From Candidatus Methylomirabilota bacterium (GTDB lineage: Bacteria > Methylomirabilota > Methylomirabilia > Rokubacteriales > CSP1-6), in assembly GCA_035709005.1 (NCBI GenBank), contig DASTFB010000132.1:97737-161736 (forward strand): a stretch of 64,000 bases of DNA. The letters run 5' to 3'. Shown here one piece after another: positions 1 to 64,000 of this stretch. How positions within the stretch are numbered: the stretch's first letter is position 1; each line of letters opens with the position of its first letter. Under the pieces are notes generated by a model. The model was not told the origin of the DNA, made no database searches, and saw only the letters and a program-made list of their open reading frames with translations. The translations under genes and the position numbers were made by a program.

Positions 1-18
1 CAAGGCTAATGATGAGGT

Positions 19-48
19 TTGGAGGGGCGCGTCTAGTGCCCCCTCCAA
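19..48 (-). terminator. Terminator-like hairpin, probably the displaced clpB 3' hairpin
   Basis: Inverted repeat with arms ttggaggggc (19-28) and gccccctccaa (38-48), one unpaired C, and a 9-base loop. No T-run follows. It lies 4 bases outside the IS element that abuts the clpB stop codon, so before the insertion it would have been only about 5-10 bases past that stop. The arms resemble the second hairpin of the palindromic repeats at 6885-6910 and 19478-19504. The terminator role is inferred. Confidence 0.45.
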
Positions 49-52
49 GCTG

Positions 53-69
53 ATATGGAAGGACCGGCC
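53..69. repeat. Left inverted repeat of the IS1111-like element
   Basis: atatggaaggaccggcc; exact reverse complement of 1546-1562. The match stops on both sides. Confidence 0.9.
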
Positions 70-378
70 GTCAAGTGGGCTGATCACGTCGGTCCTGTTC
101 CCGTTCGAGGACGAAGATGTTCCTGAGGGCGTCGGCGCGCGATCCCGAGGGGCGGCTTCGACGACGAATCAGGCTGATATGCGCGGATTGCCTGGGCAGA
201 GCCGCATGACCGTGGTTCGTCGGGAGCTGCCTCTGTCTAAGAGCGCGAGTCGTCCGTGTCCGAGGGACCTGGCGTCGCATAGCTTGGGCGAGGGCTCTCC
301 AATCGTGCCCCAGCGAGCCGTGGCCGACGCCGCCCAGGAAGCTCATTGGTCCAATACCCCCGGTGGCGGTCTCCAGCG
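70..378 (-). ncRNA. Candidate bridge-RNA region of the IS1111-like element
   Basis: About 310 bases downstream of the transposase with no convincing gene; a 91-codon open frame here has no recognisable product. IS1111-group elements encode a structured bridge RNA at this place, with loops that pair with target and donor DNA. Two internal words match the element's junctions on the same strand: gctgatatg at 173-181 equals 49-57 across the left end, and tgtctaa at 234-240 equals 1563-1569 at the right end. The RNA itself is inferred; boundaries and fold are unknown. Confidence 0.4.
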
Positions 379-1479
379 TTATGCCACCTGGGTGCGCTGA
401 GTCATGGCGGCCCAGATGAATCCAACCAACTCGCGTGCGACTGCTGCTACCGCGACGGGCGAGCGTTTGCCGTGGCCGACGAGATGGCGGTAGCGACGGT
501 GGAGACGCTGTTGCGCGCGCCAGGCCTGAGCCACGACGGCGGACGGCTGGCCCTCAATGCGAAGCGCAAGGGCGCGCCCGACTGTGGGGCGGTGCCGATA
601 GTGCCAGGCGGCCTCGACGAGAACCCGCCGAGCGTGACTGTTGCCGGCTTTGGTGAGCGCGCCTCGGCGCTGCGAGTCCCCGGAGGAATACTCGCTCGGC
701 ACCAGGCCGAGGTATGCCATGAGCTCGCGCGGCCGACGGAAGCGGGCGAAGTCGACGACTTCAGCGAGCAAGACCATGGCCGAGAGCGTGTCGAGGCCGC
801 GGAAGCACCGCAGCCATCCCACGGGCTCGCGGTAGGGCTTCGTGGTGGCGAGCGCCTCGACTTCTTTGTCGAGCTCCGCCTGCCGCGCCAGCGCCTGCTC
901 GAGCGTAAACAGGCTCGCCTCGAACGCGCGCTGCAGCGGCGGTTGCTCGAACTGCTGGCTCCGGATCCAGCGCCAGTGCGCCTGACTCCAGTTCTTCCCG
1001 GCCAGGTAGACTCGGCCGTGGCGCGCGAGGAGTTTCAGGACGCGGTGCCGCCAGCGCAGGACATCGCGTCGGACGTCGTCGCGACACCGGACGAGGTCGC
1101 GTCCGGCCTCCTCGGTCGCGTCGGGTACGTGGATCGCCGTGAGTTCCCCCGCCCGAAAGAGGCGGACGAGCTTGGCGGCGTCGCGCCGATCCGTCTTGAC
1201 GCGCTGTCCCGGCCGGCGTGGCGTCAACGCCGGCGCGATGACATCGCACGCGACACCGAGCGCGGTGAGCCGGCGATAGAGATCGTAGCCGGACACGCCC
1301 GCCTCGTAGCAAGCCTTGACCGACCCCTCGCGCATCAGCCGCGTGAACAGGCGTCGGACGTGCTGGGGGTCGTTCGGAATCTCCCGCAGCTCCGGATTCG
1401 TGTCCAGCGGTCGCAGGATGCCTGCCACGATCCGTCGCTTGCTGTCGTCGAGGGCCACGTATGTAGTACCCTTCTCCAT
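379..1479 (-). CDS. IS110-family transposase (IS1111-like), DEDD recombinase
   Basis: 366 aa, full length for the family. The N-terminal RuvC-like DEDD domain shows the first Asp in VALDDSK near residue 10, a Glu in CYEAG near 59, and the KTDRRDAAKL Asp pair. The C-terminal Transposase_20 domain has a helix-hairpin-helix region (FRGLDTLSAMVL) and the conserved block SGDSQRRGALTKAGNSHAR, which carries the family's serine nucleophile. No frameshift is visible, so it may be active. IS110 recombinases use a bridge RNA to choose their target. It shares little sequence with the other IS110 transposase at 5323-6552, so the two elements are separate arrivals. Confidence 0.93.
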   Translation of the reverse strand: MEKGTTYVALDDSKRRIVAGILRPLDTNPELREIPNDPQHVRRLFTRLMREGSVKACYEAGVSGYDLYRRLTALGVACDVIAPALTPRRPGQRVKTDRRDAAKLVRLFRAGELTAIHVPDATEEAGRDLVRCRDDVRRDVLRWRHRVLKLLARHGRVYLAGKNWSQAHWRWIRSQQFEQPPLQRAFEASLFTLEQALARQAELDKEVEALATTKPYREPVGWLRCFRGLDTLSAMVLLAEVVDFARFRRPRELMAYLGLVPSEYSSGDSQRRGALTKAGNSHARRVLVEAAWHYRHRPTVGRALALRIEGQPSAVVAQAWRAQQRLHRRYRHLVGHGKRSPVAVAAVARELVGFIWAAMTQRTQVA

Positions 1480-1545
1480 GACCGGCCTCCTATCGCCTGT
1501 GGCTCTGTTCCTGCGGGGAACAACCCACGACTATGCGATACGGCA

Positions 1546-1562
1546 GGCCGGTCCTTCCATAT
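1546..1562. repeat. Right inverted repeat of the IS1111-like element
   Basis: ggccggtccttccatat; exact reverse complement of 53-69. Its outer end is 3 bases from the clpB stop codon (1566-1568). Confidence 0.9.
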
Positions 1563-1565
1563 TGT

Positions 1566-4142
<2,577 letters not shown>

Positions 4143-4147
4143 GGTCG

Positions 4148-5194
4148 TCAGCCCAAATAGGCTCGCGGGTTGTCGGTCCGCAGCGCCATGAGTTTCTGAT
4201 AGAGCTCGCGCTCCGCCGGCGTTAGGTCGGCGGGCACCACGATCTTCACCTTGACCAGCTGGTCGCCGTGGCCGCCGGCCTTCACGCGGGGCATGCCGTA
4301 TCCGGGAAGGCGGAACGTGCGTCCACTCGGGGTACCGGGCGGGATCTTCATGGAGATCTTGCCGCGGAGCGTGGGTACCTCGACGGACGCGCCCAGCGCG
4401 GCCTCCGGCGCCGTGATCGGCAGCTCGATCACCAGGTCGTCCCCGTTGCGCTCGTACAGCGGGTGCGGGGTGACGGTGACGCGCAGATAGAGGTCGCCGC
4501 GCTGACCGGGCGCGCCCACGCCCTCACCGGCGACCCGGACGCGTTGGCCGGTTCTGACCCCGGCCGGGATCTTCACGTCGAGCTGGCGCCGCGCGCGCTG
4601 CCAGCCCCGGCCGCGGCACGTCGCGCACGGCTGGCCGCCCACGTGGCCCGCGCCATGGCAGCTGGGACAGGGCTCGTCCACCTCGAGCGTGAACGTCTTC
4701 TGGGTTCCGTGGAACGCTTCCTCGAGCGTGATCTCGACGTTGGCCTGGACGTCCTGCCCGGCCGCGCGCCGGCGTCCCCCCCCGCGGCCGCCGCCCAGCA
4801 GATCTTCGACGTCGAACTCCACGCCGCCCCGCTGGGGGCCGCGCCCCATGCGGGCTCCGAGGTCGCCGAAGATCGTGCGGAAGAAGTCGGAGAAGTCGCC
4901 CAGGTCCGACCCGTACTCCACGCGGAAGCCGCCGGGACCGCCGGGTTCCCCACCCGGACGCTGGGCGTAACGCTGCCAGTCGGGACCGAGGCTGTCGTAG
5001 CGCTGGCGCTTCTCGGGGTCCGAGAGCACTTCGTAGGCCTCGTTGATCTCCTTGAAGCGCTCGCCGTCCTTGCCCTTGGCGACGTCGGGATGGTACTTGC
5101 GGGCGAGCCGCCGGTACGCGGACTTGATCGCCTTGTCGTCCGCCTTACGGTCGACGCCGAGAATCTTGTAGTAGTCCTTGAACTCCACCGCCAT
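4148..5194 (-). CDS. dnaJ: DnaJ-type co-chaperone with a half-size zinc finger
   Basis: 348 aa. It stimulates the DnaK ATPase and delivers substrates. The J domain spans 1-70 with HPD at 35-37, followed by a G/F-rich linker (about 80-150) and two C-terminal beta-sandwich domains. Canonical DnaJ has four CxxCxGxG repeats binding two zinc ions; here only two are present (C176/C179 and C190/C193), enough for one zinc, so it sits between type I DnaJ and the zinc-less CbpA. It is the first gene of dnaJ-clpB. No clear Shine-Dalgarno precedes the ATG; instead a strong hairpin lies 10-30 bases upstream. No dnaK or grpE is in the window. Confidence 0.92.
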
Positions 5195-5203
5195 GCGCCG
5201 AAA

Positions 5204-5224
5204 ACGCCGGCAATGAGCCGGCGT
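5204..5224 (-). promoter_or_regulatory. Hairpin in the dnaJ leader
   Basis: Perfect 8-bp stem, acgccggc (5204-5211) with gccggcgt (5217-5224), and a 5-base loop. It ends 9 bases before the dnaJ ATG and is followed on the transcribed strand by tttt. It could hide the start region (thermosensor-like) or attenuate transcription. Position and symmetry are seen; function is not. Confidence 0.4.
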
Positions 5225-5266
5225 CCCTCAACGAAAGTGTAGCAGACGCCGTCAAAACCGCCGCCG

Positions 5267-5277
5267 CGAGCGCCGGC
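5267..5277. repeat. 11-bp direct repeat at the distal end of the second IS110 element
   Basis: cgagcgccggc here and again at 6814-6824, flanking the element. The second copy is the left arm of a palindrome (6817-6835). This fits insertion at the arm of a palindromic repeat with a shared core on each side, as IS110 elements do. A chance match cannot be excluded in GC-rich DNA. Confidence 0.45.
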
Positions 5278-5322
5278 GGACAGTTTTGCTCAGTAGATCA
5301 CCCGTCGGATCGGCCCTCGCGC

Positions 5323-6552
5323 TCAGGCGACGCGCTCGAGCGTGACGCGGTAGCCCTGGCGCTCAAGGGTAGCGACGGCACGGCGTGCGATGCGCTGCGC
5401 ATGGCGACGGTCATAGTAGTCGGCTCCCGGTTCCTGATACGCAGTCTGTCGCGCGAGGACGTGGTAGCCGGTGACGAGGAGGGCGTGGGCGACCGCCACG
5501 ACGGCTTTCTTGTGCCCCCGATGACGCATGACGCGGCGATAGCGGGCTCCGAACGCGCTGCCCCGCATGCGGATCGCGCCCAGCGCCGCTTCGGTCAGTG
5601 CCGTCCGGAGCCAGCGATTGCCCTTCCGGGTCTTGCCGGACCTATGTTTCCCGGCGCTCTCGTTGTTGCCGGGGCACAGGCCGGCCCAGCTCGCGACGTG
5701 GGCCGCGGTCGGGAAGACGGTCATGTCCACGCCAAGCTCGGCGATGAGCACTTCAGCGGTCTGCCGGCTGATCCCCGGGATGGCGTCGAGGCGTTCGAGG
5801 GCCTCCGCGAAAGGGGCAAGGAGCTCCTCCAAATGGGCGCTCAGCGTGGCGATCGCCTCGTCAAGGTAGTCGAGGTGCGCGAGCATCTGGCCGACCAGGA
5901 AGGCGTGATGGGCGCGAAACCGCCCGGCCAGCGCCTGGCGGAGCGCTGGCAACTTCTTGCGCAGCGCCCCGCGGGCGAGGTCGGCCAACACCGCCGGATC
6001 GGTCGTGCCGTGCACGAGCCCCTCGAGCATGGCCCGGCCCGACACCCCCAGGATGTCATTCGCGACGGCGGCCAGCTTGATGCCAGCGTCCTCCAGCGTC
6101 TTGTGCAGCCGATTGGCGTGCCGGGTTCGCTCCTGGATCACCGACTTCCGGTAGCGCGTGAGGTCGCGGAGTTCACGGATCGGGGCTGGTGGCACGAAGC
6201 TTCCCCGCACGAGCCCGTGCTCCAACACCTGCGCGATCCACGCACAGTCCTGGACGTCGGTCTTTCGCCCCGGGACGTGCTTAAGGTGAGCGGCGTTGAC
6301 CAGCAGGCAAGTGAAGCCCTCCTCGAGCACGTAGTAGACCGGTTTCCAGTAGACCCCCGTGCTCTCCATCGCGACGTGCGTCACGCCCTGCGCCTCCAGC
6401 CAGTCGCGCAGCGCGAGCAGGTCGCCGGCGGTCGTGCCGAAAGTCTGGACGGTCTGGGTCCGGCGGCCACCCGGGCCGGGGGCGCGGACGCACGCCGCCA
6501 CGGTGTCCCGGTGTACATCCAGGCCGCAGCACCGCTCGATGAGCTGCTCCAT
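5323..6552 (-). CDS. IS110-family transposase (IS110 group), DEDD recombinase
   Basis: 409 aa from the ATG at 6552, which has a strong Shine-Dalgarno (aaggagg) about 8 bases upstream; the frame is open 35 codons further but without such a site. DEDD domain: CGLDVHRDT (Asp), VAMESTGVYW (Glu) and KTDVQDCAWIA (Asp pair) within the first 110 residues. The C-terminal Transposase_20 domain begins at LDAIPGISRQTAEVLIAELG and contains the conserved SGKTRKGNRWLR block. Appears intact. It is distantly related to the transposase at 379-1479. Confidence 0.93.
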   Translation of the reverse strand: MEQLIERCCGLDVHRDTVAACVRAPGPGGRRTQTVQTFGTTAGDLLALRDWLEAQGVTHVAMESTGVYWKPVYYVLEEGFTCLLVNAAHLKHVPGRKTDVQDCAWIAQVLEHGLVRGSFVPPAPIRELRDLTRYRKSVIQERTRHANRLHKTLEDAGIKLAAVANDILGVSGRAMLEGLVHGTTDPAVLADLARGALRKKLPALRQALAGRFRAHHAFLVGQMLAHLDYLDEAIATLSAHLEELLAPFAEALERLDAIPGISRQTAEVLIAELGVDMTVFPTAAHVASWAGLCPGNNESAGKHRSGKTRKGNRWLRTALTEAALGAIRMRGSAFGARYRRVMRHRGHKKAVVAVAHALLVTGYHVLARQTAYQEPGADYYDRRHAQRIARRAVATLERQGYRVTLERVA

Positions 6553-6813
6553 CTCGGCGCCTCCTTGGAGGATGTCGCCGGGGCCCGGAGGCGCGCTCTG
6601 CGCACGATTTTGCTCGGCGGGCTCGCAGCACCACTGCGGGGTTCCGAACGCGCCCACGCCAATTTCAGGCCGGACTCCGGGGTACCAAAAACCGGCGGCG
6701 TCTGCCGGACCCCGGCGCGCGGGCAGGATAGCCGATCTACATGCTGCGCGGGTGGGCGTACGGGCCCATGACTATTTCAGGCCGTGAAGCGCCAACGAAC
6801 CGATCGGCTGTTC
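6553..6813 (-). ncRNA. Candidate bridge-RNA region of the IS110-group element
   Basis: About 260 non-coding bases 5' of the transposase, where IS110-group elements transcribe their bridge RNA. It holds complementary GC-rich segments (for example accggcgg and ctgccgga around 6690-6710) and a repeated word, atttcaggccg, at 6662-6672 and 6774-6784. The RNA is inferred from family knowledge and position. Confidence 0.35.
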
Positions 6814-6910
6814 CGAGCGCCGGCTTTGCCGGCGCAATCCTTGGGGAGGCAGGCGCAAGCTGGCCGCCAGGCCCGCGGCGCCGTCGGAAGGGGGGCGAAG
6901 CCCCCCTCCG
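6814..6910. repeat. Two-hairpin palindromic repeat, copy A (3' of degP)
   Basis: Hairpin 1: gcgccggc-ttt-gccggcgc (6817-6835), perfect 8-bp stem and 3-base loop. A spacer containing ttggggaggc follows (6841-6850). Hairpin 2: cggaaggggggc (6885-6896) with gcccccctccg (6900-6910), one bulged A and loop gaa. The same architecture, including the TTT loop and the ggggaggc spacer word, recurs at 19438-19504. Hairpin 2 lies 4 bases beyond the degP stop, so it may also terminate the ftsH-degP transcript. Confidence 0.65.
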
Positions 6911-6914
6911 AGGG

Positions 6915-8375
6915 CTAATCCCGACCCGCCGTGAAGGCCACGTAGAGGGACATCGGGCCCCGTTGCAGGCGCAGCGTGAGCCGGTCGCCCTCCTTGACGT
7001 CCTTGGTGAGGCGCTCGAAGTCCGCCATGGACTGCACGGGCTTGCGGTTGATCTCGCGAATGACGTCGCCGCGCTGGATGCCGGCCTCGGCGGCGGGCCC
7101 GCCATCGTCGGTCCTGACCACGACGACGCCTTCGGAGGTCTTGAGGTTCAGCTGCCGGGCCAGCTCCGGGGTGACGGGCCGCACCTCGATCCCCAGCACC
7201 GACTGTGTCGGCCGGGACCCGCCCGCGCGGACTTCTCGCTCCTCAGGCGCCTCGCCGACCTTCACCTCGACCGAGCGCTCGCTTTGCTCGCGCCAGACCT
7301 TGACCTTGGCCGCCGCCCCCGGCTCGGTCAAGCCGACCGCGCGCTGGAGATCGCCGGGAGCCTCCATCTTCTTGCCTTGGAACTCCATCACGATGTCCCC
7401 CGAGCGCAGGCCGGCCCGGGCCGCCGGGCTGTCGGGGACGACGTCGGCGATGAGGACGCCCTTGTCGTTCTTGGCCCCGAACGACTTGGCCAGTTCCGGC
7501 GTGAGCGGCTGGATCGAAACGCCCAGCCAGCCCCGGCTGATCTTGCCCTTGGCCAGCAGCTCCGTAGAGATGCGCTTGGCCATGTTCGAGGGGATGGCGA
7601 ACCCGATCCCCGACCCGCCGGCGACGATGGCGGTGGCGATGCCGATGATCTCGCCTTGCATGTTCACGAGCGGGCCGCCGGAGTTACCGGGGTTGATGGC
7701 GGCATCGGTTTGTAGAAACTCGTCGAAGGGCCCCTGGCCGATCTGGCGCGCCTTGGCGCTGATGATGCCGGCGGTGACGGTGGCCTGCAGCCCGAAGGGC
7801 GAACCGACGGCGATCACCCAGTCGCCGACCTGGGTCCTGTCGGAATCGCCCAGGCGGGCGGACGGGAAGCGGCCCTTGCCGTCGTCGAGGCGAAGCACGG
7901 CGAGATCCGTCTTCTTGTCCATACCGACCACGGTGGCCTTGTGCTTGTTGCCATCGAGGGTGATGACCTCGATCTCGGTGGCTCGCTCCACGACGTGGGC
8001 ATTGGTGAGGGCGACCCCCGAGGGATCGATGATCACGCCGGAGCCTAGACTGCGCTGGGGGATGCGTTCGGGCGCCTCGCCGAAGAAGCGGCGAAAGAAT
8101 TCCTCGCCAAAGAACTCCTCGAACGGGGTGCGCCCCAACATGCTGCCCCGACTCACGGTGTTGATGTTGATGACCGCGGGCTTGATCGCCTCGGCCACCT
8201 TGGCGAAGGTGCCGGTGGTCAGCGGCAGCTGCACGGGCAAGATCGGCGCTTCCAGCGGCGCTGCGGCGGCCGCCGGCCGCTCAGCCCGGCTCAGCGTGAA
8301 CGCACCCAACCCTCCACCGACCAGGAACGCGGCGAGCAGCCCCGCCACGAATGTCCGCCATCTGACTTGCCTCAT
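6915..8375 (-). CDS. degP: HtrA/DegP-family periplasmic serine protease
   Basis: 486 aa. It degrades or refolds misfolded envelope proteins. An N-terminal membrane segment/signal (about 9-30) is followed by a trypsin-like domain with the catalytic triad H127 (NAHVVE), D157 (TDLAVL) and S232 (GNSGGP), then two PDZ domains (about 280-370 and 385-480). The linker from the anchor to the protease is short. The start overlaps the ftsH stop by 4 bases (ATGA), so ftsH-degP is one transcription unit, which unites cytoplasmic-membrane and periplasmic quality control. A strong hairpin follows 4 bases after the stop. Confidence 0.95.
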   Translation of the reverse strand: MRQVRWRTFVAGLLAAFLVGGGLGAFTLSRAERPAAAAAPLEAPILPVQLPLTTGTFAKVAEAIKPAVININTVSRGSMLGRTPFEEFFGEEFFRRFFGEAPERIPQRSLGSGVIIDPSGVALTNAHVVERATEIEVITLDGNKHKATVVGMDKKTDLAVLRLDDGKGRFPSARLGDSDRTQVGDWVIAVGSPFGLQATVTAGIISAKARQIGQGPFDEFLQTDAAINPGNSGGPLVNMQGEIIGIATAIVAGGSGIGFAIPSNMAKRISTELLAKGKISRGWLGVSIQPLTPELAKSFGAKNDKGVLIADVVPDSPAARAGLRSGDIVMEFQGKKMEAPGDLQRAVGLTEPGAAAKVKVWREQSERSVEVKVGEAPEEREVRAGGSRPTQSVLGIEVRPVTPELARQLNLKTSEGVVVVRTDDGGPAAEAGIQRGDVIREINRKPVQSMADFERLTKDVKEGDRLTLRLQRGPMSLYVAFTAGRD

Positions 8376-10282
8376 GCCCGGCCCTCCTCCAGCTTCTCGC
8401 CCGCCAGCACCCGGCGCAGCCGCTCGCCTTCCAGGGTCTCTACTCGCTTCAGTTCGGTGGCGGCTGCCACCAGGATCGCCTTCTTGGTGGTGAGGATTCC
8501 CCGGACCCGGTCGTGCGTGCGATCCAGGATCTCCCGCACCTCGGCGTCGATGATCCGGGCGGTGTCCTCGCTCCAGTCGCGCTCCCCTGCCCAGGGCATA
8601 CCGGTTCCCTTGAGAAACAGGGGCGTGCGCTCGCCGAACGTGACGAGCCCTACGCGCTCGGACATGCCGTACTTCATGACCATGAGCCGGGCCAGATCGG
8701 TCGCCCGCTCGAGGTCGTTGTGGGCCCCGGTGGAGACCTCGCCGTACACGAGCTCCTCGGCCACCCGGCCCCCCAGCAGAACGGCGATCCGGTCCTCCAG
8801 CTCGCTCCGCGTCAAGAGAAACCGGTCCTCGGTGGGAAGCTGATAGGTCATGCCCAGCGCGGCGATGCCGCGGGGAATGATCGTGATCTTGTGCACGGGG
8901 TCGGCGTGGGCGACGGAGACCGCCACCAGGGCGTGCCCCATCTCGTGGTGGGCGACGATGTCACGCTCCTTGTCGGACAGCACCCGGCTCTTCTTCTCCA
9001 GGCCGGCCACCACGCGGTCGATGGCCTCCTCGAAGTCCGCCATCTCCACGGCGGCCTTGTCCTTGCGGGCGGCCAGCAGGGCCGCTTCGTTGACGATGTT
9101 GGCGAGGTCGGCGCCGGCGAAGCCCGGCGTCCGGGCGGCGATGACGGCCAGGTTGACGTCCGGGCCCAGGACGACGGCCCGAGCGTGCAATCGGAGAATG
9201 GCCTCGCGGCCCCTGACGTCGGGCTTGTCGACCACGATCTGGCGATCGAACCGGCCGGGGCGCAGAAGCGCCTGGTCCAGGACCTCGGGCCGATTGGTGG
9301 CGGCCATGATGATGACGCCCTTCGAGGAGTCGAAGCCGTCCATCTCGGCCAGGAGCTGGTTGAGCGTCTGCTCGCGCTCGTCGTGACCGCCCACGAAGCC
9401 GGTGGACCCGGCCCGCGACTTGCCGATGGCGTCCAGCTCGTCGATGAAGACGATGCAGGGCGCCTTGTCCTTGGCCTGTTCGAAGAGGTCACGGACCCGG
9501 GAGGCGCCCACGCCGACGAACATCTCCACGAACTCCGAGCCCGACAGGGTGAAGAAGGGGACGTCGGCCTCGCCGGCGACCGCGCGGGCCAGGAGCGTCT
9601 TGCCCGTGCCGGGCGGCCCGACCAGGAGCACGCCCTTGGGGATGCGCCCGCCCAGGCGCTGATACTTCTTGGGATTCTTGAGGAAATCCACGATCTCCAC
9701 GAGCTCGGCCTTGGCCTCGTCGACCCCGGCGACGTCGTGGAATGTCGTCTTGAGCTCCTTGCGGTCGTAGATCTTGTGCTTGCTGCGGCCGAAGGAGAGC
9801 GCCTGGGTGGGCCCGCCGCCCACACGCCGCATCAGGAAGATCCAGATGCCGACCATGATCGCCAGCGGGATGATCCAGCCGAACAGCAGGTCTCGCCAGA
9901 AGGTCGTCTCGATGCGGCCGGCGAACTCGACCTTGTGCTGCTCAAGCTCGCGGAGCAGCCACTGATCGTCGACGCCGGGGATGCGCGTGACCGTGAACAC
10001 CCGCGGCTCCTCGTCGCTGCCCAGCAGCTGGCGCAGCCGGTCCGAGGCCGGTGCGGCCTCGGGGGCGGGCAGGGCACCCGGCCGGGCCACACCGCGGATC
10101 TCGGTCTCCGTCAACGCGACCCGCTCGATCTGGCCTTGACGCAGGAGCTCCAGGAACTTCGACATCGACAGCTCTACCGTCCGGGGGGCGAGCAGCCACG
10201 ACTGCAGCAAGGAAAGGACCAGGACGCCGACGAGCAGATAGACGAGGGAAAACTGCAGACGCTGGGATAGACGCGGCTTCAT
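8372..10282 (-). CDS. ftsH: FtsH ATP-dependent membrane zinc metalloprotease
   Basis: 636 aa. It extracts and degrades membrane and short-lived cytoplasmic proteins as a hexamer. Two transmembrane segments (about 12-30 and 130-150) flank the periplasmic FtsH_ext domain. The AAA+ module has Walker A GPPGTGKT, Walker [12 protein letters not shown] and the SRH arginines. The M41 protease motif is HEMGH at 446-450; canonical FtsH has HEAGH, and a Met in third position keeps both zinc histidines and the catalytic Glu. Transcribed divergently from the oxidase operon from its own TTGACA promoter; the leader is only about 9 bases. Confidence 0.97.
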
Positions 10283-10297
10283 CGCGGCCCTGCTTGG

Positions 10298-10326
10298 ATG
10301 CTAGCGCCGGGGGTGGGGCGTGTCAA
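10298..10326 (-). promoter_or_regulatory. ftsH promoter (sigma70 type)
   Basis: On the minus strand: -35 TTGACA (10326-10321), 17-base spacer, -10 TAGCAT (10303-10298). Start expected near 10291, about 9 bases before the ftsH ATG at 10282. Confidence 0.7.
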
Positions 10327-10347
10327 CGTCGCCACGCCCGTTTCTGC

Positions 10348-10376
10348 TTGACACATCAAGACGTTTGACCTACAAC
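10348..10376 (+). promoter_or_regulatory. Promoter of the oxidase operon (sigma70 type), near-leaderless
   Basis: -35 TTGACA (10348-10353), exact 17-base spacer, -10 TACAAC (10371-10376). The first ATG is at 10387, so the transcript should begin within about 4 bases of it. No Shine-Dalgarno is present. It is back to back with the ftsH promoter; the two -35 boxes are 21 bases apart. Confidence 0.75.
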
Positions 10377-10386
10377 CGTCGCTGAA

Positions 10387-12168
10387 ATGGCATGTGATCG
10401 GTGGAACAAGCTCGTCTGCCTCGCGCTGTTCGCCGCCGTCGTCCTGGTCCTCCTGGCAACGCTCAGCGCCGGCGCGCAGGACACCACCGGGGAGCCTGCC
10501 TACCGCAGTTTCCCGGTGCTGGGCTCCCGGCTCGCCGTGTGGGCGGTGGCTCAGCTGCACCTGAACTTCGCCGCCTTCATCCTGGGCGTGCCCATCTTCG
10601 CCGTCATCATCGAGATCATCGGCTGGCGCACCCGCGACGCGCGCTACGACTGGCTGTCCCACGAGTTCGTCAAGCTCACCTTCGCCGCCTTCTCGACCAC
10701 GGCGCTGCTGGGAGCGTTGCTGCTCTTCCTCTTCGTCGGCTACTACCCGCGGTTCTGGACGTACATGACGTCCATCTTCTTCCCGACGTACTGGATCTAC
10801 GCGCTGCTGTTCTTCGCCGAGACGTTCATCGTCTACCTCTGGTACTACGGCTGGGACTGGCTGAGCGGCCCCCGGAAGTGGATTCACGTCGGTCTCGGGG
10901 TGCTGGCCAACCTGGTCGGCACCTCCATCCTCGTCGTGGCCAACTCCTGGGTGACCTTCATGATCTCCCCCGGCGGCGTGAACGAGGCGGGGCAGCTCAC
11001 CTCGCTGGGCGCGGCCATCAACAACTTCACCTGGATGCCCATCAACATCCACCGGCTGATCGCCAACATCGTGTTCGGAGGGACCATCGCCGGGGCCTAC
11101 GCGGCCTTCAAGTTCCTCTCGGCCGAGACGGACGAGGAACGAGCCCGCTACGACTGGATGGGCTACGTGGGCAATTTCGTGGCTATCTCGGCGTTCATCG
11201 TCCTGCCCTTCGCGGGCTACTGGCTGGGCCGGGAAATCTACGCCTTCAACCAGACGATGGGCATCACGATGATGGGCGGCTTCATGTCGTGGCTGTGGAT
11301 CGTGCAGGCCATCCTCATCGGCATCCTGTTCCTGGGCTCGAACTACTATCTGTGGCTGGGGATGGAGCGCATCCCCGGCTCGGAGCGCTACCGCAAGTTC
11401 GTCCCGCCGATGCTCTTCATCCTGGTCATCGGCTTCTTGATCTGGGCCACGCCGCGCTCGATGGTGGTGACGCTCGACGAGGCCCGGGCGATGGGTGGCA
11501 CCCACCACCCCATCCTCGGATTCCTCGGCGTCATGTCGGCCAAGAACACCGTGGTCAACCTGATGATCCTCACGACGTTCTTGTCGTACATCCTCTATCG
11601 GCGCGCCAACCGTATCTCCACCCGGTCGTGGGCAGGCATGGCCATGGCCGTGCAGTGGGCGGCGTTCGGCGTGGCCGCCGTCATCGTCGTGTTCTACGGT
11701 GTCTACGGCTACTTCGTGGAATCCATGGTGCGCATCGGCTTCTCGGTCTATCAGGTGCTGGCGGTGCTGGCCTGCATCGTGCTCGTCATGGCCATCGACA
11801 TCCCGCTCTTCCGCGGGGCCCGGTCCACCGGGACCATTCGCTGGGGCACGATCGCGGCCCGCTCACAGTACGTGCTGATCATTCTGGCCGTGACCTTCAC
11901 CTGGCTGATGGGACTCATGGGGTTCGCGCGCTCGGGGATCCGCCAGCACTGGCACGTGTACGGCATCCTCCGCGATACCTCTCCCGAGGCGGTCACCCCG
12001 GCCCTGGGCTATGCCGCCAACGTCATCACGGTCATCACCGTCGTGTTCTTCGCGCTGGTCATGTTCATCTTCTGGCTGGGCGGGCTCGGGGAGAAGGGCA
12101 AAGCCAAGGCTCATGGCCAGGCCGCGGCGCCGGCGATCGCCGGCGGCAGCGACGTGCGCCCCTCCTGA
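10387..12168 (+). CDS. Cytochrome bd oxidase subunit I-like (CydA-like) membrane protein
   Basis: 593 aa, about 13 predicted transmembrane segments; the family is terminal oxidases that reduce O2 at a heme b/d centre. CydA-like marks: the H58 region (AQLHLNFAAF) matches the first heme-ligand helix of CydA, and H222 (NIHRLIANIVFGG) matches the heme b558 helix. The quinol-site signature GRQPWxxYG of true CydA is replaced by IRQHWHVYG (518-526). No CydB follows; three cytochrome c genes do. It resembles the bd-like oxidases described from Nitrospira genomes and may take electrons from cytochrome c rather than quinol (inference). First gene of the 18-kb operon. Confidence 0.8.
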   Translation: MACDRWNKLVCLALFAAVVLVLLATLSAGAQDTTGEPAYRSFPVLGSRLAVWAVAQLHLNFAAFILGVPIFAVIIEIIGWRTRDARYDWLSHEFVKLTFAAFSTTALLGALLLFLFVGYYPRFWTYMTSIFFPTYWIYALLFFAETFIVYLWYYGWDWLSGPRKWIHVGLGVLANLVGTSILVVANSWVTFMISPGGVNEAGQLTSLGAAINNFTWMPINIHRLIANIVFGGTIAGAYAAFKFLSAETDEERARYDWMGYVGNFVAISAFIVLPFAGYWLGREIYAFNQTMGITMMGGFMSWLWIVQAILIGILFLGSNYYLWLGMERIPGSERYRKFVPPMLFILVIGFLIWATPRSMVVTLDEARAMGGTHHPILGFLGVMSAKNTVVNLMILTTFLSYILYRRANRISTRSWAGMAMAVQWAAFGVAAVIVVFYGVYGYFVESMVRIGFSVYQVLAVLACIVLVMAIDIPLFRGARSTGTIRWGTIAARSQYVLIILAVTFTWLMGLMGFARSGIRQHWHVYGILRDTSPEAVTPALGYAANVITVITVVFFALVMFIFWLGGLGEKGKAKAHGQAAAPAIAGGSDVRPS

Positions 12169-12966
12169 ATGCGGGTCCCGGTCGGCGTCAAGGTGGGAGC
12201 GGTCGGGCTGCTGGTCATGGGCTCGTACGCGGCCTTCAGCAATTCGATCCCCCAGATCGAATCCCGGCCGCCCCAGGAGCTGAAGCTGGAGGGGGGCAAC
12301 GTCACCCCGGCCCAGCTCGTCAAGGCCGGGCAGGAGATCTACAAGACCAAGGGCACCTGCGAGGTCTGTCACCGCATCGGCCAGAAGGGGACCCGAGCGC
12401 CCGACCTGGCCGGTATCGGGTCGCGGGCCGCCCGAGCCAAGCCGGGCGCGAGCGCCAAGCAGTACATCATCGAGTCCCTGCTGAACCCCGGCGCCGTCGT
12501 GGTCGAGGGGTACCCGCCCATCATGCCCGCAGTTGATAAGCCTCCCATCGCCCTGAACCGCTCGGAGGTGTGGGCGCTGACGGCGTTTCTGCAGTCGTTG
12601 GGCGGGACCGTCGATGTCGCGCTCAACGACATTCCCGAAACCGTCGGCGCCGGCGGCACGGCCGGTGCGGCGCCCGAGGTGAAGATTCCCGGTGACCCCA
12701 AGGCCGGCAAAGCCGTCTTCATGGGCAAGGGCGGCTGTCTGGCCTGCCACAAGGCCGGCGACGTCCCGGGCACTCCGGTCGGGCCCGATCTGTCCCAGAT
12801 CGCGCGGATCCAGACCCCCGACTACATCATGCGCAAGATCCTGGATCCCCGCGGCATGGGCACGGTGTCCGGCTTTCCGCCCGGGGTCATGCCGCCGACC
12901 TTCGGGCAGACGCTGACGGCAAAGGAGTACACGGACCTCGTGGCGTTCCTGCTCACGCTCAAATGA
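12169..12966 (+). CDS. Membrane-anchored diheme cytochrome c
   Basis: 265 aa. N-terminal hydrophobic anchor/signal (about 5-25), then two cytochrome c domains with CEVCH and CLACH heme sites and distal methionines (for example PPIMP and GVMPP). The ATG directly follows the preceding TGA. It is a periplasmic electron carrier, most likely a redox partner or subunit of the CydA-like protein encoded just upstream, or of the aa3 oxidase further down. Which one cannot be told from sequence. Confidence 0.88.
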   Translation: MRVPVGVKVGAVGLLVMGSYAAFSNSIPQIESRPPQELKLEGGNVTPAQLVKAGQEIYKTKGTCEVCHRIGQKGTRAPDLAGIGSRAARAKPGASAKQYIIESLLNPGAVVVEGYPPIMPAVDKPPIALNRSEVWALTAFLQSLGGTVDVALNDIPETVGAGGTAGAAPEVKIPGDPKAGKAVFMGKGGCLACHKAGDVPGTPVGPDLSQIARIQTPDYIMRKILDPRGMGTVSGFPPGVMPPTFGQTLTAKEYTDLVAFLLTLK

Positions 12967-13712
12967 GCTTCCTGCGGTCCCGCTTCGTCCAGGCGGTCCT
13001 CATCCTGGTCCTGGCGGCCGTGCTCCTGCGCTATGGCATCCGGCCGCCCGCGCCCTGGAGCGTGTTCACGCTCTACATGGCCATCGTCTTCATGGGCGTG
13101 CTCGTCTTCGTGTCCGCCGACGCCGACTCCTGGCGCAGCTTCGTCCGTCCGCTATGGTCCGTGCTGGTCGACCGCGACAAGCGCTACCTCCGGTATGGCC
13201 TGATGATCGTGATCCCGCTGCTGCTCGGCTACTACGCGTACACGCAGGCGGCGGCCAGGCCGCAGGCCCCCCCCGAGCTGCGGGCCGTGCATCCGGCGCC
13301 GCCCGATTCGATCGACCTTCGCGGCAAGCCGTTCAACATCTCGGGCGCCGAGAACCCGTTGCGCAAGGACCAGGCGAGCTACGCCACGCACGTCGCCGCG
13401 GGGGCGGCGATCTACTTCCGCAATTGCATGTACTGCCACGGCGACAACCTGGACGGCCAGGGCCACTTCGCCCCGGGCTTCAATCCGCCGCCCGCGAACT
13501 TCCAGGACCCCGGCACGATCGCCATGCTCCAGGAAGCCTACCTGTTCTGGCGCATCGCCAAGGGCGGCCCCGGGCTGCCCAGCGAGTCGACGCCCTGGAA
13601 CTCGGTCATGCCCGCCTGGGAGGACCGCCTCACCGAGGAGCAGATGTGGCAGGTCATCATGTTCCTGTACGACTTCACGGGTCAGCAACCCCGGCGATGG
13701 GAGTCGCATTGA
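12963..13712 (+). CDS. Multi-pass monoheme cytochrome c
   Basis: 249 aa. Three hydrophobic segments in the first 100 residues (about 8-25, 35-50 and 78-95) are followed by a periplasmic class I cytochrome c domain with a single heme site CMYCH and a likely distal Met in NSVMPAWE. It overlaps the preceding gene by 4 bases. The polytopic N-terminus suggests a fixed subunit of a membrane complex rather than a free carrier; partner by position is the CydA-like oxidase. Confidence 0.85.
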   Translation: MSFLRSRFVQAVLILVLAAVLLRYGIRPPAPWSVFTLYMAIVFMGVLVFVSADADSWRSFVRPLWSVLVDRDKRYLRYGLMIVIPLLLGYYAYTQAAARPQAPPELRAVHPAPPDSIDLRGKPFNISGAENPLRKDQASYATHVAAGAAIYFRNCMYCHGDNLDGQGHFAPGFNPPPANFQDPGTIAMLQEAYLFWRIAKGGPGLPSESTPWNSVMPAWEDRLTEEQMWQVIMFLYDFTGQQPRRWESH

Positions 13713-13730
13713 TGCTCTCGCGGGCGGCTC

Positions 13731-13799
13731 GGGGGGCGAAATGGAGTGGGGGGGCGATATGGAGCTGGGGGGCCCCGAAATGGCCCCCCAGACCCCCCC
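13731..13799. repeat. 18-bp tandem repeats with a nested hairpin
   Basis: Three units begin with gggggg at 13731, 13749 and 13767 (ggggggcgaaatggag, ggggggcgatatggag, ggggggccccgaaatgg). A perfect 10-bp hairpin, ctggggggcc (13765-13774) with ggccccccag (13782-13791), sits inside; outer G7/C7 runs (13748-13754, 13793-13799) extend it. It lies between two cytochrome c genes. The period of 18 keeps the frame open, but translation is doubtful. Confidence 0.6.
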
Positions 13800-13819
13800 G
13801 TTCACGCGGCGATCGAGCC

Positions 13820-15277
13820 ATGGGCTCGATCGCGCTGGCTACCGCCGTGATTGCATGGCTGCTGGCGGTTCCCGCGATGGCGGTCGCCCAGAAGGGCGAT
13901 GCGGCGGCCGGCAAGGCGGTCTACGATCGCAAGTGCGCCGGTTGCCATGGCGTCAAGGGCGACGGCAGCGGGCCGGCCGCCGAGCTGCTGATGCCGCGGC
14001 CGCGGGACTTCACGTCGGGCGTCTACAAGGTCCGCTCGACGGTGAACCGGGTTCCCACCGACCAGGACATCTTCCGGACCATCACCGATGGCATGCCGGG
14101 CACCTCGATGCCGGGCTGGGCGGCGCTTCCCGAGCAGGATCGCTGGAACCTCGTCGCTTACATCAAGAGCTTCGCCGGGGACAAGCTGCAGGAGGCGCCC
14201 AGGAAGGCCGAGCTCCCGCCGGACGTCTCCCCGTCGCCGGCGTCTCTGGCGCGGGGCAAGGAGATGTTCGAGGCGATCGAGTGCCACAAGTGCCACGGCG
14301 TGGAGGGGCGCGCGGACGGCGTCTCCCGGGCCGAGCTGAAGGACGATTGGGGTCATCCCGTGAAGCCCGCCAACCTGAGCAAGCGGTGGACCTTCCGGGG
14401 TGGCGCCGGGCGAGTGGACGTGGCCATGCGCATGGCGGTGGGCGTGCTGGGCACGCCCATGCCGGCCTTCCTCGATGCCGTCGAGAAACCCGAGGACATC
14501 TGGCACGTCACCAACTACGTGCTGTCGCTGGGCCCCGAGGCGCCGCGCTACGCAACCCTCATCACGGTGGGCGCGGTGTCGGACGCGATTCCCGACGATC
14601 CGGCGGCCGACCTCTGGCGCACGATGGCCGGCCAGTCCATCCCGCTGATGGGGCAGGTGATCGTCGATCCTCGCAACTTCAATCCCGCTATCGACATGAT
14701 CACCGTCCGCGCCGTCTACAACGAGCGAGAGATCGCGTTCCACCTCACCTGGGATGATCCGACGCCGTCGAAGCCGGACGGCAAGGAGACCTTCGCCGAC
14801 GCCGTCTCGCTGCAGTTTCCTCCGGCGGCGGCGCCGGGCGGCGTGCGTCCCTATTTCCTGATGGGGGACGCGTCGGACGCTGTCTACCTGCTGCGCTGGC
14901 AGAGTGATCAGGGCGTGCTGGAGGTCGCGGCCAACGGGCCCACCAAGCGGCGCGCCCTGACCGGCGGCGAAGTCAGCGGCCGGGCCGTCTTCGACAACGG
15001 CCAGTACCGCGTCGTGATGAAGCGGTCGTTGGCCGCCAAGGACGCCGAACGGATCACGTTTCGGCCGGCCGAGTTCGCTCCCATCGCCTTTCAGGCGTGG
15101 GAGGGGGGCGCCGGGGAGACCGGGGCTCGGATGTCCCTGACATCGTGGTACTATCTGCGGCTGGAGGAGCCCCGGTCGAACGCTCGTTTCGTGGTACCAC
15201 CCGTGGTGGCACTTCTCGCGCTGGGCGGCATGCTGCTCATCGTTTGGGCGGCGAACCGGCGCGGTCAACCTGCATAG
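13820..15277 (+). CDS. Diheme cytochrome c fused to an ethylbenzene-dehydrogenase-type heme domain
   Basis: 485 aa. Signal peptide (1-23), cytochrome c domain with CAGCH (39-43), second with CHKCH (155-159), then a domain of about 200 residues (about 245-450) resembling the heme-binding gamma subunit of ethylbenzene dehydrogenase, and a C-terminal membrane helix (about 460-480). That beta-sandwich fold normally holds a b-type heme by Met/Lys ligation, so the protein could carry three hemes. Start chosen at 13820 because it opens on a clean signal peptide; an in-frame ATG at 13712 overlaps the previous stop but would translate the tandem repeat. Confidence 0.82.
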   Translation: MGSIALATAVIAWLLAVPAMAVAQKGDAAAGKAVYDRKCAGCHGVKGDGSGPAAELLMPRPRDFTSGVYKVRSTVNRVPTDQDIFRTITDGMPGTSMPGWAALPEQDRWNLVAYIKSFAGDKLQEAPRKAELPPDVSPSPASLARGKEMFEAIECHKCHGVEGRADGVSRAELKDDWGHPVKPANLSKRWTFRGGAGRVDVAMRMAVGVLGTPMPAFLDAVEKPEDIWHVTNYVLSLGPEAPRYATLITVGAVSDAIPDDPAADLWRTMAGQSIPLMGQVIVDPRNFNPAIDMITVRAVYNEREIAFHLTWDDPTPSKPDGKETFADAVSLQFPPAAAPGGVRPYFLMGDASDAVYLLRWQSDQGVLEVAANGPTKRRALTGGEVSGRAVFDNGQYRVVMKRSLAAKDAERITFRPAEFAPIAFQAWEGGAGETGARMSLTSWYYLRLEEPRSNARFVVPPVVALLALGGMLLIVWAANRRGQPA

Positions 15278-15323
15278 TGTGGCCAGTTCATTCGTCCGAT
15301 GGACGAAGGGAGGTAGGCACGTG

Positions 15324-16022
15324 ATGCGCAGAGCATGGGTAGCATGTGCGGCGCTCGCCGTCATCGCCGGCGCGGCGATCCTGGGAGGCCAGCTCGCCCC
15401 CGCCACCGCCCAGGGCGGCGGCACCGTCGAGGTCGAGGTGAAGTACAACGGCGCCCCCGTCATCGAGAAGCTGAAGGTCAACAAGGACACCCAGGTGTGC
15501 GGGACCGAAGCCCTGGTGGAGAAGGTGGTGGTGGGATCCAACAAGGGGCTGGCGAACGCCGTGGCCTCGGTGCCCACCGCCAAGGGCGAGGCCAAGGCGG
15601 TCAAGGCCGTCATCGACCAGAAGGGCTGCAAGTTCGTTCCCCACGTCGTCGTTATGACGCCCGGGGACCTCGAGATCAAGAACTCGGATGGCGTGCTGCA
15701 CAACATCCATACGTACTCGACCGCCAATCCCCCCATCAACAAGGCCCAGCCCAAGTTCAAGAAGGTGATGACGGAGAAGTTCGCGAAGCCCGAGGTCGTC
15801 AAGGTCACCTGCGACGTCCACAGCTGGATGCTCGGCTGGGTGGCCGTGGTGCCCACCCCCTTCTTCGGGGTCACCAGCGAGAGCGGCGTGGCCAAGATCG
15901 ACAACGTGCCGGCGGGCAAGCACAAGGTCGAGGTCTGGCACGAGACGCTGGGCAAGCAAACCAAGGACGTCGAGGTGAAAGCCGGGCAGACGGCCAAGGT
16001 CAGCTTCGAGATGAAGAAGTAG
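15324..16022 (+). CDS. Exported cupredoxin-like protein, paralogue 1
   Basis: 232 aa from ATG 15324 (GTG 15321 also possible); Shine-Dalgarno aagggagg at 15307-15314. Signal peptide (about 1-25). The core carries HN in GVLHNIHTY and then CDVHSWM, giving a full His, Cys, His, Met type 1 copper set as in plastocyanin. Two further cysteines (VCGTE, KGCKF) could form a disulfide. The C-terminal part looks like a carboxypeptidase regulatory/transthyretin-like fold (IDNVPAGKHKVEVW). Sited directly before ctaC, it is likely a periplasmic electron carrier or copper donor for the CuA site. Paralogue at 22834-23736. Confidence 0.75.
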   Translation: MRRAWVACAALAVIAGAAILGGQLAPATAQGGGTVEVEVKYNGAPVIEKLKVNKDTQVCGTEALVEKVVVGSNKGLANAVASVPTAKGEAKAVKAVIDQKGCKFVPHVVVMTPGDLEIKNSDGVLHNIHTYSTANPPINKAQPKFKKVMTEKFAKPEVVKVTCDVHSWMLGWVAVVPTPFFGVTSESGVAKIDNVPAGKHKVEVWHETLGKQTKDVEVKAGQTAKVSFEMKK

Positions 16023-16038
16023 AGAACGGGGAGAGCGC

Positions 16039-16760
<722 letters not shown>

Positions 16761-16764
<4 letters not shown>

Positions 16765-18515
16765 GCGCCACCAGCGTTTCCGCTCACGGGCACGCGACGC
16801 ACGTAGGACACCACGAGCTCGGATTCTGGCGGACGTACGTCTTCTCGACGGACCACAAGATGATCGCGCGCCAGTTCCTCTTCCTGGGCCTGTTCATGAT
16901 GATCATCGGGGGACTGCTGGCGCTGGTCGTCCGCTGGCAGCTGGCCTGGCCGGAAACGGCGGTGCCGGGCCTGGGCTGGCTGCTCACCGACACCGGCGGG
17001 GTGCTGGAGCCGGCCGAATACAACATGGCGTTCACCATGCACGCCACCATCATGATCTTCTTCGTGGTGATGCCGATCCTGGCCGGGGCCTTCGGCAACT
17101 TCTGCATCCCCCTGATGATCGGGGCCCGCGACATGGCCTTCCCGTTCCTCAACATGCTCTCGTTCTGGGCGGCGGCCGTGGCCGGCGTCCTCATGCTGTT
17201 CGGATTCTTCGTGGAGGGCGGGCACGCGGCCGCCGGCTGGACCTCCTACGCCCCGCTGTCGGCGGTCCCCGAGTACACGGGGACGAACTGGGGGCAGAAC
17301 CTCTGGTGCATCAGCCTCTTCGTGCTCGGCGTCTCGTCGATGATGGGCTCCATCAACTACGTCACGACCATCATCAACATGCGGGCGCCCGGCATGAAGC
17401 TGTTCCGCATGCCGCTGGTGGTGTGGTCCCTGTTCATCACCGCCATCCTGCTCCTGCTGGCGCTGCCCGTCCTCACCTCGGGCGTGGCCATGCTGCTTTT
17501 CGATCGCACCCTGGGCACGAGCTGGTTCAAGCCCTCGGGCGGGGGCGAGCCCCTGCTCTGGCAGCACCTGTTCTGGTACTTCGGCCATCCCGAGGTCTAC
17601 ATCCTGATCCTGCCCGCCATGGGCATCGCCTCCGAGATCCTGCCCGTCTTCGCCCGCAAGCCGATCTTCGGCTACCACGCGATGGCGTTCTCCATGATCG
17701 GCATCGCGTTCCTCAGCTGGGTGGTCTACGGCCACCACATGTTCGTCAGCGGCATGAACCCGGCGCTGGGCATGTCGTTCATGGTCACCACGATGATCAT
17801 CGCCGTGCCCTCGGCCATCAAGACCTTCAACTGGCTGGGCACCCTGTGGGGGGGCCGTATCCGGTTCACCGTGCCCATGCTCAACGCCCTGGCCTTCGTG
17901 TGGATGTTCGTCATCGGCGGGCTCAGCGGCATCTTCATGGCCTCCACCCCCGTGGACATCTACATCCAGGACACCTACTTCATCGTGGCTCACATCCACT
18001 ACGTGGTCTTCGGGGGCTCCATCTTCGGGGCCTTCGCCGCCATCTACTACTGGTTCCCCAAGATGTTCGGCCGGCTGACCAACCCGTTGCTGGGCCATCT
18101 GCACTTCTGGGGGACCTTCGTGTTCTTCAACTTGACGTTCTTCCCCATGCACATCATCGGCGTGGGGGGCCAGATGCGGCGGATCTACAACCCGCTCCAG
18201 TACGAGTTCCTGCAGCACCAGCAGCACTGGAACGTGATCATCACCATCGGCGCCATCGGATTGGGCCTGTCCCAGATCCCGTTCGTCATCAACTTCTTCT
18301 GGTCGCTGTTCGCCGGGTCCCGGGCTCCCCACAATCCCTGGAACGCCAACACGCTGGAGTGGTCGGCGCCGTCGCCGCCGCCGCACCTGAACTGGGGGCC
18401 GACGCTGCCCACCGTGTATCGCGGCCCCTACGAGTACAGCTCCCCCGAGTCGAAGGAGGACTTCCTGCCCCAGTGGCAGCCGTCGCCGGGGCGCGTGGGG
18501 GCCGGGCGGCACTGA
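16761..18515 (+). CDS. ctaD: Cytochrome c oxidase subunit I
   Basis: 584 aa, at least 12 membrane helices. Catalytic heme-copper subunit that reduces O2 and pumps protons. Ligands seen: low-spin heme H94 (TMHATIM) and H413; CuB H276 with its Tyr280 (HPEVY), H325 and H326 (YGHHM); high-spin heme H411 (AHIHYV). HPEVY with the cross-linked Tyr marks an A-type enzyme. The start overlaps ctaC by 4 bases. The frame that runs on into ctaA on the other phase is an artefact of GC-rich sequence. Confidence 0.98.
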
Positions 18516-18544
18516 GCGGTGGACGTAGGAGTTCGAGCGGAACC

Positions 18545-19417
18545 ATGACGGCCGCCCATCGGCTCGCCCTGCTCACGGGCGTGGCGACCCTGGTCCTCAT
18601 CCTGGCCGGGGGCCTGGTCACCAACACGGGCTCGGCCCTCGCCGTCCCCGACTGGCCGACGACGTTCGGGCACACCATGTTCCTCTATCCCTGGTCCCAG
18701 ATGGTCGGCGGCATCTTCTACGAGCACAGTCATCGGCTCGTCGGCTCGCTCGTCGGCCTGCTCACGCTGGCCCTGGCCGCGGCGCTGTGGCGGCTCGGGG
18801 GCCGCTGGCGGCTGGCCGGTGCGGTGGCGGTGATCGCGGTGGTGGTGCAGGGTGTGCTCGGCGGCCTCCGTGTGGTGCTGCTCCAGGACACCCTGGCGAT
18901 CCTGCATGGCTGTCTGGCTCAGGCCTTCTTCGCGCTGGTGGCCGGGCTGGCGCTGGCCACCTCGCCCCGAGGCCGGCCGCCGATGACCTCGGTCGAGCCG
19001 GGGACCCGGACGGCGGCCTTCCTGGCGGCCGCGCTGGTGTTCGTTCAGATCGTGTTCGGCGCGCTCCTGACCCACGCCGGATGGCTGGAGATGCACCTCG
19101 TCGGCGCCCTGGCCGTCTTCGCCGTCGTGCCGATCGTGGCGGCGCGGCTGCGGCGAAGCGGCGACGCCGTCGCCGAGCCCGTGGCGGGCGGTCTGCTCGT
19201 GTTGCTGGTGGTACAGCTCGTCCTGGGTGTCGCCACGCTGGTGGCGCGGCTCGCGCCCGACGTCGTGCCGGCGCCGGCGCTCGGCCTGCTCTTGCCGGTG
19301 GCCCACCGGCTGGCCGGCAGTCTGATCCTGGCTGCCGCCGTCATGCTCACCCTGCGGGTGTGGTCGTCAGTGCGGCAGGCCTCGAACCTCACGGAAGCGG
19401 TGGGGACCGCCGCATGA
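18545..19417 (+). CDS. ctaA: Heme A synthase (CtaA/COX15)
   Basis: 290 aa, eight hydrophobic segments. Oxidises the C8 methyl of heme O to make heme A for the aa3 oxidase. Family marks: GGLVTNTGSALAVPDWPTT near the N-terminus, the EHSHRLVGS histidines in the first half and a second heme-binding His set in the second half (HLVGAL, AHRLAGS). Start at 18545 is the first ATG giving a membrane helix at once. It overlaps ctaB by 4 bases (ATGA). Confidence 0.93.
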   Translation: MTAAHRLALLTGVATLVLILAGGLVTNTGSALAVPDWPTTFGHTMFLYPWSQMVGGIFYEHSHRLVGSLVGLLTLALAAALWRLGGRWRLAGAVAVIAVVVQGVLGGLRVVLLQDTLAILHGCLAQAFFALVAGLALATSPRGRPPMTSVEPGTRTAAFLAAALVFVQIVFGALLTHAGWLEMHLVGALAVFAVVPIVAARLRRSGDAVAEPVAGGLLVLLVVQLVLGVATLVARLAPDVVPAPALGLLLPVAHRLAGSLILAAAVMLTLRVWSSVRQASNLTEAVGTAA

Positions 19418-20391
19418 GCGACGTCGCCCTTGTTCGGGCGCGGGCTTTGCCCGCGCGAGCTGGTCTGGGGGAGGCCTCGGAGGGGGCCGTCCAGGCCCCC
19501 TCCGACCAAATCGTCACCCTCGCCGCGCGCGACCGGCGCCAGGTGATGGCGGATCTGATCGCCCTCACGAAGCCCCGGGTCGTGGTCATGGTCCTGGTGA
19601 CGACGCTGGTCGGCTACTATGTCGCCCTCACCGGCCCGGCCGACTGGGGGCGCGTCCTGCACCTGGTGCTCGGCACGCTACTGTCCGCGGCGGGAACCCT
19701 GGCCCTGAACCAGTACTGGGAACGGGACGTCGACGCCCGGATGGAGCGCACGCGGAGCCGACCGCTTCCCGACGGTCGACTCCAGCCGCTGGAGGCCCTC
19801 GCGTTCGGCGGAGCGATCACGCTGGCCGGGGTGGCCTACCTGGCCGCGCTCGTCAACGTGGTGGTGGCGGCGACCACCATCGCCACCGTCGTGCTCTACC
19901 TGTTCGCCTACACGCCGCTGAAGCTCCGCACGGCGCTGTGCACGGTGGTGGGTGCCGTGCCCGGTGCCCTGCCTCCGGTGAGCGGCTGGGTGGCGGCTCG
20001 GGACGAGCTCGGGCTGGGTGCGGCCTTGCTCTTCGGCATTCTCTTCCTCTGGCAGCTGCCCCACACCCTGGCCATCGCGCGGCTCTATCAGGCGGACTAC
20101 GCGCGCGCCGGAGTGCGGGTGCTGCCGGTGGTCGACCGGAGCGGGACCAGCACCGAGCGGCAGATCGTCACGGCGTGTCTGGGCCTCCTGGCAGTCAGTC
20201 TTTTGCCCACGCTCGTTGGCCTGGCCGGGCCCGTCTACTTCCTGGGCGCCCTGTGCCTCGGGCTGCTGTTCTCGTGGCTGGGCGTGCTGCAGGCGCTGGA
20301 GCCGACGGCCCGGGCGGCCCGCCGGGTGCTGCTGGCCTCGCTCCTCTACCTGCCGGCCATCCTGGCGTTGCTGGCCCTGGACAAGTCATGA
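19414..20391 (+). CDS. ctaB: Heme O synthase (protoheme IX farnesyltransferase)
   Basis: 325 aa from 19414, overlapping the ctaA stop (ATGA). UbiA-family prenyltransferase with nine membrane helices that farnesylates heme B. Motifs: LTKPRV near residue 48, the first Asp-rich site NQYWERDVDARMERT and the second YQADYARAGVRVLP. The N-terminal extension of about 40 residues is unusual: DNA 19438-19504 encoding it is a two-hairpin palindromic repeat. ATG 19546 would give a normal 281-aa enzyme without the extension, but it has no overlap with ctaA and no clear ribosome site. Confidence 0.93.
   Translation: MSDVALVRARALPARAGLGEASEGAVQAPSDQIVTLAARDRRQVMADLIALTKPRVVVMVLVTTLVGYYVALTGPADWGRVLHLVLGTLLSAAGTLALNQYWERDVDARMERTRSRPLPDGRLQPLEALAFGGAITLAGVAYLAALVNVVVAATTIATVVLYLFAYTPLKLRTALCTVVGAVPGALPPVSGWVAARDELGLGAALLFGILFLWQLPHTLAIARLYQADYARAGVRVLPVVDRSGTSTERQIVTACLGLLAVSLLPTLVGLAGPVYFLGALCLGLLFSWLGVLQALEPTARAARRVLLASLLYLPAILALLALDKS
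19438..19504. repeat. Two-hairpin palindromic repeat, copy B, inside ctaB
   Basis: Hairpin 1: gcgcgggc-ttt-gcccgcgc (19438-19456), perfect. Hairpin 2: cggagggggcc (19478-19488) with ggccccctccg (19494-19504), perfect 11-bp stem. The spacer has gggggaggc. Same order, loop and spacer word as copy A (6814-6910). It lies between the overlapped ATG and codon 45 of ctaB and keeps the frame open. Confidence 0.65.
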
Positions 20392-20513
20392 GCCTTCCGG
20401 CGAGGTTCACCGGGGACGAGTTGCGGGGGCGCAACCGACGGGTCGCGCGGGTGCTGCTCCTCATCATGGGCGCCCTGGCCACGGCCGCCCTCCTGGTAGG
20501 GATCCGCTGGTGA
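20388..20513 (+). CDS. 41-aa single-helix membrane peptide of the oxidase operon
   Basis: Overlaps the ctaB stop (ATGA) and the start of the next gene (GTGA). A basic N-terminal half (ARFTGDELRGRNRRVAR) is followed by one hydrophobic helix (about 22-38, VLLLIMGALATAALLVG) and ends IRW. Size, topology and place between ctaB and subunit III fit a small oxidase subunit or assembly peptide. No named family recognised. The double overlap is the main support that it is real. Confidence 0.65.
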   Translation: MSLPARFTGDELRGRNRRVARVLLLIMGALATAALLVGIRW

Positions 20514-21190
20514 GCACCGTCCTCGAGACGCCGCCGCCTCGCCGGATCCGCCCGTCCCGGGGAGACGGCCGGCTGCCGCCGACTCTGCCGTCGACGGGGG
20601 GCGACGACGGTCGCGACGGTGACCCGTCGCCGCGGCGGATCGGGTTGGACAACGCGATCCTGGCCACCGTCTTCCTGATCGCCGCGGAGGTGATGTTCTT
20701 TGCCGGGCTGGTCTCGGCCTTCTGGGTGCTGCGCCTTGGCGCCCCGGTCTGGCCGCCGCCCCTGCAACCGCGTCTGCCGGTGGGGATCACCGGCGTGAAC
20801 ACGCTGGTGCTGCTCGGCTCCAGCGTGGCCGTGGTCGCCGCGATGCGGATGTTCCGTGACAGTCGGCGCCGGGCCGCGGTGCGGAGGCTGCAGCTGGCGG
20901 GAACCCTGGGTGGGCTCTTCCTGGTCGTCCAGGGGTACGAGTGGCTGCGCCTCATCGGATTCGGCCTGACGATGTCCTCCAGCACCTACGGGGCGGCCTT
21001 CTACACGCTCATCGGCGCCCACGGCGTCCACGTGCTGGCCGCCCTGAGCTGGCTCAGCGTCACGCTGCTGCTGCTGGCCCGCGGCCGGTTCGCCGATGAA
21101 CACATGGCCGGGGTGCGGGCCTGCGCCCTGTACTGGCACTTCGTGGTGGCGCTGTGGCCGATCCTGTACGTCTCGGTGTATCTGTCGTGA
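20510..21190 (+). CDS. ctaE: Cytochrome c oxidase subunit III, copy 1
   Basis: 226 aa from GTG 20510, which overlaps the preceding stop (GTGA). A Pro/Arg-rich cytoplasmic N-terminus of about 45 residues precedes five hydrophobic helices. Family marks: AEVMFFAGLVSAFWV in the first helix, YEWLRL with the conserved membrane Glu, YTLIGAHGVHVLAALSW and a terminal YWHFVVALWPILY. It stabilises subunit I proton uptake. A second subunit III gene follows 245 bases later; the two are clearly divergent. Confidence 0.93.
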   Translation: MSTVLETPPPRRIRPSRGDGRLPPTLPSTGGDDGRDGDPSPRRIGLDNAILATVFLIAAEVMFFAGLVSAFWVLRLGAPVWPPPLQPRLPVGITGVNTLVLLGSSVAVVAAMRMFRDSRRRAAVRRLQLAGTLGGLFLVVQGYEWLRLIGFGLTMSSSTYGAAFYTLIGAHGVHVLAALSWLSVTLLLLARGRFADEHMAGVRACALYWHFVVALWPILYVSVYLS

Positions 21191-21438
21191 AGCTCGCCGG
21201 CCGGGTGATCCTCGTCACGCTCATCCTGGCGCTGGCCCCGGCGATCGCGCTCGCCTGCCCGGGGTGTCTGAGCTCCGCCTACGGAGACCGGACGTTCAAC
21301 TGGGCGTTCATCGGACTGTTGATCATGCCGTTCGTCGTGGCCGCCGCCATCGGCGGCATCTTCGCCTACGCTTACCTGCGCTCGCGGTCGCGGCGTGCCG
21401 GGCTGCCGGGCGACTACCAACCAGAGGAGACGACATGA
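21187..21438 (+). CDS. 83-aa exported membrane peptide with a CPGC motif
   Basis: GTG start overlapping the previous stop; its own stop overlaps the next ATG. Signal-like helix (about 4-25) ending in ALACPGCLSSAYG, one further membrane helix (about 41-62) and a short basic tail. CPGC at the outer face of the membrane could bind copper or act in thiol chemistry, which would suit oxidase maturation. No family recognised; role is inferred from the motif and place between two subunit III genes. Confidence 0.65.
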   Translation: MKLAGRVILVTLILALAPAIALACPGCLSSAYGDRTFNWAFIGLLIMPFVVAAAIGGIFAYAYLRSRSRRAGLPGDYQPEETT

Positions 21439-22049
21439 GCCAGGTGGCTGTGCACTCGGCCGTCGAGCCGGCCGAGACCCCGCTCACGCCGGAGAGCTGG
21501 GGAAAGCTAGGGATGTGGATCTTCCTGGTCGGCGACGCCGTAGGCTTCGGCGTCCTGCTGGCCTCCTATGGGGCCATGCGGGCTACCAGTGGGGACTGGC
21601 CCAGCCCCTACGAAGTGCTGGGCATCAATCTGACGGCGTTCATGACGTTCCTGCTCATCTGCTCCAGCGTGACGATGGTGAAGGCGCTGGAATGGCTCGG
21701 TCGCGGCGATCGCATCCGGGCCCGCATGTTCCTGGCCTACACGGCGATCGGCGGCGCCATCTTCGTGGGCCTGCAGGCCTACGAGTGGTCGAAGCTGATC
21801 CACGAGGGGCTGCACATCAACGGCAATCCTTGGGGCTCGAGCCTGTTCGGGACGTCGTTCTTCCTCATCACCGGCTTCCACGGCCTGCACGTGACTGGCG
21901 GCGTGCTCTACCTGCTCGCCATGATCCGGTATGTCACCAACCGGCCCGATCCCATGGCCAGCTACAACGCCGTGGAGATCGCCGGGCTCTACTGGCACTT
22001 CGTCGACCTCGTCTGGATCATGGTGTTCACCTTCATGTACCTGCTCTAG
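21435..22049 (+). CDS. ctaE: Cytochrome c oxidase subunit III, copy 2
   Basis: 204 aa, five membrane helices. Marks: GMWIFLVGDAVGFG in helix 1, LQAYEWSKLIHEG with the conserved Glu, ITGFHGLHVTGGVLY and YWHFVDLVWIMVFTFMYLL at the end. This copy has a short N-terminus and is nearer to typical ctaE than copy 1. It may belong to the aa3 enzyme while copy 1 serves another complex, or the two may form one divided site; sequence alone cannot decide. Confidence 0.93.
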   Translation: MSQVAVHSAVEPAETPLTPESWGKLGMWIFLVGDAVGFGVLLASYGAMRATSGDWPSPYEVLGINLTAFMTFLLICSSVTMVKALEWLGRGDRIRARMFLAYTAIGGAIFVGLQAYEWSKLIHEGLHINGNPWGSSLFGTSFFLITGFHGLHVTGGVLYLLAMIRYVTNRPDPMASYNAVEIAGLYWHFVDLVWIMVFTFMYLL

Positions 22050-22061
22050 GGGGCGGAAGCG

Positions 22062-22400
22062 ATGGCGGCGACGACGGCAGAAGCCCACAAGCACCCCAAC
22101 TACATGACGATCTTCTGGTGGCTCGCGGCCCTGACGGTCATCGAGCTGCTGGTGATCTTCCTGCCGCTGGCCAAGTTCACCATCGGCGTGCTGCTGGTGG
22201 GCCTGGCTCTGGGCAAGGCCGCGCTCGTCGCCATGTACTTCATGCACCTGCGCTTCGAGGCGCGAACCATGGGGCTCATCGCCGTCACGCCCCTGGCCAT
22301 CGCCACGCTCCTGGTCTTCCTGCTCCTGCCCGACGGGCTCGCCGTCGACCACAAGAGCTTCACGAAGAAGCCCGCGACCTCGGCGCCTGCCCAGCACTGA
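22062..22400 (+). CDS. Cytochrome c oxidase subunit IV, prokaryotic type
   Basis: 112 aa, three hydrophobic helices (about 15-33, 38-58 and 68-88), with the typical AALVAMYFMHLRFE pattern of the COX4_pro family. It stabilises the oxidase. 12 bases after copy 2 of subunit III, preceded by a ggggcgg stretch. Position at the end of the structural genes is the usual one. Confidence 0.88.
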   Translation: MAATTAEAHKHPNYMTIFWWLAALTVIELLVIFLPLAKFTIGVLLVGLALGKAALVAMYFMHLRFEARTMGLIAVTPLAIATLLVFLLLPDGLAVDHKSFTKKPATSAPAQH

Positions 22401-22408
22401 CGTGAACC

Positions 22409-22837
22409 GTGCCGGCCGAGCCGTTGCTGACCCGGGCTGCCCGGATCGCCGGACGGGCAGTGCGCCTGCGCTGTCCGCGTTGTGGGCAGACGCCGTTGTT
22501 CCCGGGCGCGCCACCCACCCCGCGGCCGGGGAGTTGGGGACGAGCCGTGCGGAGACGGCTCGGGGGCTGGCTGGCCATGGAATCGCAGTGCGGGCTCTGC
22601 GGACTGCGCTACGAGCGGGCGCAGGGCTTCTTCGTGGGCGCCATCTACGTCAACTACGCGGCGACCACGGGCATCGTCATCGCCGGCTACTTCGTGCTGC
22701 GGGCGTGGGCGGATCTGTCGACGGCGGTGCAGTTCGCCATCTGGGTCCCCTTTCTGCTGGTCTTCCCGTTCTGGTTCTTCCGGTGGAGTCGCAGCGTCTG
22801 GCTGGGGCTCGTGTACTTCGTGAGCCCGGAGGCATGA
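22409..22837 (+). CDS. DUF983 zinc-ribbon membrane protein
   Basis: 142 aa, GTG start. An N-terminal CPRC pair (C22, C25) and a second CGLC pair about 40 residues later form a zinc ribbon, followed by two membrane helices. DUF983 proteins often accompany cytochrome oxidase genes; function unknown. The stop overlaps the ATG of the next gene. Confidence 0.85.
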   Translation: MPAEPLLTRAARIAGRAVRLRCPRCGQTPLFPGAPPTPRPGSWGRAVRRRLGGWLAMESQCGLCGLRYERAQGFFVGAIYVNYAATTGIVIAGYFVLRAWADLSTAVQFAIWVPFLLVFPFWFFRWSRSVWLGLVYFVSPEA

Positions 22838-23736
22838 GGGTAGTCGCGGAGAAGGGACGTTGCGACTCTGACCACGTGAGCGAGCGTCCGGTGCGGGTCA
22901 TTCCGGCGGGGCACGGGCGTGGCGCTAGCCCGGGTGCCCGTGCCCTGTTCAATAGACGGACGCTCGCCCGCCTGACGAGAGTCGTGACTGCGGTTCTTGC
23001 GCTTGCATTCTTTGCGACGCCCGTGGCTGCGGCGTACGAGGAGATCGCGGTGCCGGACGGGGCAACCGTCAGCGGCGTCGTGCGCTTCGTGGGGACGCCG
23101 CCCAGGCTGGAGCCGATCCGGGTCAACAAGAACCGCGAGGTGTGCGGCACGTCGAAGGACTCGGAGGCGCTGATGGTCGGCCCGACCGGGGGCGTGCAGG
23201 GCAGCGTGATCCGGATCGAAGGGATCGCCCGGGGCAAGAAGCCGGACGGCGAGCTTCTCATCGACAATCACAGATGCCTGTTCGTGCCTCACGTGAGCGC
23301 TCTCATGGCCGGCACCCGGGCCCGGGTGCGGAACTCGGACCCGGTCCTGCACAACACGCACGGCTTCCACACGGTGGGCGCCGGCCGGCAGACGGTATTC
23401 AACCTGGCCTTGCCCAGCGCGGGCCAGGTGATCGACATCACGAGAAAGCTCACGAAGCCCGGTCCCGTGCGGGTCCTGTGCGACGCGCACCCCCACATGT
23501 TCGCCTGGGTCTACGTCCACACCACCCCCTACGTCGCGATCAGCGACGCGCGAGGCGCGTACCGCATCGACGGCGTGCCCGCGGGCACGTACCGCGTCAC
23601 GATGTGGCACGAAGGCTTCCGGCCCACGGCGGTCGACAAGGACGGTCGCCCCGTCTACGACGAGCCCAGGGTCACCACCAAAGAGGTCACGGTCGCACCG
23701 GGCGCCACGGCGACGGTCGATTTTGAATTGAAGTAG
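22834..23736 (+). CDS. Exported cupredoxin-like protein, paralogue 2
   Basis: 300 aa from ATG 22834 (overlap with DUF983). The first 45 residues are basic and the signal helix only begins near 48, so a later start is possible. Matches paralogue 1 at conserved blocks: VCGTS near the start, LFVPHV, NSDPVLHNTHG and CDAHPHMFAWVYVHTTPY, again giving a His, Cys, His, Met copper set. C-terminal regulatory-like fold (IDGVPAGTYRVTMWHEGFRP). Two such paralogues bracket the oxidase genes; both probably act in the periplasm in copper or electron transfer. Confidence 0.72.
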   Translation: MRVVAEKGRCDSDHVSERPVRVIPAGHGRGASPGARALFNRRTLARLTRVVTAVLALAFFATPVAAAYEEIAVPDGATVSGVVRFVGTPPRLEPIRVNKNREVCGTSKDSEALMVGPTGGVQGSVIRIEGIARGKKPDGELLIDNHRCLFVPHVSALMAGTRARVRNSDPVLHNTHGFHTVGAGRQTVFNLALPSAGQVIDITRKLTKPGPVRVLCDAHPHMFAWVYVHTTPYVAISDARGAYRIDGVPAGTYRVTMWHEGFRPTAVDKDGRPVYDEPRVTTKEVTVAPGATATVDFELK

Positions 23737-23753
23737 GTACGCCAGGAGGGGGC

Positions 23754-25652
23754 ATGTACAGGCACATTTACGTTCCCGTCGACAACTCCGAGCACTCCAA
23801 TCGGGCGATCGACCTCGCCGTGGAGCTGGGGCAGGCGCTGGGAGCGCGGCTGACCGGCTGTCACGTCTACGCGGCCCGCCTGCACGATTACCGCTTCAAA
23901 CAGATGGAGTACACGCTGCCCGAGGAGTACAAGGACGAGCAGGAGCTGGAGCGGCAGCGCAGGATTCACGACTCGCTGATCGCCATGGGCCTGCAACTCA
24001 TCTCCGACTCCTACCTCGACGTCATGGCCAACAAGGCCCGGGCGGCCGGCCTGGCCTTCGCGGCCAAGACCTTCGACGGCAAGCACTACAAGGCGCTGAT
24101 CGACGACGCCACCGCCTCCGACTACGACCTGGTCATCATGGGCGCCCTGGGCATGGGCGCCGTCAAGGACAGCCAGCTGGGATCGGTCACCGAACGATTC
24201 GTGCGCCGCATCGCGACCGATACCCTGGTCGTCCGCAATCACGACGCCCTGCGCGACCAGCAGGGGGCCATCGTGGTGGGGCTCGACGGCTCGCCGCAGT
24301 CCTTCCAGGGCCTCAAGATCGGCATCGCCTTGGCCAAGGCGCTGGGGCGGCCCCTGCAGGCCGTCGCCGTCTACGACCCCTATCTGCACTACGCCATGTT
24401 CAACGGCATCGTGGGCGTCCTGAGCGAGAAGGCGTCCAAGATCTTCCGCTTCAAGGAGCAGGAGCAGCTGCACGAGGAAATCATCGATACGGGTCTGGCC
24501 AAGATCTATCAGTCGCATCTGGAGATCGGCCGGAAGCTGGCCGCGGACGAGGCGGTCGATCTGGGAATCACCCTGCTCGACGGCAAGTGCTTCGAGAAGA
24601 TCTTGACCTACGCCCGCAAGGAGCAGCCCTGGCTGCTCATCCTCGGGCGGATCGGGGTGCATTCCGACGAGCAGGAGCTCGAGCTGGGCTCCAACACCGA
24701 GAACCTCCTGCGCCTGGCCCCCTGCAACGTCCTGCTCACGGGCGGGCGGTTCTATCCGCCGCTCGACGTCAAGGCCGAGGAGATCATCGCCTGGACCGAG
24801 GAGGCGGAAGCCCGGATGGAGCGGGTCCCGCCCCAGGTCAAGGGTGTCGCTCGTACGGCCCTGCTCCGGTACGCCATCGAGCAGGGACACACGGTGATCA
24901 CCAACAAGGTCATCGACGAGGCCATGGCCATCTTCATGCCCACCCGCATGGCCGAGAAGATGCAGATCCTGGCCGAGGACGTGGCCGTGGCCCGGCTTCG
25001 CGCCGACCAGGCCGCGGTGACGGCCATCTGCTCGGTGTGCGGCTACACCGTCAAGGGGCCTAACCCGGTGGTGAGCTGTCCGGTGTGTCGGGCCACGGCC
25101 GACAGGTTCCAGGTCGTCTCCCGCGAGGTCGTGGAAGCCATCGCCTCGCAGGAGGGCGGCGTCGAAGAGGAGGAGTCGCTGCCCGGTGTGGCGGTGAAGT
25201 GGTCCGCCGATGCCCGCGACGCCCTTCGGGAGGTCGCCGACGCCTACCTGCGCCGGCGAGCCAAGGCCCGCGTCGAGAAGTACGCGCGCTCCAAGAGGAT
25301 CCCCGTCATCACGTGCGCACTGGCCCTGCCCCTGATCGAGGATACCGTCGGCCGCGACAAGCTGGGCGCTGGCTGGGATACGTTGCTGGCCAAGACCCGG
25401 TTCGAGCCGGCCGAGGCGCCGGCGCCGGGCCAGCCCGGCGCCTTCGTGTGGACGGAAGACGCCACGGCCCGGCTCAATCGCGTGCCCGCCGGCTTCATGC
25501 GCGACATGACGCGCGAGGAGATCGAGAAGGTCGCCGTCGCCAAAGGCGTCGGCGCGATCGATCTGGCCCTGTGCGAGGAAGGCATCGGCCACGCGCGCCA
25601 GCTGATGAACGAGGTCATCGCCGGATACGTCTCCACCAAGACGCCCCGCTGA
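23754..25652 (+). CDS. Tandem UspA protein with zinc site and three PCP_red domains
   Basis: 632 aa, cytoplasmic. Two universal-stress-protein folds (about 1-155 and 168-335; GALGMGAVKDSQLGSVTERF is the nucleotide-loop region of the first). Then PCP_red domain 1 (about 343-392), a rubredoxin-like four-cysteine site (C426, C429, C442, C445), PCP_red 2 (481-530) and PCP_red 3 (564-612). PCP_red is named after the 57-kDa subunit of protochlorophyllide reductase; no chlorophyll genes are here. The next gene also ends in a PCP_red domain, which implies a shared partner or cofactor. Shine-Dalgarno caggaggggg precedes the ATG. Role unknown. Confidence 0.78.
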   Translation: MYRHIYVPVDNSEHSNRAIDLAVELGQALGARLTGCHVYAARLHDYRFKQMEYTLPEEYKDEQELERQRRIHDSLIAMGLQLISDSYLDVMANKARAAGLAFAAKTFDGKHYKALIDDATASDYDLVIMGALGMGAVKDSQLGSVTERFVRRIATDTLVVRNHDALRDQQGAIVVGLDGSPQSFQGLKIGIALAKALGRPLQAVAVYDPYLHYAMFNGIVGVLSEKASKIFRFKEQEQLHEEIIDTGLAKIYQSHLEIGRKLAADEAVDLGITLLDGKCFEKILTYARKEQPWLLILGRIGVHSDEQELELGSNTENLLRLAPCNVLLTGGRFYPPLDVKAEEIIAWTEEAEARMERVPPQVKGVARTALLRYAIEQGHTVITNKVIDEAMAIFMPTRMAEKMQILAEDVAVARLRADQAAVTAICSVCGYTVKGPNPVVSCPVCRATADRFQVVSREVVEAIASQEGGVEEEESLPGVAVKWSADARDALREVADAYLRRRAKARVEKYARSKRIPVITCALALPLIEDTVGRDKLGAGWDTLLAKTRFEPAEAPAPGQPGAFVWTEDATARLNRVPAGFMRDMTREEIEKVAVAKGVGAIDLALCEEGIGHARQLMNEVIAGYVSTKTPR

Positions 25653-25677
25653 GCGCCGGGGGCCGGACGCGACGCCG

Positions 25678-27000
25678 ATGACGACCGGCGGCGAGCCCTA
25701 CACCGCCTACAGCGTGTCCTGGAACCTCACGCAGCGGTGCAATCTGGAGTGCGCCCATTGCTACATGTCGGCCTTCGCCGGGGCCGACACGCGGGCCGAG
25801 CTCACCACCGCCGAGTGCCGGCGCGTCATCGATGGGATCGCCCAGGTCAATCCCAACGTCTTCTTGATCCTCACCGGAGGCGAGCCGCTCCTGCGCAAGG
25901 ATCTCTGGGAGATCGCCGCCTGGGCCGCCGAGCGCCGCTTCACCACGGTGCTCGGCACCAACGGCGTCCTGCTGCGGGAGCGGGAGGCCGCGCTCATGCG
26001 CCAGCACGGGGTGCTGGGTGCCTCGATCAGCCTGGACTCCACCGTTGCCGCTCGGCACGACGCTTTTCGCCACCTTCCCGGCGCCTGGCAGGGGGCCGTG
26101 CGGGCCACGCGCATCTTGCGCGAGGCCGGTCTGGACTTCTCGCTGCATATGTCCGTGACCGACTGGAACGTGAGCGAGGTGCCGGCGATGATCGACCTGG
26201 CGCGCGAGCTCGGGGCCCGGGTGCTGAACTTCTTCTTCCTGGTCAGGACCGGGCGGGGCCAGAGCCTCAGCGACATCGACGCCGGCGAGTACGAGCGAAT
26301 CCTGGCGTACCTGGCCAGGGTCCAGGATGCGGGAGCGGGCGAGCGCTTCGAGGATCCCTGGTCCACGCCGGTTGGCCGGGCCGACGGGCTGCTGATCCGG
26401 GCGAAGTGCGCGCCACACTTCCGGCGGATCCTCTGGGAGCGCAACCCCCAATCGCCGTTCTTGAAGAACTACGCCCACGGCTCCTGCCCGGCGGGCAAGT
26501 ACTACTGCCGGATCACCCCCGAGGGCGACGTCACCCCCTGCCCGTACATGCCGGTGGCCGTCGGCAACCTGCGCCGCACGTCGTTCGCCGAGCTGTGGCG
26601 ATCGGCGCCGGTGTTCGCCGATCTCCGGGAACCCAGGCTGGGCGGTCGTTGCGGGGCGTGCGAATTCACCAAGCTCTGCGGGGGATGCCGGTGTCGCGCC
26701 TACGCGACGTACGGCGACTATCTGGCCGAGGATCCCGCCTGCGCCTACCAGCCCGGCGCCCACGGCAGCCAGGTGATCGAGCTGCCGGCCACGCTGACCT
26801 TCGGGCTGCCGGTAGCCTACGAGCTCGTCTGGGAAGAGGCCGCGCGGGCTCGGCTCCAGGCGATCCCGTCATTCGCCCGGGGCATGGTCGCGAGGGCCAT
26901 CGAAGCCTATGCCCGTCGCCGCGGCGAGGCCATCATCACTCCCGCGCTGCTCGCTGACGCGCGGGACCAGTGGGGCGCTCGATTCCGCCCACGGGCCTAG
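25678..27000 (+). CDS. Radical SAM/SPASM protein with C-terminal PCP_red domain
   Basis: 440 aa. Radical SAM cluster C21, C25, C28 (CNLECAHC), SAM motif GGEP (67-70), SPASM-type auxiliary cysteines between about 244 and 355 (including C270, C277, C288, C325, C328, C334, C337, C339, C355), then PCP_red (about 383-430, WEEAARARLQAIPSFARG). The layout resembles the NirJ/AhbC/AhbD enzymes that remodel heme side chains, but the exact reaction is not readable. Beside heme A genes and a UspA-PCP_red protein it may tailor a porphyrin or a metal cofactor (inference). Confidence 0.8.
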   Translation: MTTGGEPYTAYSVSWNLTQRCNLECAHCYMSAFAGADTRAELTTAECRRVIDGIAQVNPNVFLILTGGEPLLRKDLWEIAAWAAERRFTTVLGTNGVLLREREAALMRQHGVLGASISLDSTVAARHDAFRHLPGAWQGAVRATRILREAGLDFSLHMSVTDWNVSEVPAMIDLARELGARVLNFFFLVRTGRGQSLSDIDAGEYERILAYLARVQDAGAGERFEDPWSTPVGRADGLLIRAKCAPHFRRILWERNPQSPFLKNYAHGSCPAGKYYCRITPEGDVTPCPYMPVAVGNLRRTSFAELWRSAPVFADLREPRLGGRCGACEFTKLCGGCRCRAYATYGDYLAEDPACAYQPGAHGSQVIELPATLTFGLPVAYELVWEEAARARLQAIPSFARGMVARAIEAYARRRGEAIITPALLADARDQWGARFRPRA

Positions 27001-27476
27001 ATCGGGCCGCGCCCCACGGTCCCGCGCTCGCCGTCGAGCGGCGGTTCAGGGCGGCCGCCCGCGCCTACGGCCTCTATGGAGTGGTGTACCTCGTCGGGGG
27101 GCTCTATCTGATCGCCCACGGGGTGGGAGTGGCCGGAGCTCGGGCAGGCGCGCCGGCCGTTCCCACCATGCTCTACTGGGGCGGGATCGGCCTCGTCCCG
27201 CTCATCCTCATCCCGTTGCTTCTGTGGCGCCGGTGGTCGTGGTTCGGGGGATGGGTGTCGCGGCGGACCTTCGCCTGGCTGGTCGCGGTCCTGCTCGCCG
27301 TACGCGCGTTCAAGGTGGCGGAGGTGGTCCTGGGTGGCGGGGGCACGGTGCCCGCCCCCTGGGGAGGCGAGATCTCGTTTCGCACCGGCGGCGTGGTGTT
27401 CTTGACTGTCACGCTGATGGCGCTCGCGTTCGTCGTGCGTGCCGCCTGGCCGCACACCGCGGGAGGCGACCGGTGA
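26970..27476 (+). CDS. Small four-helix membrane protein, hypothetical
   Basis: 168 aa from GTG 26970, overlapping the radical SAM gene by 31 bases; the true start may be later. Four hydrophobic segments (about 34-52, 65-85, 100-118 and 138-158) with short charged loops. No family recognised. Its stop overlaps the GTG of the Mrp gene, so it is part of the operon. Confidence 0.6.
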   Translation: MGRSIPPTGLDRAAPHGPALAVERRFRAAARAYGLYGVVYLVGGLYLIAHGVGVAGARAGAPAVPTMLYWGGIGLVPLILIPLLLWRRWSWFGGWVSRRTFAWLVAVLLAVRAFKVAEVVLGGGGTVPAPWGGEISFRTGGVVFLTVTLMALAFVVRAAWPHTAGGDR

Positions 27477-28327
27477 AAAGGTATCGAGACATCGCAGGCG
27501 ACGGGGGTTCGGGCGTCGCCGGGCAGGTGCGCGAGCAGCAAGAGCGGATGCGCCGTCGTCTCGCCACCGTCAGTCACGTCCTCGCCGTCGTGTCGGGGAA
27601 GGGGGGCGTGGGCAAGTCGACGCTGACGGGGGCTCTCGCCTGCGCGCTGGCTCTGTCCGGCTGGCGCGTGGGGGTGCTGGACGCCGATCTGAACGGCCCC
27701 ACGATGGCGAAGATCCTGGGGGTGCGCGGCCGGCGCCTGACGATCGCCGGCGACGCCGTGGCGCCGCCGGTCTCCGCGCTGGGCGTCAAGGTGATGTCGA
27801 TGGATCTCTTGCTGCCCTCCGACGCGGCGCCGCTAGCCTGGCGCGCGCCCACCCAGGCCGAGGCGCATACGTGGCGGGGCGCCATGGAAGCCCAGGCGCT
27901 GCGGGAGTTTCTGGCGGACACCGATTGGGGGCTGCTCGACGTGCTCCTGGTCGACCTGCCGCCGGGTACCGATCGCCTCGCCACGGTGACGTCGCTGGTG
28001 CCCATGTCGGGCACAGTGGTGATCACGATCCCTTCCGACCTTTCCCAGTTCGTGGTGCGCAAGGCGATCACGGTGGCCAGGGACGCCGGCGCTCCGGTGC
28101 TGGGCCTCATCGAGAACATGGCCGGCCTCTTTCCCGGGCCTGACGCGTCCGCTATGGCAGGTGAGGCGGGAATCCCGTTTCTGGGCAGCGTCCCCTTCGA
28201 CCGGGCGTTGGCTCTGGCGGCTGACCGTGGCGACCCGCTGGTGGCCGAGCCTCCACACGGCGAGGGGGCTCAAGCCATGGCCGCCATCGCAGCTCGGGTG
28301 CGCGAGGCGCTGACGCTACAGTCCTGA
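27473..28327 (+). CDS. mrp: Mrp/NBP35-family P-loop ATPase
   Basis: 284 aa, GTG start overlapping the preceding stop (GTGA). Deviant Walker A GKGGVGKST near residue 41-49, then DADLNGPTM and DLPPGTDR. The family carries or inserts iron-sulfur clusters; the CxxC seen near the C-terminus of many Mrp proteins is absent here. As the last gene of the operon it could load Fe-S clusters into the radical SAM enzyme. It converges on the next gene, with a 12-base overlap of the 3' ends. Confidence 0.85.
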   Translation: MKRYRDIAGDGGSGVAGQVREQQERMRRRLATVSHVLAVVSGKGGVGKSTLTGALACALALSGWRVGVLDADLNGPTMAKILGVRGRRLTIAGDAVAPPVSALGVKVMSMDLLLPSDAAPLAWRAPTQAEAHTWRGAMEAQALREFLADTDWGLLDVLLVDLPPGTDRLATVTSLVPMSGTVVITIPSDLSQFVVRKAITVARDAGAPVLGLIENMAGLFPGPDASAMAGEAGIPFLGSVPFDRALALAADRGDPLVAEPPHGEGAQAMAAIAARVREALTLQS

Positions 28328-29032
28328 CGGGCAGGTCACGCCCTTCTGGAGCTGATAGTTCGCGACCTTGTAGGTCTTCACGAAGTCGTCCTCCCACGCC
28401 GTCAGCCGCACCGGCCCCCGTGCCGTCTCGCCGTCCCACGCAAGGGTCCGGGCTTCGGCCAGGCGGGACACCGGGGCGCGGCCGCCCAGATACTCCGCCG
28501 CCATCGGCTTCGTGATGAAGACCGCAATGGTCTCGGTCACCGGCCGCTCGCCGGCGTCCCGCGGAGTCGGCTTGGTCCAGTCGAGGATGACGGTGAAGCC
28601 GTCGAGGTTGGGATCGTCGAGCAGGGCCCGCTCGGCGGCCATACGCTTGAGCAGGGGGCCCACGTAGCGCGAGAACATCGCGGCGGCCCGCTCTTCGGCT
28701 TTGAGCCTGGCGAACTGCGGCGAGGCGTCTTGCTCGATATAGACCCGCATCGAGAGGTAGCGTTCGTCCTGGGTCGCGCCCTTGGGGCGGAAGAACCCGA
28801 TCGAGTGCTTGGACACCTCGAGCCAGGGCAGGCAGTGGTAGACCCCTGCGCTCAGCTCGCGGAGGGCCCGCCCGTGGGTCTTGACGAGCCGACGGGCCTT
28901 CTCGGAGGAGTGCTGGTCCATCGGGAGCAGCCGGTCGTCGATGGGGCCTGCCCAGGCCATCGAGCCGGCAGCCGGCGCCGTCAGCAGGAGGAAGGCAAGG
29001 AGCGAGTTGGCGGTGCGTGTCAGCAGTCTCAT
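28316..29032 (-). CDS. Exported protein of unknown function
   Basis: 238 aa from ATG 29032, chosen because a clean signal peptide (RLLTRTANSLLAFLLLTAPAAG) starts there; the frame is open 40 codons further up. The mature part has about 210 residues without a recognised domain, one Cys in YHCLPWLEV and one near the C-terminus (VTCPSGL) that could form a disulfide. Probably periplasmic. Confidence 0.65.
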   Translation of the reverse strand: MRLLTRTANSLLAFLLLTAPAAGSMAWAGPIDDRLLPMDQHSSEKARRLVKTHGRALRELSAGVYHCLPWLEVSKHSIGFFRPKGATQDERYLSMRVYIEQDASPQFARLKAEERAAAMFSRYVGPLLKRMAAERALLDDPNLDGFTVILDWTKPTPRDAGERPVTETIAVFITKPMAAEYLGGRAPVSRLAEARTLAWDGETARGPVRLTAWEDDFVKTYKVANYQLQKGVTCPSGL

Positions 29033-29167
29033 GCCGGGCCGCGTCTGCACGGGGGGTGCCAGAGCCGCAAGAATCGTCTTATCAACGCCTTGGCGGAATT
29101 CCGCACCTCTCATCACCGCGGCCCTCGGGACAAAGTGGCCAGGCGGTGACAAGGCCCGATACGAAGG

Positions 29168-29425
29168 CTACCGCTCGAGAATGGCCTCCTGGCTCACCGT
29201 GATGGCCTTGCCCCACCAGCCCTCTTCTCGGGCGACGGCGATGTCCTCACGGCTGACCCGTGAGGACTTTCCCTCCCGGTTGCGCACGGAGAATCCCATG
29301 TGGGCGCCCGAGGCGAAGTGCGACGGGTGAGACTTCCACGCCTCCCACTCCTCGCTCGTCGCGCAGCCGGTCAGGGCGAAGAGGATGATCAGCAAGACCG
29401 ACATCAGCCAACACGTGCTCCGCAT
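29168..29425 (-). CDS. Small lipoprotein
   Basis: 85 aa from ATG 29425, preceded by caggagga. Signal with lipobox LTGC (cleavage before Cys in ALTGCATSEEWEAW). The mature part is about 65 residues and polar, with SHPSHFASGAHMGFS. Similar short TSEEWxxWxSHPxHFASGxH lipoproteins occur in related genomes as far as I recall; function unknown. Confidence 0.7.
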   Translation of the reverse strand: MRSTCWLMSVLLIILFALTGCATSEEWEAWKSHPSHFASGAHMGFSVRNREGKSSRVSREDIAVAREEGWWGKAITVSQEAILER

Positions 29426-29535
29426 GCTCGCGGGTCCTCCTGCCGGCGGTAGCCGGGACAATGCTACCGTCGCCTCCCTGGCGGGTCAACCGCGGGTGGA
29501 CATGTTAGACTCGCACTACTTCGGAGGAGCCTGCC

Positions 29536-30414
29536 ATGGACCCGCTGAAGATCCATGCGATGCCGGAGCGGTTTCGCCGGCCCATCATGATCCTGGCCTA
29601 CACCGGTTGGAACGACGCTGCCGAGTCGGCGACGACGGCGGCGCGCTTTCTAGCGACGTCCCTGGGCGCCTGGAAGCTCGCGGAAATCGATCCCGAGGAT
29701 TTCTACCATTTCGGGCTCAACCGCCCCCACGTGCGCTTCAAGGCGGGCTCTACGACCGAGCGCGAGGTGATCTGGCCGGCCACCGAGTTCTCCATCGCCC
29801 AGTCCGAGGACCTGCCGCGCGACATCATCGTCGGCGTCGCCCCCGAGCCTCACCTGCGCTGGAAGACCTACTGCGAGGCGGTCCTCAGCCTGGCCCGCGT
29901 GTGCGAGGTCAGGCTCGTGCTAACCCTGGGTGCGCTCCTGGCCGAGGTGGCCCACACCAGGCCCGTCCGACTGGTCGGGGGGGCCTCCGACCCCGAGCTG
30001 GCGACCTTGCTGGGCATCCGCCCCACGAAGTACGAGGGCCCGACCGGCATCGTGGGGGTTCTGAACACGGTCTGTCGTGACCGCGGCATCCGCACGGCGA
30101 CCCTGTGGGCCAACGTGCCGCACTACATCTCGGGGATCGAGAACCCCAAGGCCACCCTGGCCCTGGTTCGTCGGGTCCTCGCCTTGCTGGGTGCCGCCGC
30201 GGATCTAGGCGAGCTCGAGGAGGCGGGCCGGCAGTTCGACCAGAACCTGGCCGAGATCGTCGCCCAGAACTCCAAAGTGGCCAGCTATGTCTCGCGGCTC
30301 GAGTCGCGCGAAGAGGAGACGGAGCCCGAGGCCGAGCCGATGACCGAGCTGCCCCCCGCCTCCCAGCTGGTCGAGGAGATCGAGCAGTTCCTGCGCCGCC
30401 AGCGTCCGGAGTAA
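29536..30414 (+). CDS. PAC2-family protein
   Basis: 292 aa, Shine-Dalgarno ggaggag at 29523-29529. The PAC2 fold covers about 15-230 (ILAYTGWNDAAESAT at the start, TYCEAVLSLA and TLGALLAEVAHTRPV in the middle); the tail is Glu-rich. The family includes eukaryotic proteasome assembly chaperones and actinobacterial relatives, and is related to purine nucleoside phosphorylase. No proteasome genes are in the window, so a link to a proteasome is conjecture. Confidence 0.85.
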   Translation: MDPLKIHAMPERFRRPIMILAYTGWNDAAESATTAARFLATSLGAWKLAEIDPEDFYHFGLNRPHVRFKAGSTTEREVIWPATEFSIAQSEDLPRDIIVGVAPEPHLRWKTYCEAVLSLARVCEVRLVLTLGALLAEVAHTRPVRLVGGASDPELATLLGIRPTKYEGPTGIVGVLNTVCRDRGIRTATLWANVPHYISGIENPKATLALVRRVLALLGAAADLGELEEAGRQFDQNLAEIVAQNSKVASYVSRLESREEETEPEAEPMTELPPASQLVEEIEQFLRRQRPE

Positions 30415-31295
30415 GCCGGGCCCGCTTCGCCGCCTGGGCGGGCGTCCTCGCACTGGCCCTCTCCGGCGTCGTCCCCACCGCCGGCTCGGCACACGACCTC
30501 GCTGTCCGCTGGCAGCCGGCTCGTCCCAGGCCCGGGGACATCGCCTGGCTGACCGTACCGAACGTGGATCCGGGCGCGACCGTGGAAGGCTCTGTACAGG
30601 GGCGCCCCCTGCACTTCTTTCCCTACGCGGATGGCCAGGCGGCCGTGGTGGGGTTCGACGTGGAGGCCAAGCCGGGCCCGCACGCCTGGCGGCTGGCCGT
30701 CGTCGTCCCCGGACAGCCGCCGCGGGTCGCCCGGGGCCAGATCCGCCTTCAGCGCCGCGATTTTCCTGTCCAGCGGCTGACGCTGCCGTCCCGCATGGTG
30801 GATCTCGATCCTGCGACAGAGCAGCGCGCGGTGGCCGAGGGCCAGCGGTTGCGGACGATTTATCGGACAGTGAGCCCTGAGCGCCTCTGGCGGGGCGCTT
30901 TCGCCCACCCGATCGGCGGCAGCGCGCCCGGGACCGGGTTCGGAGCCCGCCGGGTCATCAACGGGCGGCCACGCGCCCCTCACGGTGGGGCGGATTATTC
31001 GGCTCCCCAGGGTACCCCGGTGGTCGCCGTCAATGAGGGCAAGGTGGCGCTCGTCGCCGACTTCTTCTTCCCGGGCCGGCTCGTCGTCCTCGACCACGGC
31101 CTGGGTCTCTACACCCTTTACTTCCACCTGCACGAGATCATGGTTCTGGAGGGGGAGCGTGTGGGCCGGGGGCAATCTATCGGGAAAGTCGGCGCCACTG
31201 GTCGCGCCACTGGCCCCCACCTGCACTTCGGAGTGCAGGTGGGGGCTGCCCGGGTCGACCCCGCAACACTCCTGGAGTTGACGGTCCGCGACTAA
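30414..31295 (+). CDS. M23-family peptidoglycan metallopeptidase (start unclear)
   Basis: About 293 aa, secreted. Signal-like helix (RFAAWAGVLALALSG), an N-terminal Ig-like segment, then a LytM/M23 domain with HGGADYSAPQGTPV (first zinc His and Asp), LGLYTLYFHLHEI and GPHLHFGV (HxH). It hydrolyses peptidoglycan cross-bridges. No ATG, GTG or TTG is found near the expected signal peptide: the frame is open upstream through PAC2 back to 30105. At the junction the sequence is gagtaagc, where a GTGA-type overlap would be expected. Either an uncommon start or a sequence error. Confidence 0.82.
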   Translation, partial: SRARFAAWAGVLALALSGVVPTAGSAHDLAVRWQPARPRPGDIAWLTVPNVDPGATVEGSVQGRPLHFFPYADGQAAVVGFDVEAKPGPHAWRLAVVVPGQPPRVARGQIRLQRRDFPVQRLTLPSRMVDLDPATEQRAVAEGQRLRTIYRTVSPERLWRGAFAHPIGGSAPGTGFGARRVINGRPRAPHGGADYSAPQGTPVVAVNEGKVALVADFFFPGRLVVLDHGLGLYTLYFHLHEIMVLEGERVGRGQSIGKVGATGRATGPHLHFGVQVGAARVDPATLLELTVRD

Positions 31296-31519
31296 CGCCG
31301 ACGCTTCGCCTTGGTCCGCCTCTTCGTTGCCTTGGCCCGGCCCTTGGCCTTGGCCCGAGGCTTGGCTTTTGCCTTGGCCTTGGGCTTCGCCTTGGCCTTG
31401 CGCTTCGGCCGGGTCGCCGCCTTCGGCCTCGCCGGCTCGGGCGCGCTGGGCATCGGTGGAGGCGGCATGGGCGTGCTGGGCATCCAGGGCTGGGTGTCGC
31501 CGTAGGGTCGCTCCATCAT
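31292..31519 (-). CDS. Lys/Ala-rich basic protein (histone H1/AlgP-like tail)
   Basis: 75 aa from ATG 31519 (gggagg Shine-Dalgarno 4 bases upstream). A Pro/Met-rich N-terminus (MPSTPMPPPPMPSAPEPA) is followed by about 45 residues of KAKAKPKAK-type repeats and an Arg-rich end; the DNA shows a degenerate 6-bp gccttg period on the plus strand. Such tails bind DNA non-specifically, as in H1-like bacterial proteins and AlgP. It converges with the M23 gene and overlaps it by 4 bases. Confidence 0.65.
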   Translation of the reverse strand: MMERPYGDTQPWMPSTPMPPPPMPSAPEPARPKAATRPKRKAKAKPKAKAKAKPRAKAKGRAKATKRRTKAKRRR

Positions 31520-31601
31520 GGCCTCCCGGTCTCGAGGTTGACCTTCGCTGTTTACCCTGCACATCGCGCCCGACCGACGCAAGTAATTTCAGTCCGCGGC
31601 A

Positions 31602-32621
31602 TCACAGGGCGACGCGTCGGCGTGCGCGCATGGCCTCGGCGCCCAGCGTCACGTTCGACCACACGGCGATCAGCGAGCGCATCAGCAACGCCCGCACCTC
31701 GCCCCGGCCGATCTTGATCGGGGCCGTCGCCCCCACCGGATCGGCATGGGCGGCCAGCTCGCGAAGGGTTCCCAGCCCGATCAGCAGCGGCCAGGCGCAC
31801 GCCAGGCGCATCCGCCACTCCAGGCGGGGGACGGCCAGCGTGTATTGCCAGGCGGCCTCGTAATGCGACAGCGCCAGGCCCAGCAGCCGGCGCACCAGCG
31901 GACGGGCGCGGCGTGTCGCCTCGGGATCGAGCAGATCACGGGGAGCGAGCCCCAGGGATTTCAGCTCGCAGGCCGGCAGGTAACAGCGGCCGCTGCGCAG
32001 GTCGGCGGGGACATCACGGAGGATGTTGGTGAGCTGCAGGGCCTTGCCGAAGCGGACGGCCTGCGCCTGCATCGCCGCCAGATCCCAGTGGCGCAGGCGG
32101 GGGCGATGGGCGGCGTGAAGCGCCGTCCAGAACGGGCCCACGCACCCGGCGATCAGGTAGGTGTAGCGGTCGAGCTCTTCCATGGTTTCCAGCGCCGCCA
32201 CCGCGCCGGCGTCCTCCCCGGGAAAGCGCGTCAGGTCGAAGACCATGCCACTGGTCAGGGTCGCCAGCACGCCGCGGACCTGCTCGCGGTCCGCGGGCGG
32301 GAGCCGCTGCAGCCGAGCGACGGCTTCCTCGACGCGCTCGAGCAACAGTCGCTCGGCCCCGTAGGGCCTGTGCGGGGCGCAGGCCCGGCTGACCGCGGCG
32401 ACCTCGGTGGCCTCTCCCGCGTACGCCCGGCGCAGGTGCTCCAGGTGTTCGAGACGGTCCTCGCAGGGAATCAACCGGGTGTCGGCCACGCTGTCGGCGG
32501 CCCGGGCCAGGAGGTACGCGAGACCGATCGGCTCGCGCAGCGCCGCGGGAAGAATGGCAAGCGAGAGATAGAAGCTCCGGCTGACCTGCCGCAGAAGGCC
32601 GCGGAGCAGGTCGTCGGACAT
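31602..32621 (-). CDS. Squalene/phytoene synthase family protein (probable squalene synthase)
   Basis: 339 aa, ATG 32621. Head-to-head condensation of prenyl diphosphates. First Asp-rich motif ARAADSVADT near 40, second QLTNILRDVPADLRSG near 195-212, SRSFYLSLAILP at the start and YTYLIAGCVGPF, which is squalene-synthase-like. Length and the full C-terminal helix favour an NADPH-using squalene synthase over HpnC/HpnD, but the product is not certain. No other hopanoid gene is nearby. It follows the zinc-ribbon gene by 1 base. Confidence 0.85.
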   Translation of the reverse strand: MSDDLLRGLLRQVSRSFYLSLAILPAALREPIGLAYLLARAADSVADTRLIPCEDRLEHLEHLRRAYAGEATEVAAVSRACAPHRPYGAERLLLERVEEAVARLQRLPPADREQVRGVLATLTSGMVFDLTRFPGEDAGAVAALETMEELDRYTYLIAGCVGPFWTALHAAHRPRLRHWDLAAMQAQAVRFGKALQLTNILRDVPADLRSGRCYLPACELKSLGLAPRDLLDPEATRRARPLVRRLLGLALSHYEAAWQYTLAVPRLEWRMRLACAWPLLIGLGTLRELAAHADPVGATAPIKIGRGEVRALLMRSLIAVWSNVTLGAEAMRARRRVAL

Positions 32622-32622
32622 G

Positions 32623-32919
32623 CTAGTCGTGGTCGAAGGGTCTCCGCGGGGGGGCGGGGTCGTCCTTGGCCTTCTTGAGGCTTTCCTGGAACTTGCGGTC
32701 GAGCACCTTGGACTTCTGGGCTTCCGCCTCCATCTGCTGCCGGAAGCGCTCCTCCCGCTGGGCCGCGCGCGCGTCCAGGGCACCGAGTGCCGTGTCCAGG
32801 TCGGCCAGGGCTCGCTTGCGCGGCGGCTCCTCGTGCGCGATGACGGCCTTGAGCTCGGGATCGATCGTGAGCCGACCCCCGCAGCACGGGCAACTCACGA
32901 CGAAGGACGCGGCCGCCAT
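32623..32919 (-). CDS. Zinc-ribbon protein, hypothetical
   Basis: 98 aa. An N-terminal CPCCGG knuckle (residues 10-15) and a charged, probably coiled-coil remainder (about 40-90, rich in Glu, Lys, Arg and Gln). Only one cysteine cluster is present, so zinc would need a second chain. Directly upstream of the squalene synthase and divergent from the nuclease gene. Function unknown. Confidence 0.65.
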   Translation of the reverse strand: MAAASFVVSCPCCGGRLTIDPELKAVIAHEEPPRKRALADLDTALGALDARAAQREERFRQQMEAEAQKSKVLDRKFQESLKKAKDDPAPPRRPFDHD

Positions 32920-32960
32920 GGCGTCACGCTAGCAGGTCGCGAGCAGAGGCGCAACCCGGG

Positions 32961-32966
32961 TAGAAT
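32961..32966 (+). promoter_or_regulatory. Candidate -10 box of the PD-(D/E)XK gene
   Basis: TAGAAT, 9 bases before the GTG at 32976. No clear -35. Its spacing matches the other near-leaderless starts in the window. Confidence 0.3.
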
Positions 32967-32975
32967 GCCCTCGGC

Positions 32976-33899
32976 GTGGTGAGGTCGGGCGAGCTGACCA
33001 ACGAGTTCTCGTGGTCGCGCAGCCGCGACGGTGCGTTCCAGGAATGCCGGCGGAAGTACTACTACCATTACTACGGCGCCTGGGGAGGCTGGGAGCCGGG
33101 GGCTTCCGAGGAGGTTCGCCGGCTCTATGTCCTCAAGCAGCTCATGTCACGGCAGCAGTGGGCCGGGCGGGCGGTTCACGACGCCATCGAGCTGGCGTTG
33201 CACGGCCTGGGCGACGGTCGCGCCATTCCCGTCGAGCCCTTCGTCGCCGATGTCATCGAACGGATGCGGGCGGACTGGCGGTCCTCGCGGTCAGGCCGCT
33301 ACCGCGAGGCCCCCAAGACGGTGGGGCTCTTCGAGCACGAGTACCACCTGGAGCTGAGCCGGGAGGCCTGGCAGGCGCTGAGCCAGAACGTCGCCACCTG
33401 CCTGAGGAACTTCTTCCGGCTCCCCCTGCTGGCCGATATCCGCCGCACGTCCCCCGAGCACTGGTCGATCGAGCACTGGTCGAAGGTCTTCGACTTCGAG
33501 GGCACGGCGGTCTGGGTCGCCCCGGACTTCGGCTTCTGGACTCCCGAGGGACGGCTGGGACTCGTCGACTGGAAGACCGGCGGCAGCAATGGCGCCGGCG
33601 CCGCCTTCCAGCTGGGCTGCTACGCGCTGTACGCCCGGGAACTGCTCGGTGTGCCGGCCGCCCAGGTCGATCTCTACGAGGTGAACCTGCGCGAGCCGAG
33701 AGTGACGTCCCATCGCTGGGACGAGGGACGGCTCGAAGACATCAAGGAGCAGCTGCGCCTGTCGATCCGATCGATGAAGGCGTATCTCGCCGATGCCGCC
33801 GCCAATGTCGCCGTGATCACCGACTTCGAGCGGACCGAAGACCTGCGCATCTGCCGCTGGTGCAATTTCCGGGCGGTCTGCCGCCCCGAGCTGGCCTGA
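32976..33899 (+). CDS. PD-(D/E)XK nuclease with probable 4Fe-4S cluster
   Basis: 307 aa, GTG start. RecB/Cas4-like fold: GRAVHD (64-69, the GxxVH motif), D184 (VAPDFGF) and D198-W-K200 (VDWKTG) as catalytic residues. Four cysteines, C24 and C293/C296/C302 (CRWCNFRAVC), reproduce the one-plus-three Fe-S pattern of AddB and Cas4. FQECRRKYYYHYYG near the start is typical of stand-alone members. No cas genes or AddA helicase are in the window, so it is likely a DNA repair or defence nuclease on its own. Function not settled. Confidence 0.83.
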   Translation: MVRSGELTNEFSWSRSRDGAFQECRRKYYYHYYGAWGGWEPGASEEVRRLYVLKQLMSRQQWAGRAVHDAIELALHGLGDGRAIPVEPFVADVIERMRADWRSSRSGRYREAPKTVGLFEHEYHLELSREAWQALSQNVATCLRNFFRLPLLADIRRTSPEHWSIEHWSKVFDFEGTAVWVAPDFGFWTPEGRLGLVDWKTGGSNGAGAAFQLGCYALYARELLGVPAAQVDLYEVNLREPRVTSHRWDEGRLEDIKEQLRLSIRSMKAYLADAAANVAVITDFERTEDLRICRWCNFRAVCRPELA

Positions 33900-33919
33900 G
33901 GCCGGCACAGGAGACGACG

Positions 33920-34273
33920 ATGCCGATCCAGACTCCGTATCTCTTTTCGGCCGCCATGGACGTCGACCCTGCCCGGGAGGCGCTGTTCAACGAGGTCTAC
34001 GACCGGGAGCACGTCCCGCTCCTGCTCGAGGTGCCCGGCGTCCTGTCCGTCGCCCGCTTCCGGGCCGAGCCGGTGACGATGATCATCGGAGGTGAGCGCA
34101 AGACCATCGCCATCGATGCCGAGCCGCGGTACACGGCCCTCTACGAGGTCGCCGGGCCCGACGTGCTGACGAGCGAGGCCTGGGCCAAGGCGGTCGACCA
34201 GGGCCGCTGGCCGGCCCAGGTCCGGCCCTACACGCGTAACCGCCGTCACGTGCTGTACCGACGGCTCGCCTGA
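33920..34273 (+). CDS. Small EthD/dimeric alpha-beta-barrel-like protein
   Basis: 117 aa, ATG 33920 after a ggag site. NEVYDREHVPLLLEVPGVLSV matches the start of many ferredoxin-like dimeric barrel proteins (EthD, DUF4286-like). It lies between the nuclease and the sensor kinase on the same strand. Enzymatic role unknown. Confidence 0.65.
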   Translation: MPIQTPYLFSAAMDVDPAREALFNEVYDREHVPLLLEVPGVLSVARFRAEPVTMIIGGERKTIAIDAEPRYTALYEVAGPDVLTSEAWAKAVDQGRWPAQVRPYTRNRRHVLYRRLA

Positions 34274-34280
34274 CGAGGCA

Positions 34281-37184
34281 TTGCGCGTGGTGAGGCCGCG
34301 CGGCCGCCTGTTCCGGAAGTACATCGTCCTGTTCGCCGCGGTGGTGAGCGGGGTGCTGCTCCTCAGCGGCGCGCTGGAGATCTACTTCTCGTACCAGGAA
34401 GCCAAGGCGGCGCTGGCCGCCGTCCAGCGGGAAAAGGCGCTGGCTGCGGCGACCCGCATCGAGCAGTTCGTTCGGGAGATCGAGCGACAGCTGGGCTGGA
34501 CCACGCACCCGCTCCTGGTGGGCGGGGCCGCCGCCCTGGAGCAGCGGCGGATCGACTACTACCGCCTGTGGCGGCAGGTGCCGGCGATCACCGAACTGAG
34601 CCACCTCGATGCCCGGGGCCGTGAGCAGATCCGGGTTTCCCGGCTCGCCATGGACATCGTCGGCAGCAGGACCGATTACTCCGGCGATCCCCGGTTTCGG
34701 GAGGCCAGCGGCGGGAAGACGTACTTCAGCCCAGTGTACTTCCGCAAGGAATCCGAACCCTACATGACGGTCAGCATGTCGGGGAGCACGACGGCCGTGG
34801 GGGTGACGGTCGCCGAGGTCAATCTCAAGTTCATCTGGGACGTGATCTCCCAGATCAAGATCGGGAAGGCCGGCCAGGCGTACGTCGTCGATGGGCGGGG
34901 CCAGCTCATCGCTCACCCCGACATCAGCCTGGTGCTCAAGAAGAGCGATCTGTCGGGGCTGGCCCAGGTCCAGGCGGCGCGGGCGCACGCCGACAACCCC
35001 GCGTCCAGCGAGCCGGCCATCCTCGCCCGCGACCTCCAGGGACGCCGGGTGCTCGCTGCCCACGCGGCGATCACCCCGCTGGGCTGGCTCGTCATCGTCG
35101 AGCAGCCTCTGTCGGAGGCCTTGCAGCCCATCCAGGCCTCCATCATCCGTACGGCGCTCCTGGTCCTGGCCGGCGTCGGGCTGTCCGGCATCGCCAGCCT
35201 GGTGCTGGCCCGCCGGATGGTGCGCCCCATCCAGACGCTCGGCGCCGGCGCGGCCCAGATCGGCGCGGGCGACCTCGGCCATCGGATCGAGGTGCGGACG
35301 GGCGACGAGATCGAGGCCCTGGCCGACGAGTTCAACCGGATGGCGGCCACGCTGCAGGAGTCATACGCCGGCCTGGAGCGCAAGGTCGAGGAACGCACGG
35401 GAGAGCTGCGCGAGGCCCTGGAGCAGCAGACGGCCACCGCCGAGATCCTGCGCGTGATCAGCAGCTCGCCGTCCGATTTGCAACCCATCATGGACGCAGT
35501 GGCCGAGAACGCCGCGCGCTTGTGTGAAGCCAACACCGCGATCATCTTCCGTGTCGAGGGGTCCCTGCTCCGGCTCGTCGCCTCGTACGGCGACATGCCC
35601 GTCGCCGCGGCCACCCGCGAGGAAGGGATCCCCCTCAACCCGCGGACGATTTCCGGGCGCGCCGTGCTCGAGCAACGGGTGATCCACATCCGCGATCTGG
35701 CCGTGGAGACGGAGCGAGACTATCCCGAGTCGGTTCGCTTCGCCGGGGCCACCGGGGTGCGGACGATGCTCGTCGTGCCGCTCGTCCGCGAGGGATCGGC
35801 GCTCGGCACTCTCGTCATCCGGCGGCGCGAGGTCCGGCCCTTCGCCGACAAGCAGGTCGCGCTGGTCAAGACCTTCGCCGACCAGGCGGTCATCGCCATC
35901 GAGAACGTGCGGCTCTTCCAGGAGCTACAGGCGCGCACCCGCGACCTGGCCCAGTCTCTGGAAGAAGTCCGCGCGCTGAGCGAGGTGAGCCAGGCCGTGA
36001 GCGCCTCGCTCGACCTCCGCCGCGTGCTCGACACGGTCGCGCGCCACGCCGTCAACCTTTCCGGCTGCGACGCGTGCGGGATCATCGAGTTCGACGCCTC
36101 CCGCGAGGTCTATACGGTCGTGGCCAGCCATAACCTCAGCGAGGCGTATATCCAGGCCGTTCAGGTCACGCCGATCGATCCCCGCAAGGGGATGATCGGA
36201 CGCGCGACGGAGACCGGGGAGTCGGTCCAGGTGGCCGATATCGCGACGAGCGAGGGCGTGCTCTTCCGCGAGATGACGCTGCGCGAAGGGTTTCATGCCC
36301 TGGTGGCCGTGCCGATGAGCGGCGGCAGCATCACCCGGGGAATCGTGCTCTTTCGCCGGACGCCGGGCCGCTTCGACGATGGCGTGGTCACGCTCCTCAC
36401 GGCCCTGGCCAGCCAGTCGAAGATCGCCATCGAGAACGCCCGGCTGTTCCAGGAGGTCGAGGACAAGGGCCGGCAGCTCGAGGTGGCCAACCAGCACAAG
36501 TCCGACTTCCTGGCCGCCATGTCGCACGAGCTGCGCACCCCGCTCAACGCCGTGATCGGTTTCTCCGAGGTCCTGCTGGAGCGGATGTTCGGCGACCTGA
36601 ATCCCAAGCAGGAGGAGTATCTGCACGACATCGTGGCCTCCGGCCGCCACCTGCTCTCGCTGATCAACGACATCCTGGATCTGGCCAAGATCGAGGCCGG
36701 ACGGATGGACCTGGAGCTGGCGGCCTTCAGCCTGCCCGCGGCGCTCGACAACGCGCTCACGCTGGTCCGGGAGCGGGCGGCCCGGCACGGCATCACGGTG
36801 GCCTGCCGGGTCGATGCCGGCATCGACCGGATCGTCGCCGACGAGCGGAAGTTCAAGCAGATCGTGCTCAACCTCCTGTCCAACGCCATCAAGTTCACTC
36901 CGGAAGGAGGGCGGATCGACGTCAGCGCGGCGCCGGCCGACGGGCTCGTCGAGATCGCGGTCGCCGACACCGGCATCGGGATCGCCCCGGAGGACCAGGA
37001 GGCGATCTTCGAAGAGTTCCGTCAGGTCGGCGCCGACTACGGCCGCAAGCGCGAGGGCACCGGACTGGGCCTGGCCCTGGCCCGGAGGTTCGTCGAGCTG
37101 CACGGCGGGCGCATCTGGGTCAAGAGCCGGGTTGGCGCCGGGTCCACGTTCACCTTCACGCTGCCACTGGAGCCACGCCGGTGA
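34281..37184 (+). CDS. Membrane sensor histidine kinase with Cache, HAMP and two GAF domains
   Basis: 967 aa from TTG 34281 (GTG 34287 or 34290 also possible). Membrane helix about 13-33, extracytoplasmic double-Cache sensor (about 40-285), second helix (about 290-315), HAMP (about 315-370), GAF 1 (about 395-545), GAF 2 (about 565-720), HisKA with phospho-acceptor H749 (SHELRTPLN) and HATPase_c (NAIKFTPEG, DTGIGI, GTGLGLALA). An extracellular ligand is sensed outside and a second signal inside. No receiver domain is attached; the receiver genes at 40768-42233 may be partners. Confidence 0.93.
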   Translation: MRVVRPRGRLFRKYIVLFAAVVSGVLLLSGALEIYFSYQEAKAALAAVQREKALAAATRIEQFVREIERQLGWTTHPLLVGGAAALEQRRIDYYRLWRQVPAITELSHLDARGREQIRVSRLAMDIVGSRTDYSGDPRFREASGGKTYFSPVYFRKESEPYMTVSMSGSTTAVGVTVAEVNLKFIWDVISQIKIGKAGQAYVVDGRGQLIAHPDISLVLKKSDLSGLAQVQAARAHADNPASSEPAILARDLQGRRVLAAHAAITPLGWLVIVEQPLSEALQPIQASIIRTALLVLAGVGLSGIASLVLARRMVRPIQTLGAGAAQIGAGDLGHRIEVRTGDEIEALADEFNRMAATLQESYAGLERKVEERTGELREALEQQTATAEILRVISSSPSDLQPIMDAVAENAARLCEANTAIIFRVEGSLLRLVASYGDMPVAAATREEGIPLNPRTISGRAVLEQRVIHIRDLAVETERDYPESVRFAGATGVRTMLVVPLVREGSALGTLVIRRREVRPFADKQVALVKTFADQAVIAIENVRLFQELQARTRDLAQSLEEVRALSEVSQAVSASLDLRRVLDTVARHAVNLSGCDACGIIEFDASREVYTVVASHNLSEAYIQAVQVTPIDPRKGMIGRATETGESVQVADIATSEGVLFREMTLREGFHALVAVPMSGGSITRGIVLFRRTPGRFDDGVVTLLTALASQSKIAIENARLFQEVEDKGRQLEVANQHKSDFLAAMSHELRTPLNAVIGFSEVLLERMFGDLNPKQEEYLHDIVASGRHLLSLINDILDLAKIEAGRMDLELAAFSLPAALDNALTLVRERAARHGITVACRVDAGIDRIVADERKFKQIVLNLLSNAIKFTPEGGRIDVSAAPADGLVEIAVADTGIGIAPEDQEAIFEEFRQVGADYGRKREGTGLGLALARRFVELHGGRIWVKSRVGAGSTFTFTLPLEPRR

Positions 37185-37234
37185 GAACGGGGGGAGCAAT
37201 CGCTCCACGCCGAGCTCATCAGGGAGTTGAAGGC

Positions 37235-38227
37235 ATGATGACACGACGCCAGGTGCTGCGCGGTCTTTCGGTGATGAGCGGGGCCGGTCTGATCGGTGTA
37301 TCTTACCGGCCGACCGCCGCCGAGGCCCCGCCCGAGACGCCCCGGGTCCGGCTCGCCGCGATCCCGGGCATCTGTGTGGCTCCGCAGTATGTAGCCGAAG
37401 AGCTCCTGCGGGCCGAGGGATTCACAGACGTCGAATACGTCCCGGGGCCGGCCACCTACCAGAACTTCGCCGCGGGTACGGTCGACATAAGCATGGCCTT
37501 CGTCGCTCCCTTTATCATCCAGGTGGACACCGGCGTCCCCATCGTCATGCTGGCCGGCGTTCATCCCGGGTGCTTCGAACTGATCGCGACGGAACGCGTC
37601 CGTGCCATCACAGACCTGAAGGGCAAGACCGTCGGGGTGCTGAGCATGGGCGGCGCCCACCACGTCTTTCTCGCCAGCATGGCCGCCTATGTTGGCCTGG
37701 ACCCCGCCAAGGACATCAACTGGTTCACGCACCATCCGAGCGAGTCCGCGCGGCTCCTCGCCGAAGGCCGGGTGGACGCGCTGATGGCGTTCCCACCGGT
37801 GCCGCAGGAGCTTCGAGCCAAGAACGTGGGGCGTATCGTCGTCAACAGTGCTCTGGACCGCCCCTGGTCGCAGTACTTCTGCTGTGTGGTGACTGCTCGT
37901 TCGGAGTTCGTGCGCAGCCACCCGATGGCGACGAGACGAGCGCTCCGGGCGATCCTCAAGGCAACCGACGTCTGCGCCCTACAGCCGGATCGAGCGGCGC
38001 AACGCCTCGTCCAACGTGGATTCACGAAGGAATACGACTACGCATTGCAGACAATGAAAGAAGTACCGTACAACCGGTGGCGAGCGTACAACCCCGAAGA
38101 CGCGGTGCGGTTCTACGCCCTTCGGCTCCACGAAATCGGCATGGTGAAGTCGAGCCCCCAGACGATCATCGCCCAGGGGACGGACTGGCGGTTCCTGAAC
38201 GCCCTCAAGAAGGAGCTCAAGGGATGA
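37235..38227 (+). CDS. NMT1/SsuA-type ABC substrate-binding protein
   Basis: 330 aa from ATG 37235 (agggag 8 bases upstream); GTG 37181, overlapping the kinase stop, is possible. Twin-arginine-like signal (TRRQVLRGL), then the NMT1 fold (PATYQNFAAGTVDISMAF, DLKGKTVGVL, ALMAFPP). The family binds nitrate, sulfonate, thiamine precursors or similar. No permease or ATPase adjoins it; it is placed between a kinase and other signalling genes, so it may present a ligand to the kinase's Cache domain. The C-terminal 70 residues are repeated in the next gene. Confidence 0.85.
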   Translation: MMTRRQVLRGLSVMSGAGLIGVSYRPTAAEAPPETPRVRLAAIPGICVAPQYVAEELLRAEGFTDVEYVPGPATYQNFAAGTVDISMAFVAPFIIQVDTGVPIVMLAGVHPGCFELIATERVRAITDLKGKTVGVLSMGGAHHVFLASMAAYVGLDPAKDINWFTHHPSESARLLAEGRVDALMAFPPVPQELRAKNVGRIVVNSALDRPWSQYFCCVVTARSEFVRSHPMATRRALRAILKATDVCALQPDRAAQRLVQRGFTKEYDYALQTMKEVPYNRWRAYNPEDAVRFYALRLHEIGMVKSSPQTIIAQGTDWRFLNALKKELKG

Positions 38228-38574
38228 TCACGAGACGCCAGTTCGCGAGCGGGCTGGCGGGCGCAGGCCTGATGGGCCTGCTCGCTGCACCGGGGCGCGC
38301 CGGCGAGCCGGCGCCCGAGACCACCCGACTGAGATTCATCGTGATCCCCGACTCCATCTGTAAGAACTACACGAAACAGGAGGGGTACGCCGGGCAAGCG
38401 ATTCGAGAGGTTCCCTATGGGCGGTGGCGCGAGTACGACGTGACGGATACCGTGCGTTTTTACGCCCTTCGCCTGCACGAGGCGGGGTTCATCGAGGACA
38501 CCCCCCAGGAGATCCTCGCGCGGGGGGTGGATCTGCGCTTCTTCAACGAGCTCAAGCGGGAGCTGAAGGGCTGA
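38224..38574 (+). pseudogene. Internally deleted copy of the NMT1-type binding protein
   Basis: 116 aa, overlapping the full-length gene by 4 bases (ATGA). Its signal peptide and first strand (residues 1-46, TTRLRFIVIPDSIC) match the start of the full protein. Then it jumps to the part matching its last 70 residues (EVPYGRWREY, VRFYALRLHEAGF, FFNELKRELKG). About 200 residues including the ligand cleft are gone, in frame. It has its own start and stop and could still make a small exported protein, but it cannot bind ligand as the family does. Confidence 0.75.
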
Positions 38575-38648
38575 GGAATGGACGAGCGGCCGACGAACAT
38601 CGGCGGCCGTTCCACAGCGGCCGGCCTCTTCGGGTCCAGGAGACGGCC

Positions 38649-39230
38649 GTGAACCGGCTGGCGTGCGGCGTGTTCTTGGCGCTGGCCTCGATGGCGATGA
38701 CGGTGGTGCCGGGGCTCGGCCAACCGCAATCGCCTGAGCCACTGCCCAGGATCGGCGCGGCGCCCGACTTCACGCTCACGACGCAGAACGGCGGACGCTT
38801 GCGCCTCGACGACCTGCGCGGCAATGTCGTGGTGATGACCTTCATCTACGCGAGTTGCGTCGATACCTGTCCGCTGCTGACGGCCAAGCTGGCCGCCCTG
38901 GCGCCGCGCCTGAGGGCGGGTGCTGCCGGGGTCCACTTCCTGGGAGTCACCGTCGACCCCGAGCGTGACACGCCCGACATCCTCCACGAGTATGCCCGGC
39001 GCCACGGCCTCGGCAGGCAATGGACGTTCCTCACCGGCAACCCGGCCGAGATCCGGGAGGTCGCCCGACGCTACGGCGTGTACTTCAGGAAGAGCGAGCG
39101 AGGGGACGTCGACCACACCTTCCTCACGTCGCTGATCGACCCGAGTGGGATTCTCCGTGTCCAGTATATGGGGGTGCGGTTCGATCCCGACGAGATGCTG
39201 AGGGACGTGCGCAGCCTTCTCAACGAGTGA
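38649..39230 (+). CDS. SCO1/SenC-family copper and thiol protein
   Basis: 193 aa, GTG start. Signal peptide (about 1-24), thioredoxin fold, copper/redox motif C70-xxx-C74 (ASCVDTCP) and the conserved His156 (GDVDHTF). The family delivers copper to, or reduces, the CuA site of cytochrome oxidase. It is 20 kb from ctaC, inside the signalling block, and its stop overlaps the next kinase start. It may serve the oxidase or a copper/redox sensor. Confidence 0.92.
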   Translation: MNRLACGVFLALASMAMTVVPGLGQPQSPEPLPRIGAAPDFTLTTQNGGRLRLDDLRGNVVVMTFIYASCVDTCPLLTAKLAALAPRLRAGAAGVHFLGVTVDPERDTPDILHEYARRHGLGRQWTFLTGNPAEIREVARRYGVYFRKSERGDVDHTFLTSLIDPSGILRVQYMGVRFDPDEMLRDVRSLLNE

Positions 39231-40783
39231 GCGGCGCCGTGACGACGGCGCCTCGACGGCCGCTGCCATCGCCGTGGGAACTGCTGCCCCGCCTGGTGGC
39301 AGGTGTCCCCCTCAGCGTCCACGGTAAGCTGCTCGCCGCCTTCCTGATCATCGTGGTCCTCCTGATCGCGGTCGGCGCGGTGGGCCTCGAGGCGCTGAGC
39401 GAGGTCAATGTGAGAGCCGAGAACCTGGTCGCGCTCCAGCGCAAGATCGCCGCCTACCGTCAGCTCCAGCACGATACGACGGCGCAGCTCTACAGCGTCG
39501 CCTCCGCCCTGCTGGTGCCCGAGGAGCGGATCCTGGAGGCTACCCTGCGGCAGCTCAACCAGTTCGGCTACGACCTGGATCGCCTGCAGTTCGTGGCCCG
39601 AGACGAGGTAGAGCTTCTGGGGCGCGTCCGGGGCGACTACGAGCAGTTCATCCAGGTCGTGACCCGGGTGATCGAGCTGATTCGGACAGGGCGTGCCGCC
39701 GAGGGGCGCGAGCTGCAGGTAGCCCGGGCCGCCCCGCTCGCCGACCGCCTGGAGCGCCTGACCAACGAGCTGGTGAACAAGGCCGAGGCCGACATGGTGG
39801 CCAGCATCGAAGCCGCTCACGAGGCCTACGCCACGTCACGCCGGGTCGTCATCGGCTTCGCCGTGGGCGCCATCGCCCTGGCCCTCATCCTCGGCTACGC
39901 GATCTCGTGGTCGGTGGTCGGCCCCGTCCAGCGGATGGACGTACGGCTCCGGGAGATCGCCTCCGGAGACTTCGCCCAACGTGTCGACGTGCCGAACCGC
40001 GACGAGCTGGGCGCGCTGGCCGCCAACCTCAACCGGATGAACGACGAGCTGGGCCGGCTCTACCGGGAGCTGGAGACGGCGAGCCGACACAAATCGGAGT
40101 TCCTGGCCAGCATGTCCCACGAGCTGCGCACGCCGCTCAACGCTATCATCGGCTTCTCCGAAGTGCTCCAGGACCGGATGTTCGGCGACCTCAACGACAA
40201 GCAGGCCGAGTACATCGACGACATCGTCTCCTCGGGTCGCCATCTGCTCGCCCTGATCAATGACATCCTCGACCTTTCCAAGATCGAGGCGGGCCATATG
40301 GAGCTCGACCTGACCCGGTTCGACCTCCCGGTCGCCCTGGAGAGCACGCTGGCCCTGGTCCGGGAGCGGGCCACCCGCCGGGGCCTGCGGCTCGATCTGA
40401 GGGTGGACGGCGGGGTGGGGTCGGTGGTGGGCGACGAGCGCAAGGTGCGCCAGGTGCTCCTCAACCTGCTGTCGAACGCGATCAAGTTCACTCCCGAAGG
40501 AGGCTGGGTGGCGGTGCGTACGGCGTCCGCCGACGGGGCCGTGGAGATCTCGGTGAGCGACGCCGGCATCGGGATCGCCGCCGAGGACCAGGCGGCGGTC
40601 TTCGAAGAGTTTCGCCAGGTGGGCAGCGACACGGCCCGCAAGCGGGAAGGTACGGGCCTGGGGCTGACGCTGGCCCGGAAGTTCGTCGAGCTCCACGGGG
40701 GACGCATCTGGGTCACCAGCGAGATCGGCAAGGGATCGACCTTCACCTTCACCCTTCCGGAGCGAACATGGCCGGTGAGCTGA
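39227..40783 (+). CDS. Membrane sensor histidine kinase with HAMP
   Basis: 518 aa from GTG 39227 (overlap with the SCO1 stop). Two membrane helices (about 30-52 and 205-228) bracket a helical four-helix-bundle sensor (about 53-205). HAMP follows (about 230-280), then HisKA with H298 (SHELRTPLN) and HATPase_c (NAIKFTPEG, DAGIGI, GTGLGLTLA). The kinase core is nearly the same as that of the 967-aa kinase, implying duplication with sensor exchange. The 3' end overlaps the receiver gene by 16 bases. Confidence 0.93.
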   Translation: MSGAVTTAPRRPLPSPWELLPRLVAGVPLSVHGKLLAAFLIIVVLLIAVGAVGLEALSEVNVRAENLVALQRKIAAYRQLQHDTTAQLYSVASALLVPEERILEATLRQLNQFGYDLDRLQFVARDEVELLGRVRGDYEQFIQVVTRVIELIRTGRAAEGRELQVARAAPLADRLERLTNELVNKAEADMVASIEAAHEAYATSRRVVIGFAVGAIALALILGYAISWSVVGPVQRMDVRLREIASGDFAQRVDVPNRDELGALAANLNRMNDELGRLYRELETASRHKSEFLASMSHELRTPLNAIIGFSEVLQDRMFGDLNDKQAEYIDDIVSSGRHLLALINDILDLSKIEAGHMELDLTRFDLPVALESTLALVRERATRRGLRLDLRVDGGVGSVVGDERKVRQVLLNLLSNAIKFTPEGGWVAVRTASADGAVEISVSDAGIGIAAEDQAAVFEEFRQVGSDTARKREGTGLGLTLARKFVELHGGRIWVTSEIGKGSTFTFTLPERTWPVS

Positions 40784-41142
40784 TCCTCATCGTTGAGGAC
40801 AACGAGCGCAATAGACGCCTGGTCCGCGATGTGCTGCAATTCAAGGGCTATCAGACCATCGAGTCGGAGACGGCGGAGGAGGGCCTCCGGCTGGCCCGCG
40901 AGCAGGGCCCGGCCCTCGTCCTGATGGACATCCAGCTGCCCGGGATGGACGGCATCACCGCGCTGGGCCGCCTCCGGGAAGATCCCGCGACCCGGGGGAT
41001 CCCCGTGATGGCTGTCACCGCCTCGGCCATGACCCACGACCGCCAGAAGATCATGGCGGCCGGGTTCGACGGCTATCAGACCAAGCCCATCAGGGTGAAG
41101 GAGTTCCTCGAGGCCGTCCGTCAGTTACTGGAGCGGCCATGA
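40768..41142 (+). CDS. Single-domain response regulator (DivK/CheY-like)
   Basis: 124 aa. Receiver with phospho-acceptor D54 (LVLMDIQLPGMDG), acidic pair (VEDN), Thr switch (VTASA) and Lys (QTKPI). Overlaps the kinase by 16 bases and the next gene by 4, so its cognate kinase is likely H298 of the neighbour. No output domain; it works by protein contact. Confidence 0.93.
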   Translation: MAGELILIVEDNERNRRLVRDVLQFKGYQTIESETAEEGLRLAREQGPALVLMDIQLPGMDGITALGRLREDPATRGIPVMAVTASAMTHDRQKIMAAGFDGYQTKPIRVKEFLEAVRQLLERP

Positions 41143-42233
41143 CCACACTGGCGAAGATCCTCGTCGTCGACGACACCCCCCACAACGTCAAGCTGCTGGC
41201 CGACCTGCTGACCGCCCGCGGCTACGCGGTGACGACGGCCTCGGGGGGGAGCGAGGCGCTCGCGCTCATCGAGAAAGAGTGCCCCGATCTGGTCCTGCTC
41301 GACGTCGTCATGCCCCAGATGAGCGGGTACGACGTGTGCCGCAAGATCCGGGAGAACCCGGCCACGGCGATCCTGCCCGTCGTCATGGTGACGGCCCTTG
41401 ATCCGGCGCAGGAACGGGTCAAAGGCCTGGAGGCCGGCGCCGACGATTTCCTCACCAAGCCCATCAACCAGCCCGAGCTGCTGGCCCGGGTGCGCTCGCT
41501 GCTCCGCATCAAGAAGCTCTACGACGAGCTCGACACGCTGAACCGGACGCTGGAGTCCCGGGTCAACGAGCAGGTCGCCCAGCTCGAGCGCCTGGGCCGA
41601 CTCAAGCGGTTCGTCTCCCCGCAGCTCGCCGAGATCATCGTGTCCGGAGGAACCGAGGATCCCCTCAAGAGCCACCGGCGCGAGGTCACCGTGGTCTTCC
41701 TGGACCTCCGCGGCTTCACCGCCTTCGCCGAGACGGCCGAGCCGGAGGAGGTCATGGGCGTCATCCGCGAATACCACGCCGAGATGGGCAAGCTCATCCT
41801 CGAGCACGAAGGGACCCTCGAGCGCTTCGCCGGCGACGGGATGATGGTGTTCTTCAACGACCCGATGCCCGTGCCCAATCCCGCCGAACGGGCGGTGCGG
41901 ATGGCGGTGGCGATGCGCGAGCGGGTAGCGGGCCTCAGCGTCGTGTGGCGCAAGCGCGGGTTCGATCTCGACTTCGGCGTCGGCATCGCCCAGGGCTACG
42001 CCACCATCGGCGCTATCGGCTTCGAAGGCCGGCTCGACTACGGAGCCATCGGGACGGTCACCAATCTGGCCTCCCGGCTGTGCGGCGAGGCCCGGCCCGG
42101 ACAGATCCTCGTCTCGCATCGGGTGATCGGCGCCGTCGAGGACATCGTGCAGGGCGAGCCGGTCGGCGAGCTCGCCCTGAAGGGGTTCCTCAAGCCGGTG
42201 CCGGTCTACAACGTCATCGGTCTCAGGGCCTAG
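41139..42233 (+). CDS. Receiver-class III nucleotide cyclase
   Basis: 364 aa. Receiver (1-120) with D55 (LVLLDVVMPQMSG) and KPI, a coiled-coil linker (about 125-160), then a class III adenylate/guanylate cyclase (about 180-345). Metal-binding Asp residues are in VVFLDLRGFTAF and FAGDGMMVFF; GAIGTVTNLASRLC and LKGFLKPVPVYNV are further family marks. Phosphorylation probably drives cAMP synthesis as the output of the upstream kinases. cAMP versus cGMP is not decided here. Confidence 0.92.
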   Translation: MTTLAKILVVDDTPHNVKLLADLLTARGYAVTTASGGSEALALIEKECPDLVLLDVVMPQMSGYDVCRKIRENPATAILPVVMVTALDPAQERVKGLEAGADDFLTKPINQPELLARVRSLLRIKKLYDELDTLNRTLESRVNEQVAQLERLGRLKRFVSPQLAEIIVSGGTEDPLKSHRREVTVVFLDLRGFTAFAETAEPEEVMGVIREYHAEMGKLILEHEGTLERFAGDGMMVFFNDPMPVPNPAERAVRMAVAMRERVAGLSVVWRKRGFDLDFGVGIAQGYATIGAIGFEGRLDYGAIGTVTNLASRLCGEARPGQILVSHRVIGAVEDIVQGEPVGELALKGFLKPVPVYNVIGLRA

Positions 42234-42777
42234 GCGGGCGTCCCCGGAGCCGATCCCGCTCCTGGGGCGACATCTGCTCCCAGCGCTGGCGCACCTGCCG
42301 GCGCTCCTCGGGCGTCATCTGCTGCCATCGCTCCCAGTTGCGGTGCAGATGCTCACGCTCCTCCGCTGTCATCGCCTCGTACGACCGCAGGCGCCCGAGG
42401 ATGCGCTCCCGCCGCTCGGGCGACATGCGCTCCCAGCGCTCGTAGGCCTTCTGCAGCTCCTGCTGCCGCGCCGCGGGCAGCTCGTTCCAGCGCTGGAGAT
42501 CGCGCACCAGGCGGGCCCGCTCCTCGGGAGACAGCTTGCGAAACCGCTCGCGAGCTGCCTTGCGCTCCTCCGGGCTCAGGGACTTCCAGTGCCGGTAGTT
42601 TTCGACGGCGCGTCGGCGCTCTTCGGGAGACATGCGCTGCCACCGTTCGGGATTCCGCTCCGCGATCGCGTGCTCCTCCGGTGTGAGCTGGTCCGGGGTG
42701 TCAACCCGACCGCCCTGGCCTCCGGCGGGCGCCACCAGCGCCAGCAGGAGCGCGCCGGTCATCGCGAGCCTCTTCAC
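42223..42777 (-). CDS. DUF3106 exported protein
   Basis: 184 aa from GTG 42777, overlapping the anti-sigma stop (GTGA). Signal peptide (about 1-21). The mature part is five or six repeats of a WxxMSPEERRRxxxRxRxW pattern, almost all helix and highly charged. DUF3106 proteins commonly follow ECF sigma/anti-sigma pairs; function unknown. It converges on the cyclase gene with an 11-base overlap. Confidence 0.85.
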   Translation of the reverse strand: MKRLAMTGALLLALVAPAGGQGGRVDTPDQLTPEEHAIAERNPERWQRMSPEERRRAVENYRHWKSLSPEERKAARERFRKLSPEERARLVRDLQRWNELPAARQQELQKAYERWERMSPERRERILGRLRSYEAMTAEEREHLHRNWERWQQMTPEERRQVRQRWEQMSPQERDRLRGRPPRP

Positions 42778-43250
42778 CCGTCGCTCCGGGCGACCAGCCG
42801 GTCGAGGTCGTCGATCAGCTCGAGATTCTCGAGGAGGTCGAGCCGCTCGAGCACCGGGTACTCGCGCACCAGCTCCAGCCGGCCGCCGATGGCGACTTCC
42901 TCCATGGCGGCGAGCTCGGGCCGCGAGGCTCGCTGCTCGTTGCCGATCAACACCACGATCAGCACCGCGGCCGCCAGCGCCGCGGACACCGCCAGAGGAA
43001 ACGGTCGCAGCCAGCGCCAGCGGCCCTGCCGGGCCGGCAGGCGCCCTCGCAACTCGGCCCGCCATTGACCCCAGCGCGGCTCGGGGACGGTCGGGAGCGA
43101 GCCGCGCAGGTCGGCCAGGACGGCGGCGAAGCCGTCCCGCTCCCGCCGGCAGTCGGCGCAGGCCGCCAGATGCGTTTCCAGGCCGGCGCGCTCCTCGGGC
43201 GACAGGCCTCCGGTCAGATAGGCGATCAGCTCGGTCGTCGGATGCTTCAT
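42774..43250 (-). CDS. Anti-sigma factor with zinc finger
   Basis: 158 aa. N-terminal ZAS-type finger ETHLAACADCRRE (HxxxCxxC), one membrane helix (about 87-105, PLAVSAALAAAVLIVVLIG) and a periplasmic C-terminus rich in Leu and Glu. It holds the ECF sigma factor at the membrane until a signal arrives. Overlaps the sigma gene by 4 bases. Confidence 0.88.
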   Translation of the reverse strand: MKHPTTELIAYLTGGLSPEERAGLETHLAACADCRRERDGFAAVLADLRGSLPTVPEPRWGQWRAELRGRLPARQGRWRWLRPFPLAVSAALAAAVLIVVLIGNEQRASRPELAAMEEVAIGGRLELVREYPVLERLDLLENLELIDDLDRLVARSDG

Positions 43251-43867
43251 CGCTCGGTCCTTCCCATCGTCTTGCGCAGCCTGGCCAGCGCCCGGTGGAG
43301 GTGGACGCGCACCGTCGCCTCCGAGCACTGGAGCACCGCCGCGATCTCGCTCGTCGACAGCTCCTCCTGCACTTGCAGGAGCACGGCGGCCCGCTGCTGT
43401 GGCGCCAGCCGATCCACCTCGGCCCACAGCCGCCTCACCAACCGCTCCCGGGACACCGCCTCGGCCGGATCGCCGTGGTCGGCCGGCAGCCGCTCGATGA
43501 GGGATTCGGTCGACCCGGTGTCCTGGGTCTCGTGGTGATTCCTGCCCATGATCTGCCACCAGCGACGCCGGCGGTGATCCAGACACAGGTTGACCAGGAT
43601 CCGATAGAACCACGTGGAGAATCGAGCGCGGCCAGCGAACGTCTCGGCCGTCTGGTAGAGGCGCACGAAGGCTTCCTGCGAGATGTCCCTGGCCTCCTCG
43701 GCGTCCCGCAAGATGGACCAGGCCAGCCGCCAGGCGCGCTGCTGATAGCGGCCGACCAGAGCGTCGAACGCGGCCTCGTCCCGCTCGGCCACCCGACGGC
43801 ACAGGGCCTCGTCCGATGGCTCCACGTCGTCCAGTTTACTGGCATCGCTGCCCACACTCCTCCTCAT
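43247..43867 (-). CDS. ECF-family RNA polymerase sigma factor
   Basis: 206 aa from ATG 43867; the frame is open to an ATG at 43912, but this start gives the usual short N-terminus and a TCTAAT box lies 18 bases upstream. Region 2 (DISQEAFVRLYQ, FSTWFYRILVNLCLDHRRRR) and region 4 (RLAPQQRAAVLLQ, SEATVRVHLHRALARLR). Heads a sigma/anti-sigma/DUF3106 operon, so envelope stress is a likely input. Confidence 0.93.
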   Translation of the reverse strand: MRRSVGSDASKLDDVEPSDEALCRRVAERDEAAFDALVGRYQQRAWRLAWSILRDAEEARDISQEAFVRLYQTAETFAGRARFSTWFYRILVNLCLDHRRRRWWQIMGRNHHETQDTGSTESLIERLPADHGDPAEAVSRERLVRRLWAEVDRLAPQQRAAVLLQVQEELSTSEIAAVLQCSEATVRVHLHRALARLRKTMGRTER

Positions 43868-44133
43868 CGCGGGCCGACCCTGCCGATTAGACGCCATCGG
43901 CCGCGCGCCCATTTACGCGGCGGGGACATCGAGCCCGCATCCCCTCGACGCCAGTGCCTGCCAGGCCAGACTCCCACGGGGGGTGGTGCCCGTTCGGCTT
44001 CTTGGCCATGGGGCCGAGCCTCAGCTGCGGGCGGTCAGCTCCAAGATTCGGTGGGCGACCGGCGCCTCGGTGAGGTGCAGTTAGCGCCGCCGCGAGTGCA
44101 AGCCCGAACAAAACGACCGACTGAACGATGTTC

Positions 44134-45306
44134 TTAATCCAGAAGGACCAGCGCCCGCGTCGAGCGGTTCATGACCTGACGTCCCCGCGTTGTGACGAGC
44201 AGGGTGTCGCGCAGGTGCACCCCCGCCCAGCCGATCTCGAAGTACGGCAGCTCTACGCAAAGGACCTCGCCGGGTTCCAGCGGCGTGGTGTCGCCCGCCG
44301 TCAGCTCCGGGCTCTCGCAGGGCTCGAGCCCCGCCCCGTGTCCGAGGCGGTATCCCCCGAACCCCTCGAGCCCGGCGGCGCGCACAGCGGCCACGCCGGC
44401 GTCGTGCACGCGCCCGGCCGTGTGCCCGGGGGCGACGGCGTCGACCGCGGCCTCCAGTCCGGCCTGCACAACGTCGCAGGCGGCCTGCTGGCGCGCGCTC
44501 GGCTCCCCCATCACCGCCATTCGGGCCAGGCGCGCGTGGTAGCCCTTGAAGATGCAGCCGACATCAAGCCGGACGAGGTCGCCCGAACGTAGAGGCCGGT
44601 CCGTCGGGACCGGGGCCGGGATCCAGGTACGCTCCCCAAACGCGATCGAGACCACGACGAGATCGGCTCCGCGCTTGAGCACCTGCGTGCCGTAGGCGAC
44701 GACGGCCTCACTTTCCGTCATGCCCGGCTTGAGCGACTGGATCACGGCGTTCGCAGCCTCCTCGGCGATCCCCAGGCCTCGAGCCAGACAATCGATCTCG
44801 TACGGTCCCTTCACGCGGCGCGCCGCCCGCAGCAGATCGGCTGCCGGGACGAGGGTGAGGGCGTCGAGCCGGGCCACAGTTTCTTGCCAGGCCCGTTGGG
44901 TAAGCGCGTCCTCGTCGAGCCCGATACGGCCTCGCGCGCCCAGCGCCTCCAGGGCCCGGGCGAGCCCCTCGGCCGGACTGGCGACCCCGCGCTCGATCAG
45001 GCTCCGCACGCGGCTGCCGGCGGTGCCGTCAGCCGCATATCGCGCGGCAAGCTCCCCGAAGCACACCAGATGCTCGACCGCGATCCCGTCGGCGACGATG
45101 GCGGGCACGTCCGTGGCTGGCACCACAAGCGCGGTGCCCCGGGGAGCGAACACGGCGAGGCAGGGCGCGTGGGAACCTCTCCCGATCAGGCTGCGGAAGC
45201 CGGTGAGGTAGTGCACGTTGGCGGCGGTGGTGGCAACCAGGGCGGCCAGCCCTTCGCGCTCCAGCACCGCGCTCAGCCGTTCGAGCTGGTGGGGATACAC
45301 GCTCAT
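44134..45306 (-). CDS. M24-fold (creatinase/aminopeptidase P-like) hydrolase, metal site degenerate
   Basis: 390 aa. N-terminal creatinase domain (1-140) and pita-bread domain (150-385). Metal peptidases of this fold need Asp, Asp, His, Glu, Glu. Here D248, H323 and E352 remain, but the second Asp is R259 (GYHARLARM versus GYxSDxTRT) and the last Glu is R366 (HLRDTLLVT versus RxEDTVLVT). It is therefore unlikely to hold two metals; creatinase itself works without metal. Substrate unknown, perhaps a small C-N bond compound brought in by the Liv transporter. Last gene of that run, overlapping the SDR by 4 bases. Confidence 0.85.
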   Translation of the reverse strand: MSVYPHQLERLSAVLEREGLAALVATTAANVHYLTGFRSLIGRGSHAPCLAVFAPRGTALVVPATDVPAIVADGIAVEHLVCFGELAARYAADGTAGSRVRSLIERGVASPAEGLARALEALGARGRIGLDEDALTQRAWQETVARLDALTLVPAADLLRAARRVKGPYEIDCLARGLGIAEEAANAVIQSLKPGMTESEAVVAYGTQVLKRGADLVVVSIAFGERTWIPAPVPTDRPLRSGDLVRLDVGCIFKGYHARLARMAVMGEPSARQQAACDVVQAGLEAAVDAVAPGHTAGRVHDAGVAAVRAAGLEGFGGYRLGHGAGLEPCESPELTAGDTTPLEPGEVLCVELPYFEIGWAGVHLRDTLLVTTRGRQVMNRSTRALVLLD

Positions 45307-46004
45307 ACGCTGACGAGAGCCCCGGTGACCTCAGCGGCGTCCTCGCTGGCCAGGAACGCGATCGCCGCGGCGACGCTGTCGACGGACACCCAGCCCTTGC
45401 GGTCGCTGGTCGGCATGGCGGCCCGGTTGGCCGGCGTGTCCATGGTGCTGGGAAGGACACAGTTGGCGGTGACGCGGGTGCCCCGCAGCTCCTCGGCCAG
45501 CGCCTGGGTGAAGGCGATCACCGCGGCCTTGGCCACCGTGTAGGCGATGAAGCCCCCCGCCGGCGGCACGACGGCGCGTGAGCCGATCGTGACGACGCGT
45601 CCGCGGCCCGCCGCGACCATGTGGGGCACGATGGCGCGGGTGGCGGTGAACACCGTGGTCAGGTTGAGGTCCAGCATCCGGTCCCAGCTCGCCCGATCGG
45701 TCTCGAGCAGAGTGCCGCCGGTGAACCCGCCGACTAGGGTGATGAGCGCATCGATGCCGCCGTGGCGAGCCCGGGCACCGCTCACGAACCGTCCGAGCGC
45801 TGTCGCGTCGGCCACGTCGACACGCTCGAGAACCAGGCGTCCGGCCTGCTCGGTGTCGACGGCCGCCAGGAGTCGTTCACGCTCGGCGTCGACCACATAG
45901 GGAACCCACACCGTATCGCCGGCGGCCAGCAACCGGCGCGTGACGGCCTGACCGAGGGCTCCCGTGCCGCCCGTGACCAGCGCCGTGCGTCCCGGCGCCG
46001 TCAT
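45303..46004 (-). CDS. SDR-family NAD(P)-dependent oxidoreductase
   Basis: 233 aa. Rossmann motif TGGTGALG near the N-terminus, DVAD, and the active site S (TIGSRAV) and YTVAK. Classical SDR, FabG-like in size. Overlaps neighbours on both sides by 4 bases (ParB-like upstream, M24 downstream), so it is in the Liv-led transcription unit; the substrate probably belongs to the same catabolic route. Confidence 0.9.
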   Translation of the reverse strand: MTAPGRTALVTGGTGALGQAVTRRLLAAGDTVWVPYVVDAERERLLAAVDTEQAGRLVLERVDVADATALGRFVSGARARHGGIDALITLVGGFTGGTLLETDRASWDRMLDLNLTTVFTATRAIVPHMVAAGRGRVVTIGSRAVVPPAGGFIAYTVAKAAVIAFTQALAEELRGTRVTANCVLPSTMDTPANRAAMPTSDRKGWVSVDSVAAAIAFLASEDAAEVTGALVSV

Positions 46005-46912
46005 GCCGGCTCGGCGGGGATGGCCATGATGGCCGAACGCTGGACGTCTTCGTAGCGTACCTTGCTCACGTCGAAGTCGGCCAGGGCCTCCGTGAGCTTG
46101 CGAAACGTCTGCTCGAACGATGGCAGGGTCTTGCGGGCCCGGGTGAGCGGCGTCGTCCGCGCCAGCACGTAGTTCTTCACGTAGGGGTGGTTGATCCCGC
46201 GCTTCTTGATCCTGGCCACCACCGCGGTGAGGGCCTCGTCGGCCGACTGGACCAGCTCGGCCCGGGCGGTCCGCTCGTCCAGCCCCCGACGCAGGCTCGT
46301 CTTGAGGAACTTGTCCACGCGCCGGAGGATCGGCGCGAAGGCCCCGCCGGCAAAGCGCTTGTTCTGCTCGTAGAGCAGCCCCAGCGTGATGAAGTGGGCC
46401 GACTCGAAGTGAAAGGCCCAGTCCTCCTCGGTCGTGGTGGGCTGGCTCTCGGTCAGCTCGCGGTACATGCGGATCACCTCGAGGGACTTCTCCTTGAGGT
46501 TGTGGGCCTTCTCGACGTTCAGCGGCAAGATCTGATAGCCGACCTCGGGCTCCACGACAAGGATCGCCGGGACGTGAGCGGCCTTGAGCTTCTCGAGCAC
46601 CGCCCGCCGATGGTTGCCGTTGGGCGTCCAGTACACCCCGGGCCGTGGCGACAGCGCCACGACGGGATCCACGAAGCGGTCGAGCCGCTTGACGGACTCG
46701 GTCAACCGCTTGACGTGGGTCGGCGACAGATCCCGCTGGTAGGGGCTGGCCTCGACCTTGTCGCGCGGCAGCAGGCAGAACAGCTGCCAGTGCTCGCCCA
46801 CCGGCTCCTGATAGATGGCCAGGACGTGGCCGCCGTCGCGCTCCACCTGGGCGGCCAGGTCCCGCGCCGCCTTGGTCGGCTCGCGCTCCGGGAACACGCC
46901 CCAGTCGCTCAC
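46001..46912 (-). CDS. ParB/sulfiredoxin-fold domain protein
   Basis: 303 aa, GTG start overlapping the livM stop. The ParB-N-like core lies at about 45-115 (PYQRDLSPTHVKRL, then PNGNHRRAVLEKL, equivalent to the GxRR box). The remaining 190 residues are helical and unlike the HTH of chromosomal ParB. No parA or parS is nearby. It sits in a transport and catabolism operon. ParB-fold proteins can be CTPases, nucleases or kinases; which applies is unknown. Confidence 0.75.
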   Translation of the reverse strand: MSDWGVFPEREPTKAARDLAAQVERDGGHVLAIYQEPVGEHWQLFCLLPRDKVEASPYQRDLSPTHVKRLTESVKRLDRFVDPVVALSPRPGVYWTPNGNHRRAVLEKLKAAHVPAILVVEPEVGYQILPLNVEKAHNLKEKSLEVIRMYRELTESQPTTTEEDWAFHFESAHFITLGLLYEQNKRFAGGAFAPILRRVDKFLKTSLRRGLDERTARAELVQSADEALTAVVARIKKRGINHPYVKNYVLARTTPLTRARKTLPSFEQTFRKLTEALADFDVSKVRYEDVQRSAIMAIPAEPA

Positions 46913-47907
46913 GCTCGGGCGGCCGCCCGGGCCGGCGTCCCGCGCGCGCGGCCCACCAGTCCGCGCAGGGTCCCGTAGATGCCGGCCGGCAGGAAGATGA
47001 TGAAAAGCACCAGCAGCAGGCCGTAGATCGTCTCGGCCATGCCGATGAAGCGCAGGCCGAAGACGATCCTGAGATATTCGGCCAGGGCGATGGTCAGCGC
47101 CGTGCCGATACTGGGTCCGAGCAGCGAGTACATCCCCCCCAGCACCACGGCGAACACGATGCGGAGAGACACGCCGATGCCGGCCAGGGTCTCCGGATTC
47201 ACGTACGTAATGTACTGCGTGTACACCACGCCGCCCAGGGCGGTCAGGGCCGCCGACAACGCGGTGACGCCGAGCTTGAACCGGGTGACGTGAATCCCCA
47301 CCGACGCCGCGGCCGTCTCGTCCTCGCCGATCGCCTCCATCGCTGCCCGCGCCATCGAGCGATCGAGTCGGGTCCAGACCCACAGCCCGCCCAGCCATAC
47401 GAGCAGCGTCGCGTAGTAGAAGACCCGCTTGTCCGCGTACTGGATGGCGAGCAGGCTCGCTTCGGAGGACGCCGGCCGCAGCGTGAGCCCGAGCGAGCCG
47501 CCCGTCCAATCACGTTCGGCGATGATGAGCAGGCGGACGACCTCGCCGACGGCCAGGGTGACCAGCGCGAAGTAGTGCCCGACGATGCCAAAACGGGAGC
47601 AGGGGTAGGCGACCACCAGCGCCAGCAGCACGGCCAGGGCGACGGCGAGCAGCCAGCCGACCCACGGCGTCAGACCGAAAAAGTTCCAGAGCAGCGTGCT
47701 GGTGTAAGCGCCGACGCCCAGGAACGCGCCGTGGCCCAGGGAGACGAGGCCGAAGCGACCCATGAGGGCCCAGGCGGTGCCGATGAACGACCAGATGAAG
47801 ATCTGGATGACCACGTGCAGGACGTACTGCCGCATGCCGCCCAGGGGCACGAGGGGGGCCAGGGCGAGGAGGCCCAGCAGGGCGGCGGCGACGGCGCGGC
47901 CGATCAT
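46909..47907 (-). CDS. livM: Branched-chain amino acid-type ABC permease LivM
   Basis: 332 aa, about ten membrane helices; FGLVSLGHGAFLGVGAY and the Gly-rich end (GGMYSLLGPSIG, FLPAGIYG) mark LivM. Inner-membrane half-permease of a Liv importer whose ligand may be an amino acid, amide or aromatic acid. 4-base overlaps with livH and with the ParB-like gene. Confidence 0.93.
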   Translation of the reverse strand: MIGRAVAAALLGLLALAPLVPLGGMRQYVLHVVIQIFIWSFIGTAWALMGRFGLVSLGHGAFLGVGAYTSTLLWNFFGLTPWVGWLLAVALAVLLALVVAYPCSRFGIVGHYFALVTLAVGEVVRLLIIAERDWTGGSLGLTLRPASSEASLLAIQYADKRVFYYATLLVWLGGLWVWTRLDRSMARAAMEAIGEDETAAASVGIHVTRFKLGVTALSAALTALGGVVYTQYITYVNPETLAGIGVSLRIVFAVVLGGMYSLLGPSIGTALTIALAEYLRIVFGLRFIGMAETIYGLLLVLFIIFLPAGIYGTLRGLVGRARGTPARAAARA

Positions 47908-48773
47908 CGCTCGCGGCGGGCCAGGATACCCGCCGGCCGGATGAACATCACCACGATGAAGAGGGCGAACGCGATCACGTAGCCCATCTCGGTCGACCAG
48001 ACCACGCCCCCCACCGAGATGATCTCGCTCAGTATGAACGAGGCGACGAAGGCCCCGACCATGTTGCCCAGCCCGCCCAGCACGCAAATCATGAAGGTGA
48101 TGGGCCCGAAGGCGGCCCCGAAATGTGGGTGGACGGAGTACTGGATGCTGAGGAGCACGGCCGCCAGCCCGGCCATGGCGCCGCCCACCGCGGAGGTCAC
48201 CAGATAGATGCGCTGGGGATTCGCTCCCATCAAGGCCATGGCGTCGCGGTCCTGGGCTACCGCCCGGATCGCCGTTCCGATGAAGGTGCGCGTGAGAAAG
48301 AGATAGAGCCCCACCATGGCGACGATGGCCAGCACGAACGCGATCAGGCGGGCGAACGACACGAAGATGGTGCCGATCTCGATGATGGGAAGCGCCAGGC
48401 GCACCGAGCGGTGGTCGGTGGTCCACAGGAACGTGGCGAGAGACTGGATGAAGAACAGTAGCCCCCCGGTGGCCAGCAGTTGATTCACGGGCGGGCTGGA
48501 GAGGATGGGCGTGATGATGAGCAGATGGACGCCGATCCCCAGCAGCGCGCCGAAGGCCAGCCCCGCCACGCCGGCCAGCCACACCGGCCAGCCGTAGCCC
48601 ATCACCAGGAAATAGACCAGGTACATGCACAGCATGACCAGGTCCACGTAGGCAATCCAGACGATGTCCAGCACGCCGAAGATGAGATTCAGTCCCAGGG
48701 CGAGAAGCGCCAGGACGCCGCCCAGCAACAGCCCGTTGATGGCTGCCTCCAGCAGAAAGACGGGATCGATCAC
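47904..48773 (-). CDS. livH: Branched-chain amino acid-type ABC permease LivH
   Basis: 289 aa, about eight membrane helices. LLGGVLALLALGLNLIFGVLDI at the start and GGLGNMVGAFVASFILSE near the end are LivH marks. Pairs with LivM. 4-base overlaps on both sides. Confidence 0.93.
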   Translation of the reverse strand: MIDPVFLLEAAINGLLLGGVLALLALGLNLIFGVLDIVWIAYVDLVMLCMYLVYFLVMGYGWPVWLAGVAGLAFGALLGIGVHLLIITPILSSPPVNQLLATGGLLFFIQSLATFLWTTDHRSVRLALPIIEIGTIFVSFARLIAFVLAIVAMVGLYLFLTRTFIGTAIRAVAQDRDAMALMGANPQRIYLVTSAVGGAMAGLAAVLLSIQYSVHPHFGAAFGPITFMICVLGGLGNMVGAFVASFILSEIISVGGVVWSTEMGYVIAFALFIVVMFIRPAGILARRER

Positions 48774-49474
48774 AGGCCCACGTACGCCTTCCGCACGAAA
48801 TCCTGCTCGCTCAGCGCCTCGGCGCGTCCCTCCGTTCGGATCCGGCCGACCTCCAGCAGGTAGGCCCGATCCACGAGCTTCAGGACCTGACGGACGTTCT
48901 GCTCGACGATGAGGATGGTGTAGCCCTCGGCGCGCACCCGACGGATCAGGTCGAAGAGCCGCAGGACCAGAACCGGGGCCAGCCCCATGGAGGGCTCGTC
49001 GAAGAGAATCAGTCGCGGCCGGGACATGAGGGCCCGCCCGATCGCCAGCATCTGCTGCTCGCCGCCGCTCAGGCTTCCCGCGCGCTGGCTCTCACGCTCG
49101 GCCAGCACGGGGAACAGCCCGTACACGCGCTCCAGGCTCTCTCGATAGTCCCGCCGGGCCGAGGGCAGGAAGGCGCCCATCTTCAGATTGTCGGCCACGG
49201 TGAGCCTGGGGAAGAGCCGGCGCCCCTCCGGCACGTGGGCGACGCCCTGGGCCACCATCTCGTAGGCCGGCCGGCCCGTCAGCGGCCGGCCCTCGAAGAC
49301 CAGGCTGCCCTGGCGGGGGGCGATGACGCCGGAGATCACCCGCAGCAGCGTCGTCTTGCCCGCCCCGTTGGGGCCCACGACGGCGACGGCCTCGCCCCGG
49401 GCCACCGTGAGGTTCACGTCCCACAGCGCCGTGAACTGCCCGTACCCCGCCGTCACGCCCTTGAGCTCGAGCAT
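48770..49474 (-). CDS. livF: Liv-type ABC ATPase LivF
   Basis: 234 aa. Walker A GPNGAGKTT, signature LSGGEQQM, Walker B LILFDEPSMGLAP, H-loop VEQN. LivF by length and by the short helical region; pairs with LivG. Starts 2 bases after livG. Confidence 0.94.
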   Translation of the reverse strand: MLELKGVTAGYGQFTALWDVNLTVARGEAVAVVGPNGAGKTTLLRVISGVIAPRQGSLVFEGRPLTGRPAYEMVAQGVAHVPEGRRLFPRLTVADNLKMGAFLPSARRDYRESLERVYGLFPVLAERESQRAGSLSGGEQQMLAIGRALMSRPRLILFDEPSMGLAPVLVLRLFDLIRRVRAEGYTILIVEQNVRQVLKLVDRAYLLEVGRIRTEGRAEALSEQDFVRKAYVGL

Positions 49475-49476
49475 GC

Positions 49477-50208
49477 TCAGGCCAGCGCGATCTTTTCGCC
49501 CAGATAGGCCTCGATCACCCGCGGGTCTTCCGCCACTGCGGCGGGCCGGCCTTCGGCGATCTTCTCGCCGTGATCGAGGACGACGACGCGGTCTACCACC
49601 CGCATGAGGGTGGCCATGATGTGCTCGATCCAGACGATCGTGATCCCCAGCTCGCCGCGGACGCGGCGCAGCATCTCGGCGGCCGCGCTCATCTCGGCCG
49701 GGTCGAGCCCGCCCAGGCTCTCGTCGGCGAGCAGCAGGCGTGGCTGCGTGGCCAGGGCCCGCGCCAGCTCCAGCTTCTTGAGGCCTCCCGCCCCGAGCAT
49801 CGCCGGTGTCGCCTCGGGATCGGAGGGCAACCCGACCAGCTCGAGGACGCGGCGGGCCTGCGCCCCGGCCTGGGCCCGCCCGTCGCGGCGGTTCGTCCCG
49901 AAGTGCGCGGCGACGGCGACGTTCTCCAGGATGGAGAGCTTGCGAAAGGGCCGGGGGATCTGGAACGTCCGGGCCAGGCCGCGGTGGCACACGGCGTCCG
50001 GAGTGAGGCCGGCCAGCTCCTCGCCCTGGAAGCGGATGGATCCGCTCGTCGGGGTGAGCGCGCCCGAGATGCAGTTGAAGGCGGTGGTCTTGCCGGAGCC
50101 GTTGGGCCCGATGAGACCGAGGATCTCTCCCTCGGCGACCTCGAAGCTCACGCCGTTGAGCGCGGTGAAGCCGCCGAACCGCTTGCTGAGGCCGCTCACG
50201 CTCAGCAC
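49477..50208 (-). CDS. livG: Liv-type ABC ATPase LivG
   Basis: 243 aa. Walker A GPNGSGKTT, Walker B LLLADESLGGLDP, H-loop WIEHIM. The signature is altered: LGAGGLKKLELARAL where most LivG have LSYGxQRRLEIARAL, with Gln lost and Ser replaced by Gly. The change may be tolerated because LivF supplies a normal signature. LARTFQIPRPF is typical of LivG. Confidence 0.93.
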   Translation of the reverse strand: MLSVSGLSKRFGGFTALNGVSFEVAEGEILGLIGPNGSGKTTAFNCISGALTPTSGSIRFQGEELAGLTPDAVCHRGLARTFQIPRPFRKLSILENVAVAAHFGTNRRDGRAQAGAQARRVLELVGLPSDPEATPAMLGAGGLKKLELARALATQPRLLLADESLGGLDPAEMSAAAEMLRRVRGELGITIVWIEHIMATLMRVVDRVVVLDHGEKIAEGRPAAVAEDPRVIEAYLGEKIALA

Positions 50209-50271
50209 GACGGAGCGCCGTCCTCGGCCGCCCAGGCGACGCTGGTCGCCCGGGCGGAGCGGGTCGGTGTC

Positions 50272-51600
50272 CTACCGCGCGGCAAACGGTGACGAGGGCG
50301 GCAGGGGCAGCACCGCCTTCGCCGTGGCCACGCTCGTGGGATAGACGAGGGCGAACTTGCTCTCGATCACCTGGAAGACCGCGGGGTAGGCGCGCTCGTT
50401 CTGGCCGGCGAAGCGGTGTCCGGGCGGGTAGAACTTCACGCCGTACCCTTGCATCGTCCCACCTTCGGGAATGTCGGTGTCGCGGGCGGCCGCGGCGAGG
50501 GCCTCGGGCGTCCAGCCCCCGTGCTTCTGGATGGCGCGGGGCAGGACGTCGTTGAACAGGATCCACAGGTTGTTGAAGCCCATCGACACGTGCGGGGCGA
50601 TGGCCCCCACCGGGATGTCCTTGTCGAATTGGGCCTGGAAGCGCCGCACCATCTCCGCGGTCAGGTTGCCGACACCGGGCTTGAGCTTCTTGGCGTCGAT
50701 GAGCTGCGAGGCGATGGGGTCGACCGTGTGGAAGAACTCCACGTCCTTGCCGAACGCCTCCTTGAGCTTGTCGAGCTGACTGTGGCCGGCGCCGTGACCG
50801 ATGTAGGCCTTCACCCGCAGCCCCTGCTCCTTGGCCTGGCGCAGGAACAGCGAGATGTCAGGGTTGTAGCCCGTGTGGAACAGGACGTCCGGCCGGGAGG
50901 CCCGGAGCTTCGTGACCAGCGCGGACAGATCGGGGGCGCTGGCCGAGTAGCCTTCCTTGAGCACCAGATTGACCCCGCGCTCCTTGGCGCGGGTCTCGTT
51001 GCCCAGCGCCACGTCGGCGCCGTACGGGCCGTCCTCGTAGATGACGGCGACGCGAAGGGCCTTGGGGTCCTTGCCCAGCCGGCTCTGCGCATGCTCGACG
51101 ATGTACTGCATCGACAGCTCGCCGAACTGGGTGCCGGTCGGCTGCGGCCGGAAGGTGTATTGCAGATTGCGGCCGTCGAAGACCTTGGAGGAAATGGCCG
51201 TCGTGATCCAGAGGAACTTCTTCTGGCGGTCCACCTTCTCGGCCAGCGGCACCGCGTGGGCGCTGGAGTACACGCCGGCCAGGATGTCGACCTTCTCGGC
51301 GTTGAGGAGACGCTCGGCCTCGTTGATGGCCACTTCGGCCTTGGATTGGCTGTCGCCGTCCACCTGCACGATCCTGTACTTGCCGAGGACGCCGCCCCGC
51401 TCGTTGACGTAGTCGATGATCATCTTGGCGCCCCGCCAGCAGTTGAGCGAGCCGGCCGCCGAGAAGGGGCCCGTGTGATCGTAGAGGACTCCGACCTTGA
51501 TGGTCTTGCCCTGGCCGTGGGCCTGCGGCCACGGCATGACGGCCAGCGTTACGAAAGCGGCAGCCATCACCAGCGCCGACGGTACGCGCAATGATTTCAT
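50272..51600 (-). CDS. livK: Liv-type ABC substrate-binding protein
   Basis: 442 aa from ATG 51600 with ggggagg upstream. Signal peptide (about 1-29, ending AHG), then a Peripla_BP_6 fold (KVGVLYDHTGPFSAAG, AEVAINEAERLLN, VAVIYEDGPYGAD). Longer than LivJ/LivK of E. coli, as is usual for the amide/urea/aromatic branch. First of the K-G-F-H-M importer genes; ligand unknown. Confidence 0.93.
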   Translation of the reverse strand: MKSLRVPSALVMAAAFVTLAVMPWPQAHGQGKTIKVGVLYDHTGPFSAAGSLNCWRGAKMIIDYVNERGGVLGKYRIVQVDGDSQSKAEVAINEAERLLNAEKVDILAGVYSSAHAVPLAEKVDRQKKFLWITTAISSKVFDGRNLQYTFRPQPTGTQFGELSMQYIVEHAQSRLGKDPKALRVAVIYEDGPYGADVALGNETRAKERGVNLVLKEGYSASAPDLSALVTKLRASRPDVLFHTGYNPDISLFLRQAKEQGLRVKAYIGHGAGHSQLDKLKEAFGKDVEFFHTVDPIASQLIDAKKLKPGVGNLTAEMVRRFQAQFDKDIPVGAIAPHVSMGFNNLWILFNDVLPRAIQKHGGWTPEALAAAARDTDIPEGGTMQGYGVKFYPPGHRFAGQNERAYPAVFQVIESKFALVYPTSVATAKAVLPLPPSSPFAAR

Positions 51601-51663
51601 GCGGGGCCTCCCCGGGCTGAAAGTGCCCGTAACGTTAACATGCCGCCTGGAGCCGTCCAAGCC

Positions 51664-52284
51664 TCAGGCCGGGCGCTGCTTCACGGCGTGGACCATCCAT
51701 TCCTGGGCCGCGCGGGCTGCGACGGGGCGGGCCGGTGGCCCTTCCCACGCGATGCGAAACGCGCGGGCCAGGCGCCGGCGGATTTCGGGTTGGCTGACGG
51801 GGAACGGTGGTCCGCCGCCCGAAGCCCGAATGGGGAAGAAGCAGGCCCAGAACCAGCCGCCGGGCTTGAGAATGGCGGCCATCGCGCGTACGTACTCGCT
51901 CCGCCGGCCGGGATCGATGGCGCAGAAGCACGTGTACTCCCAGATCCCGTCGAAGGCCTCCGCGCACTCGGTCGGCAGGCTGAAGAGATCGCGCTGCTCG
52001 AAGGTGACCGCGACACCCGCCTGCCGCGCCAGCCGGCGGGCCTCCGTGATGGCCGCCTTGGCGAAGTCGAAGCCCACTGTCTCGTAACCGTGTCGGGCCA
52101 GGAAGCGAGCGTCGTGGCCACGCCCGCATCCCGGGACCGCCACCCGTCCGCGGGGCGGTGGCGTCCGCTCGACGAGGTCCACGAGCGAGGGATGGGGACC
52201 GCCCAACTCCCACCCGTCGTGGTGGTCGGCGTAGAGCGCCTCCCAGAATTCCGAAGCGCTGACCGGTGCGCTCACAGGGGCCAT
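51664..52284 (-). CDS. TPMT-family SAM-dependent methyltransferase
   Basis: 206 aa. DGWELGGPHPSL at the substrate end, SAM motif VPGCGRGHDARFLA, DFAKAAITEA, and EYTCFCAIDPGRR followed by LKPGGWF, all as in the thiopurine/thiol/halide methyltransferase family. Natural bacterial substrates include selenium, tellurium and thiol compounds. Overlaps the HAD gene by 13 bases. Confidence 0.88.
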   Translation of the reverse strand: MAPVSAPVSASEFWEALYADHHDGWELGGPHPSLVDLVERTPPPRGRVAVPGCGRGHDARFLARHGYETVGFDFAKAAITEARRLARQAGVAVTFEQRDLFSLPTECAEAFDGIWEYTCFCAIDPGRRSEYVRAMAAILKPGGWFWACFFPIRASGGGPPFPVSQPEIRRRLARAFRIAWEGPPARPVAARAAQEWMVHAVKQRPA

Positions 52285-52898
52285 GAGCAGACTTCGAAGT
52301 TCGCGATGACGCGTTCGGCCCCGGCGCCGAGCAGCTCCGTTTCCGTGTGGGCGGTCGTGACACCGATCACTCGCATGCCCGCTCGGCGCGCTGCCTCGAC
52401 ACCCACGGTGGAGTCCTCGAAGACCAGGCAGTGGACCGGGGATACGGCGAGGCCATGGGCGGCCAGCAGATAGACCTCGGGGTCCGGTTTGCCGCGTGCC
52501 ACATCCTCCGCCGTCACGATGACGCCGAAGCGAGAGAGGAGACCGAGTACGCCGAGGAGACGGGTGGCATCGGCCCGGCGCGCCGACGTGGCGACGCCCA
52601 CGGGCACCCCGCGACGGTATAGCTCATCCACGAACGCCAGCGCGCCCGGAATCGCTGGCGGCGCGGTACCAGAGAGGCGAACGTAGTACTCGTGCTTACG
52701 CCGAGACAGGTCACGCGCCTGAGCGGCCGTCAGGTCGCCACCGAGCAGCCAGGCGATTGCTTCGTGAGCCGGGCGGCCGATGGTCCGTCGCCAGAACTCC
52801 GGGGGCGGAGGCACGCCCAGCTCCTCGAGCAGGGCTCCCCAGGCCGCCCGATGGAAGGCGCCCGAGTCGACGAGGACGCCGTCCATGTCGAACACCAC
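52272..52898 (-). CDS. HAD-superfamily phosphatase, beta-phosphoglucomutase-like
   Basis: 208 aa, GTG start. Motif I FDMDGVLVDS (D4 and D6), motif II VATSAR, motif III GKPDPEVY, motif IV FEDSTVGVEAA. The cap domain of about 65 residues is of subclass I (helical). Substrate unknown. 16 bases after the UPF0637 gene. Confidence 0.9.
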   Translation of the reverse strand: MVFDMDGVLVDSGAFHRAAWGALLEELGVPPPPEFWRRTIGRPAHEAIAWLLGGDLTAAQARDLSRRKHEYYVRLSGTAPPAIPGALAFVDELYRRGVPVGVATSARRADATRLLGVLGLLSRFGVIVTAEDVARGKPDPEVYLLAAHGLAVSPVHCLVFEDSTVGVEAARRAGMRVIGVTTAHTETELLGAGAERVIANFEVCSWPL

Positions 52899-52914
52899 AG
52901 CGGCGACGCCGTGC

Positions 52915-53544
52915 TTAGCGGAGGCGATAGAGCGGGGCCAGGGCGCGGAAGGTTTCCAGCGCCGCTTCCCGGTACCGGGCGTCGGTCCAGCGCGCCGCCT
53001 CGGCAGCGGTTACGGCCCGGCCGATCACGAACTGACCGTCCCGGGTGCGCGTGAGCTCGTCGATGAGCTCGACCAGCTGCTCCTGGCCCAGGTCGGCCAG
53101 CATCGCCGCCGGATCTTCGTCGTGCTCGTTCTTGAACCAGCCGAGGCCCTTCACCCGGCGGAGGACGGGTCCCAGCTTCGGCGCATTCCGCAGCCAGGCG
53201 GCTGTCCACCGCCGCTTGTCGTCGTGCTCGGGGCCGACCTCGAAGAGGAAGCGCACCGCGTTGCGAGAGATGGCGACCTTGAAGTGCGGAGACTTCTTGT
53301 AGCCGCGCTCGTTGCCACCGAAGGCGACCCAGGTGTCGTCCGGGGGATTGACCGTGCGCCGGGCGTGCTTGGCCACGTGGGCGAACGTCGCCTCCCCGGT
53401 GGTGTGCTGAATGGCCGGGGCCAGGCTGTGGCCCAGCGTTTCCAGCTTGGGCCGGATCCGGGTCCGGAGCTCCTGCATCCGGGGCTGAAAGCCCTTCACG
53501 TCGAACACCTTGAAATCAGCGTTGGCGAAGGCGGAAGACGGCAT
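52915..53544 (-). CDS. UPF0637 (DUF1054) family protein, YktB-like
   Basis: 209 aa. Strong family blocks: FDVKGFQPRMQELRTRIRPK, AKHARRTVNPPDDTWVAFGG and RGYKKSPHFKVAIS. Mostly known from Firmicutes; function unknown. Lies 11 bases after the CocE hydrolase. Confidence 0.9.
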   Translation of the reverse strand: MPSSAFANADFKVFDVKGFQPRMQELRTRIRPKLETLGHSLAPAIQHTTGEATFAHVAKHARRTVNPPDDTWVAFGGNERGYKKSPHFKVAISRNAVRFLFEVGPEHDDKRRWTAAWLRNAPKLGPVLRRVKGLGWFKNEHDEDPAAMLADLGQEQLVELIDELTRTRDGQFVIGRAVTAAEAARWTDARYREAALETFRALAPLYRLR

Positions 53545-53555
53545 GGCTCGTCTCC

Positions 53556-55418
53556 TCAGGTCTCGATCAGGGGCAGGACGATGTGCGAGGGGCGCTCGGC
53601 ATCGTGGTGAATGGTGTTCACGGCCACTCGCATCGTCGGGCTGGCCCACAGCGGGTCGCCGGTATTGGGATTGACGTCGAAGCGCGGGTAGTTCGAGGAC
53701 GAGATGTCCAGCCGGATGCGGTGTCCGGCCCGGAAACGATTCGCCGTGGGGTAGAGCGAGAACACGCACCGGGTCGGCGTGCCTGGCGTCAGCGGCTCCG
53801 GGCGGCCGCCACTGCGATAACGCAAGCGCAGGATCGAGTCGGTGAGGTTCATGGCGAAGCCGAAGGGATAATCGGCGCTGGGGGGGTGGACGTCGATGAG
53901 CTTCGCCGTCACGTCGGTGTCGGGGGCGTCCGAGGAGACCCAGAGGACGACCGTGACGGGGCCGGTAACCTCCACGTCTCGGGCCAGCGGCTCGCTCTGC
54001 CAGACCAGCACGTCGGGGCGCGAGGCCAGCGGCAGGTACGGAGGCGCCGACCCCAGGAACCGTGGATCCTCCCGCTGATCGAAGGCGCCGGGGATACCGA
54101 TCATGTCGCGCTCTCGCTCCTCGGCGGGGATGTCGGGCGCGCCCGCGGGCCGGGGCATGAGCCCGACGAGCGACGACATGTTGCCGCCGACGGTCGGCAC
54201 GGGGTGCCGCGGATCGAACACGAAGCGGCTGACGGCCTCGGCCGCGGTCGGCCGGGTCGAGGCGAGCCGGCCGCCTGTGTGCAGGTAGTATTCGGTGAAC
54301 CGCGTGCGCGGCAGTGGCCACTCCCGCTCCTCGCGCCACTGCCCCCCGTGGTCGAGACGACCCGAGGGCGTTCGTCGCCCGGAGCCGCCGCCCATGACGA
54401 ACAGACGCAGCGGCGGCCCCCCGTCGGGCTCGCCCTTCAGCGCCCGGTCGAAGAAGGCCAGGCGCTCCTCGTTGTGGTCGAACGGCGCCGTGGGGCCGAA
54501 CTCCACGTCGCCGGCGTTGCTCAGCGCGAGTTGGCGTACGCCGTGCGTCCACGGTCCCATGATGGCCTGCACCGGCCCGCGCTTGCGGTTCCTCAGCCCC
54601 ACGAAGTTCTCGAGGTTGGCCCGGGTATAGGAATCGTACCAGCCGGAGAGGAACATCATCGGACAGTCGGCGAAGCGGTCCCAGTGCCGCTCGAGGTTGA
54701 AGCCGGGCTGCGCCCAGAAGTTGTCGTCGTCGCCGTGGGTGGCGATGGCGAACGCCCATGCCTCGTAAGCCGGGAGCAGCGCCAGCGGAGAGGCCCCCCG
54801 CTTGAGCGGCATCCGGGTGAGCCATTCGCGCACGTTGACCGAACCCAGCGCGCGCTCCAGCACCGGGTCGGCCTTGGCTTCGCGGGACTTGGCCCCCTGC
54901 CAGAACGCCCAGCACAGGAAGCGCATCTCGAAGGCGCCGTTGTGCCGCACCGTGGAGGTCCGGGCATTGGAGCCCGCCTCGTCGACCCACATGGCGGCGA
55001 GGTGGGGTGGATTCAACGCGGCCGCCGTCACCTGGGTCCACCCGGCGTACGAGAGGCCGAACGTGCCCACCTTGCCGTTGCACCAGGGCTGACGCGCGAT
55101 CCACTCGACGGTGTCGTAGCCGTCCTCGGGCTCCTGGGTGAGGAAGGTGAAGCTGCCCTCCGAGCGGTAGCGTCCACGGACATCCTGGAGAACGACGACG
55201 TATCCACGCTCCGCGTACCAGAGGCCATTGGCTTCCACGCGGTCCGGAGCGTCTTTGGAGTAGGGCGTGCGCTCGAGCAGGGTCGGCAACGGCGTGTCGA
55301 CGAAGGCGCCGCCGCGCGCGGGCCGATAGACGTCGGCGGCGAGATGAACGCCGTCGCGCATGGGAACCATCACGTTCTTGACGACGATGACCTCGTACTG
55401 CGGCTTGCTGTCTTTCAT
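53556..55418 (-). CDS. CocE/NonD-family (S15-like) alpha/beta hydrolase
   Basis: 620 aa. Alpha/beta-hydrolase domain with nucleophile S123 (TFGLSYAGW), Asp in SGWYDSYT and His in GPWTHG, a helical cap, and a C-terminal jelly-roll (about 440-610) with DVEVTGPVTVVLWVSS and RIRLDISSSNYPRFDVNP. Family members cleave cocaine-type esters, glutaryl-7-ACA or Xaa-Pro peptides. No signal peptide, so probably cytoplasmic. First gene of the run down to TPMT. Confidence 0.92.
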   Translation of the reverse strand: MKDSKPQYEVIVVKNVMVPMRDGVHLAADVYRPARGGAFVDTPLPTLLERTPYSKDAPDRVEANGLWYAERGYVVVLQDVRGRYRSEGSFTFLTQEPEDGYDTVEWIARQPWCNGKVGTFGLSYAGWTQVTAAALNPPHLAAMWVDEAGSNARTSTVRHNGAFEMRFLCWAFWQGAKSREAKADPVLERALGSVNVREWLTRMPLKRGASPLALLPAYEAWAFAIATHGDDDNFWAQPGFNLERHWDRFADCPMMFLSGWYDSYTRANLENFVGLRNRKRGPVQAIMGPWTHGVRQLALSNAGDVEFGPTAPFDHNEERLAFFDRALKGEPDGGPPLRLFVMGGGSGRRTPSGRLDHGGQWREEREWPLPRTRFTEYYLHTGGRLASTRPTAAEAVSRFVFDPRHPVPTVGGNMSSLVGLMPRPAGAPDIPAEERERDMIGIPGAFDQREDPRFLGSAPPYLPLASRPDVLVWQSEPLARDVEVTGPVTVVLWVSSDAPDTDVTAKLIDVHPPSADYPFGFAMNLTDSILRLRYRSGGRPEPLTPGTPTRCVFSLYPTANRFRAGHRIRLDISSSNYPRFDVNPNTGDPLWASPTMRVAVNTIHHDAERPSHIVLPLIET

Positions 55419-55481
55419 CGCGTGGGGCTGAGCGGGTAGTCTAAGCGCGTCAGGCGTGGACTTTCAACAGGAGGTCGGCTG

Positions 55482-55856
55482 ATGAGCGAGGCAGGATGCT
55501 TCCACAACGTCGGCAGCGGTGGGATCACGCGCGAGCTGGCGCCGGGAATCACGGCGCGCATCTTTCCCGGCGTCCATGCGATGCTCTCCATCGTCACGTT
55601 GGAGCCCAACTCGGTGTCGCCGGTGCACTCGCATTCCAACGAGCAGTGGGGCTTCTGCCTCGAGGGCGAGTGGATTCGCGTCCAGGACGGCGTCGAGCAC
55701 CACGTGAAGGCGGGTGACTTCTGGCAGACACCCCCGAACGTGTCGCACGGGGGCCGCACGCTGGCGCGACGTTGCGTCGTGCTGGACATTTTCGCACCAC
55801 CCCGCGAGGAGTACCGTCAGCCCGGCCGTGGCCTGGGCGCCGCCACCATCGCCTGA
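55482..55856 (+). CDS. Cupin-domain protein
   Basis: 124 aa with caggagg upstream. Single cupin barrel: PVHSHSNEQWGFCLEGEW gives the HxH and Glu metal ligands, VSHGG the later His. Small cupins act as isomerases, dioxygenases or sensors; nothing more specific can be said. Divergent from the CocE gene. Confidence 0.85.
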   Translation: MSEAGCFHNVGSGGITRELAPGITARIFPGVHAMLSIVTLEPNSVSPVHSHSNEQWGFCLEGEWIRVQDGVEHHVKAGDFWQTPPNVSHGGRTLARRCVVLDIFAPPREEYRQPGRGLGAATIA

Positions 55857-55877
55857 ATCCGGTCCGATGCGCCGGAA

Positions 55878-55886
55878 TGCTACAAT
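55878..55886 (+). promoter_or_regulatory. Extended -10 promoter of the epimerase gene, leaderless
   Basis: TGCTACAAT (55878-55886): TG extension plus TACAAT. The GTG start codon at 55893 is 6 bases further, at the expected transcription start. No clear -35, which extended -10 promoters do not need. Confidence 0.6.
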
Positions 55887-55892
55887 CTGCCG

Positions 55893-56843
55893 GTGAAATC
55901 TCGGGTTCTCGTCACGGGGGGCGCCGGGTTCATCGGCTCGCACCTCGTCGAACGACTCCTCGCCGGCGGCCACGCCGTGCGCGTCCTCGACAACTTTTCG
56001 ACAGGAAGCCGCGCCAACCTGCCCTTCGCCGCGCGCTACGGCGCGGCGCTCGAGGTGACCGAGGGCGATATCCGCAGTGGCCAGACCGTGGCCAGCGCCC
56101 TGGCCGGCGTCAGTCTCGTCTTCCATCAGGCCGCCATGCGGTCGGTGCCGCGCTCGGTCGAGGATCCGCTGGGGGCCAACGAGCACAACGTCACCGGCAC
56201 GCTCAACGTGCTCGAGGCCGCCCGGCGGACCGGCGTGCGGCGCGTGGTCTATGCCTCGTCTTCCTCGGTCTACGGGGACCGTCCCGACCTGCCCAAGCGC
56301 GAGGACCAGCCGCCGGCGCCGATCTCGCCGTATGCGGTCTCGAAGACGGCCGGCGAGCAGTACGCCGCCGTGTGGCACCGCCTGTTCGGGCTGGAGACGG
56401 TGGGCCTGCGCTACTTCAACGTCTTCGGCCCCCGTCAGGACCCGGCGTCCGAATACGCGGCGGTGATCCCCCGCTTCATCCTGTGGGGGCTTCGGGGCGA
56501 GCCGTTGCAAGTGCACGGCGATGGCGAGCAGTCGCGGGACTTCACCTACGTCGACAACGTGGTGGACGCCAACGTGATGGCCGCTCACGCCGACGGCGTC
56601 GGTGGCGAGGTCTTCAACGTCGGCTGCGGCGCCCGCGTCAGCCTGCTCGATATCGCGGCCCGGCTGGAGACGCTGCTGGGGCGGCGGCTCGAGCGGCGCC
56701 ACGGTCCGGCGCGGCCGGGTGACGTCCGCCACACCCTGGCCGATATCGACAAGGCCAAACGGATGCTTGGCTACATGCCGGTCGTGGGCTTCGACGAAGG
56801 CTTCCGCCGGACGCTCGAGTACTTCCGGGCACCTTCACGGTGA
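55893..56843 (+). CDS. NAD-dependent sugar-nucleotide epimerase
   Basis: 316 aa, GTG start. Extended SDR: Rossmann GGAGFIGSH, DNFSTGSRANL, catalytic S (YASSSSVYG) and YAVSK, GLRYFNVFGPRQDP, SRDFTYVDNVVDA. Close to UDP-glucose/UDP-N-acetylglucosamine 4-epimerases of the WbpP/GalE type; substrate not certain. Its stop overlaps the start of the peptide-binding protein gene. Confidence 0.92.
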   Translation: MKSRVLVTGGAGFIGSHLVERLLAGGHAVRVLDNFSTGSRANLPFAARYGAALEVTEGDIRSGQTVASALAGVSLVFHQAAMRSVPRSVEDPLGANEHNVTGTLNVLEAARRTGVRRVVYASSSSVYGDRPDLPKREDQPPAPISPYAVSKTAGEQYAAVWHRLFGLETVGLRYFNVFGPRQDPASEYAAVIPRFILWGLRGEPLQVHGDGEQSRDFTYVDNVVDANVMAAHADGVGGEVFNVGCGARVSLLDIAARLETLLGRRLERRHGPARPGDVRHTLADIDKAKRMLGYMPVVGFDEGFRRTLEYFRAPSR

Positions 56844-58345
56844 TGCGATCGCCGCTGTCCCTCGCGCTGGTCGGCCTGGGGCTCACCCTCGCCATCGTCG
56901 GGGCCGCCGCCCCCACCGACCTCACCGTCCAGGTGACGACCGAGCCCCCCGGGCTCGATCTGACGGCGACGCCGGCGTCGGCCACCGCCGCCGTCGTCCA
57001 CTACAACGTCCAGGAGTGCCTGGTGAAGGTCGATCGCCACGGCAAGCTCGTGCCCTGGCTGGCCGAGCGATGGCACACCGCCGACGGCCGCGTGTACACC
57101 TTCTTCCTCAAGCGGGGGGTCAAGTTCCACAACGGGCGCGAGCTCAAGGCCGCCGACGTCAAGTTCGCCATCGAGCGGGCGAGGAACCCCGAGACCAGGC
57201 ACCCCCATCGGGAGCATTACGCGAGCATCCAGGAGATCACCGTCAAGGACGACGCCACCATCACGTTCATCCTGACGCAGCCCAACCCCGACTTCCTCCT
57301 CAACCTGGCCCGACAGGGCTCCGTCATCTATCCGCGGGAGGCGGTAGAGACGCTCAAGAGCGCGCCCGTGGGGACGGGCCCGTACGTCCTGGCCGAGTGG
57401 GTGAGGGGCGACCGCATCGTCTTCCGGCGCAACCCGGACTATCACGTCGCCGGGTTGCCCCGAATCGAGCGCGTGACCTGGCGCTTCATCGCCGATCCCA
57501 ACGCGGCGCTGGCCGGCCTCAAGGCCGGGGACATCGATGCCTCGCTGTTCGGGCTGGGGCCCGAGCACGTCACCGGCCTCAGGAAGGATGGGCGCTTCAC
57601 CGTGATCGTGGGCGACACCACCAACGACGTGATCATGGCCATGAACAACCTGCGCAAGCCCTACACGGATGCGCGGGTGCGTCGGGCGATCACGCACGCC
57701 ATCGACAAGCGCGAGGTGCTCGAGGGGGCCATGTTCGGGATGGGCAAGATCCTCGGCAGCAACGTCGACCCGCTGAACCCCTACTACGTCGACCTGGCGG
57801 GGGCGTTGCCCTACGATCAGGCCAAAGCCCGGAAGCTTCTGGCCGAGGCGGGGTACCCCAACGGCTTCGAGGCCGTACTGAAGGTGAGCCCGCAGTACCC
57901 CTACACCGTGCGGACCGGCGAGATCATCGCTCACCAGCTGAGCAGGGTCGGCGTGCGCGTGCGCATCGAGCAGATCGAATGGGGCCAGTGGCTGGCGCGA
58001 GTGTACTGTCGGCCCCCCTGTACCACCCCCGAGTACGACCTGACGATCATCGGGCACGCCGAGTCCTGGGACCTCGGCAACTACGCCAATCCGAAATACT
58101 ACTTCCGGTACGACAGCCCGGAGCTCCAGGAGCTCTACCGGAAGTCGCAGGCCACGGTGGACGACAAAGCGCGCCGTGCGCTCTACGTCCAGATGCAGAG
58201 GCGGCTGGTGGAGGACGCCCCGGTGGTCTTCCTCTACATGCACCCGCGCCTGGCCGTGGCCAGGAAGGGGCTGCAGGGGCTCTGGCAGGATCTGCCCGCC
58301 CTTTCGGGGGACCTCTCGGAAGTGTCGTGGGCGCCGACGAAGTAG
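56840..58345 (+). CDS. Dipeptide/oligopeptide ABC substrate-binding protein (SBP_bac_5)
   Basis: 501 aa, GTG start overlapping the epimerase stop. Signal peptide (about 1-24). Family marks: LVPWLAERWHTADGRVYTF, LKRGVKFHNGRELKAADV, GTGPYVLAEW and RRAITHAIDKREV. Binds peptides, nickel or sugars in the periplasm for DppBC. No ATPase genes follow, so DppD/DppF must be encoded elsewhere. Confidence 0.93.
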   Translation: MMRSPLSLALVGLGLTLAIVGAAAPTDLTVQVTTEPPGLDLTATPASATAAVVHYNVQECLVKVDRHGKLVPWLAERWHTADGRVYTFFLKRGVKFHNGRELKAADVKFAIERARNPETRHPHREHYASIQEITVKDDATITFILTQPNPDFLLNLARQGSVIYPREAVETLKSAPVGTGPYVLAEWVRGDRIVFRRNPDYHVAGLPRIERVTWRFIADPNAALAGLKAGDIDASLFGLGPEHVTGLRKDGRFTVIVGDTTNDVIMAMNNLRKPYTDARVRRAITHAIDKREVLEGAMFGMGKILGSNVDPLNPYYVDLAGALPYDQAKARKLLAEAGYPNGFEAVLKVSPQYPYTVRTGEIIAHQLSRVGVRVRIEQIEWGQWLARVYCRPPCTTPEYDLTIIGHAESWDLGNYANPKYYFRYDSPELQELYRKSQATVDDKARRALYVQMQRRLVEDAPVVFLYMHPRLAVARKGLQGLWQDLPALSGDLSEVSWAPTK

Positions 58346-58359
58346 CGCCGGCCTGAGCC

Positions 58360-59304
58360 GTGCGCCGCCACCTGCTGAGGCGGGGCGCGGCGTTCGTCGC
58401 CACGCTTTTCTTCGTCTCGGTCCTGGTCTTCGTGGTCATCCGCGTGCTGCCGGGGGACCCCGCCCAGCTCATCATGGGGACCGAGGGCAGCCCGGAAGCC
58501 GTCGCTCGCCTCCGCGAGGCCCTGGGACTGAACCGGCCCCTGGCCGCGCAGTACGTCGACTGGGCCGGGCGGGCTCTCCACGGCGACCTGGGCGTCTCCA
58601 TCCAGTACGACCTGCCGGTGACCCGCCTGATCGTGAGCCGACTGCCCGTCACGGTGCCGCTGACGCTCATGGCCGCAGCCTTCATGATCGTGATCGCCGT
58701 CCCGCTGGGCCTGTATGCCGCCACGCGGCACCGCCACGCGGGCGATTACGTGACCATGGTCCTGTCCCAGCTGGGGATCGCCATCCCGGCATTCTGGCTG
58801 GGGTTGCTGCTCATCCTCCTGTTCTCGGTGCGCCTGGGGTGGCTGCAGTCCGGCGGCTTCGAGGGCTGGAGGCAGGGGCTGGGCGCGGGACTGCGCTCGC
58901 TGCTCCTTCCCGCGATCGCCCTGGGCGTCTTCCAGGCGGCGGTGCTCATCCGGGCCACCCGGTCGGCCGTCCTCGACGTCCTCGGCGAGGAATACGTCCG
59001 CACAGCGCGGGCCAAGGGCGTTCCCGAGGTTTCGGTGATCGGCAAGCACGCGTTCCGCAATGCGCTCATTCCGGTGGTCACCGTGGCCGGGTTCCAGCTC
59101 GGGCACCTGCTGGCCGGCTCCATCGTCCTGGAAACCGTGTTCGCGTTGCCCGGCCTCGGACGACTGGCGCTCGGCGCCATCGCCGCGCGTGATCTGCCCC
59201 TGGTGCAGGGGGTGACGGTCTTCGTGGCGGGGACGATCGTGCTGGTCAACTTCCTCGTGGATCTGGCCTACGGGCTGCTTGATCCGCGAATCCGGTACGA
59301 GTAG
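58360..59304 (+). CDS. dppB: Dipeptide-type ABC permease DppB
   Basis: 314 aa, GTG start. Six membrane helices; EYVRTARAKGVPEVSVIGKH is the EAA loop, PGLGRLALGAIAARDLPLVQG the end block. Inner-membrane subunit with DppC. Confidence 0.93.
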   Translation: MRRHLLRRGAAFVATLFFVSVLVFVVIRVLPGDPAQLIMGTEGSPEAVARLREALGLNRPLAAQYVDWAGRALHGDLGVSIQYDLPVTRLIVSRLPVTVPLTLMAAAFMIVIAVPLGLYAATRHRHAGDYVTMVLSQLGIAIPAFWLGLLLILLFSVRLGWLQSGGFEGWRQGLGAGLRSLLLPAIALGVFQAAVLIRATRSAVLDVLGEEYVRTARAKGVPEVSVIGKHAFRNALIPVVTVAGFQLGHLLAGSIVLETVFALPGLGRLALGAIAARDLPLVQGVTVFVAGTIVLVNFLVDLAYGLLDPRIRYE

Positions 59305-59311
59305 GCGGCTC

Positions 59312-60130
59312 GTGAGCCGGCGCCCGGTCAGGCATGTCAGCTTCATGGTCGGGCTCGTCATCACCGGGCTGCTGCTGGCGACCGCAGCGCTCAGCGCGCT
59401 GTGGACGCCGGCCGATCCGCTGGCCATGTCGATCGGCGACCGGCTCCAGGCGCCGTCGGCCGCCCACCCTTTCGGCACCGATCAGTACGGGCGGGACGTC
59501 CTGTCCCGGGTGATGGTGGGGGCCGTCGGCTCGATCTCGGTGGGCGTCATCGCCGTAGGCATCGGCCTCGGGCTCGGCGTGCTGATCGGAACCATCAGCG
59601 GCTGGGTCGGAGGCTGGCCGGACGAAGGCCTCATGCGACTCATGGACGCCGTGCAGGGGTTCCCGGCGATCCTGTCCGCGCTGATGTTTGCCGCGATCTT
59701 CTCGCCGGGCGTCGGCCTCAGCATGGTGGCGATCGGCCTGGCCTTCGTGCCGGCCTTCGCCCGCCTGACGCGCAGCAGCTTCCTCGCCCTGCGGGAGCGG
59801 GAGTTCGTCCTGGCCGCCCGGGCCCTGGGAGCGGGGGACCCCCGCCTCATCGCGCGCCACGTCCTGCCCAACACGCTGGCGCCCCTGCTCGTGCAGGCCA
59901 CCACGAGCTTCCCGGTGGCGGTCCTGGCGGAAGCGGCGCTGGCCTATCTGGGGCTCGGCACCCAGCCGCCGCACCCCTCCTGGGGACTGATGCTCAAGGA
60001 AGCACAGAACTTCCTGTCGTTGAGCCCCTCCTTCGCGGTCTTTCCCGGCGCCGCCATCGCCGTGACCGTGCTGGGCCTGAACCTGCTCGGTGACGGCCTC
60101 AGGGATCTTCTGGACCCCCGCACGGCGTAG
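59312..60130 (+). CDS. dppC: Dipeptide-type ABC permease DppC
   Basis: 272 aa from GTG 59312; TTG 59279 would overlap dppB. HPFGTDQYGRDVLSRVMVG is the DppC signature, EFVLAARALGAGDPRLIARH the EAA loop and LGLGTQPPHPSWGLML the end block. Completes the permease pair. Confidence 0.92.
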   Translation: MSRRPVRHVSFMVGLVITGLLLATAALSALWTPADPLAMSIGDRLQAPSAAHPFGTDQYGRDVLSRVMVGAVGSISVGVIAVGIGLGLGVLIGTISGWVGGWPDEGLMRLMDAVQGFPAILSALMFAAIFSPGVGLSMVAIGLAFVPAFARLTRSSFLALREREFVLAARALGAGDPRLIARHVLPNTLAPLLVQATTSFPVAVLAEAALAYLGLGTQPPHPSWGLMLKEAQNFLSLSPSFAVFPGAAIAVTVLGLNLLGDGLRDLLDPRTA

Positions 60131-60172
60131 AACGCCATAGGTGTCAACGATGTAATCTTTTCCACAGGGATG

Positions 60173-60202
60173 TTGACTTTTTACGAGGCGTGTCGCTATC
60201 GT
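60173..60202 (+). promoter_or_regulatory. Promoter of yjbQ, leaderless
   Basis: -35 TTGACT (60173-60178), 18-base spacer, -10 TATCGT (60197-60202). The ATG at 60210 is 7 bases beyond the -10 box, at the expected transcription start; no Shine-Dalgarno. Confidence 0.55.
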
Positions 60203-60209
60203 ACGCAAC

Positions 60210-60638
60210 ATGAAGACGTTCACCGCCTCCGTCACGTTGACCAGCGATGAGCGCACCGAGGTCTCCGATATCACCAAGGACGTCCGCGACGCCGTTCACC
60301 AGTTCGCGGTGACGAACGGCATCGCCCTCGTCAACACCCTGCACACGACCTGCGCGCTGTTCGTCAACGAGTACCAGGCAGCCCTGATGGACGACGTCAA
60401 GCGCATGCTGGAGCGGTTGGTGCCCGAGCGCGGGGGCTACCGTCACGACGACCCTCGCTACTCCGACTGCGAGCGGGGCAACGGGCACTCGCATCTGCGG
60501 GCGGCCCTGCTGGGACGCAGCGTGGCCGTGGGCATCAGCAACGGCGAGCTGGTGCTCGGGCGCTTCCAGTCCATCATCCTCGCCGAGCTCGACGGTCCGC
60601 GGAAGCGGGAGATCACGGTGCAGGTGATCGGGGAGTAG
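60210..60638 (+). CDS. yjbQ: YjbQ/UPF0047 family protein
   Basis: 142 aa. Conserved blocks LVNTLHTTCALFVNEYQAAL, YRHDDPRYSDCERGNGHSHL with the metal-binding His residues, and GRFQSIILAELDGPRKR. Called secondary thiamine-phosphate synthase after the activity of the E. coli protein; the physiological role is unclear. Alone, with its own promoter. Confidence 0.92.
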   Translation: MKTFTASVTLTSDERTEVSDITKDVRDAVHQFAVTNGIALVNTLHTTCALFVNEYQAALMDDVKRMLERLVPERGGYRHDDPRYSDCERGNGHSHLRAALLGRSVAVGISNGELVLGRFQSIILAELDGPRKREITVQVIGE

Positions 60639-60681
60639 GCCCGGCGTTCTCCCCGCCGATCGCGGTTCCCTTTGTTGTCCT

Positions 60682-60709
60682 TTGAAACGGTCCCCGGCAC
60701 GGAGATAAT
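60682..60709 (+). promoter_or_regulatory. Promoter of the RMD-like gene, leaderless
   Basis: -35 TTGAAA (60682-60687), 16-base spacer, -10 GATAAT (60704-60709). GTG 60716 is 6 bases further. No Shine-Dalgarno. Confidence 0.6.
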
Positions 60710-60715
60710 CGACTC

Positions 60716-61687
60716 GTGCGCATCTTGATCACCGGCATCACCGGATTCGTCGGCAGCTACTTCGCCGAGCTGGCGCTGGAGTTGGGGGCCGAGGTGTACG
60801 GCTCCTGCCGCTGGCGGAGCAAGACCGAGAACATCGACCACCTCCAGGGCCGGGTCCGGCTCATCGAGTGCGATCTGCGCGATCTGTCCTCGGTCCACCA
60901 CCTCCTGGGTGTGGCGCAGCCGGATTTCGTCATCCACCTCGCCGCCCAGAGCTACGTCGCCACCTCCTGGCACGCGCCCGCCGAGACCATCACCACGAAT
61001 GTGATCAGCCAGATCAATCTGCTCGAAGCGATTCTGGCGCGTAAGGGCACACCGCCGCGGTTCCTGGTGATCGGGTCGAGCGAGGAATATGGACTCGTCC
61101 ACGCCGACGAGATGCCCATCAAGGAGACGAATCCCTTGCGGCCGCTCTCGCCCTACGCGGTGAGCAAGGTCACGCAGGACCTCATGGGGTATCAGTACTT
61201 CAAGAGCTACGGGCTGCCCATCGTGCGCGCCCGTGCCTTCAACCACGAGGGGCCCCGTCGCGGGGACGTCTTCGTGACATCGAACTTCGCGCGGCAGATC
61301 GCGGAGATCGAGGCCGGTCAACGGGAGCCGGTGATCTTCGTGGGCAACCTGGCCGCCCGCCGGGATTACACCGACGTCCGGGACGTCATCGCCGGCTACT
61401 GGCAGCTGTTGAAGGACGGTGCACCGGGCGAGGTCTACAATCTGTGCTCGGGGCGGGCCTGGGCGATCCAGGAGGTGCTCGACTTCCTGCTGGCGCAGTC
61501 GAAGGGGCGCGCCATCGCCGTCCGGGAAGACCCCGCCCGGCTTCGCCCCTCGGATGTCCCCATGCTGGTGGGCGACGCCACCAAGATCAAGCGGGCCGTC
61601 GGTTGGGCGCCGAAGATTCCGTTCGAGCAAACGCTCCGGGACGTCCTCGACTACTGGCGGGCCCGCTGCCGGCGTCGAGAAACGTGA
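60716..61687 (+). CDS. GDP-mannose dehydratase/RMD-family sugar-nucleotide enzyme
   Basis: 323 aa, GTG start. Extended SDR: GITGFVGSYFAE, LAAQSYVATSW, active site SSEEYG and YAVSK, ARAFNHEGPRRGDVFVTSNF, VGNLAARRDYTDVRDV. These blocks match GDP-4-keto-6-deoxymannose reductase (RMD) and Gmd, which make GDP-rhamnose or related deoxysugars for cell-surface glycans. RMD fits best by length. Followed with overlap by polysaccharide exporter genes. Confidence 0.88.
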   Translation: MRILITGITGFVGSYFAELALELGAEVYGSCRWRSKTENIDHLQGRVRLIECDLRDLSSVHHLLGVAQPDFVIHLAAQSYVATSWHAPAETITTNVISQINLLEAILARKGTPPRFLVIGSSEEYGLVHADEMPIKETNPLRPLSPYAVSKVTQDLMGYQYFKSYGLPIVRARAFNHEGPRRGDVFVTSNFARQIAEIEAGQREPVIFVGNLAARRDYTDVRDVIAGYWQLLKDGAPGEVYNLCSGRAWAIQEVLDFLLAQSKGRAIAVREDPARLRPSDVPMLVGDATKIKRAVGWAPKIPFEQTLRDVLDYWRARCRRRET

Positions 61688-62541
61688 GCGGGGCGCGCGC
61701 CGTCGGTCTGGACGCGAATCCGGCCCGATCCGACTCGGGGCTGCTGCACGGGCTCGTGTATCGAGTCATGGAACGGACCCGGGAGCTCTACCGCTACCGG
61801 GTCCTCGTCGAGGTGCTGATCCGGCGCGAGCTGAAAGCGCGCTATCGGGGAACGGTGCTCGGCTTCCTGTGGTCCTTCGTTAACCCGCTCATCCTCATGG
61901 CGCTCTACGTGCTGGTGTTCTCGGTCTATCTCCGGGTCGACATGCCCAACTATCCGGCATTTCTGCTCAGCGGGATCTTCCCGTGGCTGTGGTTCTCCTC
62001 GAGCGTGAACGAGGCGACGCTGGCCATCACCAGCAACGGCGGGCTGATTCGGAAGGTGTACCTGCCCTCTGAGGTCTTCCCCCTGGTTCCCCTGGGCTCG
62101 AACATGTTCCACTTCGTCGCCAGCCTGCCCATCCTGTTCGGCTTCCTCCTGTGGGCCGGGCTGACCCCCTCCTGGAGCCTGCTGATCTTGCCGGTCATCG
62201 TGGGCCTGCAGGTGCTGTTCACGTACGGGATCGCGCTGGCCGTTTCGGCGCTGGTCGTCCAGTTCCGGGATCTGTTCTACATCGTGCCGAATCTGATGAC
62301 CGCGTTTTTCTTCGCCACGCCCATCTTCTATCCGGCCACCATGGTTCCCGAGCGGTATCGGATCCTGCTCGACGTCAACCCGCTCAGCTACCTCATCATG
62401 GCCTACCAGGACGTTTTGTTCTTCGGCCGCGTGCCCTCGCCGGAGCGGCTGGCGGCGCTGGCCGTGGGGTCGTGGCTCGTGCTGGCGGCGGGCATGGCGG
62501 TGTTCGATTCACGCAAGGACAGTTTCGCTGAAGAGGTCTGA
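61684..62541 (+). CDS. ABC-2 polysaccharide export permease (Wzm/TagG-like)
   Basis: 285 aa from GTG 61684, overlapping the previous stop; ATG 61768 would give 257 aa. Six membrane helices; RRELKARYRGTVLGFLWS is the amphipathic N-terminal signature, NPLSYLIMAYQDVLF the end block. Exports an O-antigen, capsule or teichoic-like glycan with the next ATPase. Confidence 0.9.
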   Translation: MSGARAVGLDANPARSDSGLLHGLVYRVMERTRELYRYRVLVEVLIRRELKARYRGTVLGFLWSFVNPLILMALYVLVFSVYLRVDMPNYPAFLLSGIFPWLWFSSSVNEATLAITSNGGLIRKVYLPSEVFPLVPLGSNMFHFVASLPILFGFLLWAGLTPSWSLLILPVIVGLQVLFTYGIALAVSALVVQFRDLFYIVPNLMTAFFFATPIFYPATMVPERYRILLDVNPLSYLIMAYQDVLFFGRVPSPERLAALAVGSWLVLAAGMAVFDSRKDSFAEEV

Positions 62542-62542
62542 C

Positions 62543-63307
62543 GTGGGGGAGCGCGACACCGCCATCGAGCTTCGCGAGGTGTCCAAACGGTACTGGCGTC
62601 ATTCGCACCGGCCGACGGCGAGCACTCTGAAGTCGTACCTGCTGCGCGACCTCTGGTCGCGTCGGCGCCTCGACGCGGACGCCATCTGGGCGCTGCGAGG
62701 CGTGAGTCTCGACGTCGATTCGGGCACGACGCTCGGCATCATCGGTCGCAACGGCTCCGGCAAAAGCACGCTGCTCAAGCTGGTCAACCGGGTGCTCAAG
62801 CCGGACGCCGGAACAGTCACCGTGCGCGGGACGGTGGCGTCTCTGGTCGAGTTGGGGGCGGGCTTTCATCCCGAGCTCACCGGCCGGGAGAACGTCGTCA
62901 TCAACGGAACCATTCTCGGGCTGACCAAGAAGGAAATCCGGGCGCGGTTCGACGAGATCGTCGCGTTCGCCGAGCTCGCCGACTGCATCGACGAACCCGT
63001 CCGGACCTACTCGTCCGGCATGTACATGCGATTGGGGTTTTCCATCGCCGTGCACGTGGATCCCGACATCCTGCTCATAGACGAGATCCTGGCCGTCGGC
63101 GATCAGCCGTTCACGCAGAAGTGCATGAGCCGGATGAACCGTTTCAAGGAGGTGGGCAAGACCATCGTCTTCGTGAGCCATGATCTGGACGTCGTCCGGT
63201 CGTGGTGCGGGGACGCCGTGTGGCTCGACCGAGGAGTCGTCCGCGAACGGGGCAAGCCCGGGGACGTGGTGGATGCGTACCTGGCCTCGTTGAGCCAGAA
63301 GCCGTGA
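62543..63307 (+). CDS. ABC polysaccharide export ATPase (Wzt/TagH-like)
   Basis: 254 aa, GTG start 1 base after the permease. Walker A GRNGSGKST, signature YSSGMYMRLGFS, Walker B ILLIDEILAVGD. No C-terminal carbohydrate-binding domain, so the glycan is probably not recognised through a Wzt-C cap. Confidence 0.92.
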   Translation: MGERDTAIELREVSKRYWRHSHRPTASTLKSYLLRDLWSRRRLDADAIWALRGVSLDVDSGTTLGIIGRNGSGKSTLLKLVNRVLKPDAGTVTVRGTVASLVELGAGFHPELTGRENVVINGTILGLTKKEIRARFDEIVAFAELADCIDEPVRTYSSGMYMRLGFSIAVHVDPDILLIDEILAVGDQPFTQKCMSRMNRFKEVGKTIVFVSHDLDVVRSWCGDAVWLDRGVVRERGKPGDVVDAYLASLSQKP

Positions 63308-63417
63308 AGGGGCGCTTTCTGCCCCTGATGCAATGCTGTTGCTTCCTCGTATTCGGATGCCTGATCGTCCTCACTCCGGGCAGCGCGGTCGCAGCATTCA
63401 TCTACACGCTGTTCTAG
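63304..63417 (+). CDS. 37-aa hydrophobic peptide, doubtful
   Basis: GTG overlapping the ATPase stop (GTGA). Sequence MKGRFLPLMQ, three cysteines, then a hydrophobic run resembling a signal peptide and ending AAFIYTLF. It may be a real small gene or the remnant of an exported protein cut short. Its first codons overlap a hairpin, aggggc (63308-63313) with gcccct (63321-63326). Confidence 0.3.
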   Translation: MKGRFLPLMQCCCFLVFGCLIVLTPGSAVAAFIYTLF

Positions 63418-64000
63418 CGCGGCACGACCCGGAACAAGGTCGGCGGACTCTGATCATCATTGGGCAACTCTTTGACGGCCCCATGCAGCCGCTTGAGACG
63501 CGCGTTGCCGGAAGCGCGGTTCATTGACGGGGCAGTCAGTGGGACAGGCGTGATCTAGGCAGAACTCAGGGCGCGAAGGCGATTTGAAGCCGTTCATCCA
63601 TCGATTTTCATCTATCAGCTACGTGGGCAACGATCTGTTGGATATCCGATACCCCGTCAACTCGACGGAGCTGTCCATTCCAGCGGAATCTCTACTGCCT
63701 GGCCACCAAGCGGTTGCGGTCGATTGGCTACGTCAACTATCGATTGGGCCGGCTCGTGCAGGCCGTCGATCGCAGGATACGGCAGACGTCATTCCCATGT
63801 GTCGCAGGTCGACGAGACCGGTGTTACTTCGCCAATGACAAGCATCTCAATTCGGTTGGCCAGGCCACCGTCGCAGGTTTCTGGCCCAGAAACTCGATCT
63901 TCACGGATCAGCAATGACGCGGTATTCCTGAGGATCCCTCGTCGGAATTGCAGGGTCCGCCGCATGTGAAGGCATCATTCTCGGGACGAATTCCAGGCGA
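63418..64000. other. Lower-GC stretch without a clear gene
   Basis: GC falls to roughly the mid-fifties per cent, well below the rest. Short open frames overlap in several phases and none has a good start, codon pattern or family match over its length. The only hint is the possible SGNH remnant at 63714-63917. It may be the edge of a horizontally acquired glycan region beyond the window. Confidence 0.5.
63714..63917 (+). pseudogene. Possible remnant of an SGNH/acyltransferase C-terminus
   Basis: The frame encodes FPCVAGRRDRCYFANDKHLN followed by SVGQATVAGF. The pattern of two cysteines, a YF and D-x-HLN-xxG resembles the catalytic Asp-x-x-His end of SGNH domains in O-antigen acyltransferases. 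No intact upstream part exists in this frame. Weak evidence. Confidence 0.22.

What the first reader, a model, noticed from the sequence alone, without database searches (positions are those of the whole stretch)
23754..27000. Two adjacent proteins of different folds share PCP_red domains
A tandem UspA protein carries three PCP_red domains and a four-cysteine zinc/rubredoxin-like site; the next gene is a radical SAM/SPASM enzyme ending in one more PCP_red domain. The domain is named for protochlorophyllide reductase, but nothing photosynthetic is here. Both lie behind heme A synthesis and oxidase genes and before an Mrp Fe-S ATPase. This looks like an undescribed cofactor or heme-tailoring module, with PCP_red as the shared docking or binding part and UspA as a nucleotide-sensing part.
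Basis: partly seen in the sequence, partly recalled or inferred. Interest (0 to 1): 0.68.

Follow-up and report, generated by a model that had tools for sequence, protein, structure and literature searches.

The report
Chlorophyll-enzyme domains in a respiratory module
Soil and groundwater bacteria that do not photosynthesise carry a conserved set of three proteins built around a small domain named after a chlorophyll enzyme, and these proteins occur almost only in genomes that also have a poorly understood cytochrome-bd-like respiratory complex, so they probably help to build that complex, perhaps by making or loading a special heme.

Summary
Gene 23754-25652 encodes two Usp domains, three PCP_red domains and a rubredoxin-like Cys4 site. 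Gene 25678-27000 encodes a radical SAM/SPASM enzyme ending in one more PCP_red domain. Homology to the BchB C-terminus was confirmed independently of Pfam.

The pair is not a local oddity: 53 of 95 Methylomirabilota genomes have both genes and 34 have neither. A third PCP_red protein (163 aa, two CxxC pairs) belongs to the set; it lies on another contig here, but next to the others in many relatives.

The best partner is not the heme-copper oxidase in front of the genes (COX1 is in 92 of 95 genomes). It is the "bd-like oxidase"/cytochrome c/heme-b complex at 10387-15277. Its CydA-like subunit is present in 56 of 59 genomes with the third protein, and in the same 2 of 241 myxobacterial genomes as Usp-PCP. 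This is the enigmatic complex type reported in Nitrospira, Nitrospina and anammox bacteria.

The radical SAM protein is a separate clade beside heme synthase AhbD and shares its cysteine motifs. Best reading: a dedicated cofactor (probably heme) maturation module for that complex. The genetic link is strong; the chemistry is inferred. The Mrp ATPase here has lost its Fe-S CxxC motif.

The parts
23754..25652 (+). UspPCP protein (632 aa): Usp1 - Usp2 - PCP_red - rubredoxin-like Cys4 - PCP_red - PCP_red
24792..24923 (+). PCP_red domain 1 of UspPCP
   Evidence: (44.5 bits)
25029..25109 (+). rubredoxin-like Cys4 site (C426, C429, C442, C445)
   Evidence: RUBY_RBDX 34.7 bits; nearly invariant
25200..25319 (+). 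PCP_red domain 2 of UspPCP (weak alone)
   Evidence: (29.4 bits, below cut-off)
25449..25577 (+). PCP_red domain 3 of UspPCP
   Evidence: 42.4 bits
25678..27000 (+). rSAM-PCP protein (440 aa): radical SAM (CX3CX2C at C21/C25/C28), SPASM (C325-X2-C328-X5-C334-X20-C355), C-terminal PCP_red
26830..26964 (+). PCP_red domain of rSAM-PCP
   Evidence: 51.6 bits
26970..27476 (+). small membrane protein of the module (about 4 hydrophobic segments), family conserved in the cluster; start uncertain
   Evidence: no Pfam family
27473..28327 (+). Mrp/NBP35-type P-loop ATPase without the CxxC Fe-S motif
10387..12168 (+). CydA-like 'bd-like oxidase' membrane subunit (593 aa, PF01654 in its N-terminal half): proposed partner
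12169..12966 (+). di-heme cytochrome c of the bd-like unit
12963..13712 (+). cytochrome c of the bd-like unit
13820..15277 (+). two cytochrome c domains plus ethylbenzene-dehydrogenase-type heme b domain (alt-NxrC-like)
15279..16022 (+). CarboxypepD_reg protein of the bd-like unit, paralogue of 23023-23736
23023..23736 (+). CarboxypepD_reg protein with a weak COX2-cupredoxin match, directly in front of UspPCP

Best explanation
Window 23754-28327 plus the unlinked ZnPCP gene form a dedicated cofactor-maturation and assembly module for the bd-like/cytochrome c/EB_dh respiratory complex encoded at 10387-15277. Proposed mechanism: rSAM-PCP, a distinct sister lineage of AhbD/TIGR04053, carries out a radical modification of an iron-tetrapyrrole. 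[quoted passage not shown] UspPCP is an ATP-binding multi-PCP scaffold whose rubredoxin-like site can take or give an electron. ZnPCP and the Mrp-like ATPase help delivery to the membrane complex. Shown: the domains, conservation, operon order, co-occurrence with the bd-like subunit and the intact cysteine and ATP motifs. Inferred: that the substrate is a heme, that PCP_red binds it, and the direction of delivery.
For: Co-occurrence in 95 genomes of the phylum: UspPCP 58, rSAM-PCP 56, ZnPCP 59, bd-like 59; bd-like with ZnPCP 56 both and 33 neither (Fisher 1e-18), bd-like with rSAM-PCP 51 both and 31 neither. Inside patchy families the genes come together: only G005 of 7 in f5, G008/G013/G014 of 7 in f6, and mainly G028/G029 among 15 in f10. 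In the window's own genome ZnPCP is on another contig, and within that family it still follows bd-like (45 both, 7 neither, 5 discordant; p 1e-5). Independent lineage: of 241 genomes of a myxobacterial class, UspPCP is in exactly 2 and bd-like in exactly the same 2, on different contigs. 21 of 22 UspPCP-bearing genomes found by the genome scan outside the main Rokubacteria group have bd-like. Where both are on one contig they lie 3.7-13.8 kb apart in 26 genomes; they are close neighbours in L106-L108, L117, L119 and in Chloroflexi. rSAM-PCP is one clade (98/97), beside AhbD plus TIGR04053 with AhbC outside, and has the AhbD motif CX2CX5CX20C. PCP_red homology to BchB.
Against: No unusual heme is known in bd-like complexes. 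The genome has a HemE, ferrochelatase and protoporphyrinogen oxidase cluster, so ordinary heme is probably made without rSAM-PCP. No rSAM-PCP gene lies beside UspPCP in the Chloroflexi, Planctomycetota or Tectomicrobia loci seen, so the enzyme is not shown to go with the scaffold everywhere. Some genomes break the rule: G010, G016, G023, G036, G076, G077, G078 have module genes and no bd-like hit; G057 and G089 the reverse. Genomes are incomplete and related, and genes of one island are inherited together, so Fisher values overstate the evidence. PCP_red binding a pigment in isolation is not shown.
Confidence: 0.5

Rival explanations
1. Same partner, different chemistry: PCP_red is a protein-protein docking domain and rSAM-PCP modifies an amino acid side chain or peptide of the bd-like complex or its cytochromes, as PqqE or anSME act on peptides.
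For: Solved structures nearest to the model are peptide-acting SPASM enzymes PqqE, SuiB, SkfB and anSME. Three different proteins share PCP_red, which suits docking. PCP_red also exists alone (Asr4154).
Against: In sequence the enzyme is far closer to NirJ2/AhbD (297-299 bits) than to PqqE (118 bits) or other peptide maturases. No AhbD or NirJ structure turned up among the solved relatives, so the fold match is biased. No small precursor-peptide gene was noticed between the genes.
Confidence: 0.2
2. rSAM-PCP is simply the organism's coproheme-to-heme b enzyme (an AhbD equivalent in a coproporphyrin-type pathway) and the module serves general heme supply.
For: AhbD-like sequence and motif; the best HemN-like protein of the genome is HemW, not HemN; several module-bearing genomes have no ferrochelatase hit (G016, G018, G029).
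Against: It is a clade apart from true AhbD of the same phylum (L166, 520 bits, above cut-off). Close relatives without the module (G056, G060, G069) have ferrochelatase and COX1 and must make heme otherwise. The distribution follows bd-like, not heme use.
Confidence: 0.15
3. The module is a redox or energy-stress regulator: UspPCP senses ATP and redox state and switches the bd-like complex or oxidase, with no biosynthetic role.
For: Usp domains with intact ATP motifs; rubredoxin-like site; Usp proteins rise strongly at low oxygen in Nitrospira marina (PMC8115632; those are not shown to be this family).
Against: Does not explain the radical SAM enzyme with both cluster motifs intact, nor the shared BchB-type domain.
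Confidence: 0.08
4. Genomic hitchhiking: the module and the bd-like genes travel as one island without working together.
For: They are often within 14 kb, and islands are gained and lost whole.
Against: ZnPCP is on a separate contig in the window's genome and still co-occurs with bd-like across the family; in the two myxobacteria the genes are on different contigs; neighbours otherwise differ between phyla.
Confidence: 0.07

Closest known systems
DPOR subunit BchB/ChlB C-terminal domain (PF08369; 2KRU, 2XDQ, 3AEK) and standalone Asr4154 (2L09)
   Same: Clear sequence homology of the 45-residue domain over its whole length.
   Different: No nitrogenase-like body; here the domain is attached to Usp, radical SAM and a two-CxxC protein, up to five copies in one chain. 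All PCP_red hits of the genome lie in these three genes.
AhbD heme b synthase (TIGR04545), NirJ2 (TIGR04055), TIGR04053 radical SAM/SPASM proteins
   Same: Radical SAM plus SPASM with CX3CX2C and CX2CX5CX20C; best profile scores.
   Different: Scores well under the curated cut-offs (297-299 against 500; 257 against 395), a separate clade, and an added PCP_red domain.
bd-like oxidase / alt-NxrC / cytochrome c cluster of Nitrospira, Nitrospina and Kuenenia (PMC3578206, PMC6606698)
   Same: Same make-up of the partner complex: CydA-like long membrane protein, c-type cytochromes, cytochrome c with EB_dh heme b domain.
   Different: Known by description only here; sequences of those organisms could not be compared, and no NXR genes were sought. 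A putative zinc-finger protein is reported in that cluster; whether it is ZnPCP is unknown.
Tandem universal stress proteins (TTHA0350 3AB8, Rv2623)
   Same: Two Usp domains, ATP motifs kept, fold match TM 0.80 on the target.
   Different: Each Usp domain carries a long, highly conserved inserted helix (about 62-97 and 233-265), followed by PCP_red and rubredoxin-like parts.

Membership tests
PCP_red (PF08369) | Profile match above the curated cut-off | tested here: met
   Three of four segments pass singly, the middle one of UspPCP scores 29.4 against 32.5; both proteins pass as wholes
DPOR (BchLNB) | PCP_red at the end of a nitrogenase-like BchB | tested here: not met
   All PCP_red hits of the genome are in UspPCP, rSAM-PCP and ZnPCP
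AhbD heme b synthase (TIGR04545) | Score above the curated equivalog cut-off (500) | tested here: not met
   296.8 bits; separate clade
AhbD heme b synthase (TIGR04545) | CX3CX2C and CX2CX5CX20C cysteine motifs | tested here: met
   C21/25/28 and C325/328/334/355, all invariant in 13 sequences; motif from PMC3942049
AhbD heme b synthase (TIGR04545) | Conversion of Fe-coproporphyrin III to heme | not testable with these tools
   needs an enzyme assay
NirJ / heme d1 pathway | Score above the cut-off for NirJ or NirJ2 | tested here: not met
   198.9 of 515 and 299.3 of 500
Universal stress protein, ATP-binding type | G-x2-G-x9-G-S/T motif in each domain | tested here: met
   G130..G133..G143-S144, glycines invariant and S144 nearly so; second domain G298..G301..G312-S with 9-10 residues between
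Rubredoxin-like domain (PF21349) | Four cysteines and score above cut-off | tested here: met
   34.7 against 26.5 bits; lost or weak in some relatives (L119, L045)
Mrp/ApbC Fe-S carrier | C-terminal CxxC cluster motif | tested here: not met
   Absent in window and most Rokubacteria loci, present in Mrp of other lineages of the module
Canonical cytochrome bd oxidase | Full-length CydA match | tested here: not met
   Only profile positions 2-243 of 418 match; about 12 hydrophobic segments
bd-like oxidase of nitrite oxidisers | CydA-like long protein clustered with c-cytochromes and an EB_dh-type protein | tested here: met
   description from PMC3578206 and PMC6606698
bd-like oxidase of nitrite oxidisers | Direct sequence kinship with the Nitrospira, Nitrospina or Kuenenia proteins | not tested
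   those genomes could not be reached with the scans left

The most novel reading that the evidence does not exclude
PCP_red is a general tetrapyrrole-handling domain independent of chlorophyll synthesis, and this three-protein module makes and delivers an undescribed modified heme (for example a chlorin- or AhbD/NirJ-type product) required by bd-like respiratory complexes, including those of nitrite oxidisers and anammox bacteria.
Probability: 0.25. Interest if true: 0.9.

Novelty: new variant of a known kind. Interest (0 to 1): 0.62.

Why it matters
The bd-like complex is repeatedly called enigmatic in nitrite oxidisers and anammox bacteria, and in Nitrospira moscoviensis its genes are among the 40 most strongly transcribed (PMC3578206, PMC6606698). 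A dedicated maturation module would be a first handle on its cofactors and a concrete reason why it might not assemble in a foreign host. It would also give a function to a BchB-type domain outside photosynthesis, and add a radical SAM clade next to AhbD. A practical point: PF08369 is used as a marker to pre-screen genomes for chlorophototrophy (PMC12815261), yet 64 of 95 Methylomirabilota genomes hit it; in the window's genome every hit is in this module.

Tried and rejected
Oxidase partner: rejected because COX1 is in 92 of 95 genomes and the module in about 58. Simple AhbD assignment: rejected on scores and tree. DPOR or photosynthesis remnant: no PCP_red protein with a nitrogenase-like part in the genome. 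Mobile element: no match covering most of the protein on 72,556 plasmids; the best are Usp proteins at about 25% identity, mostly haloarchaeal. Searches of the paper library for PCP_red, PF08369 and 'PCP reductase family' found no description of the module. Comparison with HemN_C was uninformative because the own-genome hit is HemW. My first gene calls picked shadow ORFs in the GC-rich oxidase region and were redone with a model trained on known genes.
Full report
WHAT IS THERE. The two genes lie at the stated coordinates, 25 bases apart, on the + strand. The first encodes 632 aa: two Usp domains, a PCP_red domain, a rubredoxin-like Cys4 site, and two more PCP_red domains. The second encodes 440 aa: radical SAM, SPASM and a C-terminal PCP_red domain. 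Three of the four PCP_red segments pass the Pfam cut-off alone; the middle one of the Usp protein is weaker (29.4 against 32.5 bits). A profile built from the module's own segments retrieves the BchB/ChlB C-termini and the standalone Asr4154 from the PDB, and nothing else of note, so the homology does not rest on one Pfam model. Behind them follow a small membrane protein and an Mrp-type ATPase, overlapping by a few bases, so the set looks like one operon.

THIRD MEMBER. The genome holds exactly five PCP_red hits: four in the two genes and one on another contig, in a 163-aa protein with two CxxC pairs at its N-terminus. I call it ZnPCP; the metal is not known. In other lineages this gene sits behind Mrp or near it in the same cluster (L041, L102, L104, L107, L108, L117, L119, L062), so it belongs to the module.

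DISTRIBUTION. Nearest relatives are Candidatus Rokubacteria (80-87% identity), with homologues in Chloroflexi, Planctomycetota, Tectomicrobia, Thermoanaerobaculia and Myxococcales. In 95 Methylomirabilota genomes UspPCP is found in 58, rSAM-PCP in 56, ZnPCP in 59; 50 have all three and 31 have none. The number of PCP_red domains varies: five in the Chloroflexi protein, two in some others.

PARTNER. COX1 is in 92 of 95 genomes, so the oxidase does not explain who has the module. Upstream of that operon (10387-15277) lies a CydA-like long membrane protein, two c-type cytochromes, and a protein with two cytochrome c domains and an ethylbenzene-dehydrogenase-type heme b domain. The CydA-like subunit is in 59 of 95 genomes and matches the module almost one to one: 56 genomes with it and ZnPCP, 33 with neither, 6 discordant. 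In families where the trait is patchy the same few genomes are positive. ZnPCP is on another contig in the window's genome and yet follows the CydA-like gene within that family (45 both, 7 neither, 5 discordant). In a myxobacterial class, 241 genomes, UspPCP is in two and the CydA-like protein in the same two, on different contigs. Of 22 further UspPCP genomes from the contig scan, 21 also have it. Within contigs the distance is 3.7-13.8 kb in 26 genomes. Fisher values overstate this, because the genomes are related and some are incomplete; the unlinked ZnPCP and the myxobacterial case are the parts that do not depend on linkage.

WHAT THE PARTNER IS. A protein with partial similarity to CydA, c-type cytochromes and an EB_dh-type 'alt-NxrC' is what the nitrite-oxidiser literature calls the cytochrome bd-like oxidase cluster, conserved in Nitrospira, Nitrospina and Kuenenia, of unknown function, perhaps an alternative complex III (PMC3578206; PMC6606698). 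Across the loci read here the order bd-like, cytochrome c, cytochrome c-EB_dh is kept in several phyla. One relative has a second copy beside an arsenite-oxidase-like molybdopterin protein, which suits a role in passing electrons between periplasmic oxidations and the chain.

CHEMISTRY. rSAM-PCP scores best with NirJ2, AhbD and TIGR04053 but far below their cut-offs. On a tree with AhbD, TIGR04053 and AhbC proteins from the same phylum it is one clade (98/97) beside AhbD plus TIGR04053. It keeps the radical SAM cysteines, the GGEP motif and the auxiliary-cluster motif CX2CX5CX20C reported for AhbD and NirJ. The genome also has HemE, ferrochelatase and protoporphyrinogen oxidase in one cluster, so heme b is probably made by a standard route; relatives without rSAM-PCP also have ferrochelatase. 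I therefore read it as a specialised, not a housekeeping, tetrapyrrole enzyme. That its substrate is a tetrapyrrole is inference from kinship and from the BchB-type domain.

USPPCP. Both Usp domains keep the ATP-binding glycines, and the model resembles ATP-bound TTHA0350 (TM 0.80 on the target). Each domain has a long inserted helix, nearly invariant in sequence across phyla; to my knowledge that is unusual for Usp. The rubredoxin-like site is conserved in most but lost or weak in a few relatives. An ATP-dependent scaffold that carries several PCP_red copies and one electron-transfer site is the simplest reading.

MRP. The window's Mrp-like protein lacks the CxxC motif of Fe-S carriers of this family, as do most Rokubacteria loci examined, while Mrp of the other lineages has it. 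It is better described here as an Mrp-type ATPase of unknown cargo.

JUDGEMENT. Certain: the domains and the conserved module. Strong: the tie to the bd-like complex. Open: the chemistry. I give 0.5 to cofactor (probably heme) maturation for that complex as stated, with rivals at 0.2 (peptide or protein modification), 0.15 (general heme supply), 0.08 (regulator) and 0.07 (hitchhiking). No paper in the searched library describes the module.

Noticed in passing
window 27473-28327: The Mrp-like ATPase has lost the CxxC motif in the window's lineage, while Mrp proteins of the same cluster in other lineages (L041, L062, L102, L104, L106-L108, L117, L120) keep it.
   Followed up: partly
L148 (448-5694) and L137 (1908-7395): A second bd-like copy sits beside an arsenite-oxidase-like molybdopterin protein in L148, and a bd-like unit beside an iron-sulfur protein resembling the ActB subunit of alternative complex III in L137.
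   Followed up: partly
phylum-wide PF08369 hits: PF08369 is used as a pre-screening marker for chlorophototrophy (PMC12815261), but most Methylomirabilota genomes hit it, in the window's genome only through this module.
   Followed up: no
G071, G084, G088: These genomes have ZnPCP and the bd-like subunit but no clear full-length UspPCP or rSAM-PCP at the thresholds used, so ZnPCP may have a role of its own.
   Followed up: partly
L051 and other Chloroflexi loci: UspPCP of Chloroflexi has five PCP_red domains (about 840 aa) and no rSAM-PCP gene beside it; the bd-like genes there stand with Rieske and cytochrome b genes.
   Followed up: partly
window 5323-6657 (-): IS110-type transposase gene upstream of the respiratory region.
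   Followed up: no
window 31602-32783 (-): Squalene/phytoene synthase gene downstream of the module.
   Followed up: no
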